Source: Halovivax gelatinilyticus (GTDB taxonomy: Archaea; Halobacteriota; Halobacteria; Halobacteriales; Natrialbaceae). Taken from it: a stretch of DNA of 64,000 nt. The DNA is taken from the NCBI RefSeq assembly GCF_024300625.1, contig NZ_CP101322.1, forward strand, positions 261,992 through 325,991, written 5' to 3'. The notes beneath the pieces are model-generated. The model saw nothing but the letters and a program-made list of their open reading frames with translations. It was not told the DNA's origin and searched no databases. Position 1 is the stretch's first letter; the number at the start of each line of letters is the position of its first letter. Positions 1 to 64,000 of this stretch are shown here, piece by piece. Position numbers and translations under genes: made by a program.

Positions 1-79
1 GTTTTCTGCGCGTGAACGGACGGAGGGAAGTCAATTGAGAAATCGACGTCCATTTTGATCGTCGGCCCCTCGTCTACGT

Positions 80-922
80 ATGAGCGATCGATCCGCGTCG
101 AGCCAATCGACAGATTCGACCGCGGACGAACCGGCCGAAAACATAAGCGGCGGGTCCGACGGCGGTGGAGCGGCCCGCGTCTTCGAACCGGCGACGGCCG
201 ACACCCGCGCCGAACGGGTGGTCGACTCCCTCGGAGAGAGGTACTGGCAGAAAGCCTACGGTGGACAGGACGCGTTTACGTGTCTCGTTCGAACGATATT
301 GAGTCAGAACACGAGCGACGTCGCGAGTCAACCAGCTCACGACGCGTTGATCGAGAGATACGATTCTGACGGGGACGACCTCGCCGCATCGCTCGCCGCT
401 GCGAACCGGGAAACCCTGGCCGAGACGATCAGTTCGGCCGGCCTCTACAACCAGAAGGCACGAATGATCGCCGAAGCCGCCGAGTGGATCGTAGAACGGT
501 TCGGCTCCGCCGCGTCGTTCGACGCGTTCGTCACGGAGACGGACGCCGAGACGGTTCGGTCCGAACTGCTCGACGTCCGCGGCGTCGGACCGAAAACGGC
601 CGACTGCGTGCTCCTGTTCGCAGGCGGGCGCGACGGCGTCTTTCCCGTCGATACGCACGTTCACCGCATCTCCAGGCGGATGGGACTCACACCGCCGGAC
701 GCCGATCACGAGGAAGTTCGCGAGGCGCTCGAAGCGGACGTTCCACCCGAGAAGTGCGGGTTCGGACACACTGCAATGATCCAGTTCGGCAGGGAGTTCT
801 GTTCGGCCAGGACCCCGGCGTGTCTCGACGGGCCTGAAGCCTGTCCGTTGTACGATTCGTGCGACCGGATCGGCGTAACCGAGGAGACGGGTTCCGTCGT
901 CGATCCGGCCGACGCGACCTGA
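80..922 (+). CDS. nth: Endonuclease III (DNA glycosylase/AP lyase)
   Basis: Base-excision-repair enzyme that removes oxidised pyrimidines and nicks the abasic site. The 280-aa protein has an acidic, low-complexity N-terminal extension of about 35 residues, then the HhH-GPD fold. The helix-hairpin-helix LDVRGVGPKTA contains the expected catalytic Lys (about residue 172), and the catalytic Asp is in PVDTHVHR (about 191). Four cysteines near the C-terminus (about 241, 248, 255, 261) fit the [4Fe-4S] cluster, though the middle spacing (x6) is wider than the bacterial x2. The gene stands alone on the plus strand at the window edge, so its upstream context is not visible. Family assignment is secure; substrate range is inferred from the family. 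Confidence 0.95.
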   Translation: MSDRSASSQSTDSTADEPAENISGGSDGGGAARVFEPATADTRAERVVDSLGERYWQKAYGGQDAFTCLVRTILSQNTSDVASQPAHDALIERYDSDGDDLAASLAAANRETLAETISSAGLYNQKARMIAEAAEWIVERFGSAASFDAFVTETDAETVRSELLDVRGVGPKTADCVLLFAGGRDGVFPVDTHVHRISRRMGLTPPDADHEEVREALEADVPPEKCGFGHTAMIQFGREFCSARTPACLDGPEACPLYDSCDRIGVTEETGSVVDPADAT

Positions 923-1044
923 TGGCGGATCGGCCAGTGGTGCCCGTCGAGTTCACTCGACGGCGAATTCGTCCGACCAGCGACCGTGCGGAACCGTCAC
1001 ACGCCGTCACGGCGCGGCTCGGACGTCGAGGTCCCATCCAGGCG

Positions 1045-2256
1045 TCACGATTCTCGCGGGTCTACCAGTTCATTGATTCGGTCGCCGACGAGGAAGATGC
1101 AGAGTATCAACAGGGTCAGTGCGACTGCGGGCACGACGGCGTCCCACCAGACGTACCACCAGTATCCGTACGGCTGATCGAATCCGTCGGCGATCTCCTC
1201 GCCCAGCGAGACGGTGTAGGCGTGCGTGTGGAGTAAATCCAGATACGAGAGGGCGGCCTCGGCGAGCATGTAGATGGGGACCAGCGTAACGATGGGGACG
1301 AACACGCCGGTCGTCACGTTCGGTAGCACGTGGTATCTGACCACGTAGAGGTTTCCGGCACCCGCCGCCCGCGCGGACTCGACGTACTGTTCGGTTTTCA
1401 CCCGAAGCACTTCGCTTCTCACCAGACGGGCGAATCCACCCCAGCTGAAGAGTCCGAACAGGAGTACCAGCAGAACGTGCGTTCGACCCGTCGCGAGCGC
1501 CATCATCACCAGCACGTACGCGAAGAACGCGGGGACGGACGTGACGACGTCGACCAGGCGCATCAGGACGTCGTCGACGCGACCACCGAGCGTCCCCGCC
1601 GTCACCCCGACGACCGTTCCGAGTCCGCCGGCGATGACGGCCGTCGAGACGCCGACCTGCAGGCTCGTCAGGATCCCTTGCGTGACGGCGTGTGAAATGT
1701 CTCGACCGGATCGGTCGGTTCCGAGCGGGTGTTCGAGGGTGCCGTAACAGGAGCCGTCGGATTCGGTCCCGACGCAGGTGTTCGGTATCCAGAACTCCGC
1801 GGAGAACCCGACCGGCGGGTTGTGGGAGACGGCCGGATCGAACTGTACCTCCCGTCCGACGACGAACTCGCCGTAAAACGCCATCGCGATCACCCAGCAC
1901 AGCACGAGTAGCGCGACGAGGGCGACGCGGTCCCGCGCGAACCGGACGAGAAATCGTCGAACCGCCGTCGGTCGCCTCGCGACGGCCGGGCCGACGACGA
2001 GAACGACGATGAGGACGGACAATAACGAGATCCACTCTAGCAGGTACACGTCGAGTCCGAACCACTCGACCCGACTCGCCGTCTCCGGGTCGTACCACAC
2101 GGCGATGCTCGCGAACATGAGCGCGTATACGCCGACGATCGACACCGGGCGGACCAGCCATCGGTATCTGCCGTAGGTCGAATCCTCGAACATCTCGTCC
2201 GTAACGTCGGTCACGTCGACCATGGAGGACTGATCGTACGAGGCGACTCCTTCCAT
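1045..2256 (-). CDS. ABC transporter permease, DppC/OppC type
   Basis: Inner-membrane permease of the peptide/nickel ABC importer family. The 403-aa protein has two N-terminal membrane spans followed by the binding-protein-dependent permease domain. The EAA-type coupling loop is visible as EQYVESARAAGAGNLYVVRY. An OppC-type periplasmic-side loop follows the third span. The start could instead be the ATG at 2223 (11 codons shorter), because the best TATA-like element (about 2270-2280) sits too close to 2256. No solute-binding protein or ATPase gene is next to it, so the substrate is unknown. It is transcribed away from the second permease gene that starts at 2420. Confidence 0.85.
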   Translation of the reverse strand: MEGVASYDQSSMVDVTDVTDEMFEDSTYGRYRWLVRPVSIVGVYALMFASIAVWYDPETASRVEWFGLDVYLLEWISLLSVLIVVLVVGPAVARRPTAVRRFLVRFARDRVALVALLVLCWVIAMAFYGEFVVGREVQFDPAVSHNPPVGFSAEFWIPNTCVGTESDGSCYGTLEHPLGTDRSGRDISHAVTQGILTSLQVGVSTAVIAGGLGTVVGVTAGTLGGRVDDVLMRLVDVVTSVPAFFAYVLVMMALATGRTHVLLVLLFGLFSWGGFARLVRSEVLRVKTEQYVESARAAGAGNLYVVRYHVLPNVTTGVFVPIVTLVPIYMLAEAALSYLDLLHTHAYTVSLGEEIADGFDQPYGYWWYVWWDAVVPAVALTLLILCIFLVGDRINELVDPRES

Positions 2257-2388
2257 AAATGGTTATTGATTCTATAGCTAATTTGCCACATCAGCGCGGT
2301 AGATCGTGAAACGAGCCTCCACGGAGCGGCAAAACGAGTGTGACGACCGAAGGCGTACCCGAACGAGCGGCGCGCGTGTCACCGACAC

Positions 2389-2399
2389 ATATTTATAAA
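2389..2399 (+). promoter_or_regulatory. TATA box for the DppB-type permease gene
   Basis: The element TTTATAAA (2392-2399) is centred about 25 nt upstream of the ATG at 2420. That is the spacing expected for a leaderless archaeal transcript. It therefore favours 2420 over the upstream ATG at 2402, which lies only a few bases after the TATA box. Confidence 0.6.
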
Positions 2400-2419
2400 A
2401 TATGACGGAATTGTGGACT

Positions 2420-3385
2420 ATGTCGCCCTCCCGGTCGCTGCTTTCCGCTCTCGGTGCGCGAATCGCCTGGGCGTGCGGGCTGGTTCTCGTCGTCGTCTCG
2501 GCGATGTTCGCGCTCATCTCGTCGACGACCGACCCCGAAGCGAGAAGTTTACACGCCCCGCCGGATGCGGCGGACGAACCACCGCTCCGAGAGCAGTACG
2601 TCGAGTTCATGGGATCGTTTCTCAGATTCGAGTGGGGTGAGTCGAACACGGCCTCGGTCTGGGCGGGCGATCCCATCATCGGCGAATCAGCGTCGAACGC
2701 CGGCGCGGTTGTAACGGCGCTGCCGATCACGCTCGCCTACGTGATTCCGTCGGCGCTGCTCGCATTCGGTCTCGCGCTGGTAGCCGGCTACGTGGCGGCG
2801 AGCCGACCGCGCGCCTGGCACACCCGGCTCACCGGTTCCAGCATGTACGTCCTGTTCAGTCTGCCGAATTTCTTTCTCGCGGCGGTCATCTTCTACACCC
2901 TCCAGGACCTCGATCCGTCGTGGTTTCCGTCCGAGTACCAACTCGATGATGGATTCAGCACATCGAATCTGCTCTGGCTGACGCTTCCCGGGTTCGTTCT
3001 CACCACGCACCTCGTCGCCGGGTTCTTTCGCTACACCAGGGCGGAAACTCGAGAGGCGCTCAAAGAAGAGTACGTGAAACTCGTCCGTGCCAAAGGGTCG
3101 AGTTCGCCACGCGTCGCCAGACACGTCTTCCGAAACGCGGCGCTCCCGCTGTTTTCGCTGTTCGTCGCGGAACTCATCGGCGTGTTGCTCGTCACCGTGT
3201 TCGTCATCGAAGTCGTCTTCGAGGTGCCCGGCGTCGGCCTGCTCACCTACCAGGGGATTGTAAACCGGGAGATCGAACTCGTCATGGTGCTCACCGCACT
3301 GTTCGCCACCACCTGTATTCTCGCGAATCTGATCGAAGATCTCGCGACGGTCTCGCTCGATCCTCGTGCGAGCGTCGGCGAGTAA
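2420..3385 (+). CDS. ABC transporter permease, DppB/OppB type
   Basis: Second permease of a peptide-type ABC importer, 321 aa from the ATG at 2420 (an in-frame ATG lies at 2402). It has an N-terminal span, an extracellular loop and five further spans. The coupling loop reads EEYVKLVRAKGSSSPRVAR, and the family-typical VFEVPGVGLL follows. DppB and DppC normally sit side by side on one strand. Here they diverge from a shared intergenic region of about 160 bp, and no ATPase or binding protein is present nearby. They probably form one heterodimeric channel served by components encoded elsewhere; that is inference. Confidence 0.85.
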   Translation: MSPSRSLLSALGARIAWACGLVLVVVSAMFALISSTTDPEARSLHAPPDAADEPPLREQYVEFMGSFLRFEWGESNTASVWAGDPIIGESASNAGAVVTALPITLAYVIPSALLAFGLALVAGYVAASRPRAWHTRLTGSSMYVLFSLPNFFLAAVIFYTLQDLDPSWFPSEYQLDDGFSTSNLLWLTLPGFVLTTHLVAGFFRYTRAETREALKEEYVKLVRAKGSSSPRVARHVFRNAALPLFSLFVAELIGVLLVTVFVIEVVFEVPGVGLLTYQGIVNREIELVMVLTALFATTCILANLIEDLATVSLDPRASVGE

Positions 3386-3483
3386 CGACGCGTTCGCGGG
3401 ATCCGCACCGCTTCAGCAAGTCGGTTTCGTGGGATAATAATTTCGGCGCTCGGATCGACAGTCGATCGAATCGGGAGACGCGA

Positions 3484-5421
3484 CTAGAGAAACCGGAACG
3501 TTTCGAGATTCTTGGGGGCGAACGTGCGCATATTGTACTCGTGATAGAGCGCCGAAGAGAGGTCCTGGACCGAGCGTTCGTCGCCGTGAACGCACAGCAC
3601 TTTCTCCGGCCGTGGGTTCATCGTCTTCACGAAGTTCTCGAGCCCGGCCCGGTCAGCGTGGCCGGAGAAGCCGTCGACGGTTTCGACGTTCATGTTGAGT
3701 GAAAGCGTGCCGCGCCCGTTCCCGCTACGGTCGTGTCGACCGATATCGGAGACGGGTATCTCGTCCCAGCCGTTCTGGATGCGCCGACCGAGCGTCCCCT
3801 GGGCCTGATAGCCGACGAAGAGTAGCGTCGAGTCAGGGTCGGGCCCGACGTGGCCGAGCCACGACATGATCGGCCCGCCGGTGACCATCCCCGAGGTCGA
3901 GAGGATGATGCAAGGGTCGCCGTCAGCGACGTCCTGACGTTCTTCTTCCCCGCCGTCGATGTGGTTGAACTGGTCGGCGAGGAACGGATTTTCGTCTTCG
4001 TGGAAGATCCGATCTCGCAGATCGTCACGCAAGTACTCCGGATAGGTCGTGTGGATCGCCGTCGCCTCCCAGATCATCCCGTCTAGGTGGACAGGCATCG
4101 TCGGAATATCGCCCTCGCGCATGGCCTCCTCGATGACGAGCATGATCTCCTGGGAGCGCCCGACGGCGAAGGCGGGAATGACCACCTTTCCACCGCGGTC
4201 GAACGTCTCTTTGACGATCTCGACGAGTTTTCGTTCGGCGTCACCCTGGTCGGTCTGGTAGTCGTTGCGACCGCCGTAGGTCGACTCCAGGACGAGCGTT
4301 TCGACGCGAGGGAAGTCGTTGACCGCGCCGTTGAACAGGCGCGTGTCCTCGTAGTGAATGTCGCCGGAGAAACAGACGTTGTAGAGGCCGTCGCCGATGT
4401 GGAAGTGCGTGACCGCGGAGCCGAGAATGTGACCCGCGTTGTGGAACGTGACTTTGACGTCGGGGGCGATGTCCGTCACGTCACCGTACTCGATCGGAAT
4501 GCAGTGTTTGATCGCCTCGCGGACCTGCTCCGACTCGTACGGCGGCGTCCGGCCCTCCTTCGCCGCGACGTCGAGGTAATCCAGGGTGAGAAGCCCCATC
4601 AGATCGCGCGTGGGTTCCGTACAGTAAATCGGGCCGTCGTAGCCGTACTTGAACAAGAGCGGGATGAACGCCGAGTGATCGAGGTGGGCGTGGGTGAGGA
4701 CGACCGCATCGATCGACTGGGGGCCCGCGCCGAAAGCTTCCGGCGCGTGGAGGTACGGAACTTCACCTTCGGCGCCGGGTTTGTCGCCGCAGTCGACGAG
4801 GATCCGCGTCTCGGGCGTCGAGAGGATGAACGACGCGCGTCCGACCTCGCGACAGCACCCGAGCGTCGAGATGCGAACGTACTCGTCGTCCGACATCTCC
4901 TCGCGGTGGATCTGTCGACCGATTCGTTCCAGGACGTCTCGGCGCTCGTCGCGCTCTTGTTTCAAGAAGTTACGAACGTTCGAGACGGTCGAGGACTCGA
5001 TCGGCGGCGTGCGGACGACTTCCGGCGTCCAGCCGACGGTCTGCGTGATCTCGCGCAGAGTCGAACCGTGTCGACCGATGACCATTCCCGGTTTGGCCGC
5101 CTCGATCACGACCTCTCCGGTGTCGGCGTGGAAATCCAGGTCTTCGACGCCGGCTTCGTCCGGAATCACGTCGAGGATCTGTTCGCGCGCCTCTTCTGGT
5201 CGCGAGAGAACGGTCGGATCCGGTCGGATGATGATCCGTTTTCTCAGTTTACTCGCTAGCGTTCTGACGAGGTCTCCTTGCTGGGCGAACTTCTTCGGAT
5301 CGTGGGTGTAGACGACGAGTTCCGGCCCCTCGTACTTCACCGATGAAACCGTGATGTCGTTCGGTATTTCGCTCGTGATCTCTGCTTTCAAATCGTCGAG
5401 TTGCTGCTCTACGGTACTCAT
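3484..5421 (-). CDS. fttA: Transcription termination factor FttA / aCPSF1 (beta-CASP ribonuclease)
   Basis: Archaeal homologue of eukaryotic CPSF73. It cleaves nascent RNA and drives transcription termination genome-wide. The 645-aa protein has the full architecture: two N-terminal KH domains (GxxG loop VIGRHGS near residues 114-120), then a metallo-beta-lactamase core with the zinc motif HAHLDH at 244-249, then the beta-CASP insertion and C-terminal metal-binding segments (FSGHADR, CVHGD). The length matches the family. It is a single gene divergent from the unknown gene at 5775. Assignment is secure; no unusual residue was seen. Confidence 0.95.
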   Translation of the reverse strand: MSTVEQQLDDLKAEITSEIPNDITVSSVKYEGPELVVYTHDPKKFAQQGDLVRTLASKLRKRIIIRPDPTVLSRPEEAREQILDVIPDEAGVEDLDFHADTGEVVIEAAKPGMVIGRHGSTLREITQTVGWTPEVVRTPPIESSTVSNVRNFLKQERDERRDVLERIGRQIHREEMSDDEYVRISTLGCCREVGRASFILSTPETRILVDCGDKPGAEGEVPYLHAPEAFGAGPQSIDAVVLTHAHLDHSAFIPLLFKYGYDGPIYCTEPTRDLMGLLTLDYLDVAAKEGRTPPYESEQVREAIKHCIPIEYGDVTDIAPDVKVTFHNAGHILGSAVTHFHIGDGLYNVCFSGDIHYEDTRLFNGAVNDFPRVETLVLESTYGGRNDYQTDQGDAERKLVEIVKETFDRGGKVVIPAFAVGRSQEIMLVIEEAMREGDIPTMPVHLDGMIWEATAIHTTYPEYLRDDLRDRIFHEDENPFLADQFNHIDGGEEERQDVADGDPCIILSTSGMVTGGPIMSWLGHVGPDPDSTLLFVGYQAQGTLGRRIQNGWDEIPVSDIGRHDRSGNGRGTLSLNMNVETVDGFSGHADRAGLENFVKTMNPRPEKVLCVHGDERSVQDLSSALYHEYNMRTFAPKNLETFRFL

Positions 5422-5774
5422 AATCGCACGTGTGAAGTTGATATGGTGTACGGATGGTCGGGGGTCCGAGACGCCCGGGAGGGCGCCGTCGGACGAGGCG
5501 TCGAATCGGCTGTGTGAGTCGACAGTCGCCGCTTCGAACTCGTCACGAACGGGTGGACGGTTGTGGTGGGTAGACAGCCCAACGAGGCGTCTGCCACGCA
5601 GGAGGTCCCTTCTCGAATCATCGTGGTACTATCGTCGACCGGGTGACGAATACGTTCACAGGGTTCGGTCCTTTCCGTACGGGAGGACAAACGAGAACCC
5701 GCTTATCGGAGATAGCCAGCCCGGGCTATAAAAGCCTTCGCAAACGTGAGGGGCCTGGCGCCCAAAGCGGTGTC
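5422..5774. other. 353-bp intergenic region between divergent genes
   Basis: No convincing coding sequence was found. An open frame on the minus strand (5418-5690) has Ser/Thr/Arg-rich composition typical of antisense noise and no haloarchaeal acidic bias. The region must hold the promoters of fttA (AT-rich element CCATAT near 5441-5446 on the minus strand) and of the gene at 5775. Confidence 0.5.
5726..5734 (+). promoter_or_regulatory. TATA box upstream of the unknown gene at 5775
   Basis: CTATAAAAG is a near-ideal archaeal TATA element. It predicts transcription starting near 5756, leaving a short leader of about 20 nt before the ATG at 5775. A GAGGGG stretch within that leader could act as a ribosome-binding site. 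Confidence 0.55.
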
Positions 5775-6269
5775 ATGGAACTCACGCCGACCCGCGTCGA
5801 ATCCGAGCGAGACTGGCTGTACGAGCGTGGCCCCCGAATCGTCTCACTGATAAATCAGATTCGAGACCAACTGGGCGACCACTTCGAGACGGAGGTCGCA
5901 CACGTCACCGGAGACGAGTATCGGAAGGCGGTCGACGAGGTGTTCGCTGACGGTGATCTGGCCGTGAACGTCGCCGCGATGGTTGGCCTCTTGCGCAACC
6001 TCGACGTCGACGGCGATTATCCCGGGTTCGTCGTCGACGAACTCCTCGGTCGCGAATTGGCCGCGACCATCGCGGGCACGCAGCCGCTGCGTACCCTCGG
6101 CGAGGCGACGTTTCACTACGCCGATATTCACGTACACGGCACAGCCGACGAGGCAGCCGGCATCGACGATCTCGACGCCGCGCTGGCCGCCGGCTTCCAG
6201 GAGCGACTTCCCGGCTGGCCCTGGACGGAAACGGCCAGCCCGTTCGCCGTTGAACCGGACGAGCAATAG
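5775..6269 (+). CDS. Conserved-looking hypothetical protein (164 aa)
   Basis: I do not recognise the family. The protein is acidic, soluble and predicted mainly helical, with no signal peptide, membrane span or metal-binding motif. The start at 5775 follows a strong TATA box and a purine-rich leader; the frame stays open upstream to 5643 but that part has non-haloarchaeal composition. It is divergent from fttA and followed by a 200-bp gap. Codon usage matches neighbouring genes, so it is very likely real. Confidence 0.75.
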   Translation: MELTPTRVESERDWLYERGPRIVSLINQIRDQLGDHFETEVAHVTGDEYRKAVDEVFADGDLAVNVAAMVGLLRNLDVDGDYPGFVVDELLGRELAATIAGTQPLRTLGEATFHYADIHVHGTADEAAGIDDLDAALAAGFQERLPGWPWTETASPFAVEPDEQ

Positions 6270-6301
6270 CATTCTCATCGCGCACACCGGAGTAAAAAAC
6301 G

Positions 6302-6354
6302 GAACGTCTCACCCGGACGACCCGCGACAGAACGTCTCACCCGGACGACCCGCG
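6302..6354. repeat. Tandem direct repeat, 2 x 25 bp, period 28
   Basis: Two identical 25-bp copies (6302-6326 and 6330-6354), each starting GAACGTCTCACC, are separated by 3 bp. They lie in the gap between the unknown gene at 5775 and the membrane regulator at 6478, upstream of the latter's AT-rich element CCTATTA (about 6440). They could be a tandem operator or a simple slippage duplication. Confidence 0.8.
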
Positions 6355-6477
6355 CCAAATTAGACTCCTCGAGCGAAAAGCCGTGATTCGGACCCTGTCC
6401 GGTTATAGGCGACCTCGCGTTCGCCGAATTCGAGGAGAAAACCTATTACAGGGAACGAGAATGTCCCGAGCGAACCA

Positions 6478-7827
6478 ATGGGAGCGTCGTCACGCCGACG
6501 CGTCTGCGCCAGCGTCATTCTCGTCACCGCCCTCTTTGTGGCGACGATCGCGGTTACCGGCGCGATCGCGACAGCCGGCGGAGACAGCGCGGAGGCCGAC
6601 ATCGTCGAACGTTCCACCGACGACCTTACCGACACGATCGAGAACGAAACCGACGACCTCACCGACACGGTCGAGAACGAAACCGGTGATACCCTCTCTG
6701 AACCCGATGACGAGTCGACGGACGAAGCCGACTCGGACGACGACGCGTCGCTTCTCGATCCGATCGACGACACCGGTTCGACGATCGAGAACGCGACGGA
6801 CGACGCTGACTCGGTCGTCGAGGACACCGCGTCGACGCTCGTAGACGAGGATCGATCGCTCCTGGACGAAGATCGATTCTACCAGGACGCAATTGTCGAA
6901 TTGCTCGGTGAGGAATCGGTGCTGCTCGGAACGACTCGGGATCTCACAGGAGTCATCACGTCGGCCCGCTCGAAAGCGGGCGTCATCACCGCTCCGGACC
7001 TGCATTTCTACGACACCGACGAGCAACTCGAACCAGACGAACGGCCCGATCGTTCGGCCGATGGGTCGGCAGATGACGAGCACCCGATGGGTGGCGGTCC
7101 GGACACCGGATCCACGATCGCCACCGGCCTCCTCGGGCTACTCAGTATCGGTGCGTTCGTCGGAGGTGGCTCCGGGGCGGGAGCTGGCGTCGGGGCCGGC
7201 ATGGCCGGATCGGGGGGTCACGTCGGTCGCCACCTCGGCCGCCTGGCTCACCTCGCCAACCGCCTCGGGTCGGTTCCCTGGCACACGCTCCCGTTCGGCC
7301 TCTTTCGCTACAGCCGATACGACGACTCGGACCCGCTCGAACACGAGACGAGGCGGGCCATCTTCGAGACGATCGAAGCGGACCCGGGCCGGTATCTCTC
7401 CGCGATCGAGGTCGACCACGACGTTTCGCTCTCTACGATCAGACATCACGTCTCGGTGCTCGAGTCGGAATCGCTCGTCAGAACCGAGAAGCAGAACGGA
7501 AAACGACGCTACTATCCGGCGAACGTCGACGACGTCGAACTCGCCGCCGCGCTCTGCGAACCGGCGAAGCGACGGGTCGTCGCCGCCCTGATCGAACTCG
7601 GTGACGTCCCGAACGGGCAGGTTGCAGACCGGCTCGATCTCGATCCGAGCACGGTCTCCCACCACCTCTCGGCGCTCGAATCGGCCGGCATCGTCGACAG
7701 GACGCGCGACGGGCGAACGATCGTCAACTCGCTTGCCCCCGGCGTCGAATCGGCCTACCGGGCCGACGGATCTGACGGGGCGAACCACACACGCGTTGAG
7801 CCGTCAGTCGCCCCGAGCGACGATTGA
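6478..7827 (+). CDS. Membrane-anchored regulator with two winged-helix domains
   Basis: Predicted transcriptional regulator of 449 aa. Residues about 8-32 form a signal anchor. They are followed by an acidic, degenerate repeat region (DDLTDTIENET and DDLTDTVENET are adjacent copies) that is probably outside the cell. A Gly/Ala-rich span lies at about 212-245. The rest should be cytoplasmic and holds two ArsR/MarR-like winged helices: about 285-345 (SLSTIRHHVSVLESE) and about 355-415 (DPSTVSHHLSALESA). The layout suggests a one-component sensor that binds DNA from the membrane. Ligand and targets are unknown. It is a single gene, ahead of the gas-vesicle locus but convergent with the CHY gene. 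Confidence 0.85.
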   Translation: MGASSRRRVCASVILVTALFVATIAVTGAIATAGGDSAEADIVERSTDDLTDTIENETDDLTDTVENETGDTLSEPDDESTDEADSDDDASLLDPIDDTGSTIENATDDADSVVEDTASTLVDEDRSLLDEDRFYQDAIVELLGEESVLLGTTRDLTGVITSARSKAGVITAPDLHFYDTDEQLEPDERPDRSADGSADDEHPMGGGPDTGSTIATGLLGLLSIGAFVGGGSGAGAGVGAGMAGSGGHVGRHLGRLAHLANRLGSVPWHTLPFGLFRYSRYDDSDPLEHETRRAIFETIEADPGRYLSAIEVDHDVSLSTIRHHVSVLESESLVRTEKQNGKRRYYPANVDDVELAAALCEPAKRRVVAALIELGDVPNGQVADRLDLDPSTVSHHLSALESAGIVDRTRDGRTIVNSLAPGVESAYRADGSDGANHTRVEPSVAPSDD

Positions 7828-7866
7828 ACGGGTAGTCTTTCGCACTCACCGCCGGATCGTCGCTGA

Positions 7867-8202
7867 TCAGGACTCCTCGAAGTAGATCGAACGGTGAGCC
7901 GCGCAACCGGGGTTGAATTCCACCCCGCAGTCCGGACAGCGGTGATCGGCGTCGAAATACGCCGGCGGTGTGAGCGTCGAGCCACAGACGCCAAAGAGGA
8001 CGGCCGGTTCGTCGAACCGGTCGCGCGGCCAGGGTTGGCCATCGTGGTCTGTCCGCTCGTCGTGACAGCGGTGGCAGGGATAGAACGACTCACAGCAACC
8101 GAACCGCATCGCGACGACGTCGGACGGTCCGTCGTAGTGTCGACAGCGGGTTTCGTCGTCGACGTCGACCCCGCGAACGCGGACGCCGTGAACGAGCCTC
8201 AT
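7867..8202 (-). CDS. CHY-type zinc-finger protein
   Basis: Small 111-aa protein of the zf-CHY family. It has a dense Cys/His pattern: CRHYDG near the N-terminus, then CCESFYPCHRCHDE, CGS, CPDCG and a final CAAH, enough to bind several zinc ions. The start at 8202 gives the family-typical N-terminus; the longer open frame upstream is not supported. Function in archaea is not established; eukaryotic relatives carry the domain in RING ubiquitin ligases, but no RING is present here. It lies just downstream of gvpO on the same strand, 127 bp away. Confidence 0.85.
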   Translation of the reverse strand: MRLVHGVRVRGVDVDDETRCRHYDGPSDVVAMRFGCCESFYPCHRCHDERTDHDGQPWPRDRFDEPAVLFGVCGSTLTPPAYFDADHRCPDCGVEFNPGCAAHRSIYFEES

Positions 8203-8329
8203 AGTTGCAGTAAGACCGTCGGAATTGGTGAGTGTTCTGATCGTGCGACGAGTCGGCGAGCGAGTGTCCAGAGAGCAACGAGTGCGGGCTTCCTCGCGGC
8301 GACGAGAGCGGCCGTCAAGGCGGTCCGAT

Positions 8330-8848
8330 CTACCGAACCGCGTCGAACGACGCCGTGTCACCTCGTCGGTAGCGATCGATTCGTCGGTAGCCGACGACGG
8401 TTCCGTCCTCGTCCAGCTCGATCTCGTAGCGCCCGATGACGTCCTGCGTGTCGGGGACGGCCTTTCGTTCGACGACTTCGACGACCGCACGCCAGCCGTC
8501 CTCGGCTCCCGAAATTTCGGAGACGCCGTCGAACGGGTGGCCGACCAGATCGCCGGCGGTCGAGCGGACGACCTCTCTGATCGAGAGCAAGCCCTCGATG
8601 CGTTCGTCGTCCGTCTCGACGGTCACCTCGACTTCCTCCGGTTCCGTCGTCTCTTGCTCGCCCGATTCGCTCTCCGATTCTTCGTCGGTCGATTCCTCCT
8701 CCGTCGATTCGGTTTCGGCTTCGCTCACGGTTGGATCACTCTCGTCGTGCTGATAGCAGAAGTCGCCCGACCCGGCCGACCGTGCGCACCGCTCGCCCGA
8801 TGCGGTGAGCGCGATGCAGCGGTCGTCCTGCGTCGTAGCCTGTGCCAT
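8330..8848 (-). CDS. gvpO: Gas vesicle protein GvpO with an N-terminal zinc-finger-like extension
   Basis: Accessory protein needed for gas-vesicle formation in haloarchaea. In this 172-aa protein the GvpO domain occupies about residues 70-172 (EGLLSIREVV to the C-terminus). Residues 9-35 form a compact Cys/His motif (CIAL, CARS, CYQH) resembling small one-zinc modules. A very acidic linker of about 35 residues joins the two. It follows gvpA by 27 bp on the same strand, so the two are probably co-transcribed. The GvpO assignment is confident; the role of the finger is unknown. Confidence 0.88.
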   Translation of the reverse strand: MAQATTQDDRCIALTASGERCARSAGSGDFCYQHDESDPTVSEAETESTEEESTDEESESESGEQETTEPEEVEVTVETDDERIEGLLSIREVVRSTAGDLVGHPFDGVSEISGAEDGWRAVVEVVERKAVPDTQDVIGRYEIELDEDGTVVGYRRIDRYRRGDTASFDAVR

Positions 8849-8875
8849 CGTAGGGATTGGTTACACCGGGCGTCA

Positions 8876-9169
8876 CTACGAGGATTCCTGCGCCGAGACC
8901 GGCGACGACTCGGGCCTGGTCTCCACGTCGAGTTCTTCTAAGTCTTCTAGATCGCCTTCGGCGGTCGCCCGTTCGATCTTCGCGATCTCCTCTGCGTAGT
9001 GCAAGAAGGTGTCGACCGACGCGACGACGACGCGCGCCTCGACGGTGAGCAGTTCGATCCCGACGACCGAGATGCGCGCCCAGACGTCGATCACGACACC
9101 CTTATCGAGGATTCGATCCAGCACCTCTGCGAGACTCGACGAGTCCGGTCGTCGTTGTGGGCTTGTCAT
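8876..9169 (-). CDS. gvpA: Gas vesicle major structural protein GvpA
   Basis: Main shell protein of the gas vesicle. The core [27 protein letters not shown] (given here only as a reference to residues about 21-47) and the following [12 protein letters not shown] are diagnostic. The protein has 97 aa, about 20 more than the common haloarchaeal form, because of an acidic Glu/Ser-rich tail. The ATG at 9169 is chosen; an upstream TTG in frame is less likely. It diverges from the gvpF operon and is followed by gvpO. No gvpC or gvpN lies downstream. Confidence 0.95.
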
Positions 9170-9349
9170 GCACCCCAACTCCCGCAGCGGAACGTATCAC
9201 CGTTGACGTGGCCCGTGCAAGCAGTATGGTAAGGGGCCGTCACGTTGGAGTCGCGACCCGTGACCCACGCAGGTGCTCGCACGGCGTTCGAGCCGAAACC
9301 GAGCGAATTACGGACGACGAACCGATCGACGCGGACCAGCAGGTCCGCC

Positions 9350-9356
9350 GGAGGTG
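9350..9356 (+). promoter_or_regulatory. Strong Shine-Dalgarno sequence fixing the gvpF start
   Basis: GGAGGTG lies 7 nt before the GTG at 9364. It is one of the few near-perfect ribosome-binding sites in the window and selects 9364 over upstream in-frame starts that would add a non-homologous N-terminus. Confidence 0.75.
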
Positions 9357-9363
9357 GATCAAC

Positions 9364-9990
9364 GTGACGCGACCGTACGCCTACGGCGTCGTCGACGTCG
9401 ACGAGACGATCGAACGGCCGATCGACGGCGTCGGCGACGGCGAGCGCGTCTACCCGATCGAGAACGGCTCGGTCGCGGCGCTCGTCTCCGACATCGAGAC
9501 GGCGTCGCCGGAGCGAAGCGACGAAAACGTCCGACGACACGACGACGTTCTTCGCGAGTTGATGACGACGGACGGCGGCCGGACCGTCGTTCCGATGCGA
9601 TACGGGATGGTCTTTCGCGACGAGGTGACGGTCGAGAACGTCCTCGACGGGGCCAGCAGCGCGCTCGAACGGACCCTCCGAGAGATCGAAGGGACCGAAG
9701 AACTCGGCGTGACCGTCGTCAGACCGCCCGGAGGAGGCGTCGACGACGACGCCGTCCGACGCACGGTCGCCGACGAACTCGATCAGATCGCCGCAGACGT
9801 CGCGGAGAACGGCCTGTACAGCGACCGACTCGTGTTGAACCGCTCGTACCTCGTCCGGCGCGACGAACGCGACGCGTTCGACGAAGCCGTCGGCCGGCTC
9901 GAATCGCAACACGAGGAGGTACTCGTCCGGTACACCGGTCCGTTCGCACCGTACAGCTTCGTCGACGTCAGGATCGGTGCACAGCAATGA
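9364..9990 (+). CDS. gvpF: Gas vesicle protein GvpF
   Basis: Accessory protein of the GvpF/GvpL family, thought to chaperone GvpA and to be a minor vesicle component. It has 208 aa from the GTG at 9364. The N-terminus RPYAYGVV, the central TVVPMRYGMVF and the C-terminal YTGPFAPYSFVDV match the family. Starting here makes the protein colinear with known GvpF. The gene opens the plus-strand gvp operon and overlaps gvpG by 4 nt. Confidence 0.93.
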   Translation: MTRPYAYGVVDVDETIERPIDGVGDGERVYPIENGSVAALVSDIETASPERSDENVRRHDDVLRELMTTDGGRTVVPMRYGMVFRDEVTVENVLDGASSALERTLREIEGTEELGVTVVRPPGGGVDDDAVRRTVADELDQIAADVAENGLYSDRLVLNRSYLVRRDERDAFDEAVGRLESQHEEVLVRYTGPFAPYSFVDVRIGAQQ

Positions 9991-10241
9991 TCGTCGTCGA
10001 CGACCTCCTGTTTCGGCCGATCGTCGGCGTAGCCAACGCGCTCCGGGCGGCGGCGCTCGACGAGCTGTACGACGTCGAGGCGATCCAGGACGAGATCGCC
10101 GAAAATCGCCTCCTCTACGAACTCGGCGAGCGGTCCGACGAGGAGTACGAACGAACCCGCGAGGAACTCGAAGCCGAACTCGACGTCGCACTCGAAGTAC
10201 GCGAGTGGCTCTCGGGCGGTCGCGTGGAGGTGAAAGCGTGA
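9987..10241 (+). CDS. gvpG: Gas vesicle protein GvpG
   Basis: Small (84 aa) accessory gas-vesicle protein. The N-terminal hydrophobic LLFRPIVGVANAL and the following charged helix with repeated Glu are typical of GvpG. It starts inside the gvpF stop (ATGA overlap), so translation is probably coupled. A 136-bp gap separates it from the next gene. Confidence 0.88.
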   Translation: MIVVDDLLFRPIVGVANALRAAALDELYDVEAIQDEIAENRLLYELGERSDEEYERTREELEAELDVALEVREWLSGGRVEVKA

Positions 10242-10377
10242 GGACGAGTCGAATCGACGGGCGGTGCGATCGAACCGAATCGATCCGTCCTTCGGTCGTG
10301 ATCGGACGCCAGCCAGGACAGCGAAACGCGGTTTCGAACCTGCCGGAGACGGCCCTACAGCGAGGAACGACCCATCC

Positions 10378-11262
10378 ATGACAGACGACTTCGCAGACCG
10401 ACTGGACGAGGCGGAATCGACGATCGAATCGTTCACCGACTCGGGGATCGGGGAGGTCCTCGGCGAAGCGTCCGACGAGGGAACGATCGAATCGATTCGC
10501 GAGGACGTCGAGGCGATCGTGACGATCCTCACAGAAACCGGGGACGTCCTCGAATCGATCGAGATAAGCGAGCTTCCCGACGCGGTGGATGCGAGCCAGC
10601 TTCGCGAGGCGATCCAGACAGGTGAAATCCCGGACGCGCTGGACGACGAAGACGACGCGAACGTCGTGAAGCTCCGGCAGGTGATCCGGTCGATCGACCT
10701 CGGTCGCACCCTCTCGTCGATCGATCTGACGGATCTGTGGGACTCTGTGCGCGAAATCGACGACGCGACGGACGAACTCGCCGACGAGGACGATGGGATG
10801 CTCGACGGAGAGGAGATGGTCGGTGACGACGAGGACGACGGACTGTTCGACGACGATGACGAACTCGTCGAGACGGACGTAGACGACGTCGCGGACGTCG
10901 CGGCGGAGGAAATGAAAGAAAAAGTCGACATCGAGAGCGGCAACCTCGGCGCGTACCAGGAGGTGATACAGGCGAAGGCGATCGACGGGATCGACGAGTT
11001 TCGCGACGGACTCCTGCGAACGCACGGGGCGTTCGAGCGCGTCGTCGAGGAGAATCGAGAGCGGATGCGACGGCAGGACACGCAGCCGAATTCGCGCAAC
11101 CCGACCGCCGTCTCCACGATCAGTTCCGGCCGTCGGGACGTCGCCTCGGTGCCAAACTACGCGACGATGCCGCGGACCGTCCGTCACTCCGACGCGCCGA
11201 CGCGAACGCACATCTACGGCGATCGATTCAGACGCGAACGAGAGAGACGGGGGTACGACTGA
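10378..11262 (+). CDS. Unassigned gas-vesicle-cluster protein (gvpH/gvpI position)
   Basis: Protein of 294 aa with no family I can name with confidence. Residues 1 to about 190 are highly acidic and helical, with short leucine-spaced motifs such as SIEISELPDAV and IEISELPD-like repeats. A charged helical stretch follows, and the last 60 residues switch to basic, ending in THIYGDRFRRERERRGYD. In Halobacterium the slot between gvpG and gvpJ holds gvpH and gvpI; this gene sits there but does not look like the Hsp20-like GvpH. The basic tail may correspond to GvpI. It overlaps gvpJ by one base, so it belongs to the operon. The ATG at 10378 follows GAGGA. Confidence 0.75.
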   Translation: MTDDFADRLDEAESTIESFTDSGIGEVLGEASDEGTIESIREDVEAIVTILTETGDVLESIEISELPDAVDASQLREAIQTGEIPDALDDEDDANVVKLRQVIRSIDLGRTLSSIDLTDLWDSVREIDDATDELADEDDGMLDGEEMVGDDEDDGLFDDDDELVETDVDDVADVAAEEMKEKVDIESGNLGAYQEVIQAKAIDGIDEFRDGLLRTHGAFERVVEENRERMRRQDTQPNSRNPTAVSTISSGRRDVASVPNYATMPRTVRHSDAPTRTHIYGDRFRRERERRGYD

Positions 11263-11696
11263 TGAGCGAGTTCCAGCCGAGCCGACGGCAGGCCGATCTG
11301 GCGGACGTGATCGAACTACTGCTAGAGAAGGGACTCGTCGTCAACGCCGACATCGCGGTCTCGATCGGCGACACCCAGCTGCTCGGGATTCAGGTCCGTG
11401 CCGCGATCGCCTCGTTCGAAACCGCCGCGAAGTACGGCCTCGCGTTTCCGGAAGGAACCGATATGGACCGACTCGCCGCCGCCGTCGACGAACCGGACCT
11501 TGCCGAGTCGGATCGTCCGCGGGTCCCGATCGACGCGACGCGCGGCGTCAACGTCACCCCCGATCCGGAGACGCCCGGTGACGACGGAGACGGACGGCGA
11601 CGCGTCGAACAGTCGACGACGCTCGACGTATTCGAAGACGACGCCGACGAATCGGCGGAAAACACCGATGAGCCGACGGAGGACGAAGCCGAATGA
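11262..11696 (+). CDS. gvpJ: Gas vesicle protein GvpJ (GvpA family)
   Basis: Minor shell-related protein of the GvpA family, 144 aa. The conserved core runs from about residue 10 to 65 (LADVIELLLEKGLVVNAD, then IAVSIGDTQLLGIQVRAAIASFE in two parts). An acidic tail of about 70 residues follows. It starts within the preceding stop codon and overlaps gvpK by 4 nt, so translation is coupled. GvpJ is one of the set needed for vesicle assembly in haloarchaea. Confidence 0.92.
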   Translation: MSEFQPSRRQADLADVIELLLEKGLVVNADIAVSIGDTQLLGIQVRAAIASFETAAKYGLAFPEGTDMDRLAAAVDEPDLAESDRPRVPIDATRGVNVTPDPETPGDDGDGRRRVEQSTTLDVFEDDADESAENTDEPTEDEAE

Positions 11697-12031
11697 CGAC
11701 GATCGACATCGACGGCGAGTCGGCAGCTGACGGGCTCATGACGCTCGTCCTGGCCGTCGTCGAGATCCTCGTCGACGCGCTCGAACGGGAGGCGATTCGT
11801 CGCATGGAATCCGGTCGGCTGACCGACGAGGAAGTCGACCGACTCGGTCGACAGCTCGCGGCGATCGACGAGCAGATCCGCGAGATCGAATCCGACCAGG
11901 ACATCGGCGACGACGTGGACAGGCTCCGCGGCCAGCTCGACGGAATCGTCGAAAACGCGATCGAGCGCCTCGACGAGTCCGTACTCGAGGGAGACGATAA
12001 TTCGAACGCGGTCGACGGGGGTGGCAGATGA
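11693..12031 (+). CDS. gvpK: Gas vesicle protein GvpK
   Basis: Accessory gas-vesicle protein of 112 aa. The signature VLAVVEILVDALEREAIRRM and the following LTDEEVDRLGRQL define GvpK. It overlaps gvpJ and gvpL by 4 nt each, consistent with a tightly packed operon. Confidence 0.93.
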   Translation: MTTIDIDGESAADGLMTLVLAVVEILVDALEREAIRRMESGRLTDEEVDRLGRQLAAIDEQIREIESDQDIGDDVDRLRGQLDGIVENAIERLDESVLEGDDNSNAVDGGGR

Positions 12032-13068
12032 GCGAAGAACGAGCCGCACCGACCCCGTCGTCGAACAGCCCTGACATCCACGACGGGCGGTACCTCTACT
12101 GCGTCGTACGCGTCGACGATCCGAAGCGAGCGGCGAGATTCGAGACCGAAGGCGTCGACGACGAACCGGTCTCGGTCACCACCGTCGGGTGGGACCCGCC
12201 GGACGACTCGAATGATGAGCCAGGCCCGGATTCCGGCGAGTCTGCGGGAGGCGAATCGGCGAGACGAGCCGACAGTACGGTGATCGCCGACAATGGTGGG
12301 CCAGCGCTCGGTGCCGTGGTACACGCCTGTGACGAACTCTACGACTCCGCAAATCCCCACGTCGTCCGAAAGTGGCTCGTCAGACACCAGCGCGTCGTCG
12401 ACGCGGCCACGGAGCGCTTTGGCACGCCGATCCCCTTCCAGTTCGATACGATACTTTCCGGCGGTGACGAGACGCTCACCGACTGGCTCGAAGCGGAACG
12501 GTCGTCGTTCCGTAGAGCGCTCGAAGCGCTCCGGGGGAACCGGGAGTACCGCATCGACGTACGGCGGACCGAGCCGATCCCCACGGAAGTCATCGTCGAG
12601 GAAGACGACGACCTCGCCGAACTGGAACGAGAAATCGAGGGGGCAACCGAGGGGCGGGCCCACCTCATGGGCCGTCAGTTCGAGCAACGCGTCGCCCAGC
12701 GCCGTCGAAGACGAGACGACCGTCTCGCGTCGGCGATCCGCGAACAGCTAGATCCCCTCGTCGATCGGCTCGAGATTCTCGATCGAACTCCCTCGATCTC
12801 GCTCGACGGGGGCTCTCCCGACTCGGACGGGACCGCTGGTCCCGGCGACGGCGCGAGCGACGAAACGTCGTCCGGATCGCCCGAGACGGGCGGCGACCCC
12901 GTCTGTCGGTACGCCGTCCTGGCGTCTGAGGCCGAGATCGACGCCGTCGGCTCGATGCTCGACTCCGTGGCCGACCGCGACGGGATCACCGTTCGATTCA
13001 CCGGCCCCTGGCCGCCGTACTCGTTCGTACCGTCGATCGACACAGCCGGCGACGACGCGGAGGACTGA
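12028..13068 (+). CDS. gvpL: Gas vesicle protein GvpL
   Basis: GvpF/GvpL family accessory protein, 346 aa. It begins with a short polar leader and then RYLYCVVRVDD. A disordered acidic insert sits near residues 55-85. The C-terminal FTGPWPPYSFVP is the family signature shared with GvpF. A second acidic/Gly-rich insert lies around residues 255-285. GvpL is thought to contact several accessory Gvp proteins. It overlaps gvpK and is followed by gvpM after 3 nt. Confidence 0.92.
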   Translation: MSEERAAPTPSSNSPDIHDGRYLYCVVRVDDPKRAARFETEGVDDEPVSVTTVGWDPPDDSNDEPGPDSGESAGGESARRADSTVIADNGGPALGAVVHACDELYDSANPHVVRKWLVRHQRVVDAATERFGTPIPFQFDTILSGGDETLTDWLEAERSSFRRALEALRGNREYRIDVRRTEPIPTEVIVEEDDDLAELEREIEGATEGRAHLMGRQFEQRVAQRRRRRDDRLASAIREQLDPLVDRLEILDRTPSISLDGGSPDSDGTAGPGDGASDETSSGSPETGGDPVCRYAVLASEAEIDAVGSMLDSVADRDGITVRFTGPWPPYSFVPSIDTAGDDAED

Positions 13069-13071
13069 CCC

Positions 13072-13374
13072 GTGGAACCGACGACCGAACACGACGCGCT
13101 CGTCGACCTCGTCGACGTCCTGCTTCGTGACGGGGCCGTGCTTCGAGCGGACGTCATCATCACGGTCGCCGACGTCCCGCTGGTCGGTCTGAGTCTCTCG
13201 GCGGCGATCGCGGGAATGGAGACGATGAATCGGTATGGAATGTTCGAGGAGTGGGACGGATCGAAACGAGCGCAGGCGGTCTCCAGGCGTCAGTACGCGG
13301 ACGGTGGGTTTCCACAGAACGATAGCGGTGACAGGACAACGGCCGCACACGGCGCGACCGAATCGGACGAGTAG
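13072..13374 (+). CDS. gvpM: Gas vesicle protein GvpM (GvpA family)
   Basis: Last gene of the plus-strand gas-vesicle operon. The 100-aa protein starts at a GTG 3 nt after gvpL. The GvpA-like core spans about residues 8-60 (ALVDLVDVLLRDGAVL, then VPLVGLSLSAAIAGME), followed by a polar tail. It is short and lacks the C-terminal acidic stretch seen in GvpA and GvpJ here. It converges on the zinc-ribbon gene at 13465. Confidence 0.9.
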   Translation: MEPTTEHDALVDLVDVLLRDGAVLRADVIITVADVPLVGLSLSAAIAGMETMNRYGMFEEWDGSKRAQAVSRRQYADGGFPQNDSGDRTTAAHGATESDE

Positions 13375-13464
13375 AACGCGAACGAGTGACCGCAGGACGA
13401 AGTGACGAATCGAACCGGCATCAGGAATCGACTGACCGTCGAAACGCGCCGGAAAAAGCGCGAC

Positions 13465-13677
13465 TCAGGCGTATCGTGGTCGTTCAGTGGTCACCGTGAT
13501 TTCGCCGGAGACTTCGACGTCGTTGTCGTCCGAGCGAGCGTACGTTCCGGTCGCGTTACAGAGCGTACACTCGTAGCGTTCGGACAGTTCGTTGATCACC
13601 TCGCCGTCCTCGAAGTAGACCCGACTCCGGACGATCTGGAGAAATTGGGCGGTCTCGCAGTTGGTACACTCGATCAT
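13465..13677 (-). CDS. Small zinc-ribbon protein (70 aa)
   Basis: Two CxxC pairs, CTNC near residue 4 and CTLC near residue 37, predict a single zinc ribbon. The rest is an acidic beta-rich sequence. Small proteins of this kind are common in haloarchaea and may bind nucleic acid or protein partners, but no function is known. It ends 90 bp from gvpM, convergent with it; there is no reason to assign it to gas-vesicle formation. Confidence 0.75.
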   Translation of the reverse strand: MIECTNCETAQFLQIVRSRVYFEDGEVINELSERYECTLCNATGTYARSDDNDVEVSGEITVTTERPRYA

Positions 13678-14287
13678 GCCCGAACCGAGACCGGATCGAG
13701 ACGTAGTTATCCTGCAGGTACTCGCCGGGAACCGATCGAAATCGGGAGATTACCGACGGAGTACGATCGACTGAGGGTCGTCGGTTATTCGGTCCCAGTG
13801 TCGGCGATCGATACCGGCCGCGTCGGTGCTGAGACGGACTCTCGACGACCGTCGCCGGCGAAGTTCTGGGCGAATGCACACCATACCGATCGAAAATGGG
13901 CGGCTACTCCGACCTCGTCACCGCGACCAGCGATTCGGACGGAGACGGCCGACAGCCGCCCGATTCGGTTCGATCCGGGAGCCGTTACGCGGACGATGAC
14001 GGCCCCAGCCATCTCATAACAATAGGGCACGAAGCGGAGGTTCGACGTGCGGGGTGGACGCCCCGCGTCGGGTGCGGCCTCGGCTCCGCCCACCATGCGC
14101 CCACCGGCCCGCCGGGGGTTCGTACCCAGTACTCAAAGTGGACTCGCCCCCGCTTCGAGTGCGCTCATGTCTCTCACGCCAGGGCGGGACACCATCCCGC
14201 CCTTCCCCTACCCACGTCCCGACGACGATAGCGACGCGTCACCGCGGATCCAATCACGTTTGTACCCCGCCCCGAATAGCCTCGACC
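13678..14287. other. 610-bp non-coding region, partly GC-rich and palindromic
   Basis: No frame has haloarchaeal codon bias. From about 14045 to 14205 the sequence is unusually GC-rich with several inverted repeats: GCGGGG...CCCCGC at 14049-14066, and an 8-bp-stem hairpin GGGCGGGA/TCCCGCCC with a 5-nt loop at 14183-14203. The segment could be a structured RNA, or simply a leader and terminator. An AT-rich spot (CATAACAATA) sits near 14017-14026. The promoter of the MutS-like gene (GTTTGTACC, about 14258) lies at the end. Confidence 0.5.
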
Positions 14288-16069
14288 ATGCGACTGGAGG
14301 AGTACTGGGGCGTCGGGCCGAAGACCCGCGCTCGACTCGTCGACGAACTCGGCGCTGAACGGGCCAGTAGCGCGATCGAACGCGGTGACGTCAGAGCGCT
14401 CACCGACGCCGGCCTCACGCGCGGGCGGGCGACGCACATCCTCCGGCGGGCGACGGGTGGCGCCGGGATGGAAACGCTCGCGACGGCCGACGCGCGCGAG
14501 GCGTACAAGGACGTCCTCGACGTCGTCGTCGAACACGCCCTGACCGAACGGGCGGGTGATCGAATTCGCGTTCTCACGCCGCTGACGAGACGGGAAGAGA
14601 TGGAAGAGCGCCTCGACGACGTGTTCGACGCGCTGGACGCCTGGAACGAGTTGAGCGATGCGACGCAAACCGCAATTCTCGCGTCGTACGATCGATACGA
14701 TTCGAACGACGGAAGCGAGCGAGCGGCCGTCGAAACGGCTATCGAACTTTGCGATCTCGGTCTCGAGACGGGTCCGTTCGCACCGCTATCGGACCTCGAT
14801 CCCGAGACGCTCGCCGCGGCCGCCAGCGCCCTGGGAGCGGTCGAAGACGGTCGGGTACGCCGCGAGGTTGACGACGAACTCGATCGCCTTCGGTCGGCCC
14901 GGGAAGCGATCGACAACATGGACGCCGGAACGAACGAACTCGTCGAAGCGCTTCGGGACGAGGGCGTCCACGACGTCGACGGCTTTCGTGACGCGTTCGA
15001 AGATCGCCTTCTCGCCGAAACGGACGTGACGATCGAGCAAGTCCGCGAGGCGATGCCGCGCGAGGCCGCGGACGCCGGCGACTTCGTGGGAGGAACCCTT
15101 CGATCGCTGCGCGTGTCGCTCCAGTCGTCGATCGACGAGCGAGAAGAACGCGTCAGAACGGACCTAGACGAAACGGTCGAGGCGGCCAGCGAGGCCGTCG
15201 ACACGGCGATCGGGACCGTCGACGAGATCGCCCTGGTCCTCTCGCTGGCCCGCTTTACCGACGCCTTCGACTGCACCAGGCCGGCGTTCGCACCGCCAGA
15301 TGCCCCGGCCGTGTCGGTGGTCGAAGCCAGAAACCTTCGACTCGCGACGACCGGTGACGAAGCGGTCCAGCCGGTGACCTACGCGCTGGGCGACCACGGT
15401 GTCGAGCACGCATCGGCGGCGGCCGGCACGCCGGGCACCGAACGCGTTTCGGTCCTCACCGGGGCCAACAGCGGCGGGAAGACGACGCTGCTCGAAACGC
15501 TCTGTCAGGTTGTCGTCCTGGCGAGCATGGGCCTGCCCGTACCCGCCGACTCCGCCGAGGTGACGCCGGTCGACTCGCTCGTCTTCCATCGGCGCCACGC
15601 CAGCTTCAACGCCGGCGTGCTCGAGTCGACGCTGAAGTCCATCGTTCCACCGCTGTCCGGCGACGATCGGACCCTCATGCTCGTCGACGAGTTCGAAGCG
15701 ATCACGGAACCGGGCAGCGCGGCGGATCTCCTGCACGGGCTAGTCACGCTCACGGTCGACCGCGACGCACTCGGCGTGTTCGTCACGCACCTGGCCGAGG
15801 ACCTAGAGCCGCTTCCGGACGCCGCCCGGGTCGACGGCATCTTCGCCGAAGGGCTGAACCCGGACCTCGAACTCATCGTCGACTACCAGCCGCGCTTCGG
15901 TTCGCTCGGTCGATCGACGCCGGAATTCATCGTCTCCCGGCTGGTGGCCAACGCCGCAGACCGCACGGAACGGACCGGCTTCGAAGCGCTCGCCGAAGCG
16001 GTCGGACGAGACGTCGTGCAACGGACCCTGGCGGACGCAAAGTGGGCGGAGTCGGCGAGTCACGACTGA
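14288..16069 (+). CDS. MutS-related DNA-binding ATPase (MutS2-like), helix-hairpin-helix N-terminus
   Basis: ATPase of the MutS superfamily, 593 aa. The N-terminus (about 1-60) carries helix-hairpin-helix motifs (YWGVGPKTRARLVDELG). A long helical core with acidic coiled-coil character follows. The C-terminal ATPase domain has Walker A TGANSGGKTTLL at about 390-401 and Walker B TLMLVDEFEA. It lacks the mismatch-recognition domain of MutS and the Smr domain typical of bacterial MutS2. This is a haloarchaeal family whose exact role (recombination or repair) is not established. The ATG at 14288 has a TATA-like element about 28 nt upstream. Confidence 0.85.
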   Translation: MRLEEYWGVGPKTRARLVDELGAERASSAIERGDVRALTDAGLTRGRATHILRRATGGAGMETLATADAREAYKDVLDVVVEHALTERAGDRIRVLTPLTRREEMEERLDDVFDALDAWNELSDATQTAILASYDRYDSNDGSERAAVETAIELCDLGLETGPFAPLSDLDPETLAAAASALGAVEDGRVRREVDDELDRLRSAREAIDNMDAGTNELVEALRDEGVHDVDGFRDAFEDRLLAETDVTIEQVREAMPREAADAGDFVGGTLRSLRVSLQSSIDEREERVRTDLDETVEAASEAVDTAIGTVDEIALVLSLARFTDAFDCTRPAFAPPDAPAVSVVEARNLRLATTGDEAVQPVTYALGDHGVEHASAAAGTPGTERVSVLTGANSGGKTTLLETLCQVVVLASMGLPVPADSAEVTPVDSLVFHRRHASFNAGVLESTLKSIVPPLSGDDRTLMLVDEFEAITEPGSAADLLHGLVTLTVDRDALGVFVTHLAEDLEPLPDAARVDGIFAEGLNPDLELIVDYQPRFGSLGRSTPEFIVSRLVANAADRTERTGFEALAEAVGRDVVQRTLADAKWAESASHD

Positions 16070-16167
16070 GAGACGACGCGTGTGACCTATCGGTCTCACT
16101 CAATCAGCGTTCGTCGAGCCGCATCGAACGCAACACCGATACGGCTCGAACGGATACGTACCCCCGA

Positions 16168-16830
16168 ATGCAGGCCTACGACGCGCTCGTGTTCGACAAC
16201 GACGGCGTGCTGACCACGCCGACGGAACGGCCGGTGCTCGAACGAGCGATGGAGACCGCCTTCGAGGAGGTCGGCGTCGCGGATCCGCCGCGATCACACG
16301 TCGAGACCTTGATCGGGCCGACGATCGACTCGTTGCGTTCGATCGCTGCAGACCACGACGTCGAACCGGCGACGCTCTGGGAGGCTCGCGAACGAGCCGC
16401 GATCGACGCGCAGCTGGACGCGATTCGATCGGGCCAGAAACGGCTGTACGACGACGTCGCGGCGTTGGATTCGATCGACGTTCCGCGCGCCATCGTCAGT
16501 AACAACCAGCACGAGACGATCGGCAACATCGTCGACCACTTCGAACTCCACCGGTTCGATCCGTGGATCGGTCGCGAACCAACGCTCGATGGCATCCGTC
16601 GAAAGAAGCCGCGGCCGTACTACGTCGAACAGGCCGTGACAACGATGGGCGCCGACAATCCCCTCTACGTCGGGGATAGTCGGGTGGACGTCGCCGCAGC
16701 CGACGCGGTCGGCATCGACGCGGCGTTCATCCGTCGCGACCACCGAATCGACTACGAACTCGACGCCGTTCCCGCCCACGAGATCACGTCGCTCGAGGCG
16801 CTCTCCGACCTGGTGGAGACGGGACGCTAA
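16168..16830 (+). CDS. HAD-family hydrolase
   Basis: Phosphatase-like protein, 220 aa. Motif I is VFDNDGVL (nucleophile Asp plus general-acid Asp), motif II is IVSNN, motif III Lys is in RRKKPRP, and motif IV is YVGDSRVDVAAA. A helical cap between motifs I and II places it in subclass I, near the phosphoglycolate phosphatase/Gph-like group. Substrate cannot be told from sequence. It follows the MutS-like gene by about 100 bp. Confidence 0.88.
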   Translation: MQAYDALVFDNDGVLTTPTERPVLERAMETAFEEVGVADPPRSHVETLIGPTIDSLRSIAADHDVEPATLWEARERAAIDAQLDAIRSGQKRLYDDVAALDSIDVPRAIVSNNQHETIGNIVDHFELHRFDPWIGREPTLDGIRRKKPRPYYVEQAVTTMGADNPLYVGDSRVDVAAADAVGIDAAFIRRDHRIDYELDAVPAHEITSLEALSDLVETGR

Positions 16831-16884
16831 ACCGACGGCCGTCGAACCGAAACACCGAATAGTCGAACGGAGCTACACTCAGGT

Positions 16885-17100
16885 ATGACGACACCGGTAT
16901 CCCAGTCGACGGGGTACGGCCCGAACAGAGAGATGTCGATTCTCGGATACATAGTGGGGATCGGGATCGGACTCCTTCTGTTACCACTACTTCCCGTCGC
17001 GATCGTCGGCTGGCTCCTCTGGCGCCTGCTCGGCGGTCGGTTCGGACGATCGGAACCGGTTGCCTGGGGACGACGGGACGGCGCCGAGCAAGCGGTGTGA
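16885..17100 (+). CDS. Small membrane protein (71 aa)
   Basis: One long or two short hydrophobic spans (about residues 18-48, ILGYIVGIGIGLLLLPLLP then VAIVGWLLWRLL) with a polar N-terminus and an Arg-rich C-terminus that should face the cytoplasm. Many haloarchaea encode such small single-span proteins; none of known function fits. Codon use is consistent with a real gene. Confidence 0.65.
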   Translation: MTTPVSQSTGYGPNREMSILGYIVGIGIGLLLLPLLPVAIVGWLLWRLLGGRFGRSEPVAWGRRDGAEQAV

Positions 17101-17182
17101 GTCGCGATGAGAACGGTACCGCGCTCAGCGTCGGCCGATTCGGGTGCGCGGTCGTGATCCCCGGACCCCTCCGACCCCGGCC

Positions 17183-17818
17183 ATGATCCCCGAGTGTCTC
17201 GTCGTCGAGTTCCGGGTCACCGGCGACGGCTGTCCGCTCGCCGACGCGTCGGCGGCCGTGGACGCGCCGATCGACGCCGCGCCACCGCTCGCCCGTGACG
17301 ACGGAACGACGCTCCTACGCTTTTCGACGACTGCCGACGCCGTCGCGGACGTCCTCGACGGCGACGACCGGATCAGGTACCTTCACCGGACGGTCGGCGA
17401 CGACGGAACGACGTTTCGTTGCCTGTCGACCGAGCGCTGCGTGGTCCACCGGCTGATCGATCGGGGATTTCTCGTCGAATCGATTCGGTACCGCGACGGG
17501 TCCGAACGCCACGTCGGCGCGGTCGTCGGGCAGGCGGTGCTCCAGGACGTCCTCGAAACGGCCGGAGAGACGGTCGGCGTCCAGCTCGTTCGGCTCACGC
17601 CGCTCGGCGAGGATGACGATTCGCCGATCGTCTCGCGGTGGAATCTCACCGCCGGTCAGGCCGAGGCCCTCGAGACGGCCTACGCGATGGGCTACTTCGA
17701 GGTCCCGAGAACGAACGACGCCGCGACCGTCGCCGACGCCCTGGGCGTCTCGAAGTCTGCGTTTCTCGAACGGCTCCGACGCGCCGAGGCGACGTTGCTG
17801 GAGCGAGCGCTGGAGTGA
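17183..17818 (+). CDS. Helix-turn-helix regulator, HTH_10 (Bat-like) family
   Basis: Haloarchaeal regulator, 211 aa. The C-terminal HTH_10 domain covers about residues 155-211: LTAGQAEALETAYAMGYFEVPR, given here in two parts as LTAGQAEALETAYAMGY and FEVPR, then VADALGVSKSAFLERLRRAE. The N-terminal half is a beta-rich sensory or dimerisation region without a recognisable ligand-binding motif. This family includes the bacterio-opsin activator Bat, but most members have unknown targets. The ATG at 17183 gives the standard N-terminus. Confidence 0.87.
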   Translation: MIPECLVVEFRVTGDGCPLADASAAVDAPIDAAPPLARDDGTTLLRFSTTADAVADVLDGDDRIRYLHRTVGDDGTTFRCLSTERCVVHRLIDRGFLVESIRYRDGSERHVGAVVGQAVLQDVLETAGETVGVQLVRLTPLGEDDDSPIVSRWNLTAGQAEALETAYAMGYFEVPRTNDAATVADALGVSKSAFLERLRRAEATLLERALE

Positions 17819-17979
17819 GCCGATTGCGGTCTGACGGGTATACAGGGTCGGACCTGCGGGGTAACTACGAACGGTTTGAACGATTCGAATCGAATTGAAC
17901 GACCGTCCGGATGGATACCGCCGAGTTGGAAGGACGCGATTGTTCAATATCGTCCGACTGAAACCCGAAACCGGCGACC

Positions 17980-18324
17980 ATGACCGAACGACCCTCCCAG
18001 TCGATACCGGAAAGTCGCGCGTACGCGCTGCTCTCCCACCGGCGCCACCGCCTGATCGTCAGGGTCCTCAACGACTTCGACCGTCCGCTCTCGACCATGG
18101 AACTGGCGGAACTGATCGCTGATTGTGAATACGAGAACCCCTGGGATCAGGATCGGGAAAACGCGTTCTCGGCGCTCTCGCACGATCACCTCCCGAGACT
18201 CGACGAGGCCGAGGTGGTCACGTACGACCGGCGACGAGGGACGGTTCGACCGGGGCCCGCCTTCGGCACGCTCGTCGGGATCCTCGAGGCGCGTTGTGCG
18301 GAATTTGGACCGCTGGCCGGGTGA
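17980..18324 (+). CDS. DUF7344-like winged-helix protein
   Basis: Protein of 114 aa with the haloarchaeal pattern ALLSHRRHRLIVRVLNDF, then MELAELIAD and a HDHLPRLDEAEVVTYD wing. This matches the family of small putative DNA-binding proteins commonly annotated as DUF7344. Targets are unknown. The start at 17980 has an AT-rich element (CAATATC) about 30 nt upstream. It converges on the MaoC gene with only 11 bp between the stops. Confidence 0.82.
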   Translation: MTERPSQSIPESRAYALLSHRRHRLIVRVLNDFDRPLSTMELAELIADCEYENPWDQDRENAFSALSHDHLPRLDEAEVVTYDRRRGTVRPGPAFGTLVGILEARCAEFGPLAG

Positions 18325-18335
18325 GCCGTCGGGCG

Positions 18336-18803
18336 TTACTCCGCGTCGCGGCGTTTGAACAGGAACTTCATGTCGCCTTCGAAGACCGAACGATCGTCCT
18401 GCGTCGTGATCGTGGTGTCGATCTCGACGTAGCCGGCGTCGTCGCGGCTGTCGAGTTCGCGCAGTTCGGTGACCTCGTACTCGCCGCTGATCGTATCGTC
18501 GATGTAGAGCGGGTTCGGGATGTCCATGTAGTTCATCCCGAGGAAGGCGACGACCGTCCGTTCGACGATCCCCGTCCGCTGGAAGAGCCCGGTCGCCACG
18601 ATGAACGTCATCGGACCGTGGGCGATCCGGGCCCCGAACGGTCCGTCTTCCGAGTACTCGGCGTTCGTGTGCAGCTCCGTCCAGTCGCCGGTGAACATCG
18701 AGTGAAAGACGAAGTCCGATTCGGTGATCGTCCGCGCCGCGCTCTCGAACGTCTGGCCCATCTCGAGATCCTCAAAGTAGTGTGGTTCGTAGCTGTATGG
18801 CAT
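18336..18803 (-). CDS. MaoC-like dehydratase (hot-dog fold)
   Basis: R-specific enoyl-CoA hydratase-like protein of 155 aa. The substrate/active-site segment DWTELHTNAEYSEDGPFGARIAHG (residues about 44-67, split in reading) contains the family Asp/His pair and ends in the conserved AHG. Likely acts in fatty acid or polyhydroxyalkanoate metabolism, but no neighbouring gene supports a pathway. A TATA element GTATTATC (18828-18835, minus strand) lies 25-32 nt ahead of the ATG at 18803, supporting a leaderless start here. Confidence 0.88.
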   Translation of the reverse strand: MPYSYEPHYFEDLEMGQTFESAARTITESDFVFHSMFTGDWTELHTNAEYSEDGPFGARIAHGPMTFIVATGLFQRTGIVERTVVAFLGMNYMDIPNPLYIDDTISGEYEVTELRELDSRDDAGYVEIDTTITTQDDRSVFEGDMKFLFKRRDAE

Positions 18804-18914
18804 ACCTCGACACATACCACCTGACGTGATAATACTTATCGAAACGTGACCGATCGCGGCGGTCGAATTGGGTCCTCCGTTTGGTCGAAAAACGCGAGAG
18901 AGAATTCGAATCGA

Positions 18915-19907
18915 TCAGGCGTCAGGCACCAACGGATCGACCGAAGACAGCCGATCTCGGTCGTGCGGAGCGTCGAACTCGAGGTCGGGTCCGCGCGCGA
19001 TGATCCGATTCGGGTTGACGTCCGGGTGCGTCGTGTAGTAGTGTTCGACGATGTGGTCCATGTTCACGGTCTCGGCGACGCCCGGCGTCTGGTAGAGATC
19101 CCGGAGGTACGGCCAGAGGTGCTCGTAATCCCGGACCTGTTCGACGTTGCACATAAAGTGAGTGTGATAGACGCGGTCGAAACGGACCAGTGTGGTGAAC
19201 ATGGCGATGTCGGCCTCGGTGAGACGCTCACCCACCAGATACCGCTGCTCTGTGAGAACGTCGTTCCAGCGGTCGAGCGCGTCGAAGAGGTCGTCGATCG
19301 CCTCGTCGTAGGGCTCCTGCTTGGTCGCGAACCCCGCCCGATAGACGCCGTTGTTGATCGGTTCGTATATCTCGTCGAGGACGGCGTCGACTCGATCGTC
19401 GAGACTATCGGGCAGAAGCGTTCGATCACGACGAGCAACGTCGGTAAACTGGGTGTCGAGCATCCGCATGATCTCGCGCGATTCGTTGTTCACTATCGTG
19501 TCTTCGACCGTATCCCAGAGGACGGGGACCGTCACCCGGCAAGTTGCGTCGGGATCTGCGCGCGTGTATAGTTCTCGCAGGTACGACGACCCGTGGATGT
19601 GATCCGGCGTACAGCCGTCTTTCTCGGGGGTGAACTGCCAACCGTCCTCGCCCCTGTACGGATCGACGACGGAGACGGAGATAGCGTCTTCGAGCCCGAG
19701 CAGCCGTCGCGTTAGCAGGGTGCGATGAGCCCACGGACACGCGTAGGAGACGTAGAGGTGGTAGCGACCGGGCTCCGGTTCGAACGTCGCACCGGGTTCG
19801 TCGCGTATTCGGTCTCGAAACGTCGTCTCCTGGCGGTCGAACGCGCCTGAATCGTCGGTCGATTCGAACGCATCGGTTCGCCACTCTCCGTCGACGAGCA
19901 TGTTCAT
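18915..19907 (-). CDS. Glutathione S-transferase-like protein (glutathionyl-hydroquinone reductase family)
   Basis: Xi-class GST homologue of 330 aa. The N-terminal thioredoxin fold has the hallmark CPWAHR with catalytic Cys at about residue 57, and a VPVLWD segment. The C-terminal all-helical domain ends in the family-typical MDHIVEHYYTTH. In bacteria and fungi these enzymes reduce glutathionyl-hydroquinones. Haloarchaea use gamma-glutamylcysteine rather than glutathione, so the physiological thiol is probably different; that is inference. It diverges from the DNA methyltransferase gene. Confidence 0.9.
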   Translation of the reverse strand: MNMLVDGEWRTDAFESTDDSGAFDRQETTFRDRIRDEPGATFEPEPGRYHLYVSYACPWAHRTLLTRRLLGLEDAISVSVVDPYRGEDGWQFTPEKDGCTPDHIHGSSYLRELYTRADPDATCRVTVPVLWDTVEDTIVNNESREIMRMLDTQFTDVARRDRTLLPDSLDDRVDAVLDEIYEPINNGVYRAGFATKQEPYDEAIDDLFDALDRWNDVLTEQRYLVGERLTEADIAMFTTLVRFDRVYHTHFMCNVEQVRDYEHLWPYLRDLYQTPGVAETVNMDHIVEHYYTTHPDVNPNRIIARGPDLEFDAPHDRDRLSSVDPLVPDA

Positions 19908-20046
19908 CGTTCGCGTGTACGTACGAACGCGTCGTACAAATGTATCCAGCTAACATCCGTGTTACCTGGTTCGACCGCTTCCCCCGTGGAAACTTGAAAC
20001 TCACCGGAGCCGGAGTGTTTTTACGACCGGAGCCGCCACCCTGGCC

Positions 20047-21042
20047 ATGGACGAATCGGACCGGGGTCGCTCGCTCGACGCGGAAGATACCCCGGACGAG
20101 AGCCAGGAAGACGAATCCGCATCGAATGCTGGCGACGCGACGACCGAATCGAGGACGCTCGCAGATCACCAGACACACATCGACGGCCGAGGCATCTACG
20201 ACGAGCGAAATCGAGTCAACGACCTCACGGGAAGAGAGTGGAAGTTCGCCACCAAATCGGTGATCACCGAGCGGTATCCGCCCGACGTCCAGCACGAGCT
20301 GCGAAGCGAACACGGCGGGCAAAAACCGCCGCGGCTGTGTGCCGACCTGATCGAACGGTTCAGCAAGGCCGGCGACCGCATTCTCGATCCGTTCGCCGGC
20401 GTCGGTGGCACCCTGCTCGGGGCGAGTTTCTGTGAACACGAAGGAACGGGGATTCGCGAAGCGATCGGCTTCGAACGCACCGAACGCTGGATCGACATTT
20501 ACGAGACGGTGCTCGAACAGGAAAACGGCGAGCGACGCGAGCGAGGGGAAGCGCCACTCACCGAACAGGACCTCCGCCACGGCGATTGTCGCGACCTGAT
20601 CGACGACGTCGAATCGGCGTCGATCGATCTCCTGCTGACCGACGTCCCGTACTGGCACATGGACGAAGTAGCCCAGACGAGAAATCGGCGCGAGACGAGA
20701 GAGAGCAAACTCGACTCGTTCGACGGGGAGCGAGACGACGGTTCGTGGGCGACGAAAGACGCGTGGCTTTCGGAGATGAGTAGCTGCTTCGACCGGGTTA
20801 CCGACGCCCTCGTCCCGGACGGATACGCAGTCGTCTTCATCGGCGACATGTACCGAGACCAGTCCTACGAGTTTCTCTCGGCCGACCTCTCGCGGGCCAT
20901 CGACGAGGGGACCTCGCTCACGCTCAAAGCGAACCTGATCTGGTACGATCCACTGAAGGATCTCCACGTCTACGGGTATCCGTACGCGTTCGTTCCGTCG
21001 ATGGTCCACCAGAACGTGCTGGTGTTTCGAAACGAGCCGTAG
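20047..21042 (+). CDS. DNA methyltransferase, N4/N6-amino type, apparently orphan
   Basis: Putative DNA adenine-N6 or cytosine-N4 methyltransferase, 331 aa. AdoMet motif I is DPFAGVGG at about 114-121. The catalytic motif IV reads TDVPYW at about 198-203, in place of the usual DPPY; the order motif I then IV is retained. About 45 acidic residues precede the fold. No restriction endonuclease gene is adjacent, so it is an orphan methylase or an RNA-methylating relative. A TTTTTA element lies about 28 nt upstream of the ATG. Confidence 0.8.
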   Translation: MDESDRGRSLDAEDTPDESQEDESASNAGDATTESRTLADHQTHIDGRGIYDERNRVNDLTGREWKFATKSVITERYPPDVQHELRSEHGGQKPPRLCADLIERFSKAGDRILDPFAGVGGTLLGASFCEHEGTGIREAIGFERTERWIDIYETVLEQENGERRERGEAPLTEQDLRHGDCRDLIDDVESASIDLLLTDVPYWHMDEVAQTRNRRETRESKLDSFDGERDDGSWATKDAWLSEMSSCFDRVTDALVPDGYAVVFIGDMYRDQSYEFLSADLSRAIDEGTSLTLKANLIWYDPLKDLHVYGYPYAFVPSMVHQNVLVFRNEP

Positions 21043-21110
21043 CGGACAATCGGGTCGCTGGGAATCGACGGTCCAGTAGAACCGATCGACGAGCGAGTCA
21101 TCGACCCCAG

Positions 21111-21770
21111 TCAGGACGGCGCAGACAGCTGTGAGCGAAGCGAGTCGGACGCACCGACATCGAGGATGACGGCGAGTTCGTCACCTGGTTGGAGTTCGGT
21201 TCCCGGGAGGGGGATGGTGAGCGACTCGGGTCGTCGACCGTGTGCGTAGACTTTGACACCCTCCGGCAGATCGAGTTCGCTGAGTCGCTTTCCGACCGCC
21301 GGCGCCTCGGATTCGACCTGGACGACCTGTAACTGGAGGTTCGCCGCGAGGTCGGCGATCGCGTTGAAGTTGCCGCCCAGCATGGCGGTCTTGGCACCGG
21401 CCGCCCCGAGGCGCTCGGGGTAGACGATCTCGTCGACGTTTTCTGCGTACTTTTCGTAGATCTCCTCTCGGTAGTCCTCGTCGATGCGCAACACGGTTCG
21501 ACAGCCGTGATGCGATCCCACCATACACGCGGCGAAGTTGGTGTTGAGGTCCGGGGTGAAGGCGCCGATTGCGTCCGCGGATTCGACGTCGGCTTCGCGC
21601 AGAACCGCCTCTTCTTCGCCGTTTCCGCCGACCACTTCGAATCCATCCGATCGAGCCCGTTCGACTCGGTCCGGGTTGCGCTCGACGATAACCGCCTCGT
21701 GGCCCTCTTCGGAGAGGATTCGAGCGGTTCGACGTCCGACCCGACCGTAACCGACGATGATGACCCGCAT
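21111..21770 (-). CDS. trkA: TrkA-type potassium-transport regulatory protein
   Basis: Cytoplasmic regulator of K+ transport, 219 aa. The N-terminal RCK domain binds nucleotide through VGYGRVGRRTA (near residues 6-16), and a C-terminal RCK_C domain spans about 137-215. No membrane channel gene (trkH) is adjacent, so its partner is encoded elsewhere. The ATG at 21770 is preceded by CTATATG (21796-21803, minus strand) at leaderless spacing, so the longer open frame to 21797 is not used. Confidence 0.88.
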   Translation of the reverse strand: MRVIIVGYGRVGRRTARILSEEGHEAVIVERNPDRVERARSDGFEVVGGNGEEEAVLREADVESADAIGAFTPDLNTNFAACMVGSHHGCRTVLRIDEDYREEIYEKYAENVDEIVYPERLGAAGAKTAMLGGNFNAIADLAANLQLQVVQVESEAPAVGKRLSELDLPEGVKVYAHGRRPESLTIPLPGTELQPGDELAVILDVGASDSLRSQLSAPS

Positions 21771-21904
21771 GCCAGGTGGTTTGGTAGCCACCCACATATA
21801 GATTGATCCGTCCCAGCTGTTGCGGCCGCTCTACGGACGGGCCAAGAGGGGAACTATAGCCAGCGGTGCGAGGATATCGGTTATGAGGTTTGACAGCGGG
21901 ACCA

Positions 21905-21985
21905 ACACCATGATATATAAGACAAGTGGGTAAATTAAACGAAGATAATTAAGCGATTACTCATATCACTTAATATCATGTAAAT
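21905..21985 (+). promoter_or_regulatory. AT-rich promoter region of the first pilin-like gene
   Basis: An AT-rich island of about 80 bp in a GC-rich genome. It contains GATATATAAG (21912-21921) and, closer to the gene, TTAATATCA (21970-21978). The second is 21-29 nt ahead of the ATG at 21999 and so fits a leaderless start there. The octamer AATATCAT also occurs in the promoters of the next two pilin-like genes. Confidence 0.5.
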
Positions 21986-21998
21986 CGTTCTCGACACC

Positions 21999-23513
21999 AT
22001 GACTCTCCGGGACAGGCTGTGTCGACCACCAATGACCGAAGCCTCCCGGTCGCAGGCGGAAGTACTCGGCGTCGTCATGTTGCTCGGCCTCGTTTCAATC
22101 TCCGCGCTGGGATTGTTGCTCGTCGGCGGCAGCGTCGTCTCGGATACGCAAGCGTCCGCCGAAAAAGAGCGGATCGAACAATCGTTCGTCCAGTTGAGTC
22201 ACGCCATGTCCTCGGCGACGGTGGACGGAGAGCGGATTCAAGAACTCGAGTTCGACGTCGGTGACTCGGGGGCGATCACGAAGACGGACGCCGGGAACAT
22301 CTCGATCGAGTGGGGGGACGAACAACACGTGTTCGAGACGATCGGGGCGATCGAGTACGAACACGAAGACGGCAGCGTCGTCGCCTACCAGGCGGGCGGG
22401 GTCTGGGCGGAACGCGGGAACGAGACGCGAATGCTCTCTTCGCCACCGGTACATTACGATGCTCGCACTGAAACGCTGACGCTTCCGATCGCGACGGTGA
22501 CCGAACAACGTGACCTCTCTTCCGGGCCCGTGTCGATCGACCGAGCGACGACCGATCCGGTCCCCCAGGCGAACATCGTCGAAGACGAAACGGTCGAGAT
22601 GACGATCCAGAGTCCGTACTACCGCGGCTGGGAGTCCTACTTCGAGACGCAGGGCGGAGAGGGCGTCATACGTGACGTCGATCACGACAACCAATCCGTC
22701 ACGGTTCAATTCGGCCCGCTAACGTTCGAGGACGCGCTGGATCACGGCGCGACCTACACGAGTGCCCCGGGTGGAAGTCACACCGACCAGATCGAAGAAA
22801 ACGGACAGTACGGACACTTGCGCCCGATGGACGACGTCATCGACGATCTGGTCGACGATGCCAACGACGGCTCACTCGAAATCGACCGACAATACGGAAC
22901 CCTCGACCAGACCCACAACGCCACCTTCACGAACGGGACCTACCTCGCCGACGCGATGTACGGCGGATCTCACGAAGTCGACCTCTCCGACGGGAACGTG
23001 ACGATCATCGTCGACGGCTCGATTTCGTCGGCGGGCGTCACCGATTTCATCACCGTCACCGACTACGAGGACGGAAACGAGTTGAAGATCTATTCGACGG
23101 GCCACCTGGACATCCAGAACGGCGGAAACATCTGCGTCGAACCATGTGAAGAAGACGTCGACGCGTCGCTGATACAAATATACGGCACCTCCGAGATGTC
23201 GGTCAGCATCAATCAGGGAAGTCCGCGGTACGAAGGCGTGATTTACGCCGCGAGCGATCAGGATTCGTGGGAGTACGAGGATCGGCTCGGACGCTGTGAC
23301 TCCGATCAGTACCAGTTCGCATTCCAGGCGAACGCCAGCTTCACCGGCTCGATCATCGGCTCAACCATCTGCGGCCAGAGCGCCGCGTTCGACTTCTCAC
23401 ACCACGAGTCGCTCGAAGACGCGTCGATCGACCCGTATCCGGAGGGCTACGCGCCGCCGCCGCACATCACGTACCTCAACGTGGCCGTGTTCGGCCTGGA
23501 CGTGACCAACTGA
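21999..23513 (+). CDS. Pilin-like secreted surface protein (504 aa)
   Basis: Predicted cell-surface protein with an archaeal type IV pilin-like N-terminus: a short basic segment, RSQAEVLGVVMLLGLV and a span to about residue 45. The remaining 450 residues are extracellular, acidic, with many N-glycosylation sequons (for example NHT-like NATF, NGTY, NVTI). Late in the protein is a beta-solenoid-like part (ISSAGVTDFITV, LDIQNGGNICVEP) and several Cys. The motif YYRGWESYFE resembles haloarchaeal DUF7289-type proteins. Start is uncertain: 21999 (chosen, TATA spacing) or ATG 22032, which begins TEASRSQAEV. First of three similar genes. Confidence 0.8.
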   Translation: MTLRDRLCRPPMTEASRSQAEVLGVVMLLGLVSISALGLLLVGGSVVSDTQASAEKERIEQSFVQLSHAMSSATVDGERIQELEFDVGDSGAITKTDAGNISIEWGDEQHVFETIGAIEYEHEDGSVVAYQAGGVWAERGNETRMLSSPPVHYDARTETLTLPIATVTEQRDLSSGPVSIDRATTDPVPQANIVEDETVEMTIQSPYYRGWESYFETQGGEGVIRDVDHDNQSVTVQFGPLTFEDALDHGATYTSAPGGSHTDQIEENGQYGHLRPMDDVIDDLVDDANDGSLEIDRQYGTLDQTHNATFTNGTYLADAMYGGSHEVDLSDGNVTIIVDGSISSAGVTDFITVTDYEDGNELKIYSTGHLDIQNGGNICVEPCEEDVDASLIQIYGTSEMSVSINQGSPRYEGVIYAASDQDSWEYEDRLGRCDSDQYQFAFQANASFTGSIIGSTICGQSAAFDFSHHESLEDASIDPYPEGYAPPPHITYLNVAVFGLDVTN

Positions 23514-23872
23514 CCTGACGAGAAGATACGCTTGGACGCGATGTAGCCACCAGTGGCCCGAACGATGATTCGTGCGGCCGATACTGATTCGACTCTTCGA
23601 TCTTCTCCCCGATTGGCCAGTTCACTCGTCATCACACCGGTTTCCCGCTCTATCGGTGAAATGAGTGGTCGGTGCTGCGGACGAAAGGTACACACTAACG
23701 GAACCCCACAGACCTGGTTATTTTGGCCAAATTCCACTTACAATCCGACTTTCCAGCATTGAGGAGCAAAACTCTCGAAGAAACCAAAGTCATTAGGTCA
23801 AGTATACTAGTAAATTAATTCCTAATATAGAACAATATCATTATATGATGTGCGGTCGTTGTGTGAACGCGT
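23514..23872. other. 359-bp intergenic region between pilin-like genes
   Basis: No coding sequence is supported. The last 80 bp (about 23780-23850) become strongly AT-rich and form the promoter of the next gene. A possible transcription end for the preceding gene is not obvious. Confidence 0.5.
23833..23848 (+). promoter_or_regulatory. Leaderless promoter, second pilin-like gene
   Basis: CAATATCATTATA (23833-23845) contains the TATA element TTATATGA, 25-32 nt before the ATG at 23873. The same 13 bases occur at the same distance before the third pilin-like gene. Confidence 0.7.
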
Positions 23873-26311
23873 ATGAGGGGGGATCGAGGAACAGGAACGG
23901 AGCCAGACGGATCGAACGAGACGTACGAACGAAGCGTGACACCGATCGTCGGAATCGTCCTCTTATTTGGGATGGTGTTTATCGGAGCGGCGATTCTCGC
24001 CGTTACCGGTCTCGCGCTCATGGACTCGCTCGAATCGGACTCCGAGCGAGAGACCCTCCAGACGTGCCTGCAGGAGACCGACCACCGAATTTCGACGGTC
24101 CTCACCTACAGCACTGTCGACGAACTCCCCTGTGAGGGTGGAGAGTTCGTCCCCGACGGACAGCTCTATCTCGTCTGGCACGACGATTCCGGAACCGCCA
24201 CCGATCTGACCGAAGACTACCCTACGGTAAACGCGACGCTCGGCGCGATCGAATACGCCGGAGCCGACCACACCTACGCCTACCAGGCCGGCGGTAGCTG
24301 GAAACTAAACGGCGATGACGCCCGCGTCCTCTCGAAACCCGCCTTCGAGTACCACGACGAGTTGCTCATCAACGTCGTCACCATCACCGAAGACGCCCTC
24401 TCCGATACCCCCCAGCGACTGAATCGCGAACCGGACAGCGACGTGGCCAAACAGATTCGATCCGCCCACGATGAAGCCGTTTCGAACGGCTACGGCAACC
24501 TCTCGCTCGTCATCGAGAGCGACTACCACGACGCGTGGGAGCGCCACCTCACCTCCGCGATGACGAACGATTCAGTGTCGATCGACACCACCCCCGATCA
24601 GTTCCCAATCGACGAAGACCGCGCCGTTCGAGTCGACATCACGGACGTCATCGAACCAGAACCCGCCCAGTTCGAGATCGTCGAAGACAAGGGATTCAGC
24701 GGACCTTCCGCGGTGGACGGGAAAGACAACGTGATCGTCGCGAATCCGTCTGAAGGCCCAACGGGGCCAGGAAGCCTCTGGCTGAACGCGTCCGTCGAGG
24801 TCAAAAACGTCGGAGACGTCGAAGGGACCGAAGAGATAACGTTCGAGGTCGACGGTGAAGAGATCGATTCGAAGACCGAAACGCTCGACGGCGGCGAATC
24901 GACGATAGTACACTTCGACGAGAATTTCGGCCAGCAACAGGCAACTCTCGCCCTCGAATACGGTGAGGTGTACGAGTACTGGTTCGAAACTGAGTCAGAC
25001 GACCTAAATCCCCGGGGTAGTTTCTATTACGCGAAAACCGAAGGCCCACACCTGATTCCTGGAAATGCGAATGCGCATCTAGACGAGAGTTCCGAGAACG
25101 TCACGGTCACCGCTGACATCCACAACGTCGGAGCGACGAATGCGACCGACGAATCGGTCGAACTCTCACTGTGGCAGACCGAATCGGGTGAATCAGATCC
25201 ATACAATCTCGGTAATGAGAATCCGTTCATCCTCGAAAACCGGGCATTCGGTGAGAAGAAATCCGCAACGTGGACTATCGATGCGTCGAATCTGATCAGG
25301 GGTGAGCACGCGTTCGAAATCGAGGTTATCGGCGAAAACGGATCCAATACCGTCGCCACCGGTGACTTCAACAGTACGATCGGCTGTACCGACGACGATG
25401 ACGATAGTGACAATCTGTGTATTGAAAGTAATACGGAGGTCGATGTCTCGGTCGTTGGCACCGAAATGAGTACGTCTGGAAGTACTGTCCATTGGGTCCC
25501 GGCGTTTGCGACGATCTACACGCAGCCACTTGATGGAGAAAGTGAACCGGAGCCAGTTGACGCCCCGTGGCACGGCGAGAATCTGAACCAGTTCAGCGAC
25601 AGATTGGCCATATACAATCACAGCTTCACTGTAGATGAACGGATCAGTTTGATGGTCAAAGGAGAATCGTACCTCCATTGTCACAGTTGGAGTGAAGGCC
25701 AGTCTGACGGTGAAAGACTTCACCGGTCGTGCGATACAAACCAGGTGGATAGATCAGACTCATCATCATTAGTAGAGTTAACCGCAGACAGAGATGTAGT
25801 CGAAACAAACGTTAGAGTCTTGAGTGAGAAAAATAACCTCCTACCGAATCTCGATCCTGGCCTGGACTTCCAACTGGATCCACAAACGCTACTAGAGCGT
25901 GAAGAGGTTGGCATTGAAGTCACGGATGCAGATCCGTCTGATCCAGATAACGACAGCGCACTACTCGGGCTCGATGAGAATGAATACCTGTTCGTCTTCG
26001 AGTTAACCCATCACCCAACCCAACACAATACTGGTCCGTATATACACAATGCCGAATACTTAACGGCAGACGAGTACTGGGATCTGGCGGTCGGTGACGA
26101 GTACGACGTGGATCCGAATTTCAACGACATGCTAGTTCACGTGGAAATAAATAGCGAATCCGAAGCAGATTACGGATACAGCGGTACATTCGTTGACGAG
26201 GGAGGCGAACCAATTGACGTGAGCCCTGGCAGTTCCGATGGCGTGGGCGACGGAAACGGTAACGGCGGCGTCGACATCGGCGTCGGCTCCGACGAGCTGA
26301 TAATCGGATAA
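23873..26311 (+). CDS. Large pilin-like surface protein (812 aa), paralogue of the next gene
   Basis: Predicted surface protein. After 20 polar residues, RSVTPIVGIVLLFGMVFIGA begins a hydrophobic pilin-like segment, with a likely prepilin-peptidase site next to the Arg. A conserved coiled helix follows (MDSLESDSERE). The extracellular part has a motif DYHDAWERHL, CARDB-like beta-sandwich stretches (VEVKNVGDVEGTEEITFEVDG and ADIHNVGATNATDES, given as landmarks), many sequons and a Gly/Asn-rich C-terminus. It shares N-terminus, DYHDAW and DPNFND with the following gene, so the two arose by duplication. Its C-terminal third (from about 25.2 kb) is more AT-rich than the rest. Confidence 0.85.
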   Translation: MRGDRGTGTEPDGSNETYERSVTPIVGIVLLFGMVFIGAAILAVTGLALMDSLESDSERETLQTCLQETDHRISTVLTYSTVDELPCEGGEFVPDGQLYLVWHDDSGTATDLTEDYPTVNATLGAIEYAGADHTYAYQAGGSWKLNGDDARVLSKPAFEYHDELLINVVTITEDALSDTPQRLNREPDSDVAKQIRSAHDEAVSNGYGNLSLVIESDYHDAWERHLTSAMTNDSVSIDTTPDQFPIDEDRAVRVDITDVIEPEPAQFEIVEDKGFSGPSAVDGKDNVIVANPSEGPTGPGSLWLNASVEVKNVGDVEGTEEITFEVDGEEIDSKTETLDGGESTIVHFDENFGQQQATLALEYGEVYEYWFETESDDLNPRGSFYYAKTEGPHLIPGNANAHLDESSENVTVTADIHNVGATNATDESVELSLWQTESGESDPYNLGNENPFILENRAFGEKKSATWTIDASNLIRGEHAFEIEVIGENGSNTVATGDFNSTIGCTDDDDDSDNLCIESNTEVDVSVVGTEMSTSGSTVHWVPAFATIYTQPLDGESEPEPVDAPWHGENLNQFSDRLAIYNHSFTVDERISLMVKGESYLHCHSWSEGQSDGERLHRSCDTNQVDRSDSSSLVELTADRDVVETNVRVLSEKNNLLPNLDPGLDFQLDPQTLLEREEVGIEVTDADPSDPDNDSALLGLDENEYLFVFELTHHPTQHNTGPYIHNAEYLTADEYWDLAVGDEYDVDPNFNDMLVHVEINSESEADYGYSGTFVDEGGEPIDVSPGSSDGVGDGNGNGGVDIGVGSDELIIG

Positions 26312-26570
26312 CGGCCGAACCAGTTCTCACGGTTGGTACGCACAATTGTAGACGTACTCTCACCCAGGTGGCCACGGCCAGCAGCGGGTTAAATCACGAT
26401 AGAATCGGGTTCTCACGCAGTAGCCGACTGTACCGGCAGCATTCATCGAAACACTTCGGACCACTAGTCCGATTTATCAAAATTTCCCCTTACTCAAATA
26501 CATTATCTAAAATATAGTAAGAAACTTCGCAATATCATTATAGATTGGAAGAACAAAGCGTTCAAAGAAC
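26312..26570. promoter_or_regulatory. Intergenic region with promoter of the third pilin-like gene
   Basis: The last 100 bp are AT-rich. CAATATCATTATA recurs at 26530-26542, placing a TATA element 27-33 nt ahead of the ATG at 26571. The match to the copy upstream of the second gene (23833-23845) is exact over 13 bases, so the two genes probably share a regulator or simply a duplicated promoter. Confidence 0.65.
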
Positions 26571-29054
26571 ATGGGGGACGAAGGGGTAAACGAAGAAAGA
26601 TCCATCCCAATACAAAGCGGGGGACACGACAGGAGTGTGGCACCTGTCGTCGGGATAATTCTACTGTTTGGAATGGTCTTCATCGGGGCGGCACTGGTGG
26701 CCGGGGCAGGAATGATGTTGATGGATTCGGTCGAATCCGAATCGGAAGCCGAACAGGCGCTTTCGTGTCTGGATCGAACTGACCACAACGTCCAAACGCT
26801 GCTTCGAGCGAACACCCAGGAAGAAATTCCCTGCGAGTCGGGGGTACGCGATCACGGATCGGTCACGCTCACGCTGAGTAACGACGATGGCGAAGACGAA
26901 ACCGTCACGATCGATCCGCTCGGATCGTTCGAGTACGAACTCGACGATCGGCGCCTCGGCTACCAGAGCGGGGGCGTCTTTCAACTAAGCGACGGGACGA
27001 CGAGAATTCACACGCCACCGGACGTCGGCTTCGGCGAGGGCCCAGAGACCCCGCTCGCAGAGCAAACGATGAGTCTTAACTTCCTTTCGTTCACGTCCGT
27101 TGAGCAGCACGGATCGGTGACGGCGATGAATCACAACCAATCGGCGACGACGGCGAAATCAGATGAAATCGAACGGGCGTTAGCGGGCGGATACGAACAT
27201 CTGGAGATCGAAATCGAAAGTGACTACCACGACGCGTGGGCCACCCACCTCGAAAGTGCGTTCTACGCGGATACGTACGACAACGTCTCCGTCGACCACG
27301 ACGAGTCGGCCGAGACGGTTACACTCTCGATCGAGCACTTCGCCGAACCGGACGCCTTCTTCCAGGTTACCGATGTCGAACCGGCCGACTGGATGGTTGT
27401 GTATCGAGGCAACCAAACGTTCGAATTGGATGCCGAAGTAACGAACACCGGCCACGTGACCGGGAGCGACGATCTCACACTCGAAATCCCGGCGGCGGAC
27501 GCAGACGACCGCGAGTTCGAAATCGACGAACTGGAACCGGGCGAATCGGTTACGAAAACGTTCGACGTCGAGTCGTTCGACATACCAACCGAAGGGCCTG
27601 GAAATCAACCCAACGACATCAACCGGTACGGTGCGTACGACTACACCGTCTCGACGAGCGATAGCGACGCTAGCGGCTCGTTCTATCTAACCTTCCCGGA
27701 TAACGCATTTTATCGGATCGACGACCTCTCGATGACCGACGAGGGGCCGATCACGACCGCTGGACTAAACGTGACGAACATCGGGGAACTCACTGCACCG
27801 GTGGAAACAACGATGACACTCCAAAGTAACGATGATTCGCTTCCCGACCCCATTGCCGAGTGGGACGAAACTGTCGAACTCGATCCCTGGGACGAAACGA
27901 CGATCGAGTACGATTTCAACCGGAGCGTCCTCCCCGACGCGAACTACACGTACACGATCGAGATCGATAACGATGGCCTTGGCACATCGATGTGTAATCT
28001 TCACGAGTCGGCCTGCGTGCGAGAGGGCTCGTTCGAAATCGAAGACGGGGCAATCGGTGGGCCAGGAGAGGTGATCATCACCGAGCCGTCTAACGTGAGC
28101 GTCAGTATTATCGGGACGGAGATATCAGCGGAGGGTTATGACCAAGATCAGGGTTCGTGGGTCAAATATTGGTCTCCAGTCACGGCCTCCGCCGTTGTCG
28201 GTGATACACGTTATCGGTTCCTTCCAGACGGGTCAATCGAAGAAATCGCGTACGAGGACCCTCACGAAACCGAGATCGGTGAACAAATGGAGGATTTTAA
28301 TCTGAACACCTTCGGTACCCAAGAGCACATCTACAGCTTAGAGGAAGAGATAGAGGAAGGATCGGTAACAATCGAAGCGACCTATTGGGAATGTTATTCT
28401 AGTTGGTTAAGAACAGGATGGGAGTATGCTGGGACGGACGAATGGCAAGAAAGAGAGTACAACCACTTCAATTGTGAAGAATTCGGTGAACCGATTACCG
28501 TCGACGTCGCCAGCGGGGAGATTGATGCCGATGCTGGGTTCGTTATGACGCGAGACGCCGACCGGAACGAGTTGCCAGACATTGAGGAGGGGTACGACCG
28601 TCAACGAAACATCCAGGAGGTGTTCGAAGACGGCACCGACGATATCGAGTTGATCGACGGTGAACTAACCCTCGGACAAAACGACTTTGCGTTCATGATG
28701 GAAGTCACAATGGATCACGAAGGACTTGTCTCCACCTACGGGGAGGATTATGACGGTGAGTACAATCTCGATACGGACAACCAGACCGAAAGCAACCTGG
28801 CCGCCTGGGACATCGCTGAGAATTACCGCAACGACGAACTGTATGGTACCGGTGACCCCAACTTTAACGACGTCATCGGGTTCGTCCAGGTCGACGGTGG
28901 CGGGCAGTACATCGATCTCGATCCGGACGCGATCCTCGACGACTATCGACTCGAAGGGGTGAGCGGCGCGCCATCGATCGAATACTCCGACGACGAGTAC
29001 GACACTGGCGGACCGACCGTCGAAGCAGGAACCGGTGTCATCGAGATCTCCTAA
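26571..29054 (+). CDS. Large pilin-like surface protein (827 aa), paralogue of the preceding gene
   Basis: Same architecture as the 812-aa neighbour: polar leader of about 22 residues, SVAPVVGIILLFGMVFIGAA, then MDSVESESEAE, a shared Cys followed by DRTDHN, DYHDAWATHL and a late DPNFND motif. The middle holds beta-sandwich repeats with CARDB-like spacing (AEVTNTGHVTGSDDLTLEI, LNVTNIGELTAPVETTM). Extracellular acidic residues and sequons are frequent. Near residues 600-660 a Cys/Trp-rich stretch (YWECYSSWLRTGWEYAG) differs from the paralogue. Function could be adhesion, pilus capping or surface assembly; none is shown by the sequence. Confidence 0.85.
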   Translation: MGDEGVNEERSIPIQSGGHDRSVAPVVGIILLFGMVFIGAALVAGAGMMLMDSVESESEAEQALSCLDRTDHNVQTLLRANTQEEIPCESGVRDHGSVTLTLSNDDGEDETVTIDPLGSFEYELDDRRLGYQSGGVFQLSDGTTRIHTPPDVGFGEGPETPLAEQTMSLNFLSFTSVEQHGSVTAMNHNQSATTAKSDEIERALAGGYEHLEIEIESDYHDAWATHLESAFYADTYDNVSVDHDESAETVTLSIEHFAEPDAFFQVTDVEPADWMVVYRGNQTFELDAEVTNTGHVTGSDDLTLEIPAADADDREFEIDELEPGESVTKTFDVESFDIPTEGPGNQPNDINRYGAYDYTVSTSDSDASGSFYLTFPDNAFYRIDDLSMTDEGPITTAGLNVTNIGELTAPVETTMTLQSNDDSLPDPIAEWDETVELDPWDETTIEYDFNRSVLPDANYTYTIEIDNDGLGTSMCNLHESACVREGSFEIEDGAIGGPGEVIITEPSNVSVSIIGTEISAEGYDQDQGSWVKYWSPVTASAVVGDTRYRFLPDGSIEEIAYEDPHETEIGEQMEDFNLNTFGTQEHIYSLEEEIEEGSVTIEATYWECYSSWLRTGWEYAGTDEWQEREYNHFNCEEFGEPITVDVASGEIDADAGFVMTRDADRNELPDIEEGYDRQRNIQEVFEDGTDDIELIDGELTLGQNDFAFMMEVTMDHEGLVSTYGEDYDGEYNLDTDNQTESNLAAWDIAENYRNDELYGTGDPNFNDVIGFVQVDGGGQYIDLDPDAILDDYRLEGVSGAPSIEYSDDEYDTGGPTVEAGTGVIEIS

Positions 29055-29179
29055 TCGCCCCGGGAAACGATACGACGATACGATTTCTCAGTCGAGTGGA
29101 CTGCTGTCCCGGTAATAATTGTTCGTCCACAGTTTGATCGAGCACCAGTTGAGTCGAGAAATCGATTCGCTGAGAGCGC

Positions 29180-29827
29180 TTAGCGGACCGACTCGATCGT
29201 CTCTTCGACCTCGTCGAAGACGTCTTCGGGCGGACGCTCACCGTTGACGCGGACGAGCGTCCCGCGATCGTCGTAATACTCGATTACCGGCTTCGTGTTC
29301 TCTCTGTAGACGCGCAAGCGCTCTTTGACGGTCTCTTCTGTGTCGTCGTCGCGCTGGATCAACTGCCCGCCACACGCATCGCAGATGCCGGATTCGTCCG
29401 GCGGGTCGAAATCGACGTGGTAGTTCGACCCGCACTCGGCGCAGACGCGGCGGCCGGTCAGTCGATCGACCAGTTCCCCTTCGCTGACGTCGAGTGCGAG
29501 CACGACATCTAACTCCGTCATCTCATCTAATTCTTCGGCCTGATCCATGTTGCGGGGATAGCCATCGAGGATGAACCCATCCGTCTGTGACAGCGCTTCC
29601 TCGACGATCGCGTTAACGACTGCGTCGGGAACCAGCTCCCCTCGATCCATGTACGCACGAGGGGTATCGTACGCCAACCCGAGATCGGAGATGTCCATAT
29701 CCTTGTTCGCACGGAGGGCATCGCCGGTCGTAACGTGTGCGACGCCGAATTCGTCAGCGATCTTCACACTCTGTGTTCCCTTACCGGCGCCCGGTGCACC
29801 GAGGATGAGAATCCGTGGATCACTCAT
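29180..29827 (-). CDS. adk: Adenylate kinase
   Basis: Converts ATP and AMP to two ADP. The 215-aa protein has the P-loop GAPGAGKGT near residues 10-18, the AMP-binding TTGDALR and the long-form LID domain with four cysteines (CAEC...CDAC) that should bind zinc. The LID also carries GRRVCAEC. It is convergent with the pilin-like gene. A TATA element CTTTAAGC-like sequence (about 29850-29856, minus strand) is at leaderless distance from the ATG at 29827. In many archaea adk follows secY; here secY lies 6 kb away. Confidence 0.95.
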
Positions 29828-30027
29828 AACGGGAGGTTCACCGTCGGTGCTTAAAGATGTAAAGAAACCATTCGCCCCACGAATAATCAGTTTCCAGGGG
29901 CTGGCCGAGTACGCTGGGAACCCGCTCGTACGTAGAGTATCATCTGTCCGAAACGGAGAACGGACTAGACGGAAATGGGCGAAGGGTCGTACACGTGTCG
30001 GCGGGTGTCTGTGTATCCCAGCGTAAC

Positions 30028-30315
30028 TCACTCGATTTGCAAGTCTCCGGGAGCGGTATCGGCCCCTGATTCGCCCTCGTCCCACTCTAGTTCGAATTCG
30101 ATGCTCAACTCATCGGGCGAACCGTCCTCGTACTCCCGTTCGGCTTTGATCTCGAACGTCGGCTGTGCTGGCGGATCCATCGTGATGGATTCGTCACCCG
30201 ACGAAACCGTGACCGGCTCGCCGCTGTCGAGCGAATCGGCGACGTTACGAAGCGCTGCGGCAATGTCCGTACGATCCATTCGTCGCTCGAATTTGAACAA
30301 GACCTCTTCAGGCAT
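30028..30315 (-). CDS. Amphi-Trp domain protein
   Basis: Haloarchaeal small protein of 95 aa. The first 70 residues match the amphi-Trp domain pattern ([19 protein letters not shown], then [11 protein letters not shown]). The function is unknown. A minus-strand TATA element (GATATAG, 30343-30350) is at the leaderless distance from the ATG at 30315. Codon use is typical. It diverges from the cytochrome oxidase operon. Confidence 0.85.
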
Positions 30316-30606
30316 ACACGTAGTTAGCGCTCGACCGCCTTGGCTATATCGATGCGTCCGATCGGTATCGCGGTTGACGGAGCTATTCAGCCTCGATCTT
30401 ACGCTCACGGTCGTGGCCAGAACTACACAGCGAAACAACAGTACTGATCGAATCGAGAACGATAGAACCAAGACCAGGCCACCAAAGTGGTGTACAAGGA
30501 CCTGGCTGGGCACGCACGATGGAGCGTTGAAGTGAATCAGGAGCGTTCCCAAATAGATAAGTGCACCCGGCCAACATCGTCCGACAATAACACCCGATAA
30601 ATCGAG

Positions 30607-31479
30607 GTGAACACAATTTACGCCGAACTATTGACTCCGATGCTGCAGACGCGTGTTGACGTGTTCGAGTTGATCTTCCTGGTCTTTCTCGGACTCGGGA
30701 CACTCGTCGGTATCGTCGTCGTCTCGTACATCATGTACAACGCGTACAAGTACCGAGACGCCGACGGGATCGACGACCCCTACGCAGACGACCGTCCAGT
30801 ACTCGGAGAGTTACCGGTCGGTGGACAGGGCGGAAAGAAACTATTCCTCTCGTTCGGTCTCAGCGCGATCATCGTCGTCTCGCTGATCATCTGGACGTAC
30901 GGTATGCTGTTGTACGTCGAAGACGGCCCGGACGAGCTCGAAGGAGACGACCACGTACAGATCGACGTCGAAGCTGAGGCGTTCTTGTTCACGTACAATT
31001 ACGATTACGAAGACACCGAGTTCACCGTGATTGACGAACTCGTCATCCCTGAAGGCGAACCGGTGGAGGTGAACGTAACCGCGACCGACGTCTGGCACAC
31101 GTTCGGCATTTCACAGGAACGCGTGAAAGCCGACGCAATTCCGGGCGAGTACCACAACACCTGGTTCGTCGCGGACGATGCAGGGGTCTACGAGAACGCC
31201 GTCGAGTGTTTCGAACTCTGTGGGGACGGTCACAGCGGAATGCAACACGACCTCGTCGTGATCGACGCCGACCTCTTCGACGCGGTCGTCGAAGCGGACG
31301 CGATGAGCGAGTTCAGAAGTGCACTCGGCGCCGACGAACTCTCTATTGACTCGACGCCAGACGAGTTTGAGGCGTACATGGACGCCCAGGAAGAAGATGA
31401 CGAAGACGATGATGGCGAAGAAAACGATGGCGACGAAGAAGAGAACAACGACACCGACGAGGAGGATGAGGACGAATGA
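30607..31479 (+). CDS. coxB: Cytochrome c oxidase subunit II
   Basis: Copper-A-bearing subunit of a haem-copper oxidase, 290 aa. Two membrane spans (about 18-45 and 80-105) precede the extracellular cupredoxin domain. The CuA ligands are CFELCGDGHSGM (C-x3-C-x3-H-x2-M) plus an upstream His in VWHTFG. A very acidic C-terminal tail of about 35 residues follows. A GTG at 30607 is used; an in-frame ATG at 30640 is an alternative. It overlaps coxAC by 4 nt, so the two are translationally coupled. Confidence 0.93.
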   Translation: MNTIYAELLTPMLQTRVDVFELIFLVFLGLGTLVGIVVVSYIMYNAYKYRDADGIDDPYADDRPVLGELPVGGQGGKKLFLSFGLSAIIVVSLIIWTYGMLLYVEDGPDELEGDDHVQIDVEAEAFLFTYNYDYEDTEFTVIDELVIPEGEPVEVNVTATDVWHTFGISQERVKADAIPGEYHNTWFVADDAGVYENAVECFELCGDGHSGMQHDLVVIDADLFDAVVEADAMSEFRSALGADELSIDSTPDEFEAYMDAQEEDDEDDDGEENDGDEEENNDTDEEDEDE

Positions 31480-34052
31480 GTGACCTTCCACCCAAGCGAT
31501 CGCTCAAGCGGTGGCTGGTGACGACCAATCACAAGGACGTCGGTATCCTCTATCTCACCACCTCGCTCGTGTTCTTACTGCTGGGCGGGATTCTCGCCCT
31601 GATCTTTCGGGCTCACCTCTGGGAATCCGGAGGTACCGGGCTTCTCAGCGGAAACGAATTCAACCAGTCGGTGACGACGCACGGCCTGGTCATGGTCTTC
31701 TGGTTCCTCTCACCGATCGCCACCGGCTTTGCGAACTACTTAGTCCCGCTGCAGATCGGGGCAAAAGACCTGGCGTTCCCCCGCCTGAACGCACTCAGCT
31801 ACTGGTTGTACCTGTTTTCGGGCGTCTTGCTGTTCATCTCGTTCTTCCAGGGCGGCTCCTGGAGCGGCGGGTGGACTATCTACGCTCCGCTGAACGTACC
31901 GATGTACACGCCAGGGGCCGTAATTGAGGCCTCGGTCGGCGGGACGATGGCGATCATCGCACTGATGATGTTCGTCATCTCGATCACGATGGGTACGATC
32001 AACTTCCTGACGACGATCCACCGCCAGCGGGCCGAAGGACTCGGCCTCTGGAACATGCCGCTTTTCACCTGGTCGTGGCTCCTGACGGTGTGGATGATGC
32101 TCTTTGCGTTCGCGGCCCTGTTCGCGGCGCTCATCATGCTCACGATCGATCGCGTCATGCTCACGCAGTACTTCGCGACCGACCAGGGGTCCGGATTGCT
32201 CTGGGCACACCTCTTCTGGTTCTTCGGTCACCCGGAGGTCTACATCGTCTTCTTCCCCGCGCTCGGGATCATGTTCGAGACGTTCCAGACCTTCTGCGGT
32301 CGCCGACTCGTCGGCCGGAAGTGGGTCATCATCTCGATGATCCTCGTGGCCGTCCAGTCGTTCCTCGTCTGGATGCACCACATGTTCTTGACCACGATCA
32401 ACCTCGAGGTCAAGACACTGTTCATGGCGACGACGATCGGGATCTCGCTGCCGTTCGACCTGATGGTGTTCGCGCTAATCTACACCATGGTCAAAGGACG
32501 GGTACGGTTTACCACGCCGTTCCTGTTTAGCCTCGGTGCACTCGTCCTGTTCATCCTCGGCGGTATTACGGGGGTCTTCCTCGGCGCCGTCGTGCTGGAC
32601 TACGAGTTCCGCGGCACCTACTGGGTCGTCGCTCACTTCCACTACGTGATGGTCTCGGGCGTCACCGCACTCGTCGGCGGTCTCTACTACTGGTGGCCGA
32701 AGATCTCGGGTCGAATGTACCACGAGTTTACGGGTAAGCTCCACTTCGCCGCCTACTTCATCGGGTTCAACCTGCTCTACTTCCCGATGTTTCTCACCTG
32801 GGAGACGCCGCGACGCGTCTTCCACTACAGCGGGGGCGATCTCATCTGGCACCAGATGGCCACGATCGGGGCGTTCGTCTTCGGATTCTCGTTCCTGATC
32901 ATGTTCGCCAACTTCGCCTGGAGTCTGATCTGGGGGCCGAAGGCGCCCGACAACCCGTGGAAGTACTCGCGGACCGCAGAGTGGGCGATCCCCTCGCCAC
33001 CGCCGCTCGACAACTGGCCGGGTCGTCCGAGCTACGCCTCCGGTACACTGGAGTTCGTCGAGGAGACGAGCGCCCACCCCGCCGGCGCGGCGACGGATGG
33101 CGGAACGGCGGCCACCGACGGCGGAACAGCGACCGTCGACGCGACCGTCTCGGAATCGACCGGGGCTAGCGGTGACGAACACGCCCACGAGGGCGAGCAC
33201 GCCGATCACGCGAGTATCTGGCCGTTCATGATCGGGCTGGGGACGTTCATCATGTTCCTCGGCATGTCCGGCATGACTGGCGTCGTCGTCGAACTCATGA
33301 GCGATCAGATCGCAGCGCATCTCGGGACGGAAGACGTCTCGTCGAACGTCAATGCCGATCAGATCCTCGGATTCGCCGACATGAACTACGTCTATCTCAC
33401 CTTCTTCCTGGGTGGGATCGGGTTCCTCTCGTACTCCCTATTCATGTTCGGGAAAGAGCAGTTCAACGCACCCGAGATGGAAGTCGCCGAGCGCTGGCCG
33501 TTCGAAGGCGTCGGCAACACGAAGTTCGGCGTCTGGGTGTTCCTCGCGTCTGACGTCATCGTCTTCGGTGCCGTCATCGGCGCCTACCTGTTCATGCGTA
33601 TCTGGGCCGGCTGGTTCACGTTCGAACCGATTCCGGACTACACCTGGGCGGGTCTACTCAACACCTACATCCTGCTCACTTCGAGCTTCACCGTCATCCT
33701 CGCGCTCGTGATGGCCGAACGCTCGAACAAGAAGGGGCTGATGGCCTGTCTCGGCGCGACCATCATGCTCGGACTCGCGTTCATGGCCGTCAAGGCCTGG
33801 GAGTGGGGCGGCAAGTTCGCCCAGGGCGACTACTGGTTCAGCGGCCTCGAGTACTCGCTGTACTACGTCACGACCGGCCTGCACGCTCTGCACGTCATCT
33901 TCGGGCTGCTCGTCGGTGGCTTCATGCTCTACCGCATCTACACGATCGACGCCTACCTCGAAGACGAACGGCCGGTGGAATTCTTCGGGCTCTACTGGCA
34001 CTTCGTCGACATCGTGTGGGTCATCCTCTTCCCACTGTTCTACCTGATGTAA
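31476..34052 (+). CDS. coxA-coxC: Fused cytochrome c oxidase subunits I and III
   Basis: Catalytic subunit of the terminal oxidase, 858 aa. The first part (about 1-525) is subunit I with 12 spans. Ligands visible: low-spin haem His in TTHGLVM (about 69), the CuB/Tyr crosslink HPEVY, HH in MHHMF, and haem His pair in HFHYVM. A soluble linker (about 535-575) with TDGGTA repeats and a His-rich end joins subunit III, recognisable by ASDVIVFGAVIGAYLFMR, ALHVIFG and YWHFVDIVW. I-III fusions are known in haem-copper oxidases. The fused protein is probably one polypeptide. Confidence 0.95.
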   Translation: MSDLPPKRSLKRWLVTTNHKDVGILYLTTSLVFLLLGGILALIFRAHLWESGGTGLLSGNEFNQSVTTHGLVMVFWFLSPIATGFANYLVPLQIGAKDLAFPRLNALSYWLYLFSGVLLFISFFQGGSWSGGWTIYAPLNVPMYTPGAVIEASVGGTMAIIALMMFVISITMGTINFLTTIHRQRAEGLGLWNMPLFTWSWLLTVWMMLFAFAALFAALIMLTIDRVMLTQYFATDQGSGLLWAHLFWFFGHPEVYIVFFPALGIMFETFQTFCGRRLVGRKWVIISMILVAVQSFLVWMHHMFLTTINLEVKTLFMATTIGISLPFDLMVFALIYTMVKGRVRFTTPFLFSLGALVLFILGGITGVFLGAVVLDYEFRGTYWVVAHFHYVMVSGVTALVGGLYYWWPKISGRMYHEFTGKLHFAAYFIGFNLLYFPMFLTWETPRRVFHYSGGDLIWHQMATIGAFVFGFSFLIMFANFAWSLIWGPKAPDNPWKYSRTAEWAIPSPPPLDNWPGRPSYASGTLEFVEETSAHPAGAATDGGTAATDGGTATVDATVSESTGASGDEHAHEGEHADHASIWPFMIGLGTFIMFLGMSGMTGVVVELMSDQIAAHLGTEDVSSNVNADQILGFADMNYVYLTFFLGGIGFLSYSLFMFGKEQFNAPEMEVAERWPFEGVGNTKFGVWVFLASDVIVFGAVIGAYLFMRIWAGWFTFEPIPDYTWAGLLNTYILLTSSFTVILALVMAERSNKKGLMACLGATIMLGLAFMAVKAWEWGGKFAQGDYWFSGLEYSLYYVTTGLHALHVIFGLLVGGFMLYRIYTIDAYLEDERPVEFFGLYWHFVDIVWVILFPLFYLM

Positions 34053-34250
34053 GACCGGCATTCTCCGGTCTCTTTCTCGCTGCGACTCGCTTCGATCCGA
34101 CGATTCGTTGGGGCGAGGAGAAATCCGTCGTACGAACCGACTGGCGAGCGACGCCGTTCGACGAGAAGTCTGCCCGAACTGGATGATTCGTCGAGTCGAT
34201 AAACGGTCGATTCCAGTGAGTCGTATGCCCCGACGAACCGCATGAGGAAG

Positions 34251-34257
34251 CTATAAG
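34251..34257 (+). promoter_or_regulatory. TATA box of the subunit-IV-like gene
   Basis: CTATAAG is 26-32 nt upstream of the ATG at 34283. It indicates a separate leaderless transcript for this gene, although it also lies downstream of the cox operon. Confidence 0.6.
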
Positions 34258-34282
34258 TGACCGCCTCACCGAGTCACTTTCA

Positions 34283-34543
34283 ATGACGAGCGTCAAAACC
34301 TACACGATCATCTACGTGATCCTGTTGGCGCTGGGGACCGGCAAGTTCCTGTTCTTCACCTTCGACTTTGGCTATGCGACCGCAATGGGTGGAACAATGT
34401 TGCTGGCAGTGATCAAGTCACTGCTCATCGCCGGCTACTACCAGCACCTGGTCGACGAACCGAGATCGATCTCCTACATGATGCTAGTGGCCGTCTTCAT
34501 GGTCTTCCTGCTCGTGATCGCCGCAGGGTACTCGATTCAATAA
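34283..34543 (+). CDS. Cytochrome c oxidase subunit IV-like small membrane protein
   Basis: 86 aa with three hydrophobic stretches (about 8-30, 35-55 and 63-84), matching the prokaryotic subunit IV/CoxD-type pattern (AVIKSLLIAGYYQHLVDEP is typical). It probably helps assemble or stabilise the oxidase. It has its own TATA box 26-32 nt upstream, 230 bp after coxAC. Confidence 0.85.
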   Translation: MTSVKTYTIIYVILLALGTGKFLFFTFDFGYATAMGGTMLLAVIKSLLIAGYYQHLVDEPRSISYMMLVAVFMVFLLVIAAGYSIQ

Positions 34544-34581
34544 CCCCGGCCGTCACCGTCTCGAGAAACCGTTTGCGTACT

Positions 34582-34610
34582 CGGATCCGTTTTGATCATT
34601 CTCGGATCCG
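34582..34610 (+). terminator. Possible terminator hairpin after the subunit-IV-like gene
   Basis: CGGATCCG occurs twice (34582-34589 and 34603-34610); each copy is palindromic, so they can pair as an 8-bp stem with a T-rich 13-nt loop. It starts about 38 nt after the stop codon at 34543. This is suggestive only, since archaeal termination mainly uses U-tracts. Confidence 0.35.
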
Positions 34611-34820
34611 ATTCGCTCTCACTTCCAATTCATCCGTCTAGCGCCGCTCACGTAACCGGATCCGGAGTGTGACGTCGATCCGTTTCGAGGATGTCAATCC
34701 GCTGTGGAGCATGGCAGAGACGAGTGAGCGGTCTAGCGTCGAGACTGGCCGGGCGCAACGAGGGACGCTCTCTGGTGTGAGATTCGTGTTACTCAGCACC
34801 CGGTGCGTGTCTGAGTGACG

Positions 34821-35930
34821 CTACGGCTGGAAAAGAACCGAACCCGGATCGGCGACACCGCGGTCGGATTCTTCGGTCTCAGCACGCGTTCGAACCGACT
34901 CAGGATCGAATCGGTTTCTGTCCATATTTGGTTTCAATCCGGCTCGTTCGATGACCTCGAGATCAGCGGCTGCTGACTGCCCCTCCGTCGTCAGGTAGTC
35001 GCCGATCAATAAGCCGTCAGCACCGGTGCGAAATGGACGGGTTGTTCGTCTACATCCAGCATCACCTCGCGTCCCCCGGTCAACCGCACCGTCGCGCTGG
35101 GGTGTAACAACCGATACACCGCGATCGTCGCGAGTAGTTCCTCGGTCGTGATCGCCGGCGAATCGCCGAACCGATTGCCCAGGGGCGTTCCGGGAATGGG
35201 ATTGAGCACGTTCACCGGAAATGACGAAATTCCAATCTCCTGGAGCGCAACGGCTGCGTCGACTCGGTCGGTCGGAGACACGCCCATCCCGAGGATCACG
35301 CCGGCACAGAGATCCATGCCGGCGGCCTTGGCGACCTCGAGCGTATGTACCCTGTCTTTGAAGGAGTGAGTGGCCACTACCTCGGGGAAGAATCGCCGCG
35401 AGGTCTCGATGTTGTGATTGTAGTGATTGACGCCCTCCTCGGCGAGTGTTGTTGCTTCTTCCTGCGTCCAAGATCCCGAGCGAAGCGTCCACCTCCAGCG
35501 CAGTCTCGTCGCGAACGAGCCGGATCGATCGCAGTACCTGCGCCCACTCGTCCGGTCGCGTTTCTTTCGAGACACCCTTTTCAGCGACGACGATCCCGAA
35601 TCGTTGTGCGCCATCGCGCTCGGCGCGCCTGGCTGCCTCGAGAACCGAGTCAGGTTCGAGAAAGTCGTAGGTCTCGATCCCGGTATCGAAATGGACGGAT
35701 TGAGCGCAAAATTCACAATCCTCGGCACAATTCCCGGCCTTCGCGTTGACGATCGAGCACACGTCGACGGTGTCGTCGCCGAAGTGTGCCCGGACGTCGT
35801 TCGCAGCTGCGGCGAGTTCGTCGACCGGCTGTGCGATCAATGCGAGTCCGTCACGCCGATCCAACTGCTCGCCCGAGAGGACGCGATCGACCGCCTCGTC
35901 GATCGTCCGGTTACCTGTTTCGTAAACTAT
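34821..35930 (-). pseudogene. bioB: Biotin synthase bioB, broken by two compensating frameshifts and an ATA start
   Basis: Radical-SAM biotin synthase would convert dethiobiotin to biotin. The N-terminal part (from 35930) reads VYETGNRTIDEAV through the Fe-S motif CAEDCEFC and ...EVDASLGILD. Near 35465 there is one extra base: dropping it restores DQEEATTLAEEGVNHYNHN. The second part stays in that frame until about 35024-35029, where one base is missing; then the reading returns to GADGLLIGDYLTTEG and the C-terminus. The codon where ATG is expected (35928-35930) is ATA, about 25 nt after a TATA box. Sequencing error could explain the shifts but not the ATA. Total 1110 nt, normal length. Confidence 0.85.
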
Positions 35931-35950
35931 TTTGAACGCTGCGTTTGCGA

Positions 35951-35960
35951 AAGTATAATA
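35951..35960 (-). promoter_or_regulatory. TATA box upstream of the bioB remnant
   Basis: TATTATACTT (minus strand) lies 21-30 nt before the ATA at the expected start. It indicates that the intact ancestor was leaderless and began at that codon. Confidence 0.55.
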
Positions 35961-36106
35961 CCCCCGATAATCGTCGATAAAAAGGACTCGTCGCAAGACC
36001 GAACGGAGCGACAGACCCGACGAACCAGCTCCAGAGACGACTGTACGAACGAACCGATGTGAGTCGAGAGAATAATCGAACGGAAAATACGCAGAGTGAG
36101 CAGAGG

Positions 36107-37567
36107 CTACTCCTTGCCGAACATCTGGCGCATCATCGGGTGCATCTCCATCATCTGCTCTTCGGCGATCTCCTCGTAGAGCTTGTACGTGATGGAGACG
36201 GCCAGCAGCAGGCCGGTTCCCGTGACCGCGCCGATGGTTCCGAGCATGTTCGCCCAGACGGCGAGCAGACCGACGAGCGCACCGCCGATGACGGTCACCT
36301 GCGGGATGTAGCGCTCCATGACCTTCTCGACGACGCCGACGTTCTGTCTGAACCCGGGGATCTGCATCCCGGAGTTCTGGATCTGCTTTGCCGTGGCGTC
36401 CGGACCCATGCCCGTCGTCTCGACCCAGAAGATCGCGAAGATGGCCCCACCGATCACCATGAAAGTGAGGTCGACGCTGAGTCGAAGGAGTACCTGCCAG
36501 GCCTCCTGGGTGACGCCGGCTTCCCACCACATCCAGTCGTCGGGCGAGTAGATCGGCGCGGTGTAGTAGAAGAAGCCGCCGACGGGCTCGCCGTCGCTGT
36601 AGGTTCCGAGGGCGGAGGGAAGGGTCGTTTGACTGTCAGCGATCCGTCCCATGAACTGAATGTTCGCCTGCAGCGCGCGAACGAGGATCATGGGCAGGAC
36701 GCTCGCGTAGATGAGCTTGACCGGGAACCGACCCCGGGCCCCCTTCACCCGCGAGTGACTGAGCGGAATCTCGACGCGGACGGATTCCGCGTAGACGACG
36801 ATCGCGAAGATCAGTAGCGTCGTCAGTAACGCGAGGATCATCCCCTCGGAGACCAGCAACGTGTAGAGACCGTCGCCGCCGACGATCGAACCGATCTGGA
36901 TCTCGCCGGTCAGGATCAACCACCAGTTGTAGAAGAATCCGTCTCCCTGTTCGAGCGAGAGGAATCCGGCGACGAGCATCTGGCTCACGCCGGCGACGAT
37001 GAACAGTCCGACACCGCTGCCGACGCCCCACTTGCTCACGACCTCGTCCATGTAGAGGATCAACACCCCGCCGATGAAGATCTGTAAGAACATGATCGTC
37101 TGGACGCCGGTCTGTCCGAACGTCAGACTGCCCAGGACGAGCTCCTGAGCGGGTGGAAGAAAGCCTTCACCGGCAAAGACCATCGGCGCCGCCGTCAACG
37201 CCGTCATCACGATGACGAGCAGCTTCTGCAGACCCTGGTAGAGAACCTGATCCCGCGGGTCGTTCGTATCGAGTCCGAGCAGGTTCGCCCCGCCGAGCAG
37301 CTGCAAGACAATGCTGGCGGTGACGATCGGCCCGATACCGACCTGCAAGACCGACCCCTGTTCACCCGCGAGAATCGCGCGGAACTCACCGAAGAGGTCG
37401 TCACCACCCTCGGCCATTCCGAGGAGCGTGATGTTAGTCAAGAAGAAATACAGTACCAGGATCGCCCCGGTCCACATTAGCTTTCGCTTGAAGGGAACGT
37501 GTCCCTCCGGTCTGCGGACCGTGGGCATGCGCGTCAAAACCGGTTCAGCGGCTTCCTTCCAGCCCAT
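36107..37567 (-). CDS. secY: Protein translocase subunit SecY
   Basis: Membrane channel of the Sec translocon, 486 aa with 10 spans. The N-terminus begins MGWKEAAEPVLTRMPTV, followed by the first span. The plug region and cytoplasmic loops (VEIPLSHSRVKGARGRFPVKL) are recognisable. Last gene of the ribosomal-protein block, 3 nt after the uL15 gene. The C-terminus carries ...MMEMHPMMRQMFGKE, typical of haloarchaea. Confidence 0.95.
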   Translation of the reverse strand: MGWKEAAEPVLTRMPTVRRPEGHVPFKRKLMWTGAILVLYFFLTNITLLGMAEGGDDLFGEFRAILAGEQGSVLQVGIGPIVTASIVLQLLGGANLLGLDTNDPRDQVLYQGLQKLLVIVMTALTAAPMVFAGEGFLPPAQELVLGSLTFGQTGVQTIMFLQIFIGGVLILYMDEVVSKWGVGSGVGLFIVAGVSQMLVAGFLSLEQGDGFFYNWWLILTGEIQIGSIVGGDGLYTLLVSEGMILALLTTLLIFAIVVYAESVRVEIPLSHSRVKGARGRFPVKLIYASVLPMILVRALQANIQFMGRIADSQTTLPSALGTYSDGEPVGGFFYYTAPIYSPDDWMWWEAGVTQEAWQVLLRLSVDLTFMVIGGAIFAIFWVETTGMGPDATAKQIQNSGMQIPGFRQNVGVVEKVMERYIPQVTVIGGALVGLLAVWANMLGTIGAVTGTGLLLAVSITYKLYEEIAEEQMMEMHPMMRQMFGKE

Positions 37568-37570
37568 ATC

Positions 37571-38062
37571 TTAGTCCTCTGTGTTTTCGTCGTCGGTCTC
37601 GGCTTCCTCGGCGGCCGCGATGGCACGCTCTGTGAGCGTTGCCGTCCCGCCTGCGGCTTCGATCTTCTCGCGTGCGGTCTCCGAGAAGGCGTCCGCCGTT
37701 ACCTCGAGCGCGTCGTGTACCTGACCCGAGCCAAGTACCTTCACGACGTCAACCTCGTGACCGTCCTCGACGACGTCACGGGCGTCGATCGCGAAGCCGT
37801 CGTCGGTCTCTTCGGCGAGACCCTCGGCGGCGTAGAGGATCGCATCCTCGTCGAGCGTCCGAACGTCGATCTCTTCGACCGCCGGTCGGGCGTCCTGTGG
37901 ACGCTTGAAGCCGTGTTTGTGCTTCGGTTCGTAGTTGTGGAACTCGTGTTTGGATCTGCCCGCGCGACCGCGTCCGCCCCGGTGGCCGGCACCACGTCGA
38001 TTCTTGTGCGTGCCGCCGCCGTGGGTTCGCGAACCTCGCTGGCGTCGTTTTTTACTCGTCAT
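37571..38062 (-). CDS. rpl15: Ribosomal protein uL15
   Basis: Large-subunit protein L15, 163 aa. The start MTSKKRRQRGSRTHGGGTHK and the following GHRGGRGRAGRSKHEF are diagnostic. The C-terminus is acidic. It lies 3 nt from rpl30 and 3 nt from secY. Confidence 0.95.
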   Translation of the reverse strand: MTSKKRRQRGSRTHGGGTHKNRRGAGHRGGRGRAGRSKHEFHNYEPKHKHGFKRPQDARPAVEEIDVRTLDEDAILYAAEGLAEETDDGFAIDARDVVEDGHEVDVVKVLGSGQVHDALEVTADAFSETAREKIEAAGGTATLTERAIAAAEEAETDDENTED

Positions 38063-38064
38063 GG

Positions 38065-38532
38065 TTAGCGCATCGATTCTAGCAGGTCGTTAATCTGCTC
38101 CGTTGTATGCTTTCCGAGTTGGCCCCCTTCTCCCGTCGGTTTCTTGATACCGGCGTGGCCACCGCGTGGCGGGTGGAGCCGAAGCGTCGGGGAGAGACCC
38201 TCGTCGCGAAGCGTCGTTTCGCCGTCGATCAGTGCCTCCGCCAGCGCTTCGAAGTCGTCGTAGTCGGTGTGCTCGGCGAGCCACGCCTCGTCGACGTCCG
38301 ACTGGCGCCCCTCCTGGGGTTCGGCTCGCTTCTCGAGGACGAGTGCGAGTACGTCCGCGCTGGGTTCGCCGTAGGCGACGTAGTCGTGAACCTTCGTGAT
38401 CATTCCGCGATAGGCGTCCGTGTCCGGGACGATCGTCGCGTGGTTGACCTCGGGAACGTTCAACATCGCTAGCGTGTCGTCGACGGCATCCGACCGGTCG
38501 ACTTCGCCACGGAGCTGAACGATAGCCTTCAT
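38065..38532 (-). CDS. rpl30: Ribosomal protein uL30
   Basis: Large-subunit protein L30, 155 aa. [13 protein letters not shown] at the N-terminus and [15 protein letters not shown] are family landmarks. The C-terminal [14 protein letters not shown] is conserved in archaea. Overlaps rps5 by 4 nt. Confidence 0.95.
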
Positions 38533-39182
38533 CGTTCTGCCACCTCAGCTTCCTCGCCGCTCGACTGGCGAGCGGGCATGCGAGATTTCGAGGCGTTCTC
38601 GAGTGCGTTGAACGTCGCCTTCGCGAGGTTCACCGTCGTCCGAGTGTTTCCGTGACTTCGGGTCCAGGCGTTCTCGATTCCGGCGAGTTCGAGCACCGCG
38701 CGAACGGTGTCGCTCGCGGCCAGTCCGAGCCCTTCCGGTGCTGGGATGAGTTCGACCTCGACCGAGCCAGCCTTGCCGCTGGTCCGATGGGTCAGCGAGT
38801 GTGGGCGATCCGATCGATCCTCCCACGAACCCGATCCACGGGGCACCTCCAGCATGTTCAGCTTCGCGATCCCGATCGCCTTCTGGATCGCAGAGCCGAC
38901 CTGGTCGTCACGGCCTTCGGCGTAGCCAACGAAGCCGTTCTGGTCGCCGACGACGACCACGCAGCGGAACTTCACCCGCCGACCGGAGTCAGTCATCCGC
39001 TGGACCATGTTGATATCGAGCACTTCGTCCGACAGCCCCGGAAGGAGCTGATCGACGATTTCGGGTTCCTTCAGCGGGAGCCCGGAGTTGAGCGCCGCCG
39101 ACATCGAGTCGATCTCGCCCTCCTGTACTTTTCGTCCCAATCTCGTGACGGGTTCCCACCCGTCGTCGTAGCCGTTACTCAT
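38529..39182 (-). CDS. rps5: Ribosomal protein uS5
   Basis: Small-subunit protein S5, 217 aa. The start at 39182 gives [19 protein letters not shown]; the longer frame upstream overlaps rpl18 in another frame. [19 protein letters not shown] is the double-stranded RNA-binding core. It overlaps rpl18 by 8 nt. Confidence 0.95.
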
Positions 39183-39726
39183 TGATGATCGCCTCTCGTA
39201 CCGTATCGAAGTGTTCCGGCAGGTCGGCCGCGTCGAAGTCGCCGCCGTACAGCGGCTCGTCGCGCGACTCCGCGAACTCGGCGATGTGTTCGCCGCGGGT
39301 TCGCGACCAGTCTGCGAGAACGTCGTCGTTGTGCGGTATCTCGAGACCGGCGTCGATCGCACCCTCCTGCACTGCGAACACCTTGCTACCGGGCGTCGCC
39401 GTGTTGAGACCGATGTCGAGGACCGCCTCCTCGACACCCGCCTCGACGGCGCGCGTGCCGGCCAGCAGGCCGGTTAGATACGCCGCCGGCAGGTTGCTCG
39501 TCGGCGCTTCCCAGCCGTACTCGGCCAGATCGCTCGAGTGTGCGCTTGCGTGTGTTTCGTCGCCCTGGGGTCCGGGAGTGATCAGCTGCGCCCTGGTGTG
39601 TGCGTTGCTCGTTCGCGCAACGAGGCGGGGCTTGCCCGATTTCAACAGGCGCAACCTCTGATGGTAGTCCGTACGGACCTCCCGGCGACGTCGCATCGGT
39701 ACCTTATATCGTGGTCCTGTTGCCAT
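39175..39726 (-). CDS. rpl18: Ribosomal protein uL18
   Basis: Large-subunit protein L18, 183 aa, binds 5S r[22 protein letters not shown] and [19 protein letters not shown] are conserved. It overlaps the eL19 gene by a single base. Confidence 0.95.
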
Positions 39727-40175
39727 TAGTCGTCACCGTATTCATTTTCGATGTAGGTCAGCATGTAGCGGACGCTGCGGAACTCGCCACCACCGGCCTT
39801 CCGGTAGAGTTCGCGGTACTCGGTGGGCGTGAGCTCACCCGAGTCGCGGAGTTCGCGCAGCTTGCGTCGCTGAGCCCGAATTTGATTTCGCCACTGTTCT
39901 TTCTCGTTCTGACGGGCGCCCTTCTTGCCCTTGCGCTTGCCCGGACCCTTCCGGTGTCCGTAGGCGCGCTTGGCGTTTCGTTCGCGGGCGCGTCCGCGAG
40001 AGTTACCGCGAGCGACCTCGGCACGAATCGTGCCGTCGTCGACGAGTTCGCGGATCTCCTCTCTCGTGATCGCCTGGGCGATCTCGCTCTGGGCGTCGGG
40101 GTCGAGCCAGATACGGTTCTTGCCGACGTCCAGTACGTCGGCCGCCAGTCGTTTCTGTGCGCTCAGGTCCGTCAT
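39726..40175 (-). CDS. rpl19e: Ribosomal protein eL19
   Basis: Archaeal/eukaryotic large-subunit protein, 149 aa. The N-terminus [20 protein letters not shown] and the central basic [15 protein letters not shown] helix match the family. It overlaps the eL32 gene by 4 nt. Confidence 0.95.
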
Positions 40176-41008
40176 TCGTCTACCTCCACTTCGACGTAGG
40201 TCGGATTCAGGACGCGAATGTCGGCGTCCTCGGCCAGTTCTTCGATGCGTTCGCGCTTTCTGCCGCCAACCGACGAGGCGATTCGGACGGCTTCGGTGTC
40301 ACCGTCGACACCCTCCAGGTCGTCCGGGTTTTCGACGTACACTTCGTCGAAGCCGCTCGGGTGCTTGCCTCGAATGGCCGTCGGCGTTCGGTAGCCGGAC
40401 TGAACCTTCGGGCCCTTGCCCTTGATACCGCGGCGCTGCTTCGAGAGTCCACCGCGCGGTCGACGCCAGGATTCCGGCGTCCGCTTTTTCTTGTGGTAAT
40501 CCTGCCGGTTGAACTGGGGCTTACCCTCAGTGTGTCGCTGTTCGAGTAACCGAGCCTCCTCGTCCGTGAGCGTCGGCTCTTTGTCGACCAGACCACGCGG
40601 ACGCAGTTCCGTCTCGACGTCTTCTGCCTCCGGCTCCGGCTCGGCCTCGTCTTCGATTTCGGCTTCGGCTTCCTCGTCGACTTCGAGATCGCCGACGTCC
40701 GCCTTGATACGAGCGGCGAGTGCCATACCGATGCCGTCGACGTCGGCGAGGGCGTCCTGAGACGCTTCCTTGACGTCGTCGACGGTCTCGAAGCCGGCAT
40801 CGCGCAGCGCATCGGCTTTGCTCGCACCGACGCCGGAGATGTCCTCCAAACCCTCCGGGGCGTCGGCATCGGTCGAGTCGTCGTCCGCCTCGGTCTCGTC
40901 GACCGACTCTGCAACGTCTTCGTCGACCGATTCTTCGACATCTTCGCCGGCGCCGTCCGGCTCGTCTATCGATTCTTCGACACCGTCTTCCGGTTCATCG
41001 TCTGCCAT
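40172..41008 (-). CDS. rpl32e: Ribosomal protein eL32 with an acidic helix-hairpin-helix N-terminal extension
   Basis: Archaeal/eukaryotic large-subunit protein, 278 aa. The eL32 domain proper starts near residue 145 ([18 protein letters not shown] is diagnostic at about 178-195). The first 140 residues are very acidic and include a helix-hairpin-helix pair ([19 protein letters not shown] and [19 protein letters not shown]). This extension is common in haloarchaea and its role is not known to me. It is 2 nt from rpl6. Confidence 0.95.
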
Positions 41009-41010
41009 AA

Positions 41011-41547
41011 TCAGGCACCTCCTTTGGTCGGCTTGGCGGTGATGTAGACGCCGTCCTGGAAGACGCGCGTGTCCTTCCCGCTAACGCGGGTCAACTGTTC
41101 TATGTCGGCCGCCGTCTGGCCGACGTCTTCCTTGTTCGGCCCCGAGAGCGTGATGGCCTCGCCATCGACGCTGACCTCGGTATCGCCGTGGATGGTCGTT
41201 CGTCGCGGTGCTTTCTCGCCGAGGAAGTTCTCGATGACGACCTCGTCGCCCTGAACGGAGACCTGCATCGGGAAGTGAGAGTAAAAGACTTCCATCTCGT
41301 ACTCCCAGCCCTCGGTCACTCCGTGGAAGGCGTTTCGAACGTGGCTCTCGAACGTACCGACGGTCGCCGTCGTTTTGGCGTCGTCGCGGTCGCTCTCGAT
41401 GACCACCGTGTCGTCGTCGACATCGACGGTGACGTTCGGGTACCAGAGGCGGCGGGTGACCGTCCCCTCCGGGCCGTCGATCGTCACGTCGAGGTGGTCG
41501 ACCTCGGCGGATACGTCGTCGGGTATGGTGAGTGTTGTACGTGCCAT
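41011..41547 (-). CDS. rpl6: Ribosomal protein uL6
   Basis: Large-subunit protein L6, 178 aa. [20 protein letters not shown] at the N-terminus and the later [15 protein letters not shown] are family features. The C-terminal [17 protein letters not shown] is conserved. Confidence 0.95.
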
Positions 41548-41551
41548 TGTT

Positions 41552-41944
41552 CTAGTAGACGTACGCGATCACCTGGCCCCCGATGCCGCGCTCGCGAGCC
41601 TCGTAGTGGCTCATGATGCCCTCGCTCGTCGTGACGACGAGCGTGCCGAAGTCCCGAGCGGGGAGAAACCGTTTCTCCCACTTCTCGAACTCGTCGGCAC
41701 CGGCGCTGTAGCGTGGCTTGACGGGGCCGCACTCGTTGATCGCTCCGTTCAATTCGACCTCGAACCGACCGGCTTTACCGTCGTCGACGAACTCGAATCC
41801 GTCGACGTACCCGTGGTCGTAGAAGACCTCGAGTACCTGACCGATCACGTTCGAGGCGGGTGATACCTCGTGGCTCAGATGGCCAACTCCCTCGGCGTTA
41901 TCGATCCCCGAGAGCGCGTTACTGAGTGGGTCGTTCCCTGTCAT
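41552..41944 (-). CDS. rps8: Ribosomal protein uS8
   Basis: Small-subunit protein S8, 130 aa from the ATG at 41944 ([17 protein letters not shown]). The longer open frame upstream overlaps rps14 and is not used. [17 protein letters not shown] is the C-terminal signature. Stop and start overlap with rps14 by 4 nt. Confidence 0.95.
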
Positions 41945-42117
41945 CTGTACTTCTTGAATCCCATGTCGCGAGCGATCTCCCGGAAACACTGTCGGCAAAG
42001 ATTGATATCGTACTTGCCGACGAGGCCCTGGTTGCGGCCACAGCGCTGACAGGACACTCGCTGTCCCGTCCGCTTTGCAGCGTGCTCGCCAGTTTGTTCG
42101 TTCTCACTTTCACTCAT
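41941..42117 (-). CDS. rps14: Ribosomal protein uS14 (zinc form)
   Basis: Small-subunit protein S14, only 58 aa. Translating from the ATG at 42117 gives a short acidic leader, then [20 protein letters not shown] with two CxxC pairs (second pair CRQC), then [10 protein letters not shown]. It is the archaeal zinc-binding type. It overlaps uL5 by 8 nt and uS8 by 4 nt. Confidence 0.95.
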
Positions 42118-42643
42118 CGTCTACCTCCACGTCGAAGTTCGCCTCGAGGAACGGAATCGCGTCCTCGGGCGTCAATCGGTGATTCGACGGGACCGACCGC
42201 GTGGTCTGTTCGCGCTTTGCGATTCGATAGCCCGGTCGAACCATGTTGACGGTAACGTCCAGGCCGTAGATCCCGATGTTGGGATCGTACTCCTGGCTCG
42301 GGAACTCCGTGTGCTCGGCGATACCGAAGCTGAAGTTGCCCGTCTCGTCGAACTGGTTCGCCGAGAGATCGGCGATCTCGAGTGCACGCGCCAGGAACTC
42401 GTCGGCGGCGTCACCGCGCAGGGTGACCTTCGTGCCGATCGGCTCGCCCTGACGAATGCCAAACTCCGGTTCGGTCGCCGAGGCGAGCGTCCGGATGCTC
42501 GTCTGACCGGTGATGTCCTCGATGATGTCCTCGGCGTCCGCCAGTTCGCGGCCACCGCGACCGACGCCCATGTGGACGACAACTTTCTCGACGCGCGGTT
42601 CGCGCATCGCGTGAAAGTCCTCGGCCGTCTCGGCGTCGCTCAT
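42110..42643 (-). CDS. rpl5: Ribosomal protein uL5
   Basis: Large-subunit protein L5, 177 aa, contacts 5S r[22 protein letters not shown] and [19 protein letters not shown] are conserved. It overlaps rps4e by 4 nt. Confidence 0.95.
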
Positions 42644-43386
42644 TCGTCATCACCTTCGTCTTCCGAGTCAGCGGCCCCTCCCTCGATGAAGTTCTCGTCG
42701 ATCACGACGACGTACTCCTCGACGGTCTCGAACGGTTCGTCCGTCGCGGCCTCGTCGACCGGGTCGACCCGGACGATGTTCGAGCCGCTTCCGAGCGTGA
42801 CGTCGATCTCGGCGACTTCGCCGACTTTGCCGGCGTGGTTGCCGCGAACGGCCGTCACGAGCGCGCCCTCCTCGTACGGGAAGTGGGCGACGACCTCCTT
42901 CGACTCGTTGTCGACGACGATCGAATCGTTCGCGCTGTAGGTCGCCTCGTCCTCGACGGTCACGTTGGTGCCGTCGTGAAGCGAGAGCTGAGTCACCCCG
43001 CCGGTGACCTGGCGCTTGCCTTCGACCTTCCCCAGGCGGCTCTCGGCCGAGTCCGCGTCGATCGCGGTCAGCGTCAGGCGGCCACCCTCGTCGGGGAAGA
43101 TGCGGTAGTACTCGTCTCGATCGGGAAATGCGAGGATATCGAACATCCCGATCGGCCGTTCTTCGTCGTTGATCTCGTCACCGTTTACGAGCACCGCGTC
43201 CGTCGAGAGCGCGTATCGCGCTTCCTTCCGGCTGTCGGCGTATCCGAGGACGTCCCGCAGCAAGATGAGCAGCGGAACGCCGTCCTCGCCGTGTGGGCCC
43301 GCCCCGGCCTTCACCGTGAAGGTGGCGGTCTTTCGCTCGACCGGCCAGGATTTCGGTACCGAGAGTCGTTTCTGGTGTCGTGTCAT
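42640..43386 (-). CDS. rps4e: Ribosomal protein eS4
   Basis: Archaeal/eukaryotic small-subunit protein, 248 aa. The start [19 protein letters not shown] is typical, followed by an S4-like domain ([16 protein letters not shown]) and a KOW motif near [13 protein letters not shown]. The last 20 residues are acidic. Confidence 0.95.
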
Positions 43387-43745
43387 TCGCTATCACCCTC
43401 GTCTTCGAGTCGCGATTCGCGTCGGTCGTCGCTCAGGTCGAGGTTCGTGATGCGGACGTTCGACGCGTCGAGCGGGCGCGGCACTTCCTCGCCGTCTGCC
43501 GTCTCGACCGTGACGCCCTCGACGTTGATGACGCCGTCGCGAAGCGAAACTCTGAGCACTTCACCCTCCGTTCCGGCGTGGTCGCCGCGCATCACTTCGA
43601 CCGTGTCGCCGGCGTTGACGCGCGTTCGACGCGTGCCGTACTCCTCGCGGAGTTCGTCGGAGAGCGTCGCGTGCAACTGCACGCCTCGCTGGTGTAGCGG
43701 TGCGTGCGTCGTCGTGTTTCGTTGATTGCGTGGTTGTTTGCTCAT
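43383..43745 (-). CDS. rpl24: Ribosomal protein uL24
   Basis: Large-subunit protein L24, 120 aa. A KOW motif ([17 protein letters not shown]) lies at residues about 48-64. The N-terminus [19 protein letters not shown] matches archaeal L24. It overlaps rps4e by 4 nt and is 4 nt from rpl14. Confidence 0.95.
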
Positions 43746-43749
43746 GGTT

Positions 43750-44148
43750 CTATACGATCATCGTTGCCGTGCTCGCGATGGCGCCGAATCGCTCGGCGAC
43801 TTCGCGGGCGATCGGTCCCTTGATCTCCGTTCCGCGGGGTTCTTCGTTCTCGTCGATGATGACCGCCGCGTTGTCCTCGAATTTCAGTCGCGTCCCGTCC
43901 GGACGTCGGACGGTCTGGCGCTGACGGATGATAACCGCTTCGAGCACCTGACGGCGCATCTCCGGGGTCCCCTTCGTGACGGAGACGGTCACTTTATCAC
44001 CGAGACCCGCCTTCGGTTGGCGGTTTTTGGTGCCGTGGTAGCCGGCGACGCTGATAACCTTCAGCTCGCGGGCGCCGGTGTTGTCGGCACAGGTGACGAG
44101 CGACCCTTTCACGAGTCCCTGGGTGACGTCGGCTTTGATCGCCTCCAT
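43750..44148 (-). CDS. rpl14: Ribosomal protein uL14
   Basis: Large-subunit protein L14, 132 aa. The ATG at 44148 ([21 protein letters not shown]) is favoured over an in-frame GTG 3 nt upstream, since it overlaps the rps17 stop. [21 protein letters not shown] is diagnostic. Confidence 0.95.
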
Positions 44149-44597
44149 CACTGCTCACCCTCGTTCGTCTCGGCTTCGACATCCTCCGTGACGTCTTCGG
44201 CTGAGAGCTCGCGTTCGGGTTCGGTCTGACGCGTGAGCTCGGCGACGTCCTCGGCGGTTGCCTCGTCGGTTACTTCGACGACCACGTGCGATTTCGTCTT
44301 CGACAGTGGTCGGGTCTCTGCGATCTTGACCGTGTCACCGACCGAGAGCGGTTCGAGCACGCCCGGTACGTGTGCCGGGATGCGCGAACGACGTTTCATA
44401 TAGCGGTCGTATTTCGGAACCGCCACGTCGTACTCTCGCTCGACGACTACGGTCTTGTCCATGTCCGTCGAAACGACGGTTCCCTCGAGGACCTGTCCTC
44501 GAACGGGAAGTTCGCCGTAGAACGGACACTTCTCGTAGTCGTATTCCTCCGGGTTTTCTGGTTCCGGAGGGGTTTGTACATCTAGTCCTATTGCCAT
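44148..44597 (-). CDS. rps17: Ribosomal protein uS17
   Basis: Small-subunit protein S17, 149 aa. The OB-fold core [20 protein letters not shown] is clear. It carries an acidic C-terminal tail of about 40 residues absent from most non-haloarchaeal homologues. It overlaps rnp1 by 10 nt. Confidence 0.95.
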
Positions 44598-45031
44598 GGT
44601 GAATCACCTGCCGTTTCGGTACGGCGGGCCGGTCGTTCGTGCAAGCGCGATCCATCGACCGTAACGTAGGCCACGCCCTCGCCAGCGCTGTCTGCACAGC
44701 GAGCGATTTCGGCTCGCTCCACAGGTTGAGTGTCGGCCAGTTTGGACGCGGTCCCCGGGGCCTTTCGGTCCCCGGCGGCGTCATCTGTGATCGCGAATTC
44801 GAACGTCGTTCCCACCTTCGGTACCGTGACCACCCGAGTCTCGCTGTCGGCGGCTTCACCGCCGCCACACCGTTTCTCCGTGGGCGAAACGCACTCGATT
44901 CGGAGGGTGTTCGTCGTCTCCATGACGACGCGACCCTCGATACCCACTCGACCGGCGTCGTCGCTATCGACGACCCGTACCGGCAGGCCGATGAGTTCGT
45001 GTCGCGCGAGCGTTTCGGGTGTCAGTGGCAT
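44588..45031 (-). CDS. rnp1: RNase P protein component 1 (Rpp29/Pop4)
   Basis: Protein subunit of archaeal RNase P, 147 aa. The start at 45031 gives [20 protein letters not shown]; the frame is open further upstream without homology. The Sm-like core includes [17 protein letters not shown]. Its location between uL29 and uS17 is the usual one in Euryarchaeota. A Cys/Gly-rich insertion sits near residues 50-60. Confidence 0.92.
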
Positions 45032-45074
45032 GATTACGCGTCGACTGTGTCGTTTTCCGTTCGGGTTTCGGACC

Positions 45075-45281
45075 TCATTCGAGGTCGCCCTCCTCTCGCT
45101 GGATCGTCTTGATCCGCGCGATCGTCCGTCCGAGTTCGCCGATGCGTCCCGGATTCTCCGGGGCACCACCGGCGGCGAGAACGGACTTCTGGTTCAGCAG
45201 CTCCGTCTCGAGATCCTCGAGTTCGGCCTGGCGTTCCGCCGGCGTCATGTCGCGAATCTCCTCGACGTGCAAGATCGCCAT
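45075..45281 (-). CDS. rpl29: Ribosomal protein uL29
   Basis: Large-subunit protein L29, 68 aa. [20 protein letters not shown] and [17 protein letters not shown] match. It starts inside the rps3 stop codon region and is followed by a 43-nt gap before rnp1. Confidence 0.93.
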
Positions 45282-46216
45282 CAGTTCTCACCTCCCTCGT
45301 CGTCATCGGCCTCGCTCTCCATCTCGGCGACGAGCTCTTCGGCTTCGGCCTCGATCTCCTCGTCGAGATCCTCGGTGACCTCGTCGGCGGCCGCCTCGGC
45401 TTCGTCCGCGTCAGCCTCGGTCTCTTCTTCGACCGTCTCTTCGACGACTTCCTCTTCGATCACTTCCTCGACGACCTCTTCGTCGAGTTCCGGTTCGTCA
45501 GATTCGGGGGCGTCCTCGGAGGGCTCGTCTTCGGTCTCGTCTTCTTCGGGAGCCGTCTCGAGGAGTTCCTCGACGCCCTCGTTCGCTTCGACGGCGTCGG
45601 GAACGACGTCCTCGGGATCGAGGTCGTCGTGGACCTGGAAGTCGTCGGGAAGCTCTGCACCCGGCGGGATGATCTTGACGCTGACGCCGATCGTCCCGAG
45701 CTTCATGACGGCGACGCCCTGGCCGTGGTCGACGACCTCTTCGGCGGGCTCGCCGTTGTGCTTGATGTAGCCCCGGTTGAATTTCTCCACGCGCGAGCGA
45801 GCGCCCGTGACTTTCCCGGAGAGAACGATTTCGGCGCCGAGAGCGCCGGCGTCCATGATACGGTCGATCGTCGTGTGACCGGCCTTGCGGAAGTACCAGC
45901 CTCGCTCTAGGGCGTTAGCCAGTCGGTCGGCCACGATTCGGGCGTTCAGGTCGGGTTCGTCTACCTCCTGAACGTCGATCTGCGGATCGTCGAGGTCGAA
46001 CTTCTCCTCGAGGGCCGTCGTCACCTTCCGGATGTTCTCACCGCCCTTGCCGATGACCATCCCTGGCTTTTCGGCTTTGAGGACGATCTGGGTCCCCATG
46101 GGCGTCTGAGCGACGTCCATGCCGCCGTAGCCGGCACGGCCGAGTTCTTCGGCGAAGAACTCGTCTATCTGCGAGCGGCGCAATCCGTTCTCGATGAACT
46201 GGTGTTCGTCTGCCAT
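45281..46216 (-). CDS. rps3: Ribosomal protein uS3 with acidic C-terminal tail
   Basis: Small-subunit protein S3, 311 aa. The KH motif [14 protein letters not shown] is at about 52-65. Residues from about 200 onward form a long Glu/Asp-rich tail of more than 100 residues, larger than in many archaea. It overlaps rpl22 by a single base. Confidence 0.95.
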
Positions 46217-46689
46217 CAGGCATCACCCTCCTCTTCTGCTTGTGTGACGACGATTTCGACGTCGACCTGCGGCGTGTTCCAGGCGGTCGCACGGCCCATC
46301 GCCCGCGGCTTGCGGCCGATCGACTCGCCGACCTTGTGGGCGGCGACGTGTGCGATCTCCATCGTTTCGCCGTCGAAGCCCTGGTGCTCCGCGTTGGCGG
46401 CGACGTTCTCGAGGAGGTCGAGAAACGCCTTGCTCGCCTTCTCGGGGTATCGACCGGCGTCCCAGCCGTCGATGTCCGAGCGGTGTCCGGTCCCACTGTT
46501 GTGAGACTTAAACGGTACCGATCGCTCGCCGTCGATGACGGCTTCCAGGTAGGTCTGGGCGTCGCCGACCGTCTTGCCCTTGATCTCCCGGGCGATCTCC
46601 TTGCTGTGCTTGTGGCTCATGTGACGCTCCCGGAGCATCGCTTTCGCGGTGGCGTCCGGATCCGCGTCGACTGAGTAGTTGATTCCCAT
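46216..46689 (-). CDS. rpl22: Ribosomal protein uL22
   Basis: Large-subunit protein L22, 157 aa, lines the peptide exit tunnel. NYSVDADPDATAKAMLRERH and KAFLDLLENVAANAEHQG are conserved. Confidence 0.95.
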   Translation of the reverse strand: MGINYSVDADPDATAKAMLRERHMSHKHSKEIAREIKGKTVGDAQTYLEAVIDGERSVPFKSHNSGTGHRSDIDGWDAGRYPEKASKAFLDLLENVAANAEHQGFDGETMEIAHVAAHKVGESIGRKPRAMGRATAWNTPQVDVEIVVTQAEEEGDA

Positions 46690-46696
46690 TGTACGA

Positions 46697-47119
46697 TCAC
46701 TTCAGTGGGACGAACTTCGAAGAGCGCGTTGCGCCGATACCGGCCTGTCCGTGTTCGACGGAGTTTCGAGTGAGCTGAAACTCACCCAGGTAGTGGCCGA
46801 TCATCTCGGGTTCGACGCGAACGCGGCCGAACTCGCTTCCAGTGTAGACGGCGAACGTCAGACCGACGAACTCCGGCACCACCGGCATGTCGCGCAGGTG
46901 CGTGCGAATCGGGTTGTTCGCGGTCTCCTCTTCGGTTCGCGAACGGGCCTTCTCGAGCAGTTTCTCCTGCTCGGTCGAGAGCCCGCGCTTGATACTTCGC
47001 CGCTTGCGTGCGGGTAGCAGTTCCGCGACCTCGTCGAGCTCCATCTCCTGCAACTCGTCGAGCGTGTAGCCGCGGTAGGTGAACTCACCCTCGCGACCGG
47101 TACGGTAATCCTGACTCAT
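46697..47119 (-). CDS. rps19: Ribosomal protein uS19
   Basis: Small-subunit protein S19, 140 aa. [20 protein letters not shown] at the N-terminus and [11 protein letters not shown] at the C-terminus identify it. It overlaps rpl2 by 4 nt. Confidence 0.95.
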
Positions 47120-47838
47120 TTGTTACCACCTCGTCCCGTTCGACGGGAGGCGATGTCGCCCACCTTTCGTCCCGGCGGAGCGTCCCGCGAGACGGACTTC
47201 GGACGACCGGGATGCTGACGACCGCCGCCACCGAAGGGGTGGTCGACGGCGTTCATGGCTACGCCACGAACGCGGGGCCACTTCGTCCCCCGTGCGCGCA
47301 TCTTGTGGTACTTGTTCCCCGCCTTGACCATCGGCTTCTCCGTTCGGCCGCCGCCGGCCACGACGCCGATCGTCGCGCGGCAGTTCGGGTCGAGGCGTTT
47401 GACCTCGCCGCTTGGCAACTGGACGACCGTCGCGTGCCGGTCGTGGGTGATCAGATCCGCGTTCACGCCCGATGCGCGCGCGAACTTCCCACCGTCACCC
47501 GGCTTGGCTTCGACGTTACAGATCGGAATCCCCTCGGGAATCTCCGCCAGCGGGAGCGTGTTCCCGGGCGCGATTTCCGCGGAGATGCCAACCTGAATCT
47601 CGTCACCGACCGCGATTCCTTCCGGCGCCAACACGAGTCGCTGATCGCCGTCGTCGAATTCGACGGCCGCGACCGGCGCAGACCGGGCAGGATCGTGCTC
47701 GATGCCGACGACGGTTCCGCGAACGATGTCCGAATCCTCCGATCGCTTGTGCGAGAGGTTCGCCTTGTATCGGTGACTCGGTGCGCGGAACGTAGACGTA
47801 CCGCGTCCGCGTCGTTGTCCGAGGATGCGTCGCCCCAT
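47116..47838 (-). CDS. rpl2: Ribosomal protein uL2
   Basis: Large-subunit protein L2, 240 aa, at the peptidyl-transferase centre. [20 protein letters not shown] and the C-terminal [19 protein letters not shown] with the conserved functional His are present. Its start directly abuts the stop of the uL23 gene (47838/47839). Confidence 0.95.
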
Positions 47839-48093
47839 CTAGAACACCCCGATTCTGGAGGCGACTTCCTGTGCGTCGTCGTCCTCGCCGAGCGTGACGG
47901 TTGCTTTCTTCTTGCCTTTCATCGTTAGCTGAGTGTTGAGTTTGACGACCTCGACGTCGAATCGAGATTCGACTTCGTCGCGAATCTCGGGCTTCGTCGC
48001 GTCGGGGTTGACGATGAACTGGAGCTTGTTCTCGAAGTCCATGTCGTTCATCGCTTTCTCGGTCACCAGCGGGTAGTCGATGAGCGTACTCAT
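47839..48093 (-). CDS. rpl23: Ribosomal protein uL23
   Basis: Large-subunit protein L23, 84 aa. It docks factors at the exit tunnel. STLIDYPLVTEKAMNDMDFE and NTQLTMKGKKKATVTLGED are diagnostic. It overlaps rpl4 by 4 nt. Confidence 0.95.
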   Translation of the reverse strand: MSTLIDYPLVTEKAMNDMDFENKLQFIVNPDATKPEIRDEVESRFDVEVVKLNTQLTMKGKKKATVTLGEDDDAQEVASRIGVF

Positions 48094-48842
48094 CGCTCGC
48101 TCACCTCCGCAAGCGCGGACTCGGTCCAGACCGTCAATCGGCCCGGGTGTCCGCCGGGTGCGAGATTTTCCGCGTTTACCTCGTCGGCCGTCGCGACGTC
48201 GGCACCCGCGAGGTTGCGGGCGGCCTTCGACGGGCCGGCCTCGCTCGCGGTGACGAATAGCACCGACTTCGGTCGCTTGTACTTGCGACCGCGTGTCGTT
48301 CCGCGACCCGCACGGACGGATCGCCCCTCGTCTGCGCGCTCGATGTCCGCGTCGAGCCCGGTCGCTTCGAGGAACGAGACGACGTCTCGTGTCTTCGCTA
48401 CCTCCTCGAATCCGTCGTCGACGACGATCGGCAGATCGAGGTCGTCGTCGAACACGTGACCGCGTTCGGCGACGGTGTCTGCATCGGCGGTCGCCGCGAT
48501 GGCGCTCCGAGTAGCGAGTTTTCGTTCGTTCGTGTTGATCGATTCTGTTCGGTCGGCCTCGGCTTTCGGCGGGTGGGCCTTTCGTCCGCTGATCGCCTGC
48601 GGGACGCGTCGGGCGCGTCCGTTCTGGCGCGGGACGTGGGCCAGTCCCCGACCGCTGCCGGGGCTCTCCGCCGACGTTCGCTTACCGGCGAACTCGTCGG
48701 CACCGTAGGCCTGAGATCGGTTGGCCTGGGCGACGCGCACGGCGCGGGCGATCAGGTCCGGGCGATACTCCGTCTCGAAGATCGCCGGGAGCTCGACCGT
48801 CCCCGCCTCGCCGCCGTCCAGGTCGTGTACTGTTGCGTCCAT
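48090..48842 (-). CDS. rpl4: Ribosomal protein uL4
   Basis: Large-subunit protein L4, 250 aa. The tunnel loop is marked by GRGLAHVPRQNGRARRVPQ. The N-terminus ATVHDLDGGEAGTVELPAIF is typical. Confidence 0.95.
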   Translation of the reverse strand: MDATVHDLDGGEAGTVELPAIFETEYRPDLIARAVRVAQANRSQAYGADEFAGKRTSAESPGSGRGLAHVPRQNGRARRVPQAISGRKAHPPKAEADRTESINTNERKLATRSAIAATADADTVAERGHVFDDDLDLPIVVDDGFEEVAKTRDVVSFLEATGLDADIERADEGRSVRAGRGTTRGRKYKRPKSVLFVTASEAGPSKAARNLAGADVATADEVNAENLAPGGHPGRLTVWTESALAEVSER

Positions 48843-48845
48843 AGA

Positions 48846-49868
48846 TTATCCCTGGTTCGAAGCGGTGGAGACGAATCGCACCTCGGGATCGAGGCGCGGC
48901 TGGTCTCCGGGTCGAATCGCCGGGCGGAAGCGAAGGAGTCGCTTGTTCGGCCCGGGGAGCGAGCCCTTGATCAACGCGTGCGGGCCGTCGACCTCGCCGT
49001 AGTTGACGAAGCCGCCGTCGACCGTCGCGTCGGCGCCGTCGCCGATGGCGAGCAGGCGCTTGTTCAGTTCGGTTCGCTGGTGGTAGCCGGTCTGACCCTG
49101 CTGTGGGACGGTCGACCGGACGCGGCTTGGGTTCCACGGACCGAGGTTACCGATCCGTCGACGCCAGCCCTGGCGGGCGTGCTTGCCCTTTCGTTTCTGG
49201 ACACCCCACCGCTTGACGGGACCCTGAGTCCCTTTCCCCTTCGTGACGCCGCTCGTGTCGACGTACTCGCCGGCACGGAAGACGTCAGTCATGGCGTGAG
49301 CGCCGCCGTCGGACTCGATAAGCTCGAGCCCGTACTCGACGCGCTCGTCGATCGAGCCGCCGCCGATGCGCGTCTCCATGACGTCCGGCTTCGACTTCGG
49401 CATCGACGGGATGTCCGCCGGCTTCGTGTACGTGATCGCGCGAACGTCGTCGACGCGACCCTCGTCGAGCGCCGCGCGGAACTCGTCCGCAGCGGCCTCG
49501 GCGTCGTACTCGTCGCCGGGCAGGTCGAGCGTGCGATCGAGCTCGTCGTCGAGCTCGTTCGCCCAGACCTCGGCGACGGGATGGTGTCCGTATGGCGATT
49601 CCTCGTACGCTCGCAGCGCGGCGACGGCCATTGGCGGCGTCTCCACGATGGTGACCGGGACGGTCGTCTCCATCCCTTCGGTCGGCGAGTTTGCGGCGTC
49701 GTCGACCGTCACTACGTGGGTCATGCCGGCCTTGTAGCCCGCGAAGCCCTGGAGCGTCGGCTGTCCGTCGTCGTCGGGCCACGATCGAAAGCGCGGGACC
49801 TCGCTGGTCGCCCGCTTGCGTGGACCGAATCCGAGTGAGCCTTTGCGTGGTGCGTGTTTTTGTGGCAT
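48846..49868 (-). CDS. rpl3: Ribosomal protein uL3
   Basis: Large-subunit protein L3, 340 aa. The N-terminus PQKHAPRKGSLGFGPRKRAT and central GVTKGKGTQGPVKRWGVQKR are conserved. It is separated from the SPOUT methyltransferase gene by 4 nt, so it belongs to the same transcript. Confidence 0.95.
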   Translation of the reverse strand: MPQKHAPRKGSLGFGPRKRATSEVPRFRSWPDDDGQPTLQGFAGYKAGMTHVVTVDDAANSPTEGMETTVPVTIVETPPMAVAALRAYEESPYGHHPVAEVWANELDDELDRTLDLPGDEYDAEAAADEFRAALDEGRVDDVRAITYTKPADIPSMPKSKPDVMETRIGGGSIDERVEYGLELIESDGGAHAMTDVFRAGEYVDTSGVTKGKGTQGPVKRWGVQKRKGKHARQGWRRRIGNLGPWNPSRVRSTVPQQGQTGYHQRTELNKRLLAIGDGADATVDGGFVNYGEVDGPHALIKGSLPGPNKRLLRFRPAIRPGDQPRLDPEVRFVSTASNQG

Positions 49869-49872
49869 TCTA

Positions 49873-50748
49873 TCACGCTCTCAGTGAGAGGCAGGCGAGG
49901 GTGGCGAACAGAGCCTCCTCCGTTCGCACGACCTCGCTGCCCTGGTTCGGAACCGTGTTCAGCCAGAGGTCGAACCCCGGATCGGCGCTGGGTTCGACTC
50001 CGTCTGTCGCCTCGTCGTCCCCGGTGGACGGCGAGCCGACACGTGACTCCTCGATTCCGAGGATGTCCGGCAGCCCTCTCTCGGGCGCCCCGAACGCGAC
50101 GGTCATGCCGTCGCGATCGACGCGTCCGGCCAGCGTCTCGAGTCGTCCGACGGTGAGCGATTCACCGTAGCGAGACGACGCGATGCGAACGCCGGCGTCC
50201 TCACGGCCGAGCGCTGCCGATAGGTCCGTCCGCTCGATCGACAGCCCCGCAAGGGGCTCGTCGACGAGCTTCGCCCGGACCGGTCGTCGCGAAGAGATCC
50301 TGACGGTCACGCGTTCTCCCTCGTCGACCGCCATTTCTGGCGGGACGTTGAGCGAGAGTGGGTGTTGCGTTCCGCAATTGACCCGGACGCGGCCTTCAGG
50401 TCCGACCTCGGTCACGATCCCTCGTCTTAACGACCCCGAATCGTCCGATTCGGAGCCGGTCCGTTCCGAGGCGCGGAGCGGCGGCAAGATGCCCGCGTAC
50501 TCCAGTTCGTCCCGCATGTCCCAGACCTCGTTTCGGAGGTACGGGGGCGTTGCGGCGTACCGGAGTACGGTTTCTACGAACCCGCCGTCGTACCGACCTG
50601 TTTCGCCTTCCCGATCGGGAAAGACGATCAATCGGTCCGCCCGGAAGATCGTCGCCGCGCGGGCGACGTATCCGAGTTTGCGAGTCGCCTCGCGTTTGTC
50701 CTCGGCTTCCCTGACGATCGACGACGGCACGAGTACGCTGACGGTCAT
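49873..50748 (-). CDS. Putative RNA methyltransferase, SPOUT fold (PF02598 / C9orf114 type)
   Basis: First gene of the ribosomal-protein block, 291 aa. SPOUT-type core: VSVLVPSSIVREAEDKREAT, then IFRADRLIVFPD, with an inserted OB-like domain in the middle and knot-forming sequence GMTVAFGAPERGLPDILGIE at the C-terminus. The family is related to human SPOUT1. Its RNA target in archaea is not established to my knowledge. The placement upstream of rpl3, 4 nt away, makes a ribosome-related role likely. Confidence 0.85.
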   Translation of the reverse strand: MTVSVLVPSSIVREAEDKREATRKLGYVARAATIFRADRLIVFPDREGETGRYDGGFVETVLRYAATPPYLRNEVWDMRDELEYAGILPPLRASERTGSESDDSGSLRRGIVTEVGPEGRVRVNCGTQHPLSLNVPPEMAVDEGERVTVRISSRRPVRAKLVDEPLAGLSIERTDLSAALGREDAGVRIASSRYGESLTVGRLETLAGRVDRDGMTVAFGAPERGLPDILGIEESRVGSPSTGDDEATDGVEPSADPGFDLWLNTVPNQGSEVVRTEEALFATLACLSLRA

Positions 50749-51049
50749 GCCGTGGCGCTTCGGCGCCTCGTCACTAGACTGTAGCGATTCCTTGCGGACA
50801 AGGTCTTAAAAGGGTGGCGAATTGATTCGGGGCTGTGACGGCCTCACACCCCCGAAAACGTGGTACAGACGGACACAGTCAGAACGAGCGGACGGTGTTG
50901 GCAGGCGCCGGGAGTACGCGCCCCATTGCGCCGATTCTCACCAGAAGGGGCCGAATCCCACTCGAGAAGAACCGTGGTACCGCGGGGCGTTCGCCAGTCA
51001 ATTCGCAACCCTTATACCCTCCCCGGGAACTATTTGAAACTGCAACAGG
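50749..51049. other. 301-bp region upstream of the ribosomal block and tRNA-Gly
   Basis: No coding sequence seen. It must hold the promoter of the minus-strand ribosomal operon (CTTTTAAG at 50805-50812 read on the minus strand, about 57-64 nt from the ATG, so an untranslated leader of about 30 nt is likely). It also contains the plus-strand tRNA-Gly promoter near 51011-51018 (CTTATACC). Confidence 0.55.
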
Positions 51050-51120
51050 GCGCTGGTAGTGTAGTGGTATCACGTGACCTTGCCATGGTCACAACCTGGG
51101 TTCAAATCCCAGCCAGCGCA
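51050..51120 (+). tRNA. tRNA-Gly (GCC)
   Basis: Complete cloverleaf, 71 nt. Acceptor stem GCGCTGG pairs with CCAGCGC; anticodon stem TGACC/GGTCA; anticodon loop TTGCCAT with anticodon GCC at 51082-51084; T arm CTGGG TTCAAAT CCCAG; discriminator A. The CCA end is not encoded. No intron. A TATA-like CTTATACC lies about 35 nt upstream. Confidence 0.95.
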
Positions 51121-51483
51121 CTTCTCCGAAGACAAAACCGTGAGCACTGCGTAGCAGCGTGAATATCCGTGGTGAGAGACCACCCTCGGTGAATCTTTCG
51201 CGTAAACTCGGCAATGGGGGAGGGCTGGTTTACGCGCACTCCCACCGAAGATCGCATCGACTCGTTCGAGGAATGGATGATCGACGGACGGCAAGCCAGT
51301 GCAACCCTCAGTTTAACCCGGAGGGGCCGTGTGGCTGGATGTACCGAGAACCGAGCCCGATTCCGAGCGGTAAATCGGTACCATACCGGAACACTCACGG
51401 GTGGTGACTCGTGTCACAGCCGATTACCTTTTGTACCCCGATGGGGTAGGGAAGGTTGAGCGAACGCAGATCCTGTACCGCCA
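51121..51483. other. 363-bp non-coding region after tRNA-Gly
   Basis: Several short frames on both strands lack haloarchaeal composition and do not resemble known proteins. The AT-rich stretch just before 51484 probably contains the promoter of the next gene. A decayed gene or an insertion remnant is possible since it follows a tRNA, but I see no integrase fragment or duplicated tRNA end. Confidence 0.45.
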
Positions 51484-51828
51484 ATGCAAACTGAAATTAC
51501 CCGCACCAACGAAACGAGCGAACTCCAGTACGACGAGACGAACGACAGGTTTGAGCTGGCCTACGATCCGGACGGCAGCGCGACGTTGCTGACGACGATC
51601 GTCCACGGACTCACCTCGGTCGTTGACGTCGATGTCTCCCAGGGAGAGTTCTCACTGTACGACAGCGTCGACCCGGATGCACTCGAACGAATCTTCAGCC
51701 CCAAATCCGACGGCGAACCGCGCACGGGCGGTCACGTCGCGTTCACCGCCCTCGAATGTGAGGTCTACGTCTACGCGAACGGTGAGATCCACATTCATCC
51801 ACCGCCGCAGGTCGAGCGACCGGCGTAG
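51484..51828 (+). CDS. HalOD1 output-domain protein
   Basis: Small haloarchaeal protein, 114 aa. The HalOD1 pattern (LLTTIVHGLTSVVDVDVSQ, then LYDSVDPDALERIFSP and a final EVYVYANGEIHIHP) covers most of the length. HalOD1 domains are thought to be signalling outputs of haloarchaeal response systems, but standalone copies such as this have no known role. A similar protein is encoded at 60657. Confidence 0.85.
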   Translation: MQTEITRTNETSELQYDETNDRFELAYDPDGSATLLTTIVHGLTSVVDVDVSQGEFSLYDSVDPDALERIFSPKSDGEPRTGGHVAFTALECEVYVYANGEIHIHPPPQVERPA

Positions 51829-51957
51829 GGGTACGCTACCGACGACCCTATTCGATTCGTTCGTTTTCCGGACCGACTGACCGTTGGACCGCTCGCGTTC
51901 ACCCGTACCTATTGGACAGCCGCGGGTTTTAGGAACGCCCGAATCGTACCAATCTCC

Positions 51958-52266
51958 ATGACCGTGATCGGATTTCTCAGCACCGCACCGGCGACAGACG
52001 AGAGTATGGCCGAGGCCGTCGCCGGGGCGGTCGAAGCGATCGACGAGACGGGACTCGAGTACGACGTCGGACCGATGGGAACGACGATCGAAGCCGATTC
52101 GATCGGCGAGTTACTCGACGCGGTCGAAGCCGCCCACGAGTCTATCGACGCAGACCGGGTGAGCACGTTCGTCAAAATCGACGATAAACGGACCAGTTCG
52201 GGTTCCGCGTCCGACAAAGTCGCCGCCGTCGAAAAACACCTCGAACGCGACGCGAACGCTTCGTGA
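51958..52266 (+). CDS. MTH1187/YkoF-type thiamine-binding protein
   Basis: 102-aa protein of the MTH1187 family (PF01910). The pattern FLSTAPATDESMAEAVAGAV, EYDVGPMGTTIEAD and DRVSTFVKIDDKR is diagnostic. Relatives bind thiamine-related ligands; ligand here is inferred. A TATA-like GTTTTAGG (51926-51933) precedes the ATG by 25-32 nt. Confidence 0.88.
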   Translation: MTVIGFLSTAPATDESMAEAVAGAVEAIDETGLEYDVGPMGTTIEADSIGELLDAVEAAHESIDADRVSTFVKIDDKRTSSGSASDKVAAVEKHLERDANAS

Positions 52267-52400
52267 GACTGCGACAAAGCGGATGACTCCGGCAAAGCGT
52301 CCGGCACGCTGGCGACGATCGAACGGGTCGACGACCGATCCCACCTACCCACGTCACCGGGAACGACACACTCAAACAGATGCCACCGGTACGAAACCCT

Positions 52401-52607
52401 ATGCCCCGAACGACGCTTTCGGTCGATGGAATGTCCTGTGGTGGCTGTGAACAGAACGTCGTCGACGCACTCGACGAACTGGACGGCGTCGATGATTCGA
52501 GCGCGGATCACGAGGCCGGCGAGGTAACCGTCGAACACGACCCCTCGACGGTAGACGAGTCCGTGATCGGTCAGACGATCGAGGACGCTGGCTACGACGT
52601 CAACTGA
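52401..52607 (+). CDS. Heavy-metal-associated domain protein (CopZ-like chaperone)
   Basis: 68-aa protein starting at 52401 (PRTTLSVDGMSCGGCEQ). The GMSCGGC motif is a Cu(I)-binding CxxC loop on a ferredoxin-like fold. It is a single-domain metal chaperone. No copper P-type ATPase gene is adjacent. An upstream in-frame ATG at 52380 is less likely. Confidence 0.88.
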   Translation: MPRTTLSVDGMSCGGCEQNVVDALDELDGVDDSSADHEAGEVTVEHDPSTVDESVIGQTIEDAGYDVN

Positions 52608-52641
52608 GCGGATCGCTCGGAATCAACCGTCCGATCGGTAC

Positions 52642-53931
52642 TCAATTCTTCGCAGTCGTCTCTACAGCCGCATCCCGACCGTACAGACGGTCGAGACCGA
52701 CGGTGAGAAGCAACGAGAGTAGTGCCCCTGTGACGGCGAACGCAGCCATCGTCAACAAGAACGCGGGTGTCGAGATACCAAGGACGATACCGCCGATCGC
52801 GATCGAACCTGCTCCGAGACCGAACTCGCCGAGGTAGGTATACCCGTACGACAGGCCGCGAGCATCCGGCGGCGTGTAGACGGCGACGGCTTCCTGGTAG
52901 AACGGCTGGATGGCGAAGAGGAAGAATCCGAAGACGCCGCTGAGTGCGACGACGGCGACGAGACCAGCGGTCCCGCCGGCGCCGAGCGAGAGAATGGGAA
53001 CGAACGCGAGTGCTAGCGCGGCGAGGATCGCGAAGATGGCGAGCAGACCGACGCCGGGACGCACCCGATTGGTCAGGTGTCCACCCGCGTACTGGCCGGC
53101 GATACCGACGACGAGCAGACCGACGTAGATGTAGTCGGCGGGTTCGATGCCCTCTAGCGTCGGGCCAGGGTCGAACGCGCCGAGAGCGGCCGATCCGTGG
53201 AGAAGTTCCGGAAGGTAGGTCAACATGCCGCGGTAGAACAGCCCTTCGAACGTGACGATGACGAACACCAGTGCGAACGCGCTAGCGAAGAGCGCACGGG
53301 AATTCGAGAGCAATTCCGATAGCGAGAGCGCCTCGTCGGCGCCCGCGTTCACGTCGGGATCGACGGCCGCCGCGGGATCGAAGTCGGCCCGAAGGCCGTA
53401 GACGGCCGCGAGGAGGCCGGGAATGGCAAGTAACGCGGCGGCCGACTGCCACGAGAGACCGGCGACGAGCAGCGTCGCCGCGACGAACGGGCCGAGCGCG
53501 ATTCCGACGTTACCCGCCATGCCGTGCCACGCGAAGACCGTTCCGCGCTCCTCGACGCCCGTACTGATCAGCGAGAGACCGGCCGGGTGGTAGATGCTCG
53601 CGGCTATCCCCCAGCAGATCAGGCCGACCGCGATCGTGGCGATCGAGTCGGCGAGAGCCAGCAGGAGAAACGAACCGCTCATCCCGGCGAGACAAGCGAC
53701 GATGAGTTTCTTTGTGCCGAATCGATCGGCGAGAATGCCGGCCGGGAGCGCGCCGATGCCGAACGGTGCGTAGCCCGCGGCGACGACGAGGCCGAGTAAG
53801 GCCACCTCGACGTCGAACTCCGCCAGCCAGACGACGAGGAAGATGGGAATCGACGTTTCGAACCAGTGGACGAGGCCGTGGCCCGTCATCGTAAAGCCGG
53901 CGATCGATCGATCGTTCGGAGAGAGCGCCAT
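52642..53931 (-). CDS. Major facilitator superfamily transporter
   Basis: Membrane transporter of 429 aa with 12 predicted spans. The loop between spans 2 and 3 reads GILADRFGTKKL, the MFS motif A. The N-terminus TMTGHGLVHWFETSIPIFLVVW resembles the fosmidomycin-resistance (Fsr) branch, but the substrate cannot be told. It is convergent with the CopZ-like gene. Confidence 0.88.
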   Translation of the reverse strand: MALSPNDRSIAGFTMTGHGLVHWFETSIPIFLVVWLAEFDVEVALLGLVVAAGYAPFGIGALPAGILADRFGTKKLIVACLAGMSGSFLLLALADSIATIAVGLICWGIAASIYHPAGLSLISTGVEERGTVFAWHGMAGNVGIALGPFVAATLLVAGLSWQSAAALLAIPGLLAAVYGLRADFDPAAAVDPDVNAGADEALSLSELLSNSRALFASAFALVFVIVTFEGLFYRGMLTYLPELLHGSAALGAFDPGPTLEGIEPADYIYVGLLVVGIAGQYAGGHLTNRVRPGVGLLAIFAILAALALAFVPILSLGAGGTAGLVAVVALSGVFGFFLFAIQPFYQEAVAVYTPPDARGLSYGYTYLGEFGLGAGSIAIGGIVLGISTPAFLLTMAAFAVTGALLSLLLTVGLDRLYGRDAAVETTAKN

Positions 53932-54061
53932 CGAGTGTACGTAGCTTACAGGCGCCGGGCAGGCTACTTAGCGGCTTGGAAATGGGCCGGTCGAGCCGGT
54001 AGTCGTATCCCGGCACCACCGAGTTCCGGTGTGACCGGTGTGAGTACAATCGAGATCCGAG

Positions 54062-56164
54062 TTACGCGTCCTCGACAGCGGGATCGTACGCTTCGTACCA
54101 GGCCAAAATTTCACGAAGCCGGTGAATCGCCCGATCCGGATCCCCGATGTTGTGATGTTCGTCCGGGTAGACGATCAGTTTCGCATCGACACCTTGCTTT
54201 TTCGCCGCGACGTAGAGCTGCTCAGATTGACTCGGCGGACACCGCCAGTCCTCTCCGCCGGCAGTAATCAAGAGTGGGGTCGTCAACGAGTCGACGTCCC
54301 TGATGGCCGAAACGCGCTCGTAGCGGTCGGCGTCCTCCCACGGCAGTCCGAACTCAGATTCGAACCAGTTGTGGCTGTCGCCCGTTCCGTAACACGAAAA
54401 CGGGTCGTAGATACCGTGCTCTGGTGCGGCAGCGGCGAAGATATCGGTCTGGGTGACGAGATAGCCCTGCGAGATCCCGCCGTAGGAGAACCCGTATCCG
54501 AAGACACGGTCCGGATCGACCCAGCCCCGGCCGATTAGTTCCTCCACGCCGGCGACGACATCCGCCACTTCGGTCGTCCCCCACTGTCCGTACAGTTCGT
54601 TCGCGAATTCTCGGCCGAACGAGGTCCCGCCCCGGTAATTCGGCCGCAAGACGACGTACCCGCGACTCGTCAGCGCGGCGTGTGCGAAGCTGAAGATGGG
54701 TTCGTCGTACGAGAGCGGGCCACCGTGAATGGCGACGACGAGCGGGTGGTCACCCGACTCGAGGTCGAGTTCGGGATCGGCGTAGCAGATCCCCTCGATC
54801 GTCCAGCCATCGGACTCCCATTCGACTCGTCGAACGTCGGGCATCGAACACTGCCGACGGAGGTCGGCGTTGAGATCGGTGAGTCGGGCGAGCGTCTCAG
54901 GGTCGTCCGTCGGGAGGTCCGCGGTCCGATCGATCGCCCGTGACGATTCGAGTTCGTCGACGTCGACGACGTAGACGTCGTGACCGTCCTGCGGGTGAGA
55001 GAGGGCGAGCGCCGCCGTCGATCCATCGTCGGAAACGTCGAGTCCGAGCAGCGCCCGATCGCTTCCACGGGACTCGAAACACCAGTCGACTCCTTCGTCG
55101 ACGGTCGCCCGGACGAGCCTCGTTTGTGAGTGATCGGCAAGTAACGTGTAGAGCGCCTCGTCGACCCAGTTGAGCGTCGCCGTGCGCGCGATAGTCCGAT
55201 CGAGATCTTCCGTCAGCGACGTGGTCGATTCGCCGTCGTAAACGACGGCCTCGGTCGGTTCGTACCAGTTCTCCGGATCGCTGCGCGTGAACCCGAGCGA
55301 GCCGTCATCGCACCAGGTCGGTTGTCCGTGGTTGTACTCGCCGTCAGTGAGACGTCGCAGGTCCGTCCCGTCCGGCTCGATGGTGTAGACGTCTCGCTTC
55401 ATCGTGTCGTCGGGGTTCTCGTGACGGCACGAGGTAAACGCGATACGACCGGTCGGCCCCCACGCCGGTTCGAGACCGGTCAGGTCCTGGAACGCACCGC
55501 CTCCGTACGCGTCGTCGAGGCGGTCGATCGAGCCGTCGGCGACGTCGACGACGAACAGGTACTCCGTCACGTCGTCCGTCCAGCCGACGCCGTCGAGTTT
55601 GTGTTGTAGACGCGTCGTCTCGATCGGCCCACCCTCTCGGCGTCGCTCTACGTACTCGCGTTCCTCGTCGGTCGGGTCTCGGGCCCCGACGACGAGCCTC
55701 GTACCGTCCGGTTCCCAGTCGAACGACGCGACGCCGTCCTCGCGATCGGTGAGCTGATAGGCGTCGCCGCCACGTTCCAGATCGAAGAGCCAGACCTGCT
55801 GGGTGGGTTCGTCGTCCCCCGCCGCTTCGGCATCAGAAGGCTCCTCGTCCGTCGAATCCGTCTCAGGATCGTCCCCACGGTCCGTCCAGCCGACGCGTTG
55901 GGCGATCGGTTCGTCCCTGCTCGCGAGAAACGCCAGTCGCGATCCGTCCGGACTCCAGGCCGGTTCCGAGGCGGACCCGAATTGCGTGAGTCGGTGCGGG
56001 TCGCGCGATCCGTCCGTCGGCACCACCCACAGCGACGAGTGGGTCGTCTCTTCGGTCGCCTCGAATTCGGTCGTCACGAACGCGACGCGATCACCGGACG
56101 GAGAAATCGAGATGTCGGTGAGCTGAGTCAGGTCGTAGTACGCCTCGAGTGGCAGCTCGGTCAT
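54062..56164 (-). CDS. S9-family prolyl oligopeptidase
   Basis: Serine peptidase of 700 aa, cytoplasmic (no signal). The N-terminal half is a WD40-like beta-propeller with repeated TRLVVG/SPDG-type strands. The C-terminal alpha/beta hydrolase has Ser560 in GFSYGG, Asp639 in GGEDWRCP and His671 in EHHNIG (numbers approximate). It is the acylaminoacyl-peptidase/dipeptidyl-peptidase-like branch. The ATG at 56164 is preferred over the open frame further upstream. Confidence 0.92.
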   Translation of the reverse strand: MTELPLEAYYDLTQLTDISISPSGDRVAFVTTEFEATEETTHSSLWVVPTDGSRDPHRLTQFGSASEPAWSPDGSRLAFLASRDEPIAQRVGWTDRGDDPETDSTDEEPSDAEAAGDDEPTQQVWLFDLERGGDAYQLTDREDGVASFDWEPDGTRLVVGARDPTDEEREYVERRREGGPIETTRLQHKLDGVGWTDDVTEYLFVVDVADGSIDRLDDAYGGGAFQDLTGLEPAWGPTGRIAFTSCRHENPDDTMKRDVYTIEPDGTDLRRLTDGEYNHGQPTWCDDGSLGFTRSDPENWYEPTEAVVYDGESTTSLTEDLDRTIARTATLNWVDEALYTLLADHSQTRLVRATVDEGVDWCFESRGSDRALLGLDVSDDGSTAALALSHPQDGHDVYVVDVDELESSRAIDRTADLPTDDPETLARLTDLNADLRRQCSMPDVRRVEWESDGWTIEGICYADPELDLESGDHPLVVAIHGGPLSYDEPIFSFAHAALTSRGYVVLRPNYRGGTSFGREFANELYGQWGTTEVADVVAGVEELIGRGWVDPDRVFGYGFSYGGISQGYLVTQTDIFAAAAPEHGIYDPFSCYGTGDSHNWFESEFGLPWEDADRYERVSAIRDVDSLTTPLLITAGGEDWRCPPSQSEQLYVAAKKQGVDAKLIVYPDEHHNIGDPDRAIHRLREILAWYEAYDPAVEDA

Positions 56165-56357
56165 CGTCTCACCCTGACAGTCCAACACAAAGTAGATTCC
56201 GTATCTCGCTTCAGATTTTGTTCCTATTCTTCCCATCTATTTGGGAAAATTCGAATATACGCCCCACCTCTTTCAATCCATCAGTTCCGTAGCCGAGATA
56301 TCAGGGTCGAACCGACGACGTACCCGGCATCGGCCGTCGGACATCGTCACATGCCGA

Positions 56358-57131
56358 TCAGGCGACGTCGAGGTGCTCCGGATCGACGTCGGCGAACGAT
56401 TCGAGCGCCTCGGCTTCGAGGAGGTGACACGTCCCGGGAACGACGAGAAGGTGAAGCGGGTCGCCGTACGATCCGTTCGCGAGCGCGTCGAGTCGACCGC
56501 CCCGGACGAGCGGATCGGGCGAGCCGGCCCGCGCGACGACGACCGCGACGAGATCGGGATACGCTGCGGCGAGGAGGTCCGCACCAACGTCCGCGGACAT
56601 GTACTCACCCTCCTCGGCCTTGATGTCGAGGTAAACGACGGTGTGCAATCCGCGGTCGCGGTTGTCGTCGATCGTATTCGTGACGCTCGCCGGCAAGCCG
56701 TCGGCACCGTGTGCCCGCGGGAACGGGAGCGTCGTCGACGGCCCGAATCGATAGTTCTGCAGTCCGGTGAGTCCGCTCGCCGCGGTCTGGGCGGTGATGC
56801 CGTGGACGATGTGCGTCTCGATTCCGCGGGCTCGGGCGCGGAGCCGAAGGTCGGCGTGCGTCGTCGAGATCATCGTATCGCCGGCGGTCAGGAAGACGAC
56901 GTCACTGGTTTCCGCCGCGTCGAGGATGGGGTCGGGGTCCACTTCGACGCCCGTGCGGTCGCGAACCTCGATCTCGACGTCGTGGTGAGCTTCGAGCGCC
57001 TCGACGGTCGTTCCGATCAACTCGCTGGTGTAGAACTCGGCGAAGACGCGATCGGCCTCGCAGAGCACGTCCCGACCCTCGACGGTGATCGATGTCTCGT
57101 CGTAGAGTCCCAGTCCGACGAACGTGAGCAT
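56358..57131 (-). CDS. dph5: Diphthine synthase
   Basis: AdoMet-dependent methyltransferase of diphthamide synthesis, modifying elongation factor 2. 257 aa. The start LTFVGLGLYDETSITV, the central VVFLTAGDTMISTTHADLR and GIETHIVHGITAQTAASG are diagnostic. A minus-strand TATA-like CCTAAGATA lies about 20-28 nt upstream of the ATG. Confidence 0.95.
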   Translation of the reverse strand: MLTFVGLGLYDETSITVEGRDVLCEADRVFAEFYTSELIGTTVEALEAHHDVEIEVRDRTGVEVDPDPILDAAETSDVVFLTAGDTMISTTHADLRLRARARGIETHIVHGITAQTAASGLTGLQNYRFGPSTTLPFPRAHGADGLPASVTNTIDDNRDRGLHTVVYLDIKAEEGEYMSADVGADLLAAAYPDLVAVVVARAGSPDPLVRGGRLDALANGSYGDPLHLLVVPGTCHLLEAEALESFADVDPEHLDVA

Positions 57132-57194
57132 ACTCGAACGTGGGTGCGGGGTATCTTAGGCTGACGGATACGGATCGATACGATGAGCCCGGAA

Positions 57195-57593
57195 TCACTC
57201 GTCCGTTCGGATCGCCTCGAGTTCGACCTCGACGAGGTGATCGGGATCGATCAGCTGCGCGACCTGAACCATGGTCGCAGCGGGGCGGACATCGGCGAAG
57301 TACTCCGCGTGCGCGGCCCCGATTTCCTCCCAGTCCTCGACGTCGGTGACGTAAAGACGTGTTCTAACGACGTCGGTGGTCGAAGCGCCCGCAGCTTCGA
57401 GGGCGTCCGTCGCAAGGGACAGTGCGAACCAGGTCCGTTCGTACGGATCGCCAACGCCGACGACGTCGCCGTTCTCGTCGGTCGCCGTCGTCCCCGATAC
57501 GTGGACGGTATCGCCCGCTCGAACGGCGCGCGAGTAGCCGACGGCGTCTTCCCACTCAGTTCCACTATCGACCAGTTGGCGCTCGGTGGTCAC
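57195..57593 (-). CDS. RidA-family deaminase
   Basis: Imine/enamine-deaminase-like protein, 132 aa from the GTG at 57593 (TTERQLVDSGTEWED). It has VHVSGTTATDENGD and the C-terminal VRTRLYVTDVEDWEEIGAAH region. The usual active-site Arg of RidA is in VRTRLYVT. The longer open frame upstream lacks homology. It lies 63 bp before dph5 in a compatible direction, no clear operon. Confidence 0.88.
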   Translation of the reverse strand: MTTERQLVDSGTEWEDAVGYSRAVRAGDTVHVSGTTATDENGDVVGVGDPYERTWFALSLATDALEAAGASTTDVVRTRLYVTDVEDWEEIGAAHAEYFADVRPAATMVQVAQLIDPDHLVEVELEAIRTDE

Positions 57594-57699
57594 GGTCGGG
57601 AAGAGACGGAGCGTATCGGAATAGGTGCTGGTATCGGGCGGGCGGAGATACCGATCGATCCGACGCCGTACAGTCGTACCGATCGCCGATCGCGAACGG

Positions 57700-58683
57700 T
57701 CACTCGTGACCGGATATCGCCACGGGTTCGTACGGTTCTTCGACGTACTCGAGGTCCGAATCCGACAGCGAAACATCGACCGCCTCGACCGCTTCCTCCA
57801 GGTGCTCGATACTGGAAACGCCGACGATCGGGGCCGTCACGGGCGCCCGATGGAGGTGCCAGGCGATCGTGAGTTGGGCCATCGTCACGCCGTAGTCGTC
57901 GGCGAGTTCCTCGATCCGGCGATTGATCTCCTCGCCGCCGCCGGCCCGGTAGATTTCGTGTCTGTCGCCGCGGTTGTTCGCCTCCTCGCTGCCGCGAGCA
58001 GTCGTCTCGAACGCGTCGTGCGGTCGGGTCAGATACCCCCTGGCCAGCGGGCTCCAGGGGATGACGCCGATTCCTTCCGTTGCACAGAGCGGGAGCATCT
58101 CCCGCTCTTCTTCGCGATAGACCGGGTTGTAGTGGTTCTGCATCGAGACAAATCGTTCCAGCCCGAGACGGTCGCTCACGTGGAGCGCGTCGGCGAACTG
58201 GTGGGCCCACATCGACGAGGCGCCGATGTAGCGCACCCGATTTCGTCTGACCGCGTCGTCGAGCGTGCGAAGCGTCTCCTCGATCGGCGTGTCGTAATCC
58301 CAGCGGTGGATCTGGTAGAGGTCGATCGCCTCGATGCCCAGTCGATCCAGCGAGTTCGATAGCTCCTGCTCGATGGCCTTTCGAGAGAGTCCGCGCGCGT
58401 TGGGATTGTCGTCGTCCATCGATCCGTAGACTTTAGTCGCGATCACGAGGTCGTCGCGGTCGTAGTCGGCGATCACGTCGCCGACGACGGACTCGCTCTC
58501 GCCGTCGCGGTAGACGTTCGCCGTGTCGATGAACGTGATGCCGAGGTCGATCGCTCGCTCGATGATCTCTCGGGTCTCTGCTTCGTCTAACTTCCAGCCG
58601 TCGCCGTCGTAGCCGAAGTTCATCGTTCCGAGTCCGATCCGACTGACAGACAATCCGGTCTCACCGAGCGTGGTGTACTCCAT
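57700..58683 (-). CDS. Aldo/keto reductase
   Basis: NAD(P)H-dependent oxidoreductase with a TIM-barrel fold, 327 aa. The tetrad residues appear in DTANVYRDGE (Asp, Tyr), IATKVYG (Lys) and LYQIHRW (His). The nucleotide-binding SPLARGYL and SSIEHLEE near the C-terminus match the AKR11/YajO-like group. The ATG at 58683 is chosen over 58692 and 58710. Substrate unknown. Confidence 0.92.
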   Translation of the reverse strand: MEYTTLGETGLSVSRIGLGTMNFGYDGDGWKLDEAETREIIERAIDLGITFIDTANVYRDGESESVVGDVIADYDRDDLVIATKVYGSMDDDNPNARGLSRKAIEQELSNSLDRLGIEAIDLYQIHRWDYDTPIEETLRTLDDAVRRNRVRYIGASSMWAHQFADALHVSDRLGLERFVSMQNHYNPVYREEEREMLPLCATEGIGVIPWSPLARGYLTRPHDAFETTARGSEEANNRGDRHEIYRAGGGEEINRRIEELADDYGVTMAQLTIAWHLHRAPVTAPIVGVSSIEHLEEAVEAVDVSLSDSDLEYVEEPYEPVAISGHE

Positions 58684-58740
58684 ACCAGTCATCGCGTCCC
58701 CCACCACCAAAACAGTCGGCCCCGCTCACCTCCGCCCGCC

Positions 58741-59166
58741 TCAGAACCCGATGTGCGACGTCGAAGAGGGAACGTCGTCATCGTCGTCTTCGCTCGCCTC
58801 GATTCCGCCCTCGTGGTCGAACGTGACCGCCCGATCGGTGAGGTAAATCTCGTCGTCCTCGACGGTCACGTCCACCGGGACGAGTCGCGTGCCTTCCGCC
58901 TCGCCGTTATCACACGTCCCGGCACAGGAGTCGAACGTCGAGCCGTGTCTGGGACAGATGATCTCGCCGTCGCGGATCGCCGCGCCGCGGCCGACGTCGA
59001 GTCGCTGGGCCTCGTGCGGACACCGGTTGATCCACGCCTCGACGTCGTCGTCGCAGGGTACCAGGATCGCCTCGTCCGGTTCGCCGTAGGCGTCGCGAAC
59101 CGTAAACAGCCACGACCCGGCCTCGGTGACCGTATCGACAGTCGTCAGTCGAGTGGCGTCTGCCAT
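58741..59166 (-). CDS. Rieske [2Fe-2S] domain protein
   Basis: Soluble Rieske-type ferredoxin, 141 aa. The cluster ligands are C49-P-H51 and C71-x2-H74 (CPHEAQR and CPRHGS). It lacks a membrane anchor and a catalytic oxygenase domain, so it acts as an electron carrier. The C-terminus is acidic and disordered. A minus-strand ATTATAGG (59188-59195) at leaderless spacing supports the ATG at 59166. Confidence 0.92.
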   Translation of the reverse strand: MADATRLTTVDTVTEAGSWLFTVRDAYGEPDEAILVPCDDDVEAWINRCPHEAQRLDVGRGAAIRDGEIICPRHGSTFDSCAGTCDNGEAEGTRLVPVDVTVEDDEIYLTDRAVTFDHEGGIEASEDDDDDVPSSTSHIGF

Positions 59167-59267
59167 GCGTGACCGTTCGGGCGACGACCTATAATGTCCG
59201 TGGCTCGCGGAGTCGCGTCGGTACCCCGAAACGATACCGTTAGAAGTGCCGGCCCACGAGTTCGGGT

Positions 59268-60257
59268 ATGGACGTTGCGTGCGTGAGAGTGCGGCGCGAA
59301 GCCGGCGAGGAGACCCGCCGGGAACTCGCTCGCGACGACCTCGTGGCCGAGGATTACGAGATCACCCACGAGGACGGGTGGTTGTACATCCCCGTCTCGG
59401 ATCCGGCAGCGATTCCCGACGAGTTCGCGGTGGTCGACCGGGCGGCGCCCGAGCGCGAGACGCAGACGACGCCCGCCGACCTGCTCGGAGACGAGCCCTC
59501 CTACGAGCGGCTAGGCCGAGCGGTGATCGTCGACGAGGACGATCCCGAGCGCGCCTGCGAGATCGCCCGCGCGATCGTCGAGTCCGACCTGCCGGTCGAC
59601 ACCGTGTTGAACAAACGCTCGAAGATCAAAGGGGAAACGCGCGTTCGCGACTGGGAAGTGCTCGCCGGCGACGGCACTGACGTCGTTCACCGCGAGTACG
59701 GCCACGAGTTCGCGCTCGATTTGGCCGAGGTGTACTTCTCGCCGCGGCTGGCCACCGAGCGCCACCGGATCGCCGAACAGATCGCGCCGGGCGAACGCGT
59801 CTTCGACATGTTCGCCGGCGTCGGACCGTACGCGATTCCCGCCGCGGCGCGCGAGGCCACCGTCGTCGCCGTCGACGTCAACGAACGTGCGATCGAGTAC
59901 CTTCGGGAAAACGCCGAACGCAACGATGTTGGCGAGCGAGTCACGGCGATCGACGCGGACGTCCGCGAGGTGGCCGCCGAGTACGCTGACTGGGCCGACC
60001 GGATCGTGATGAATCTTCCCCACAGCGCCGACGCGTTTCTCGACGCGGCCGTCGCCATCGCCGGCGACGACTGCGTGATCCATTACTACGATATCCAGCA
60101 CGAAGACGACCCTTTCGGACCGGGAGAACGCGCTATCAGGGGCGCCGCAGAACCCGCCTACGACGTGACCGTCGAGACCGAGCACGTCGTCAGATCGTAC
60201 GCCCCGCACGAGTACAACGTCTGTCTCGACGTCCGGCTCAGACGGGCGCCGCGGTGA
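59268..60257 (+). CDS. trm5: tRNA (guanine37-N1)-methyltransferase Trm5
   Basis: Methylates G37 next to the anticodon, protecting the reading frame. 329 aa. The N-terminal domain includes SYERLGRAVIVDEDDPERAC; the catalytic Rossmann fold has VFDMFAGVGPYAIPAA and the signature NLPHSADAFLDAAV. HEYNVCLDVRL ends the protein. It lies 50 bp before tRNA-Thr. Confidence 0.93.
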   Translation: MDVACVRVRREAGEETRRELARDDLVAEDYEITHEDGWLYIPVSDPAAIPDEFAVVDRAAPERETQTTPADLLGDEPSYERLGRAVIVDEDDPERACEIARAIVESDLPVDTVLNKRSKIKGETRVRDWEVLAGDGTDVVHREYGHEFALDLAEVYFSPRLATERHRIAEQIAPGERVFDMFAGVGPYAIPAAAREATVVAVDVNERAIEYLRENAERNDVGERVTAIDADVREVAAEYADWADRIVMNLPHSADAFLDAAVAIAGDDCVIHYYDIQHEDDPFGPGERAIRGAAEPAYDVTVETEHVVRSYAPHEYNVCLDVRLRRAPR

Positions 60258-60271
60258 CGCGATTCGCAATC

Positions 60272-60278
60272 CTTATGA
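60272..60278 (+). promoter_or_regulatory. TATA-like element of tRNA-Thr
   Basis: CTTATGA lies about 30-36 nt before the first tRNA base. A similar CTTATACC precedes tRNA-Gly. Confidence 0.45.
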
Positions 60279-60307
60279 CGGCGTTCGCTCCTACATTCTG
60301 ACGCCGC

Positions 60308-60380
60308 GCCAGTGTAGCTCAGCCGGCAGAGCGAATCCTTCGTAAGGATTAGGTCGAGGGTTCAAATCCCTCCACTGGCT
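60308..60380 (+). tRNA. tRNA-Thr (CGT)
   Basis: Complete cloverleaf, 73 nt. Acceptor stem GCCAGTG pairs with CACTGGC; anticodon stem AATCC/GGATT; loop TTCGTAA with anticodon CGT at 60341-60343; T arm GAGGG TTCAAAT CCCTC; discriminator T. CCA is not encoded. The last 9 bases and the 27 bases after them are duplicated downstream. Confidence 0.95.
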
Positions 60381-60407
60381 TTCTGCTGCGAACAATTCGT
60401 GAGCAGC
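60372..60407 (+). repeat. 36-bp repeat, copy 1 (tRNA-Thr 3' end plus flank)
   Basis: Begins CCACTGGCT at the tRNA end and continues through a hairpin-forming CTGCTGCGAA...TTCGTGAGCAG. It is perfectly repeated at 60494-60529, with 86 bp between the copies. Such duplicated tRNA ends are the usual trace left by site-specific integration (attL/attR). Confidence 0.8.
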
Positions 60408-60493
60408 TGAACGTGTACGAGGGATTTGAACGAGGCGAGTCGCAGCGCCGAACGAAAGTGAGGTGACCGTCTCGACGTAGTTCACAATCCACA

Positions 60494-60529
60494 CCACTGG
60501 CTTTCTGCTGCGAACAATTCGTGAGCAGC
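60494..60529 (+). repeat. 36-bp repeat, copy 2
   Basis: Exact copy of 60372-60407. It contains the same hairpin. The intervening 86 bp (60408-60493) show no gene, and no integrase is present, so the element must have been lost or reduced. Confidence 0.8.
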
Positions 60530-60656
60530 GATGCGCAGTCGGAGAGAACAGACGAATAAGAGGCGCCAGCTAAACGGCTGGTCCGAAACGCGAGTGCGGG
60601 AAGCGGTGAGTCGTCATCGGGACTCCCTCGATGTTCGAGTCGTAGGTAGCGAGTAC

Positions 60657-60974
60657 TTATTCGGATCCGTCGATCGTTATCTCGTTCGAGCTAACCGTAA
60701 CTCGACAATCGCCGTATTCGAACGAGAGAGTGACGTCGGGGCGGTCGCCGTCGCGAAACTCGAAGATCGCGTCGAGCGCTTCGGGATCGATCGCGTCGTA
60801 GAGCGGCGGGAGCGCAACGTTCGAATCGTCGGGAAGCAGTGGCCGCCCCGATGCGGACGAGATAGCGCTCAGGACACCTTGAGTCGCCGTTTGGTCGGGA
60901 GATAACGGGAATGTGTGCGAACCGTCGATCGCAATGGAGTGGTCAGGGTCTGCGAACATCGAGAACTCTACCAT
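60657..60974 (-). CDS. HalOD1 output-domain protein
   Basis: 105 aa. The HalOD1 pattern appears as GVLSAISSASGRPLLPDD, LYDAIDPEALDAIFEF, VTLSFEYGDCRV and NEITIDG. It resembles the plus-strand protein at 51484 but is not identical. The ATG at 60974 gives the family-typical N-terminus; the longer open frame overlaps the neighbouring regulator. It follows the Bat-like gene by 49 bp on the same strand, so the two may be co-transcribed. Confidence 0.8.
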   Translation of the reverse strand: MVEFSMFADPDHSIAIDGSHTFPLSPDQTATQGVLSAISSASGRPLLPDDSNVALPPLYDAIDPEALDAIFEFRDGDRPDVTLSFEYGDCRVTVSSNEITIDGSE

Positions 60975-61023
60975 CCAGTAGTGGAGAATAGCGGGTAGGT
61001 GCGACGGTTGATCATTCAACGCT

Positions 61024-61704
61024 TTAAGCTTCAGACGTCGATCCGGTCGGTTCGAGGTCGCTGGCGATCGTCTCCGCGAGCAGGTTCGCGGTGCCGCGTC
61101 GCAGCGTCGCCGAGAGCGCCTGTTCGGAGACGTCGAACGATTCGGCGAGCGACGAAAGCGTCGTCCGGCGCGGAACGGCGAAGTATCCGGCCTCGAAGGC
61201 GACCCGGAGCACTTCCTTCTGGCGCGACGTGAGCGCCCCGTCTGCCTCGTCCATGGCGCCGTCGCGATACAGTCCGACGAGAGTGAATTCGAGATCGCGG
61301 TCCTCACAGACGTCTCGGTACCGAACTAACGTCTCGCGGTCAGGTACACGCGCGCGATACCGTACCGTCTCACCGGTCGCCGAGATCCGCAGGAACGTGA
61401 TTCCTAGCTCGACGGCGACGGGGTAGGTCAACCCGCGCTCTGCATCCGAGGCAAGTTCGACCCGGTACAGCCGACGGCCGTCGACGTTCGCCAGCCGACA
61501 CGCGTTCGAAACCGTCGGATCGGTTTGAATGGACTCGTCGAACCGTTCGAGCGATGGTTCGGAGCCGGTAGCCCAGGCGGTGATGATCGACGTTCCATCG
61601 TCGGAGACGAACTCGTCGACGACGTCGTACTCGACGTCTGGAACGCCGGCTCGTGCGTCGGCGAGTATCGGGTTTTCGAGTTCGTACTCGGCGATGAGGC
61701 TCAT
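61024..61704 (-). CDS. Bat-like helix-turn-helix regulator (HTH_10)
   Basis: 226-aa regulator. The N-terminal half (about 1-150) fits a Bat/GAF-like sensory region. The C-terminal HTH_10 domain: LTSRQKEVLRVAFEAGYFAV (start about 160), then LAESFDVSEQALSATLRRG. HTH_10 regulators include the bacterio-opsin activator Bat. Target unknown; no bop gene in the window. Confidence 0.88.
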   Translation of the reverse strand: MSLIAEYELENPILADARAGVPDVEYDVVDEFVSDDGTSIITAWATGSEPSLERFDESIQTDPTVSNACRLANVDGRRLYRVELASDAERGLTYPVAVELGITFLRISATGETVRYRARVPDRETLVRYRDVCEDRDLEFTLVGLYRDGAMDEADGALTSRQKEVLRVAFEAGYFAVPRRTTLSSLAESFDVSEQALSATLRRGTANLLAETIASDLEPTGSTSEA

Positions 61705-61759
61705 AGCTCACGAAAGTCTACGACGAAGGGTGAGAAAAGTCCTCGCCGACATCGCGTCG

Positions 61760-62467
61760 TTAGACAAAGAGCGAGAGGGCGAGCGCCACGCCGAGACCGC
61801 AGACGGGCCAGTCTCGGGGCCGAAAGCGAAGCGGTGGAAGCGTCGGGTTCCACGACAGACACCGAGCCTGCAAGGCGACGGAGAGTCGGTCGGCCCGGCT
61901 GAACGCTCGCGAGAGGCCGACGGCACCGACTCGCGCCGCCCGATCGCGCGCTGGCCGTTCGGATCCGAGTCGGGCGGCCATCGCTGCCTGAACGGTCCGT
62001 AAATCGGCTTGCAGAACGGGCAAGAACCTGAACACGAGCGACACGCCGAGTCCGAGGAAGCGTCCGGGTGCGCCGGGAACGATTCGCTGAAACGCCGCCT
62101 GTGAATCGCGAACGGGCGTCGAGCGGACGTAAGCTGCGCTAACGAGGAGGATCAATCCCACCCGGTAGCCCGCACTCGCCGTGGTGAGTCCGTCGTCGAC
62201 GTCGATCCAGGGGGAGCCGAGCGTAACCGCAGAGACGACGACCCCGATACTGAGAAAGCCGAAGATGTACCGGTAGGCGACCAGTGTTCGGCCGATCGAG
62301 ATCCCGGCGAACGCGAGAGTGGCGAGTGCGAGAACCGTGAGTCCGACGTGTGCGACGAACGATGTGTGGCCGATCGCGGCGACGGCAAATCCCACCTGAA
62401 CGCAGAGCTTCGATCGCGGGTCGAGGCGGTGTGCGAACGTTTCGTCGGGTTCGTAGGTGAGCATCAT
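61760..62467 (-). CDS. bioN: ECF transporter transmembrane component (BioN type)
   Basis: Membrane T-component of an energy-coupling-factor importer, 235 aa with about five spans. The cytoplasmic coupling helices AAMAARLGSERPARD and ADRLSVALQARCLSW correspond to the two EcfT motifs. Its ATG overlaps the bioM stop (ATGA), so translation is coupled. With bioY and bioM it forms a complete biotin importer set, hence BioN. Confidence 0.88.
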   Translation of the reverse strand: MMLTYEPDETFAHRLDPRSKLCVQVGFAVAAIGHTSFVAHVGLTVLALATLAFAGISIGRTLVAYRYIFGFLSIGVVVSAVTLGSPWIDVDDGLTTASAGYRVGLILLVSAAYVRSTPVRDSQAAFQRIVPGAPGRFLGLGVSLVFRFLPVLQADLRTVQAAMAARLGSERPARDRAARVGAVGLSRAFSRADRLSVALQARCLSWNPTLPPLRFRPRDWPVCGLGVALALSLFV

Positions 62468-63177
62468 CTCTCCGATCCGGTTCGAACGCCGATCTCGCTC
62501 GCGGCGAGTTCGGCCATCGCCCGGTCGGGTTCGTCGTCGATAGCGACGTGTCCGTCGGCCATGGCGATGACGCGATCGGCGAGGTCGATCACCTCGGCCG
62601 GGTCGTGCGTCGAGACGATCACGCCGGTACCAGACGCCGAGAGCGACGCGAGTTGCTCGCGAACCGAGCGGCGGGCGGGATCGTCCAGCCCGGAGAAGGG
62701 TTCGTCGAGGACGAGGTGAGACGGCGCCATCGCGAGCGCGCCGGCGATCGCCACCCGCGACTGCTCGCCACCGGAGAGTTCGTCGATTCGTTCGTCACCC
62801 CGTCCGTTCATGTTCACGGCTTCTAGAGCGCGTTCGACGCGATCGTCGATGACGTCACGTTCGAGTCCCAGGTTCTCCGGGCCGAACGCGACGTCGGCCG
62901 CGACGGTCGCGGCGACGAACTGGTCGCGTGGGTGTTGAAAGACCATGCCGACGGCCGAGCGGGCCGCGACGAGATCGGCGGCGACCGGCGTTCCGTCGAC
63001 TCGAACGCGTCCGTCGGCGGGTTCGAGTAGCCCATTGGTGTGGCGCAATAGCGTCGTCTTTCCGCTTCCGTTCGGGCCGACGAGAACGACGAATTCGCCG
63101 TCATCGATGGTGAGCGATACGGAGTGGAGGATATTCGCCCCGCCGTATGCGAACGAGACGTCGTCGAATTCGATCAT
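62464..63177 (-). CDS. bioM: ECF transporter ATPase (BioM type)
   Basis: ABC ATPase of 237 aa. Walker A GPNGSGKTTLL is near residue 33, Q-loop MVFQHPRDQF, signature ELSGGEQSRVAIAGAL, Walker B LVLDEPFSGLD. It is the single ATPase in the operon, so it probably works as a homodimer. It starts 7 nt after bioY and overlaps bioN. Confidence 0.92.
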   Translation of the reverse strand: MIEFDDVSFAYGGANILHSVSLTIDDGEFVVLVGPNGSGKTTLLRHTNGLLEPADGRVRVDGTPVAADLVAARSAVGMVFQHPRDQFVAATVAADVAFGPENLGLERDVIDDRVERALEAVNMNGRGDERIDELSGGEQSRVAIAGALAMAPSHLVLDEPFSGLDDPARRSVREQLASLSASGTGVIVSTHDPAEVIDLADRVIAMADGHVAIDDEPDRAMAELAASEIGVRTGSER

Positions 63178-63184
63178 CGGACAG

Positions 63185-63841
63185 TCAGGTTGGATCGACG
63201 ATCTCGCTTCGCACGACGGCGACGGCGGCGACCATTTTTATCAGTTCACCGATGAGAAACGGGGCGACGTAGAGGGCGAGGGCCTCGGTGGGCGAGAGGG
63301 CGAGTAGCCACATCCCGTACGTCGCTCCCATCGCGTAGATGATGACGGTCGCGATCACGAGCGCGACGACGAGACGGACGGTCCCGACCTCCGCCGGGTT
63401 ACGGACCTGAGATCGTTCGAAGAAGCCCGGGCGGTCGATCCCCGTCGCTTCCGGATCGATCCCACGGCGTCCGATCCCAGCCCGACCGTGAACGATCGCA
63501 CCGATAACGAACGCGGCGATGGGATACGACCAGAGGAAGCCGGCCGTATCTCCGACGAGCGCACCGAATCCGGCGCTTCCACCGGCGAAAACCGGTGCAC
63601 CCGCGGCGCCCGCTGCCAGGTACAGCGCCATCGCCGTCGGCCCCCAGATCGGTCCCAGATAGAGCCCGGCCAGGAAGACGAAGAGAACCTGTAAGGTAAG
63701 CGGTGCCGGTGAGATCGGTATCGGAATCGAAAACAGCGCGGTCGCCCCGGTCAACGCAGCCAGCAGCGCCGCCCTCGCGAACGGCTTGACGACCGCGCCG
63801 GGGACCAGCGAGACGGATCGGCGCTCGTAATCGGTAGACAT
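63185..63841 (-). CDS. bioY: Biotin transporter substrate-binding component BioY
   Basis: S-component of the biotin ECF importer, 218 aa with about six spans. The family hallmarks are present: IPISPAPLTLQVLFVFLAGL and LGPIWGPTAMALYLAAGAAG, then GAPVFAGGSAGFGALVGDTAG. A hydrophilic insertion (about residues 120-155) lies in one loop. It heads the bioYMN operon, directly behind an operator of the BirA type. Biotin specificity is well supported by the family match and by that operator. Confidence 0.93.
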   Translation of the reverse strand: MSTDYERRSVSLVPGAVVKPFARAALLAALTGATALFSIPIPISPAPLTLQVLFVFLAGLYLGPIWGPTAMALYLAAGAAGAPVFAGGSAGFGALVGDTAGFLWSYPIAAFVIGAIVHGRAGIGRRGIDPEATGIDRPGFFERSQVRNPAEVGTVRLVVALVIATVIIYAMGATYGMWLLALSPTEALALYVAPFLIGELIKMVAAVAVVRSEIVDPT

Positions 63842-63855
63842 GCCCGGACCTCTCG

Positions 63856-63885
63856 CGTAAACCGACGTAATATCTTCGGTTTACG
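63856..63885 (-). promoter_or_regulatory. BirA-type biotin operator overlapping the bioYMN promoter
   Basis: A perfect 10-bp inverted repeat: CGTAAACCGA (63856-63865) and TCGGTTTACG (63876-63885), with a 10-nt spacer. Read as a biotin operator it is GTAAACC, 14 nt, GGTTTAC. This agrees with the known bacterial/archaeal BirA consensus core. The minus-strand TATA-like GATATTA (about 63868-63874) lies between the arms and about 29 nt before the bioY ATG at 63841. A bound repressor would therefore block TBP/TFB. Regulation by biotin is inference. Confidence 0.85.
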
Positions 63886-63936
63886 AGTGGTTGAATAGAG
63901 CTCGAATGCGCGGTGGCGAGATATATCGAAGTCGAG

Positions 63937-63991
63937 GAGCGAGTGCGTACTTTCGATGTGGTGAGTGGTTAACTGAGAGCGAGTGCGTACT
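63937..63991. repeat. 15-bp direct repeat at the window end
   Basis: GAGCGAGTGCGTACT occurs at 63937-63951 and 63977-63991, period 40. It lies upstream of the biotin operator. Significance unknown; the flanking sequence is cut by the window edge. Confidence 0.7.
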
Positions 63992-64000
63992 CATGTGCGC

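Follow-up and report, generated by a model that had tools for sequence, protein, structure and literature searches.

Three large DUF7289 proteins at a conserved haloarchaeal locus are probably modular minor pilins with exchangeable adhesive modules

The window analysed here is a 64,000-nt stretch of the Halovivax gelatinilyticus genome (NZ_CP101322.1, positions 261,992 to 325,991). It contains three consecutive large open reading frames on the + strand, as are all features given below unless stated otherwise. They had been singled out in a first-pass annotation as large pilin-like surface proteins, and were recovered at the same positions: P1 (21999..23513, 504 aa), P2 (23873..26311, 812 aa) and P3 (26571..29054, 827 aa). 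P1 combines a DUF7289 pilin module with a DUF7305 beta-solenoid module. P2 consists of a DUF7289 pilin module, two Ig/CARDB-like domains, a C-terminal beta domain with a DPNFND motif and a flexible tail ending in DELIIG, and P3 follows the same plan.

The pilin-type N-terminus attributed to each protein was borne out. Archaeal type IV prepilins are recognized by G, A or S at position –1, a charged residue at –2 and a hydrophobic segment behind the site (PMC4371748); applied as a simple rule, this selected 4 of the 67 genes in the window, namely P1, P2, P3 and one polytopic membrane protein. The computed class III sites are RS^QA (after residue 18) in P1, RS^VT (after residue 21) in P2 and RS^VA (after residue 22) in P3, each with a charged residue at –2, serine at –1 and an uncharged H-domain behind, in keeping with an archaeal type IV prepilin; serine at –1 is likewise found in H. 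volcanii PilA2 (PMC4371748). All three sites are archaeal in type, and no match to the IPR012902 motif was present among the Pfam hits of the three proteins. Each protein has a single membrane-like segment, at the N-terminus, and no second one. A comparable site was found, under a slightly wider rule, in 20 of 20 proteins of set A1 and in 17 of set A5. The fourth gene selected in the window (63185-63841, – strand) encodes a polytopic, hydrophobic protein and is probably a false positive.

All three proteins exceed the curated Pfam cut-off of 27 bits for DUF7289 (PF23960): residues 17-238 of P1 (22047..22712; E = 1.7e-23, 83.8 bits), 20-254 of P2 (23930..24634; E = 4e-17, 63.0 bits) and 21-255 of P3 (26631..27335; E = 1.1e-20, 74.6 bits). 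This pilin part spans ~240 aa, with the distal modules beyond it. P2 and P3 are paralogues, as had been proposed, with 27% identity over the full alignment, 38% in the N-terminal domain, and DYHDAW and DPNFND in both. P1 had been set apart from this pair, but since all three carry DUF7289, its N-terminal module is homologous to theirs as well. In the Pfam search, Pilin_N (PF07790) reached 21.0 bits in P2 and 17.5 bits in P3, below its cut-off of 25.2, and was not listed for P1. With hits up to E = 1 counted, a profile of the N-terminal domain retrieved five PDB sequences; each is a subunit of a type IV filament and each match is marginal (E = 0.005-0.77), the best being Natrinema PilA2 (E = 0.005). 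In the P2 model, a helix of low confidence (residues 28-71, pLDDT about 43-56) precedes strands forming a mixed sheet, while no useful model was obtained for the P1 pilin module. No pilin appeared among the Foldseek rows for the whole P2 model or among the VIA-align rows, which barely cover the N-terminal part. Some large DUF7289 open frames in other genomes (L081-L083) start 300-470 residues ahead of the DUF7289 domain, so that either their start codons are uncertain or an additional N-terminal region is present.

The distal part of P1 is a DUF7305 domain (residues 266-474, 22794..23420; PF23981, E = 8.7e-30, 104.4 bits, cut-off 27), predicted to be a right-handed beta-solenoid. Only the solenoid was usable in the P1 model, which was built from two sequences (residues 275-405, mostly pLDDT 57-87), and its best structural rows were ice-binding beta-helix proteins (Z 8.0-9.2); a PDB profile search with P1 returned nothing significant. 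P1-type proteins also have a conserved TYLNVA segment at their C-terminal end.

Beyond the mixed sheet, the P2 model, which is based on nine sequences and has a mean pLDDT of 68, shows two Ig-like sandwiches and then another beta domain. The first sandwich (residues 265-387, 24665..25033) aligns in VIA-align with the CARDB domain of P. furiosus PF1109 (3idu_B; Z 10.0, rmsd 2.5, 98 residues), and the second, Ig/FnIII-like sandwich (residues 393-502, 25049..25378) matches many Ig/FnIII rows (Z 10-10.6, rmsd about 2.5), with a weak CARDB match at residues 400-438. By structure match, P2 carries one feature of modular pilins, an extra domain that is not specific to pilus biology. The C-terminal beta domain (residues 515-760, 25415..26152), delimited from the model and from invariant columns, contains a conserved Cys pair (603/620) and DPNFND; three cysteine pairs are similarly placed in P2 and P3. 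Foldseek with the whole P2 model gave generic tandem-Ig matches alone, at low TM-scores, and a PDB profile search with P2/P3 gave weak matches to GH3 enzymes across the Ig-like domains. No vWA or lectin domain was found by Pfam in P1-P3, and a fold shared with known structures is no evidence of function. DUF4114 was considered for the DPNFND domain and rejected, its best score being 16.4 bits (E = 0.044, in a P2 relative; cut-off 27), with no match in the H. gelatinilyticus genome. The P2 tail (residues 762-812) is predicted to be disordered (pLDDT about 31), yet its strand-like DELIIG end is conserved family-wide (alignment A3), with Ile 811 invariant.

An exact 13-mer, CAATATCATTATA, lies upstream of both P2 (23833..23845, 27 nt from the ATG) and P3 (26530..26542, 28 nt from the ATG), and an 8-mer only, AATATCAT, precedes P1 (21972..21979), as the first-pass annotation described. 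The exact 13-mer has two copies in the 3.70 Mb genome, both at P2/P3, and four when up to one mismatch is allowed, versus none for the reversed control. The P2/P3 upstream pair beats 500 of 500 shuffles and ties for the top of 2,145 upstream pairs in the window (two pairs have that score); the identity is beyond chance and may have arisen by local copying. The analysis did not support reading the shared promoter as the mark of a special regulon. In haloarchaea, the TATA element of leaderless genes is located at about this position, and judging from its position the 13-mer is probably such a core promoter element; it is not specific to pilins, because a copy precedes an unrelated gene and the orthologues lack it. 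This copy, a third occurrence of the 12-nt core AATATCATTATA (G000:C1:942476-942488; L018, L108) with a mismatch at the first base of the 13-mer, lies 27 nt ahead of the ATG of a gene for an unrelated secreted protein with a twin-arginine-type signal. The 13-mer is absent from the orthologous promoters inspected and from the upstream sequences inspected for PilA-type genes (whose start codons are uncertain), and on the same observations a pilin-specific operator was rejected. In a sister genome (G004; L052 9538 and 12250), two neighbouring large DUF7289 genes share another 25-nt upstream element (21/25 identical), and promoter sharing between neighbouring DUF7289 genes thus recurs there with a different sequence.

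Synteny in other Halobacteria, which had been proposed as a check, revealed a conserved cluster: the slot is kept in four sister genomes between a TrkA-N-like gene and adk/cox. It holds P1 and three large genes in G004; P1, a DUF7305-vWA protein and a P2 relative in G002; P1 and two vWA proteins in G003; and P1 and two DUF7305-vWA proteins in G001. In three of the sister genomes, a vWA domain at this slot passes its Pfam cut-off, as does one in G021. It is the C-terminal module of these proteins that varies and can be exchanged, with vWA taking its place in sister species. In other members of the family, such as Halobiforma haloterrestris, Natrarchaeobius chitinivorans, Halopiger djelfimassiliensis and Natrinema species, one to three of these genes lie beside adk, or one large gene lies elsewhere. 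The number of genes at the loci of relatives ranges from one to four, and relatives reach about 1,500 aa. Gene calls in these genomes came from a simple script favouring acidic open reading frames, by which some genes were missed.

More widely, DUF7289 is present in 94 of 97 sampled haloarchaeal genomes, a survey in which open-frame lengths run from stop to stop and are not taken as protein lengths. A control search found it in Haloferax volcanii. Five haloarchaeal plasmids have N-terminal matches only (23-26% identity), and no P1 relative was found in the viral contigs searched. In several Natrialbaceae (L057, L058, L061-L064, L070, L072, L073, L075), a single large DUF7289 gene lies near a ~604-aa gene related to window positions 62464-63177, often with a short gene related to 17980-18324 nearby.

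No motor or assembly gene lies near P1-P3, and the three genes are neither within nor beside a PilB4-TadC operon, so that their link to a motor is through homology only. In the H. gelatinilyticus genome, five DUF7289 genes score over the cut-off: P1, P2, P3, a gene for a second DUF7289-DUF7305 protein (about 495 aa) and one short gene. The short gene, which is the best DUF7289 match in the genome, belongs to a PilB/TadC operon together with genes for a T2SSE ATPase (1,205 aa), T2SSF, DUF7287, DUF7288, DUF7261 and DUF7266. The halobacterial PilB4 ATPase is described as carrying additional domains at its termini and having a pilin set of its own (Makarova et al., PMC4858521), and we infer that this T2SSE/T2SSF operon is of the PilB4 type. 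The 2016 census also proposed a minor pilin, arCOG02911, which is 250-550 aa long, prone to duplication and common to both clade 2 systems (PMC4858521). DUF7289 probably corresponds to this arCOG, going by our own mapping between the two.

Taken together, the sequences, their genomic context and the analogies discussed below suggest, with a probability of roughly two in three, that P1-P3 are modular minor pilins of a haloarchaeal type IV pilus with exchangeable adhesive modules, probably located at the pilus tip and assembled in trans by a PilB/TadC motor. P1-P3 would be made as prepilins with a class III signal, and the single prepilin peptidase of the cell (one Peptidase_A24 gene is present) would cut ahead of the hydrophobic helix. 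Held in the membrane by the N-terminal helix, the cut proteins would then await insertion of this helix into a filament by a PilB/TadC motor encoded elsewhere, most likely that of the PilB4-type operon that includes the gene of the short DUF7289 minor pilin. Outside the cell, the beta-solenoid of P1 and the Ig-like stalk and C-terminal beta domain of P2/P3 would most likely be displayed at the tip, because these large parts are too bulky for repeated packing in a shaft. There they may bind surfaces, cells or glycans. Tip position and adhesion are probable by analogy with Streptococcus sanguinis PilB/PilC, CpaL and KilLMN.

As the motor, PilB4 is favoured over PilB3. Besides the operon in the genome itself, a large DUF7289 gene adjoins, or lies within a few genes of, a PilB4-type operon at 10 of 10 loci from other haloarchaeal families; these loci were selected for short and large DUF7289 matches close together, so the count establishes that the arrangement exists in several families and says nothing of its frequency. 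The large genes at these loci look mostly P1-type rather than P2/P3-type, and DUF7305 was present in the four that were scanned. Another PilB4-linked large DUF7289 protein has 1,295 aa (L099). Across genomes, the co-occurrence of DUF7289 and PilB4 is weak (Fisher p = 0.004 over 97 related genomes, ignoring kinship and with the PilB4 bit-score line set after the scores were known), and PilB4 occurs without DUF7289 in G109. It is conceivable, though less likely, that P1-P3 are instead minor pilins of a PilB3/PilA-type adhesion pilus or of another PilB system. The genome offers candidates: it has four T2SSE genes, and four PilA-type genes score above the cut-off for Pilin_N; arCOG02911 is not confined to one clade 2 system, and motors are able to share pilin sets (Makarova et al., PMC4858521). 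DUF7289 genes are also found next to other PilB-like genes, and because two genomes (G065, G072) have DUF7289 and no strong PilB4 match, DUF7289 pilins appear to serve other PilB systems too. Against this stand the position of the genome's best DUF7289 match in the PilB4-type operon and the recurrence of the linkage in other families.

A tip position in a filament also has to be weighed against the possibility that P1-P3, cut by PibD or not, stay in the membrane as anchored single subunits, with the helix serving as an anchor and the domains acting in the S-layer or in binding at the cell surface, in a manner that partly recalls the S. solfataricus bindosome. Their large size and the lack of a motor at the locus would fit such a role, and large archaeal class III proteins other than classical pilins are known, the bindosome proteins being large non-pilins that adopted the class III signal (PMC4371748). 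However, the homology of P1-P3 to a short protein from a pilus operon extends over the N-terminal 240 aa, well beyond the signal, and large homologues are tied to the PilB4-type operon in other families, which makes an anchor role improbable.

The first-pass annotation had envisaged a surface fibre or adhesin system, of which the adhesin or surface-fibre role remains the best reading; a separate, dedicated fibre built of P1, P2 and P3 is very improbable, even though three or four large DUF7289 genes are kept together across the genus, because no motor is encoded at the locus, a homopolymer shaft is unlikely given the bulk of the extracellular parts, and several relatives (L053, L055, L071, L074) have one large gene only at this locus. 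It is more likely that the three proteins join an existing PilB/TadC pilus as minor or tip subunits. A more specific version of this assignment is tentative, and we would give it less than even odds: the trio may be an archaeal counterpart of exchangeable tip complexes, in which one solenoid type and one or more Ig/vWA types form a single filament-priming tip that presents a lineage-specific adhesive module. The adk-side locus might then act as a cassette by which tip modules are swapped between related species, with motor and shaft unchanged.

The system had been called not clearly described. This is only partly so, since DUF7289 is a Pfam family and probably equals the arCOG02911 minor pilin (PMC4858521), whereas proteins of 800-1,500 aa whose C-terminal modules are exchangeable do not appear in that text. 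Large archaeal class III proteins (PMC4371748), minor pilins of arCOG02911 (PMC4858521) and bacterial modular pilins (PMC8179133) are already known. In a literature search covering few subscription journals, no paper naming DUF7289 was found, arCOG02911 appeared only in the 2016 census, and neither DUF7289 proteins of 800-1,500 aa bearing Ig, solenoid or vWA modules nor the exchange of such modules at one locus were found described. The archaeal pilins characterized so far are small and say little about how archaeal pili recognize surfaces and partners. If the large DUF7289 proteins are tip adhesins, tractable hosts such as Haloferax volcanii would allow haloarchaeal recognition modules to be removed, exchanged and assayed.

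Compared with known systems, P1-P3 resemble the arCOG02911 minor pilins, described as FlaFind-positive pilin-like proteins that occur in PilB4-type loci, are prone to duplication and vary in length (PMC4858521), but those have ~250-550 aa, while P2 and P3 have 812 and 827 aa, some relatives extend to about 1,500 aa, and solenoid, Ig-like or vWA modules are added at the C-terminus. Thermus thermophilus ComZ (6qvi) is a pilin with a large beta-solenoid module, as predicted for P1, although its structural match to P1 is weak (Z 5.8, rmsd 6.3, 172 residues) and ice-binding beta-helix proteins are closer (Z up to 9.2). In Myxococcus xanthus, the KilLMN proteins are likewise large minor pilins from neighbouring genes; their terminal modules differ, and one genome holds paralogous sets of them (PMC12075869); a heterotrimer is predicted there, whereas many DUF7289 relatives have one or two genes and not three. 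Caulobacter crescentus CpaL joins a minor pilin-like module to a vWA domain and is placed by modelling at the tip of a Tad pilus with a TadA/TadC-type motor, but it is a single bacterial gene and a proposed mechanosensor (PMC12607857). In S. sanguinis PilB/PilC (PMC8179133, Raynaud 2021), an adhesive module is grafted onto a pilin module, and a vWA domain, as in PilB, is also found in the sister-species proteins at the locus described here; the N-terminal motif and the machinery are bacterial, and P1-P3 themselves have neither vWA nor lectin domain in Pfam. If the reading of P1-P3 as modular minor pilins is correct, archaea and bacteria would have reached one grafted-module pilin design, the vWA module included.

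Follow-up and report, generated by a model that had tools for sequence, protein, structure and literature searches.

Is the bioB gene of Halovivax gelatinilyticus still a working gene, or has it died? The window, a stretch of 64,000 nucleotides of this genome, carries a bioB at 34821-35930 on the minus strand (like all the bioB, operator and importer features of the window located below) which changes frame twice and has no start codon, and the question is whether this reflects decay or an error in the sequence. Judged from sequence comparison, it is very probably a genuine pseudogene, and the species would have given up biotin synthesis and import its biotin instead. The pseudogene itself is ordinary, and the more useful and interesting by-product of the analysis is a putative operator that straddles the start codon of the gene in its relatives.

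The broken reading frame of bioB

The gene was delimited by its matches to the BioB family TIGR00433 and by three segments that can be aligned to 84 related loci. In the one-contig genome of 3,700,630 bases the family matched as three minus-strand pieces in two frames, the best at 169 bits against a cut-off of 225, and the second bioB that the original prediction had proposed to look for was not there, since the same search gave no full-length match and no further full copy. The N segment (35466-35930, frame 0) contains the CxxxCxxC motif as CAEDCEFC. A surplus base in the GG at 35468-35469, placed by the change of frame and by the sequence, leads into the middle segment (35030-35467, frame 1), which has BATS and radical SAM matches and is out of frame for 146 codons, and a missing base within 35025-35029, placed in the same way, leads back to frame 0 in the C segment (34821-35033 from the segment alignment, stop codon included). 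The surplus base had been expected near 35465, the missing base at 35024-35029 and the displaced stretch at about 145 codons, and all three expectations were borne out, the sites being now somewhat narrower. The statement that the catalytic cysteines are intact is true of CxxxCxxC, which lies in the in-frame N segment, but not of the cysteine in GMDLCAG, which like the arginine in RLTGGR belongs to the middle segment and is out of frame with the rest of the gene; from E. coli BioB we take both to be conserved functional residues.

Among the loci compared the breaks are peculiar to this genome, because the three segments share one frame in every one of the 84 related loci; a search for the same lesions in relatives, also proposed originally, thus found broken frames in 0 of 84. 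Identity to the relatives has stayed at about 75-85% over the segments, and at 75-80% in the displaced middle. Where the start codon belongs (35928-35930) the triplet is ATA; of 82 relatives (the 84 loci minus the partial L034 and the duplicate L016), 77 have GTG in the aligned position and 5 have ATG. The ATA itself was correctly noted, but the assertion that an ATG should be found there is inexact, and with these counts the lost start was probably a GTG. Since the inactivating lesions are not found in the relatives (84 of 84 frames, 82 of 82 starts), the gene has the marks of a pseudogene.

A putative operator over the gene start

Alignment of the sequences upstream of bioB in the 82 relatives reveals a palindrome that resembles a BirA box, CGTMAACC-N14-GGTTTACG, and that straddles the start codon. 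Its left half is seen as a CGT(C/A)AAC(C/T) block at -20 to -13, upstream of which TTTAT, a TATA-like element, lies at about -30 to -26. Its right half takes in the third base of the start codon and the codons that follow (2-4), the coding sequence beginning GTG GTT TAC GA. Codon 2 is GTT in all 82 relatives, while elsewhere in the same genes GTT makes up 145 of 2,416 valine codons (6.0%). The published BirA box is TTGTAAACC-[N14/15]-GGTTTACAA (PMC545781). We consider it likely that haloarchaeal bioB carries a biotin repressor operator built into the start of the gene. Bound at this site, BirA would lie over both the start of transcription and the start codon, which would suit genes whose leader is short or missing, and an operator covering the start codon fits with leaderless transcripts being common in haloarchaea (PMC3986360, PMC4574771). 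A search by titles and the first parts of abstracts gave no published account of BirA operators in haloarchaea, from which we do not claim that none is in print, and found no literature on Halovivax together with biotin.

In H. gelatinilyticus the TATA-like element (TATTATAC, 35953-35960) can be recognised, but compared to the consensus of the relatives the operator is decayed in its left half (CGCAAACG, 35942-35949) as well as its right half (AGTTTACG, 35921-35928), and the halves are 13 bases apart instead of 14. It scores 1.9, or 6.4 if a spacing of 13 is allowed, against a median of 29.5 among the relatives, 81 of which reach at least 12 (the exception, L014, has -15.8). The damage thus comprises substitutions in both halves and a one-base change in spacing, more than indel errors by themselves would cause.

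The operator pattern was also scanned for, with up to two mismatches, in five genomes of the genus, that of H. gelatinilyticus and those of the congeners G001-G004, with the reversed pattern as control. In each of the four congeners sites with no or one mismatch lie at the start of bioB and in front of bioY, and G004 has one extra site with one mismatch; at the same level H. gelatinilyticus has the site in front of bioY only. The control gave 0-2 matches per genome at up to two mismatches. The bioY site of the window (63856-63885) has no mismatch and scores 28.6. This perfect palindrome precedes bioYMN-like genes, and a matching site is found before bioY in all four congeners.

The start-straddling operator gives a cheap prediction for haloarchaea, namely that BirA represses bioB and bioYMN. 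If the operator has been read correctly, H. gelatinilyticus is a natural test of it, as the copy at bioB has decayed with the dead gene and the copy at bioY is perfect. Decay of the one and preservation of the other fit with control by BirA, and because only the operator at the dead gene has decayed, this genome supports the prediction independently.

Sequencing error, recoding or decay

Both frameshifts could be assembly errors in a bioB that works, for instance in salvage of desthiobiotin, a role that the bioB of G004 may have. The two indels do compensate each other, the displaced middle is as well conserved as stated above, and of 175 near-invariant sites no more than 5 have changed (second of 83 rows), so that the coding sequence appears to be under constraint over most of its length. 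The estimated completeness of the genome is also lower than that of the congeners, 95.51% against about 99%, a difference that might stem from sequence that is missing or from indel errors in other places. Two indels do not explain the ATA in place of GTG or ATG, however, and neither the substitutions nor the changed spacing of the operator. When congener proteins were compared with 266 kb of the genome around the window (the bioB of the congeners lies elsewhere and was not among the queries), 2 frameshift junctions were found in 113.5 kb with queries from G004 and 2 in 102.2 kb with queries from G002. In the opposite direction there were 3 in 109.8 kb (G004) and 1 in 100.2 kb (G002), and G002 and G004 compared with each other gave 5 and 8, in approximately 126 kb each, several of all these junctions, those of the congeners included, being judged to come from over-extended or shadow ORFs. 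With counts like those of the congeners the genome is not unusually frameshifted in the 266 kb sampled, and for that part we reject the idea of a widely indel-ridden assembly; at the surveyed rate, two frameshifts within 1.1 kb would be improbable by chance. The gene has, moreover, the longest end branch of the 83 rows, 0.65 overall, and 0.36 against a median of 0.061 for the two well-aligned segments, which also speaks against a gene that is damaged on paper only. Altogether we regard assembly errors as an unlikely explanation.

Far less credible still is programmed frameshifting, in which one +1 and one -1 event would restore a working BioB. The shifts cancel and there is no stop between them, but the middle segment is stop-free when read one base early in 31 of 82 relatives as well, and such openness by chance makes the open middle unremarkable and no sign of function. 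Two events would be required in one gene, the gene lacks a start codon, and a frame change is found in 0 of 84 relatives, for which reason we reject this alternative.

The decision for a pseudogene over a sequencing error, as originally argued, is hence supported by the damaged operator, the lack of convincing bioF and bioD matches described below, the lack of a second bioB and the lack of a frameshift excess. That the decay is recent calls for caution: the segments are about 75-85% identical to the relatives, but the end branch is the longest and the promoter side has decayed as well, and taken together this looks like an intermediate stage. GC3 of the segments, 0.71 and 0.74, is lower than in the bioB of the congeners (0.84-0.91); it is also below the median of 0.78 for 51 genes of the window, but inside their range.

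Biotin synthesis and import in Halovivax and its relatives

Three of the four congeners (G001-G003) have bioF and bioD within their bioB cluster. As had been suggested, both genes were sought in H. gelatinilyticus, and no convincing match to either was found in the genome: the best for bioF had 151.7 bits (cut-off 426; copies of G001-G003 407-425) and the best for bioD 32 bits (copies of G001-G003 112-116). G004 keeps its bioB, and for bioF and bioD none of its matches was above distant homologues. For bioA, none of the five genomes gave a TIGR00508 match that reached the cut-off. In the congeners bioB and bioF are separated by a gene that is BioU-like by comparison with the structures of Slr0355 (E 2.6e-85) and that scores 333 bits with NF047886, below the cut-off of 600 bits; it is found at L160:7637-8827 on the minus strand, and between bioB and bioF also in L159 and L161. 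Of 87 loci scanned, 3 of which are not bioB loci, 68 have a similar gene in the vicinity of bioB.

The importer looks intact. The window contains bioY, for the substrate-binding subunit of a biotin transporter (63185-63841, PF02632), adjoined by the gene of an ABC ATPase like BioM (62464-63177, PF00005), which in turn adjoins that of a transmembrane subunit like BioN, of the CbiQ family (61760-62467, PF02361), and BioY, ECF ATPase and transmembrane partner are thus all found at 61760-63841. The genome also encodes a BirA with an N-terminal HTH_11 domain (41.2 bits) and BPL domains, and a biotin carboxylase C domain. With the transporter, the helix-turn-helix BirA and the carboxylase domain, the species appears to need biotin and can probably import it, and import from the surroundings is probably how it obtains its biotin.

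The position of the gene raises a second question. It sits between secY and coxIV, and neither is a neighbour of bioB in any of the 84 related loci within the flanks available. In G001, G002 and G004 the interval between coxIV and secY codes for a ferredoxin-like Fe-S protein (about 440 aa long) and for a small protein that is rich in Cys and has what resembles a TAT signal; in H. gelatinilyticus the same interval (34543-36107 of the window) holds the bioB pseudogene. The gene may have been acquired separately from the bioB of the congeners, or have been relocated, as a lone gene, to the secY-cox site, before it decayed, and the copy that belonged to the genus would then have been lost or never present, a history that we consider possible but somewhat doubtful, and which is compatible with the pseudogene explanation. 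For it speak, besides the unique neighbours, the four congener genes, which form a fully supported clade without the H. gelatinilyticus gene, and the metY and metX genes, which flank the bio genes in G001, G002 and G003 and in H. gelatinilyticus directly adjoin, with an overlap of four bases. The lower GC3 points the same way, although decay can also lower GC3. The tree, however, leaves the gene unplaced, as a long branch without a firm position, an AU test does not reject its grouping with the four congeners (p = 0.30), and the species itself is deep in the genus (84-86% identity in secY). Elsewhere in the window (23873-29054) two adjacent large ORFs (812 and 827 aa) begin alike, have a low GC3 (0.65 and 0.67) and are poorly conserved in the congeners.

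In the family, 99 of 121 genomes have a bioB above the cut-off. The 22 without a full match are H. gelatinilyticus and G100 with split genes, G052 with a remnant, G072 with nothing (the genome is 55% complete) and 18 with weak matches, some of which are incomplete genomes. The pieces of the G100 gene (L187, G100:C34:96800-100400, 1296-2324) differ in frame, and about 46 residues are lacking between them; as the gene keeps the full operator at its start it looks like an earlier stage of decay than that of H. gelatinilyticus. The remnant in G052 (L188, 1661-1948) has a large internal deletion, and G038 has a bioB fragment with two stops (L189, 1283-2088) in addition to an intact bioB elsewhere. 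That biotin synthesis is lost and the importer kept is known already, but here one genus and its family show the stages side by side: a full cluster, a lone bioB, a broken bioB and operator, a remnant, and none.

For the pseudogene in H. gelatinilyticus we propose the following course. In the relatives, BirA charged with biotinyl-AMP would repress bioB by sitting over its transcription and translation start, and would repress bioY likewise. With bioF and bioD lost, bioB would be useful only for desthiobiotin from outside, and when this use lapsed the gene, its start and its operator may have decayed, while control of the importer would have been kept.

All three segments of the gene match BioB (TIGR00433) and the CxxxCxxC motif is present, but unlike a member of that family the gene is split over two frames, lacks a start codon and gives no full-length match over the cut-off. 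Natrialba magadii, likewise a haloarchaeon of the same broad group, is described as a biotin auxotroph with BioYMN (PMC3403918); its synthesis genes are reported there as absent, whereas a broken bioB remains in H. gelatinilyticus. Bacteria that have bioB alone are reported to be able to use desthiobiotin (PMC9561691, which in this respect concerns bacteria only), and G004, without bioF and bioD, has the same gene set as these desthiobiotin auxotrophs; in H. gelatinilyticus the last remaining gene is broken as well. To the biotin regulon under BirA control, as described in PMC545781, the relatives are alike in the half-sites, their orientation and the N14 spacing, and H. gelatinilyticus has a BirA of the helix-turn-helix type. 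Unlike the BirA boxes published there, the haloarchaeal box at bioB has its right half within the first four codons of the gene, and compared with that regulon H. gelatinilyticus has a decayed box at bioB and the box at bioY alone left.

Follow-up and report, generated by a model that had tools for sequence, protein, structure and literature searches.

A putative BirA operator enclosing the bioY promoter of Halovivax gelatinilyticus and its counterparts across the haloarchaea

The bioY locus, its upstream repeat and the BirA protein

Near the right-hand end of the window, a 64,000-nt stretch of Halovivax gelatinilyticus contig NZ_CP101322.1, three consecutive genes encode the BioY substrate component, an ECF-type ATPase and a CbiQ/T component (Table 1). 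Their grouping in a single operon is that of a BioYMN biotin ECF transporter and agrees with an earlier sequence-only reading of this DNA, which had placed bioYMN downstream of an operator. A Bat-type HTH_10 regulator (61024-61704, minus strand) lies on the same strand directly 3′ of the operon. Elsewhere in the window the Rfam L4-Archaeoglobi ribosomal protein leader (RF03135) is matched at 50300-50399 on the minus strand with 67 bits, against a cut-off of 34.5 bits; the match sits in a haloarchaeon, and the family is named for Archaeoglobi.

Ahead of bioY, and separated by 15 nt from its ATG (63841, minus strand), is an inverted repeat. The arms that the sequence-only reading had described, GTAAACC (63857-63863) and GGTTTAC (63878-63884), are present and perfectly inverted around a 14-nt spacer; its slightly wider coordinates (63856-63885) are accounted for by the perfect repeat, which extends to 10 bp per arm (CGTAAACCGA, 63856-63865, and TCGGTTTACG, 63876-63885) with a 10-nt spacer. 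The minus-strand GATATTA that it had noted in the spacer is located at 63868-63874. On the bioY strand the outer flanks of the site are TC...GC rather than the published TT...AA. GTAAACC-N14-GGTTTAC occurs once, without mismatch, in the window and nowhere else in the 3,700,630-bp genome, against 2.8e-5 (window) and 0.0016 (genome) copies predicted by a first-order Markov model trained on the window; together with the fixed geometry conserved in relatives, this bears out the statement that the match is hard to explain by chance. Sites with two or three mismatches elsewhere in the genome were not accepted as regulon members, their count being only about 2.7 times that of a reversed-pattern control.

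The genome encodes one BirA (P0001; C1:3357804-3358739). The presence of an N-terminal winged helix, named beforehand as a check, is confirmed by a match to HTH_11 (PF08279) at residues 15-54 (41 bits; cut-off 25 bits). The catalytic and C-terminal biotin protein ligase domains (PF03099 and PF02237) both score above cut-off, the protein matches TIGR00121 at 162 bits against a cut-off of 83 bits, and residues 15-303, that is, through the HTH, align to the known structures of the E. coli and S. aureus BirA repressors (PDB 1bia, 6apw). P0001 possesses all the domains that characterize a bifunctional (Group II) biotin protein ligase. A second match to the BPL_LplA_LipB family, at C1:791464, looks from its sequence more like a lipoate ligase than like BirA.

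Table 1. Coordinates of the genes and putative regulatory elements in the window
Feature	Position	Strand	Basis
bioY, ECF biotin-transporter substrate component, 218 aa	63185..63841	-	PF02632, E 7e-36, 124 bits
bioM-like ECF ATPase, 237 aa	62464..63177	-	PF00005; best NCBIfam = ECF_ATPase_1
bioN-like ECF T component, 235 aa	61760..62467	-	PF02361 CbiQ
Putative BirA operator, GTAAACC-N14-GGTTTAC	63857..63884	-	Sequence; position kept in haloarchaeal bioY promoters
Upstream operator arm on bioY strand, GTAAACC	63878..63884	-	Site positions 1-7, near-invariant over 68 genera except positions 2-3
Downstream operator arm on bioY strand, GGTTTAC	63857..63863	-	Site positions 22-28, all but 22 and 26 near-invariant
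BRE-like CGAAG, first base common to upstream arm	63874..63878	-	Site positions 7-11; G8 A9 A10 conserved; fits haloarchaeal BRE consensus CGAAA (PMC4983044)
TATA-like TATTA in spacer, ~28-30 nt 5′ of start codon	63868..63872	-	Class-conserved TTNAW, site positions 14-18
bioB, apparent pseudogene	34860..35930	-	Two frameshifts (about 35470 and 35040); GTG start codon of four congeners replaced by ATA
Apparent decayed bioB operator, GCAAACG-N13-AGTTTAC	35922..35948	-	3 mismatches, spacer one short

Conservation and promoter architecture in the haloarchaea

BioY was found in 369 of 391 haloarchaeal genomes, and the upstream regions of 153 bioY genes were compared. One set, from which the 25 genomes selected for an exact site, the window and two congeners were left out, consists of 120 HTH-bearing genomes picked by BioY homology. 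In these motif-blind promoters GTMAACC-N(13-15)-GGTTKAC occurs with at most one mismatch in 112/120 cases and with at most two in 116/120, as compared with 0.1% and about 1%, respectively, of dinucleotide-shuffled promoters. Across all 148 HTH-bearing entries, 82 sites have no mismatch, 58 have one, four have two, and four have three or more. The repeat is conserved at a fixed position 5′ of bioY in close relatives, as the sequence-only reading would have it, and in distant ones as well; congener G071 and Halovivax asiaticus JCM 14624 (NZ_AOIQ01000021.1) both possess the operator and BioY. Many haloarchaeal lineages carry arms of the form GTCAACC/GGTTGAC. The spacer is N14 in 141 of 144 sites in the class and N13 in three, the latter found in the HTH-bearing genomes G121, G060 and G134 (loci L204, L136 and L137). 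When the class was scanned for the exact motif with spacers of 13-16 nt allowed, a site was present in 96/391 genomes, nearly all of those listed being N14; the reversed pattern matched in three genomes.

A good bioY site is missing from four of the 148 HTH-bearing genomes: one arm is lost in G378, no site is seen in G136 and G261, and G128 shows three mismatches. The first three retain a perfect operator at bioB; G128 falls outside that account. Diverged downstream arms, AGTAAAC and GGTAAAC, are seen in L194 and L195 (G128 and G053; f7g39), and G020 contains two bioY genes (L079 and L080), each with its own operator.

A scan for the repeat together with its downstream genes had also been proposed. 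The pattern GTAAACC-N14-GGTTTAC-G-N13/14-ATG, run against 84,980 species, returned 66 matches, 57 of which precede bioY (46 haloarchaeal and 11 bacterial). Every one of the 46 haloarchaeal matches is followed by bioY; among the 20 from other organisms, ten are followed by bioY according to tblastn, nine by unrelated genes, and one (L260) probably by bioY, its N-terminus being the same as that of two bioY matches and the gene being cut by the end of the locus.

The promoter was profiled using one bioY sequence from each of 68 genera. Strong information resides in the arms and their immediate flanks (TC...GA), in the start-codon region and in two elements within the spacer, namely G8 A9 A10, read as CGAA(G) once the final C of the arm is included, and, at site positions 14-18, TTNAW. 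Both agree with the consensus reported for haloarchaea, CGAAA for BRE and TTWT for TATA (PMC4983044). The remainder of the spacer varies while the arms are near-invariant, and no further conserved promoter-like element was seen in the 30 nt 5′ of the operator across the 68 genera. Since, beyond the operator itself, conservation is seen only in the BRE/TATA-like element that it encloses, the proposal that the operator wraps the bioY promoter is supported for the class as a whole. The start codon follows the site by 14, 15 or 16 nt in 61/67 genera, which puts the centre of the TATA-like element approximately 27-28 nt 5′ of that codon, the distance to be expected if the transcript is leaderless. 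Such transcripts make up 72% of the coding transcripts of H. volcanii (PMC4983044), and those of bioY and bioB are probably leaderless in these species, in the case of bioY judging from the spacing.

The second target is bioB, for which an operator was found in 13 genomes of eight genera; 11 of these sites fit the degenerate consensus exactly, and the other two have one mismatch each. An A/T-rich TATA-like element comes first and the site follows it 3′, running into the gene such that codons one to three of bioB (usually GTG GTT TAC) form the final nine bases of the operator. Both the gene and its operator are intact in four congeners of the window's organism, in which the gene is broken (Table 1). 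The frameshifts taken alone could be sequencing errors; their combination with a lost start codon and a decayed operator makes this look like real decay. The broken bioB suggests biotin auxotrophy, or else sequencing error; if the decay is real, the organism would depend on BioY for its biotin, which fits its intact bioY operator.

With the BRE-like and TATA-like elements situated between the arms, a bound BirA dimer should cover them and occlude TBP and TFB. The position of the bioB site, 3′ of its TATA-like element and over the start codon, is compatible with blocking of polymerase rather than of TBP. That BirA binds but activates, or acts as a roadblock to elongation, we regard as very unlikely, given that the element lies between the bioY arms in nearly every genus, where a bound dimer and TBP/TFB would overlap, and that BirA acts as a repressor where its biotin operators were tested (PMC4016012).

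Joint absence of the BirA HTH and the operator

A query with the BirA HTH was positive in 371 of the 391 haloarchaeal genomes. Fourteen of the 20 negative genomes (G001, G002, G007, G050, G069, G079, G089, G140, G145, G178, G258, G269, G273 and G319) also lack BioY and any match to BirA, and may be free of biotin altogether. The other six have BioY. One of these (G317) was excluded, both its BirA and its BioY appearing to be damaged, which leaves five genomes of two genera (G318, G360, G124, G174 and G346) with an intact BioY and an HTH-less BirA. The bioY operator is absent from all five. In G318 and G360 the missing operator was noticed first and the missing HTH second; in G124, G174 and G346, whose BirA begins at the ligase linker, loss of the HTH was found first, the absence of the operator was predicted before the upstream regions were read, and the prediction was then confirmed.

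In a tree of the BirA ligase the two HTH-less genera stand apart, each beside a neighbor which bears both HTH and operator (G142 and G121); well-supported branches require two separate losses of the HTH, a single shared loss being rejected. The co-loss comprises five genomes in two lineages. For the association between HTH and operator, Fisher's exact test returns p = 2e-7 when genomes are counted and 0.001 when genera are, values which include the motif-selected genomes and treat as independent genomes that are not.

These data also bear upon the identity of the regulator. Bacteria possess other biotin regulators, for instance BioR (PMC4554459), and the palindrome might be the operator of a BioR-, BioQ- or orphan-type protein. 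That this is so appears highly improbable: the operator is absent where BirA lost its HTH in two independent lineages, the core of the arms matches the BirA box (PMC545781), and the same site at the same spacing is found ahead of bioY in Bacillota.

Interpretation and comparison with known BirA systems

We consider it very probable that the repeat is a BirA operator controlling a probably leaderless bioY-ATPase-T uptake operon, with biotinoyl-AMP as co-repressor and with TBP and TFB excluded from the promoter. With biotin in ample supply and the acceptor proteins already carrying it, BirA would accumulate biotinoyl-AMP and dimerize, each winged helix of the dimer binding one operator arm. The bound dimer would cover the BRE and TATA elements between the arms such that TBP and TFB could not assemble, and the uptake genes would be off. 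When biotin is scarce the operator would be empty and the bioY operon transcribed. Binding by BirA, biotinoyl-AMP as the signal and repression through exclusion of TBP/TFB are what we infer from the sequences compared here. A palindrome arisen by chance, an RNA hairpin or a terminator element can be dismissed as vanishingly improbable: inverted repeats are common, and a GTAAACC-like repeat at C1:527523 has hairpin form, but so few exact copies are expected per genome, near-invariance over 68 genera holds for the arms but not for the spacer bases beyond the promoter element, conservation and fixed geometry refute chance, Rfam is blank at the operator, and an operator overlapping the TATA-like element should not be part of the transcript. 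A riboswitch or attenuator was likewise considered and rejected, Rfam revealing neither near bioY.

More broadly, it is likely that haloarchaeal BirA competes with eukaryote-like basal factors, its operator being fused with BRE/TATA at bioY and with the first codons at bioB, and this composite being erased whenever BirA becomes ligase-only. If true, an entire class of archaea would have built a bacterial-type repressor into its promoters, in two fixed arrangements. As far as the literature found shows, the case for archaeal BirA has so far rested on prediction. A class-wide fixed operator with two targets and two independent co-losses brings the archaeal BirA switch within reach of a direct test in a haloarchaeon amenable to genetics; the co-loss represents a clean natural experiment on the joint loss of a repressor and its sites, and a biotin-controlled promoter could serve as a tool in halophiles.

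The BirA box was described by Rodionov et al. 2002 (PMID 12368242), as given in PMC545781 and PMC4016012, as TTGTAAACC-[N14/15]-GGTTTACAA. The title of that paper claims conservation of the BirA regulon in Archaea, where the role of BirA was then a prediction. In comparing the repeat with the known biotin signal, the sequence-only reading was correct as to the seven-base core of each arm and the N14 spacer; in place of the outer TT/AA that the bacterial consensus shows, haloarchaea have TC...GA. Bacterial boxes also vary at the outer TT/AA (PMC545781 Table 1), and this pair is for that reason treated here as consensus and not as a defining position. An inverted core, a spacer of 14 nt, bioY downstream and an HTH-bearing BirA in the genome were all found and, by these features, the window site is a member of the known BirA-box kind. 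The tolerated A-to-C and T-to-G change has its counterpart in the GTcAACC/GGTTgAC variants of delta-proteobacterial boxes (PMC545781), and the targets are biotin genes in both cases, bioB in the published regulon and both bioB and bioY in haloarchaea.

The regulator shares the order of HTH, catalytic and C-terminal domains with the Group II ligases of E. coli, B. subtilis and S. aureus (PMC4016012), but P0001 is archaeal and halophilic, and its binding to DNA in molar salt is a prediction. BirA has been proposed to be among the oldest transcription factors, HTH-bearing forms being present in Bacteria and Archaea (PMC3199775). Eleven bacterial records, mostly from Bacillota, have the exact site 14-15 nt from the ATG of bioY, a likeness in spacing that the pattern itself selected for and that may be fortuitous; those promoters are without BRE/TATA. 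In contrast, the haloarchaeal site has a BRE/TATA-like element built into it and stands at a constant distance from a start codon that is probably leaderless. An incomplete search of the literature found no description of the BRE/TATA fusion, of a bioB operator overlapping the start codon or of the paired loss of HTH and operator. Provisionally, it is the promoter architecture, the overlap with the bioB start codon and the co-loss that the haloarchaea add to the known BirA regulon.
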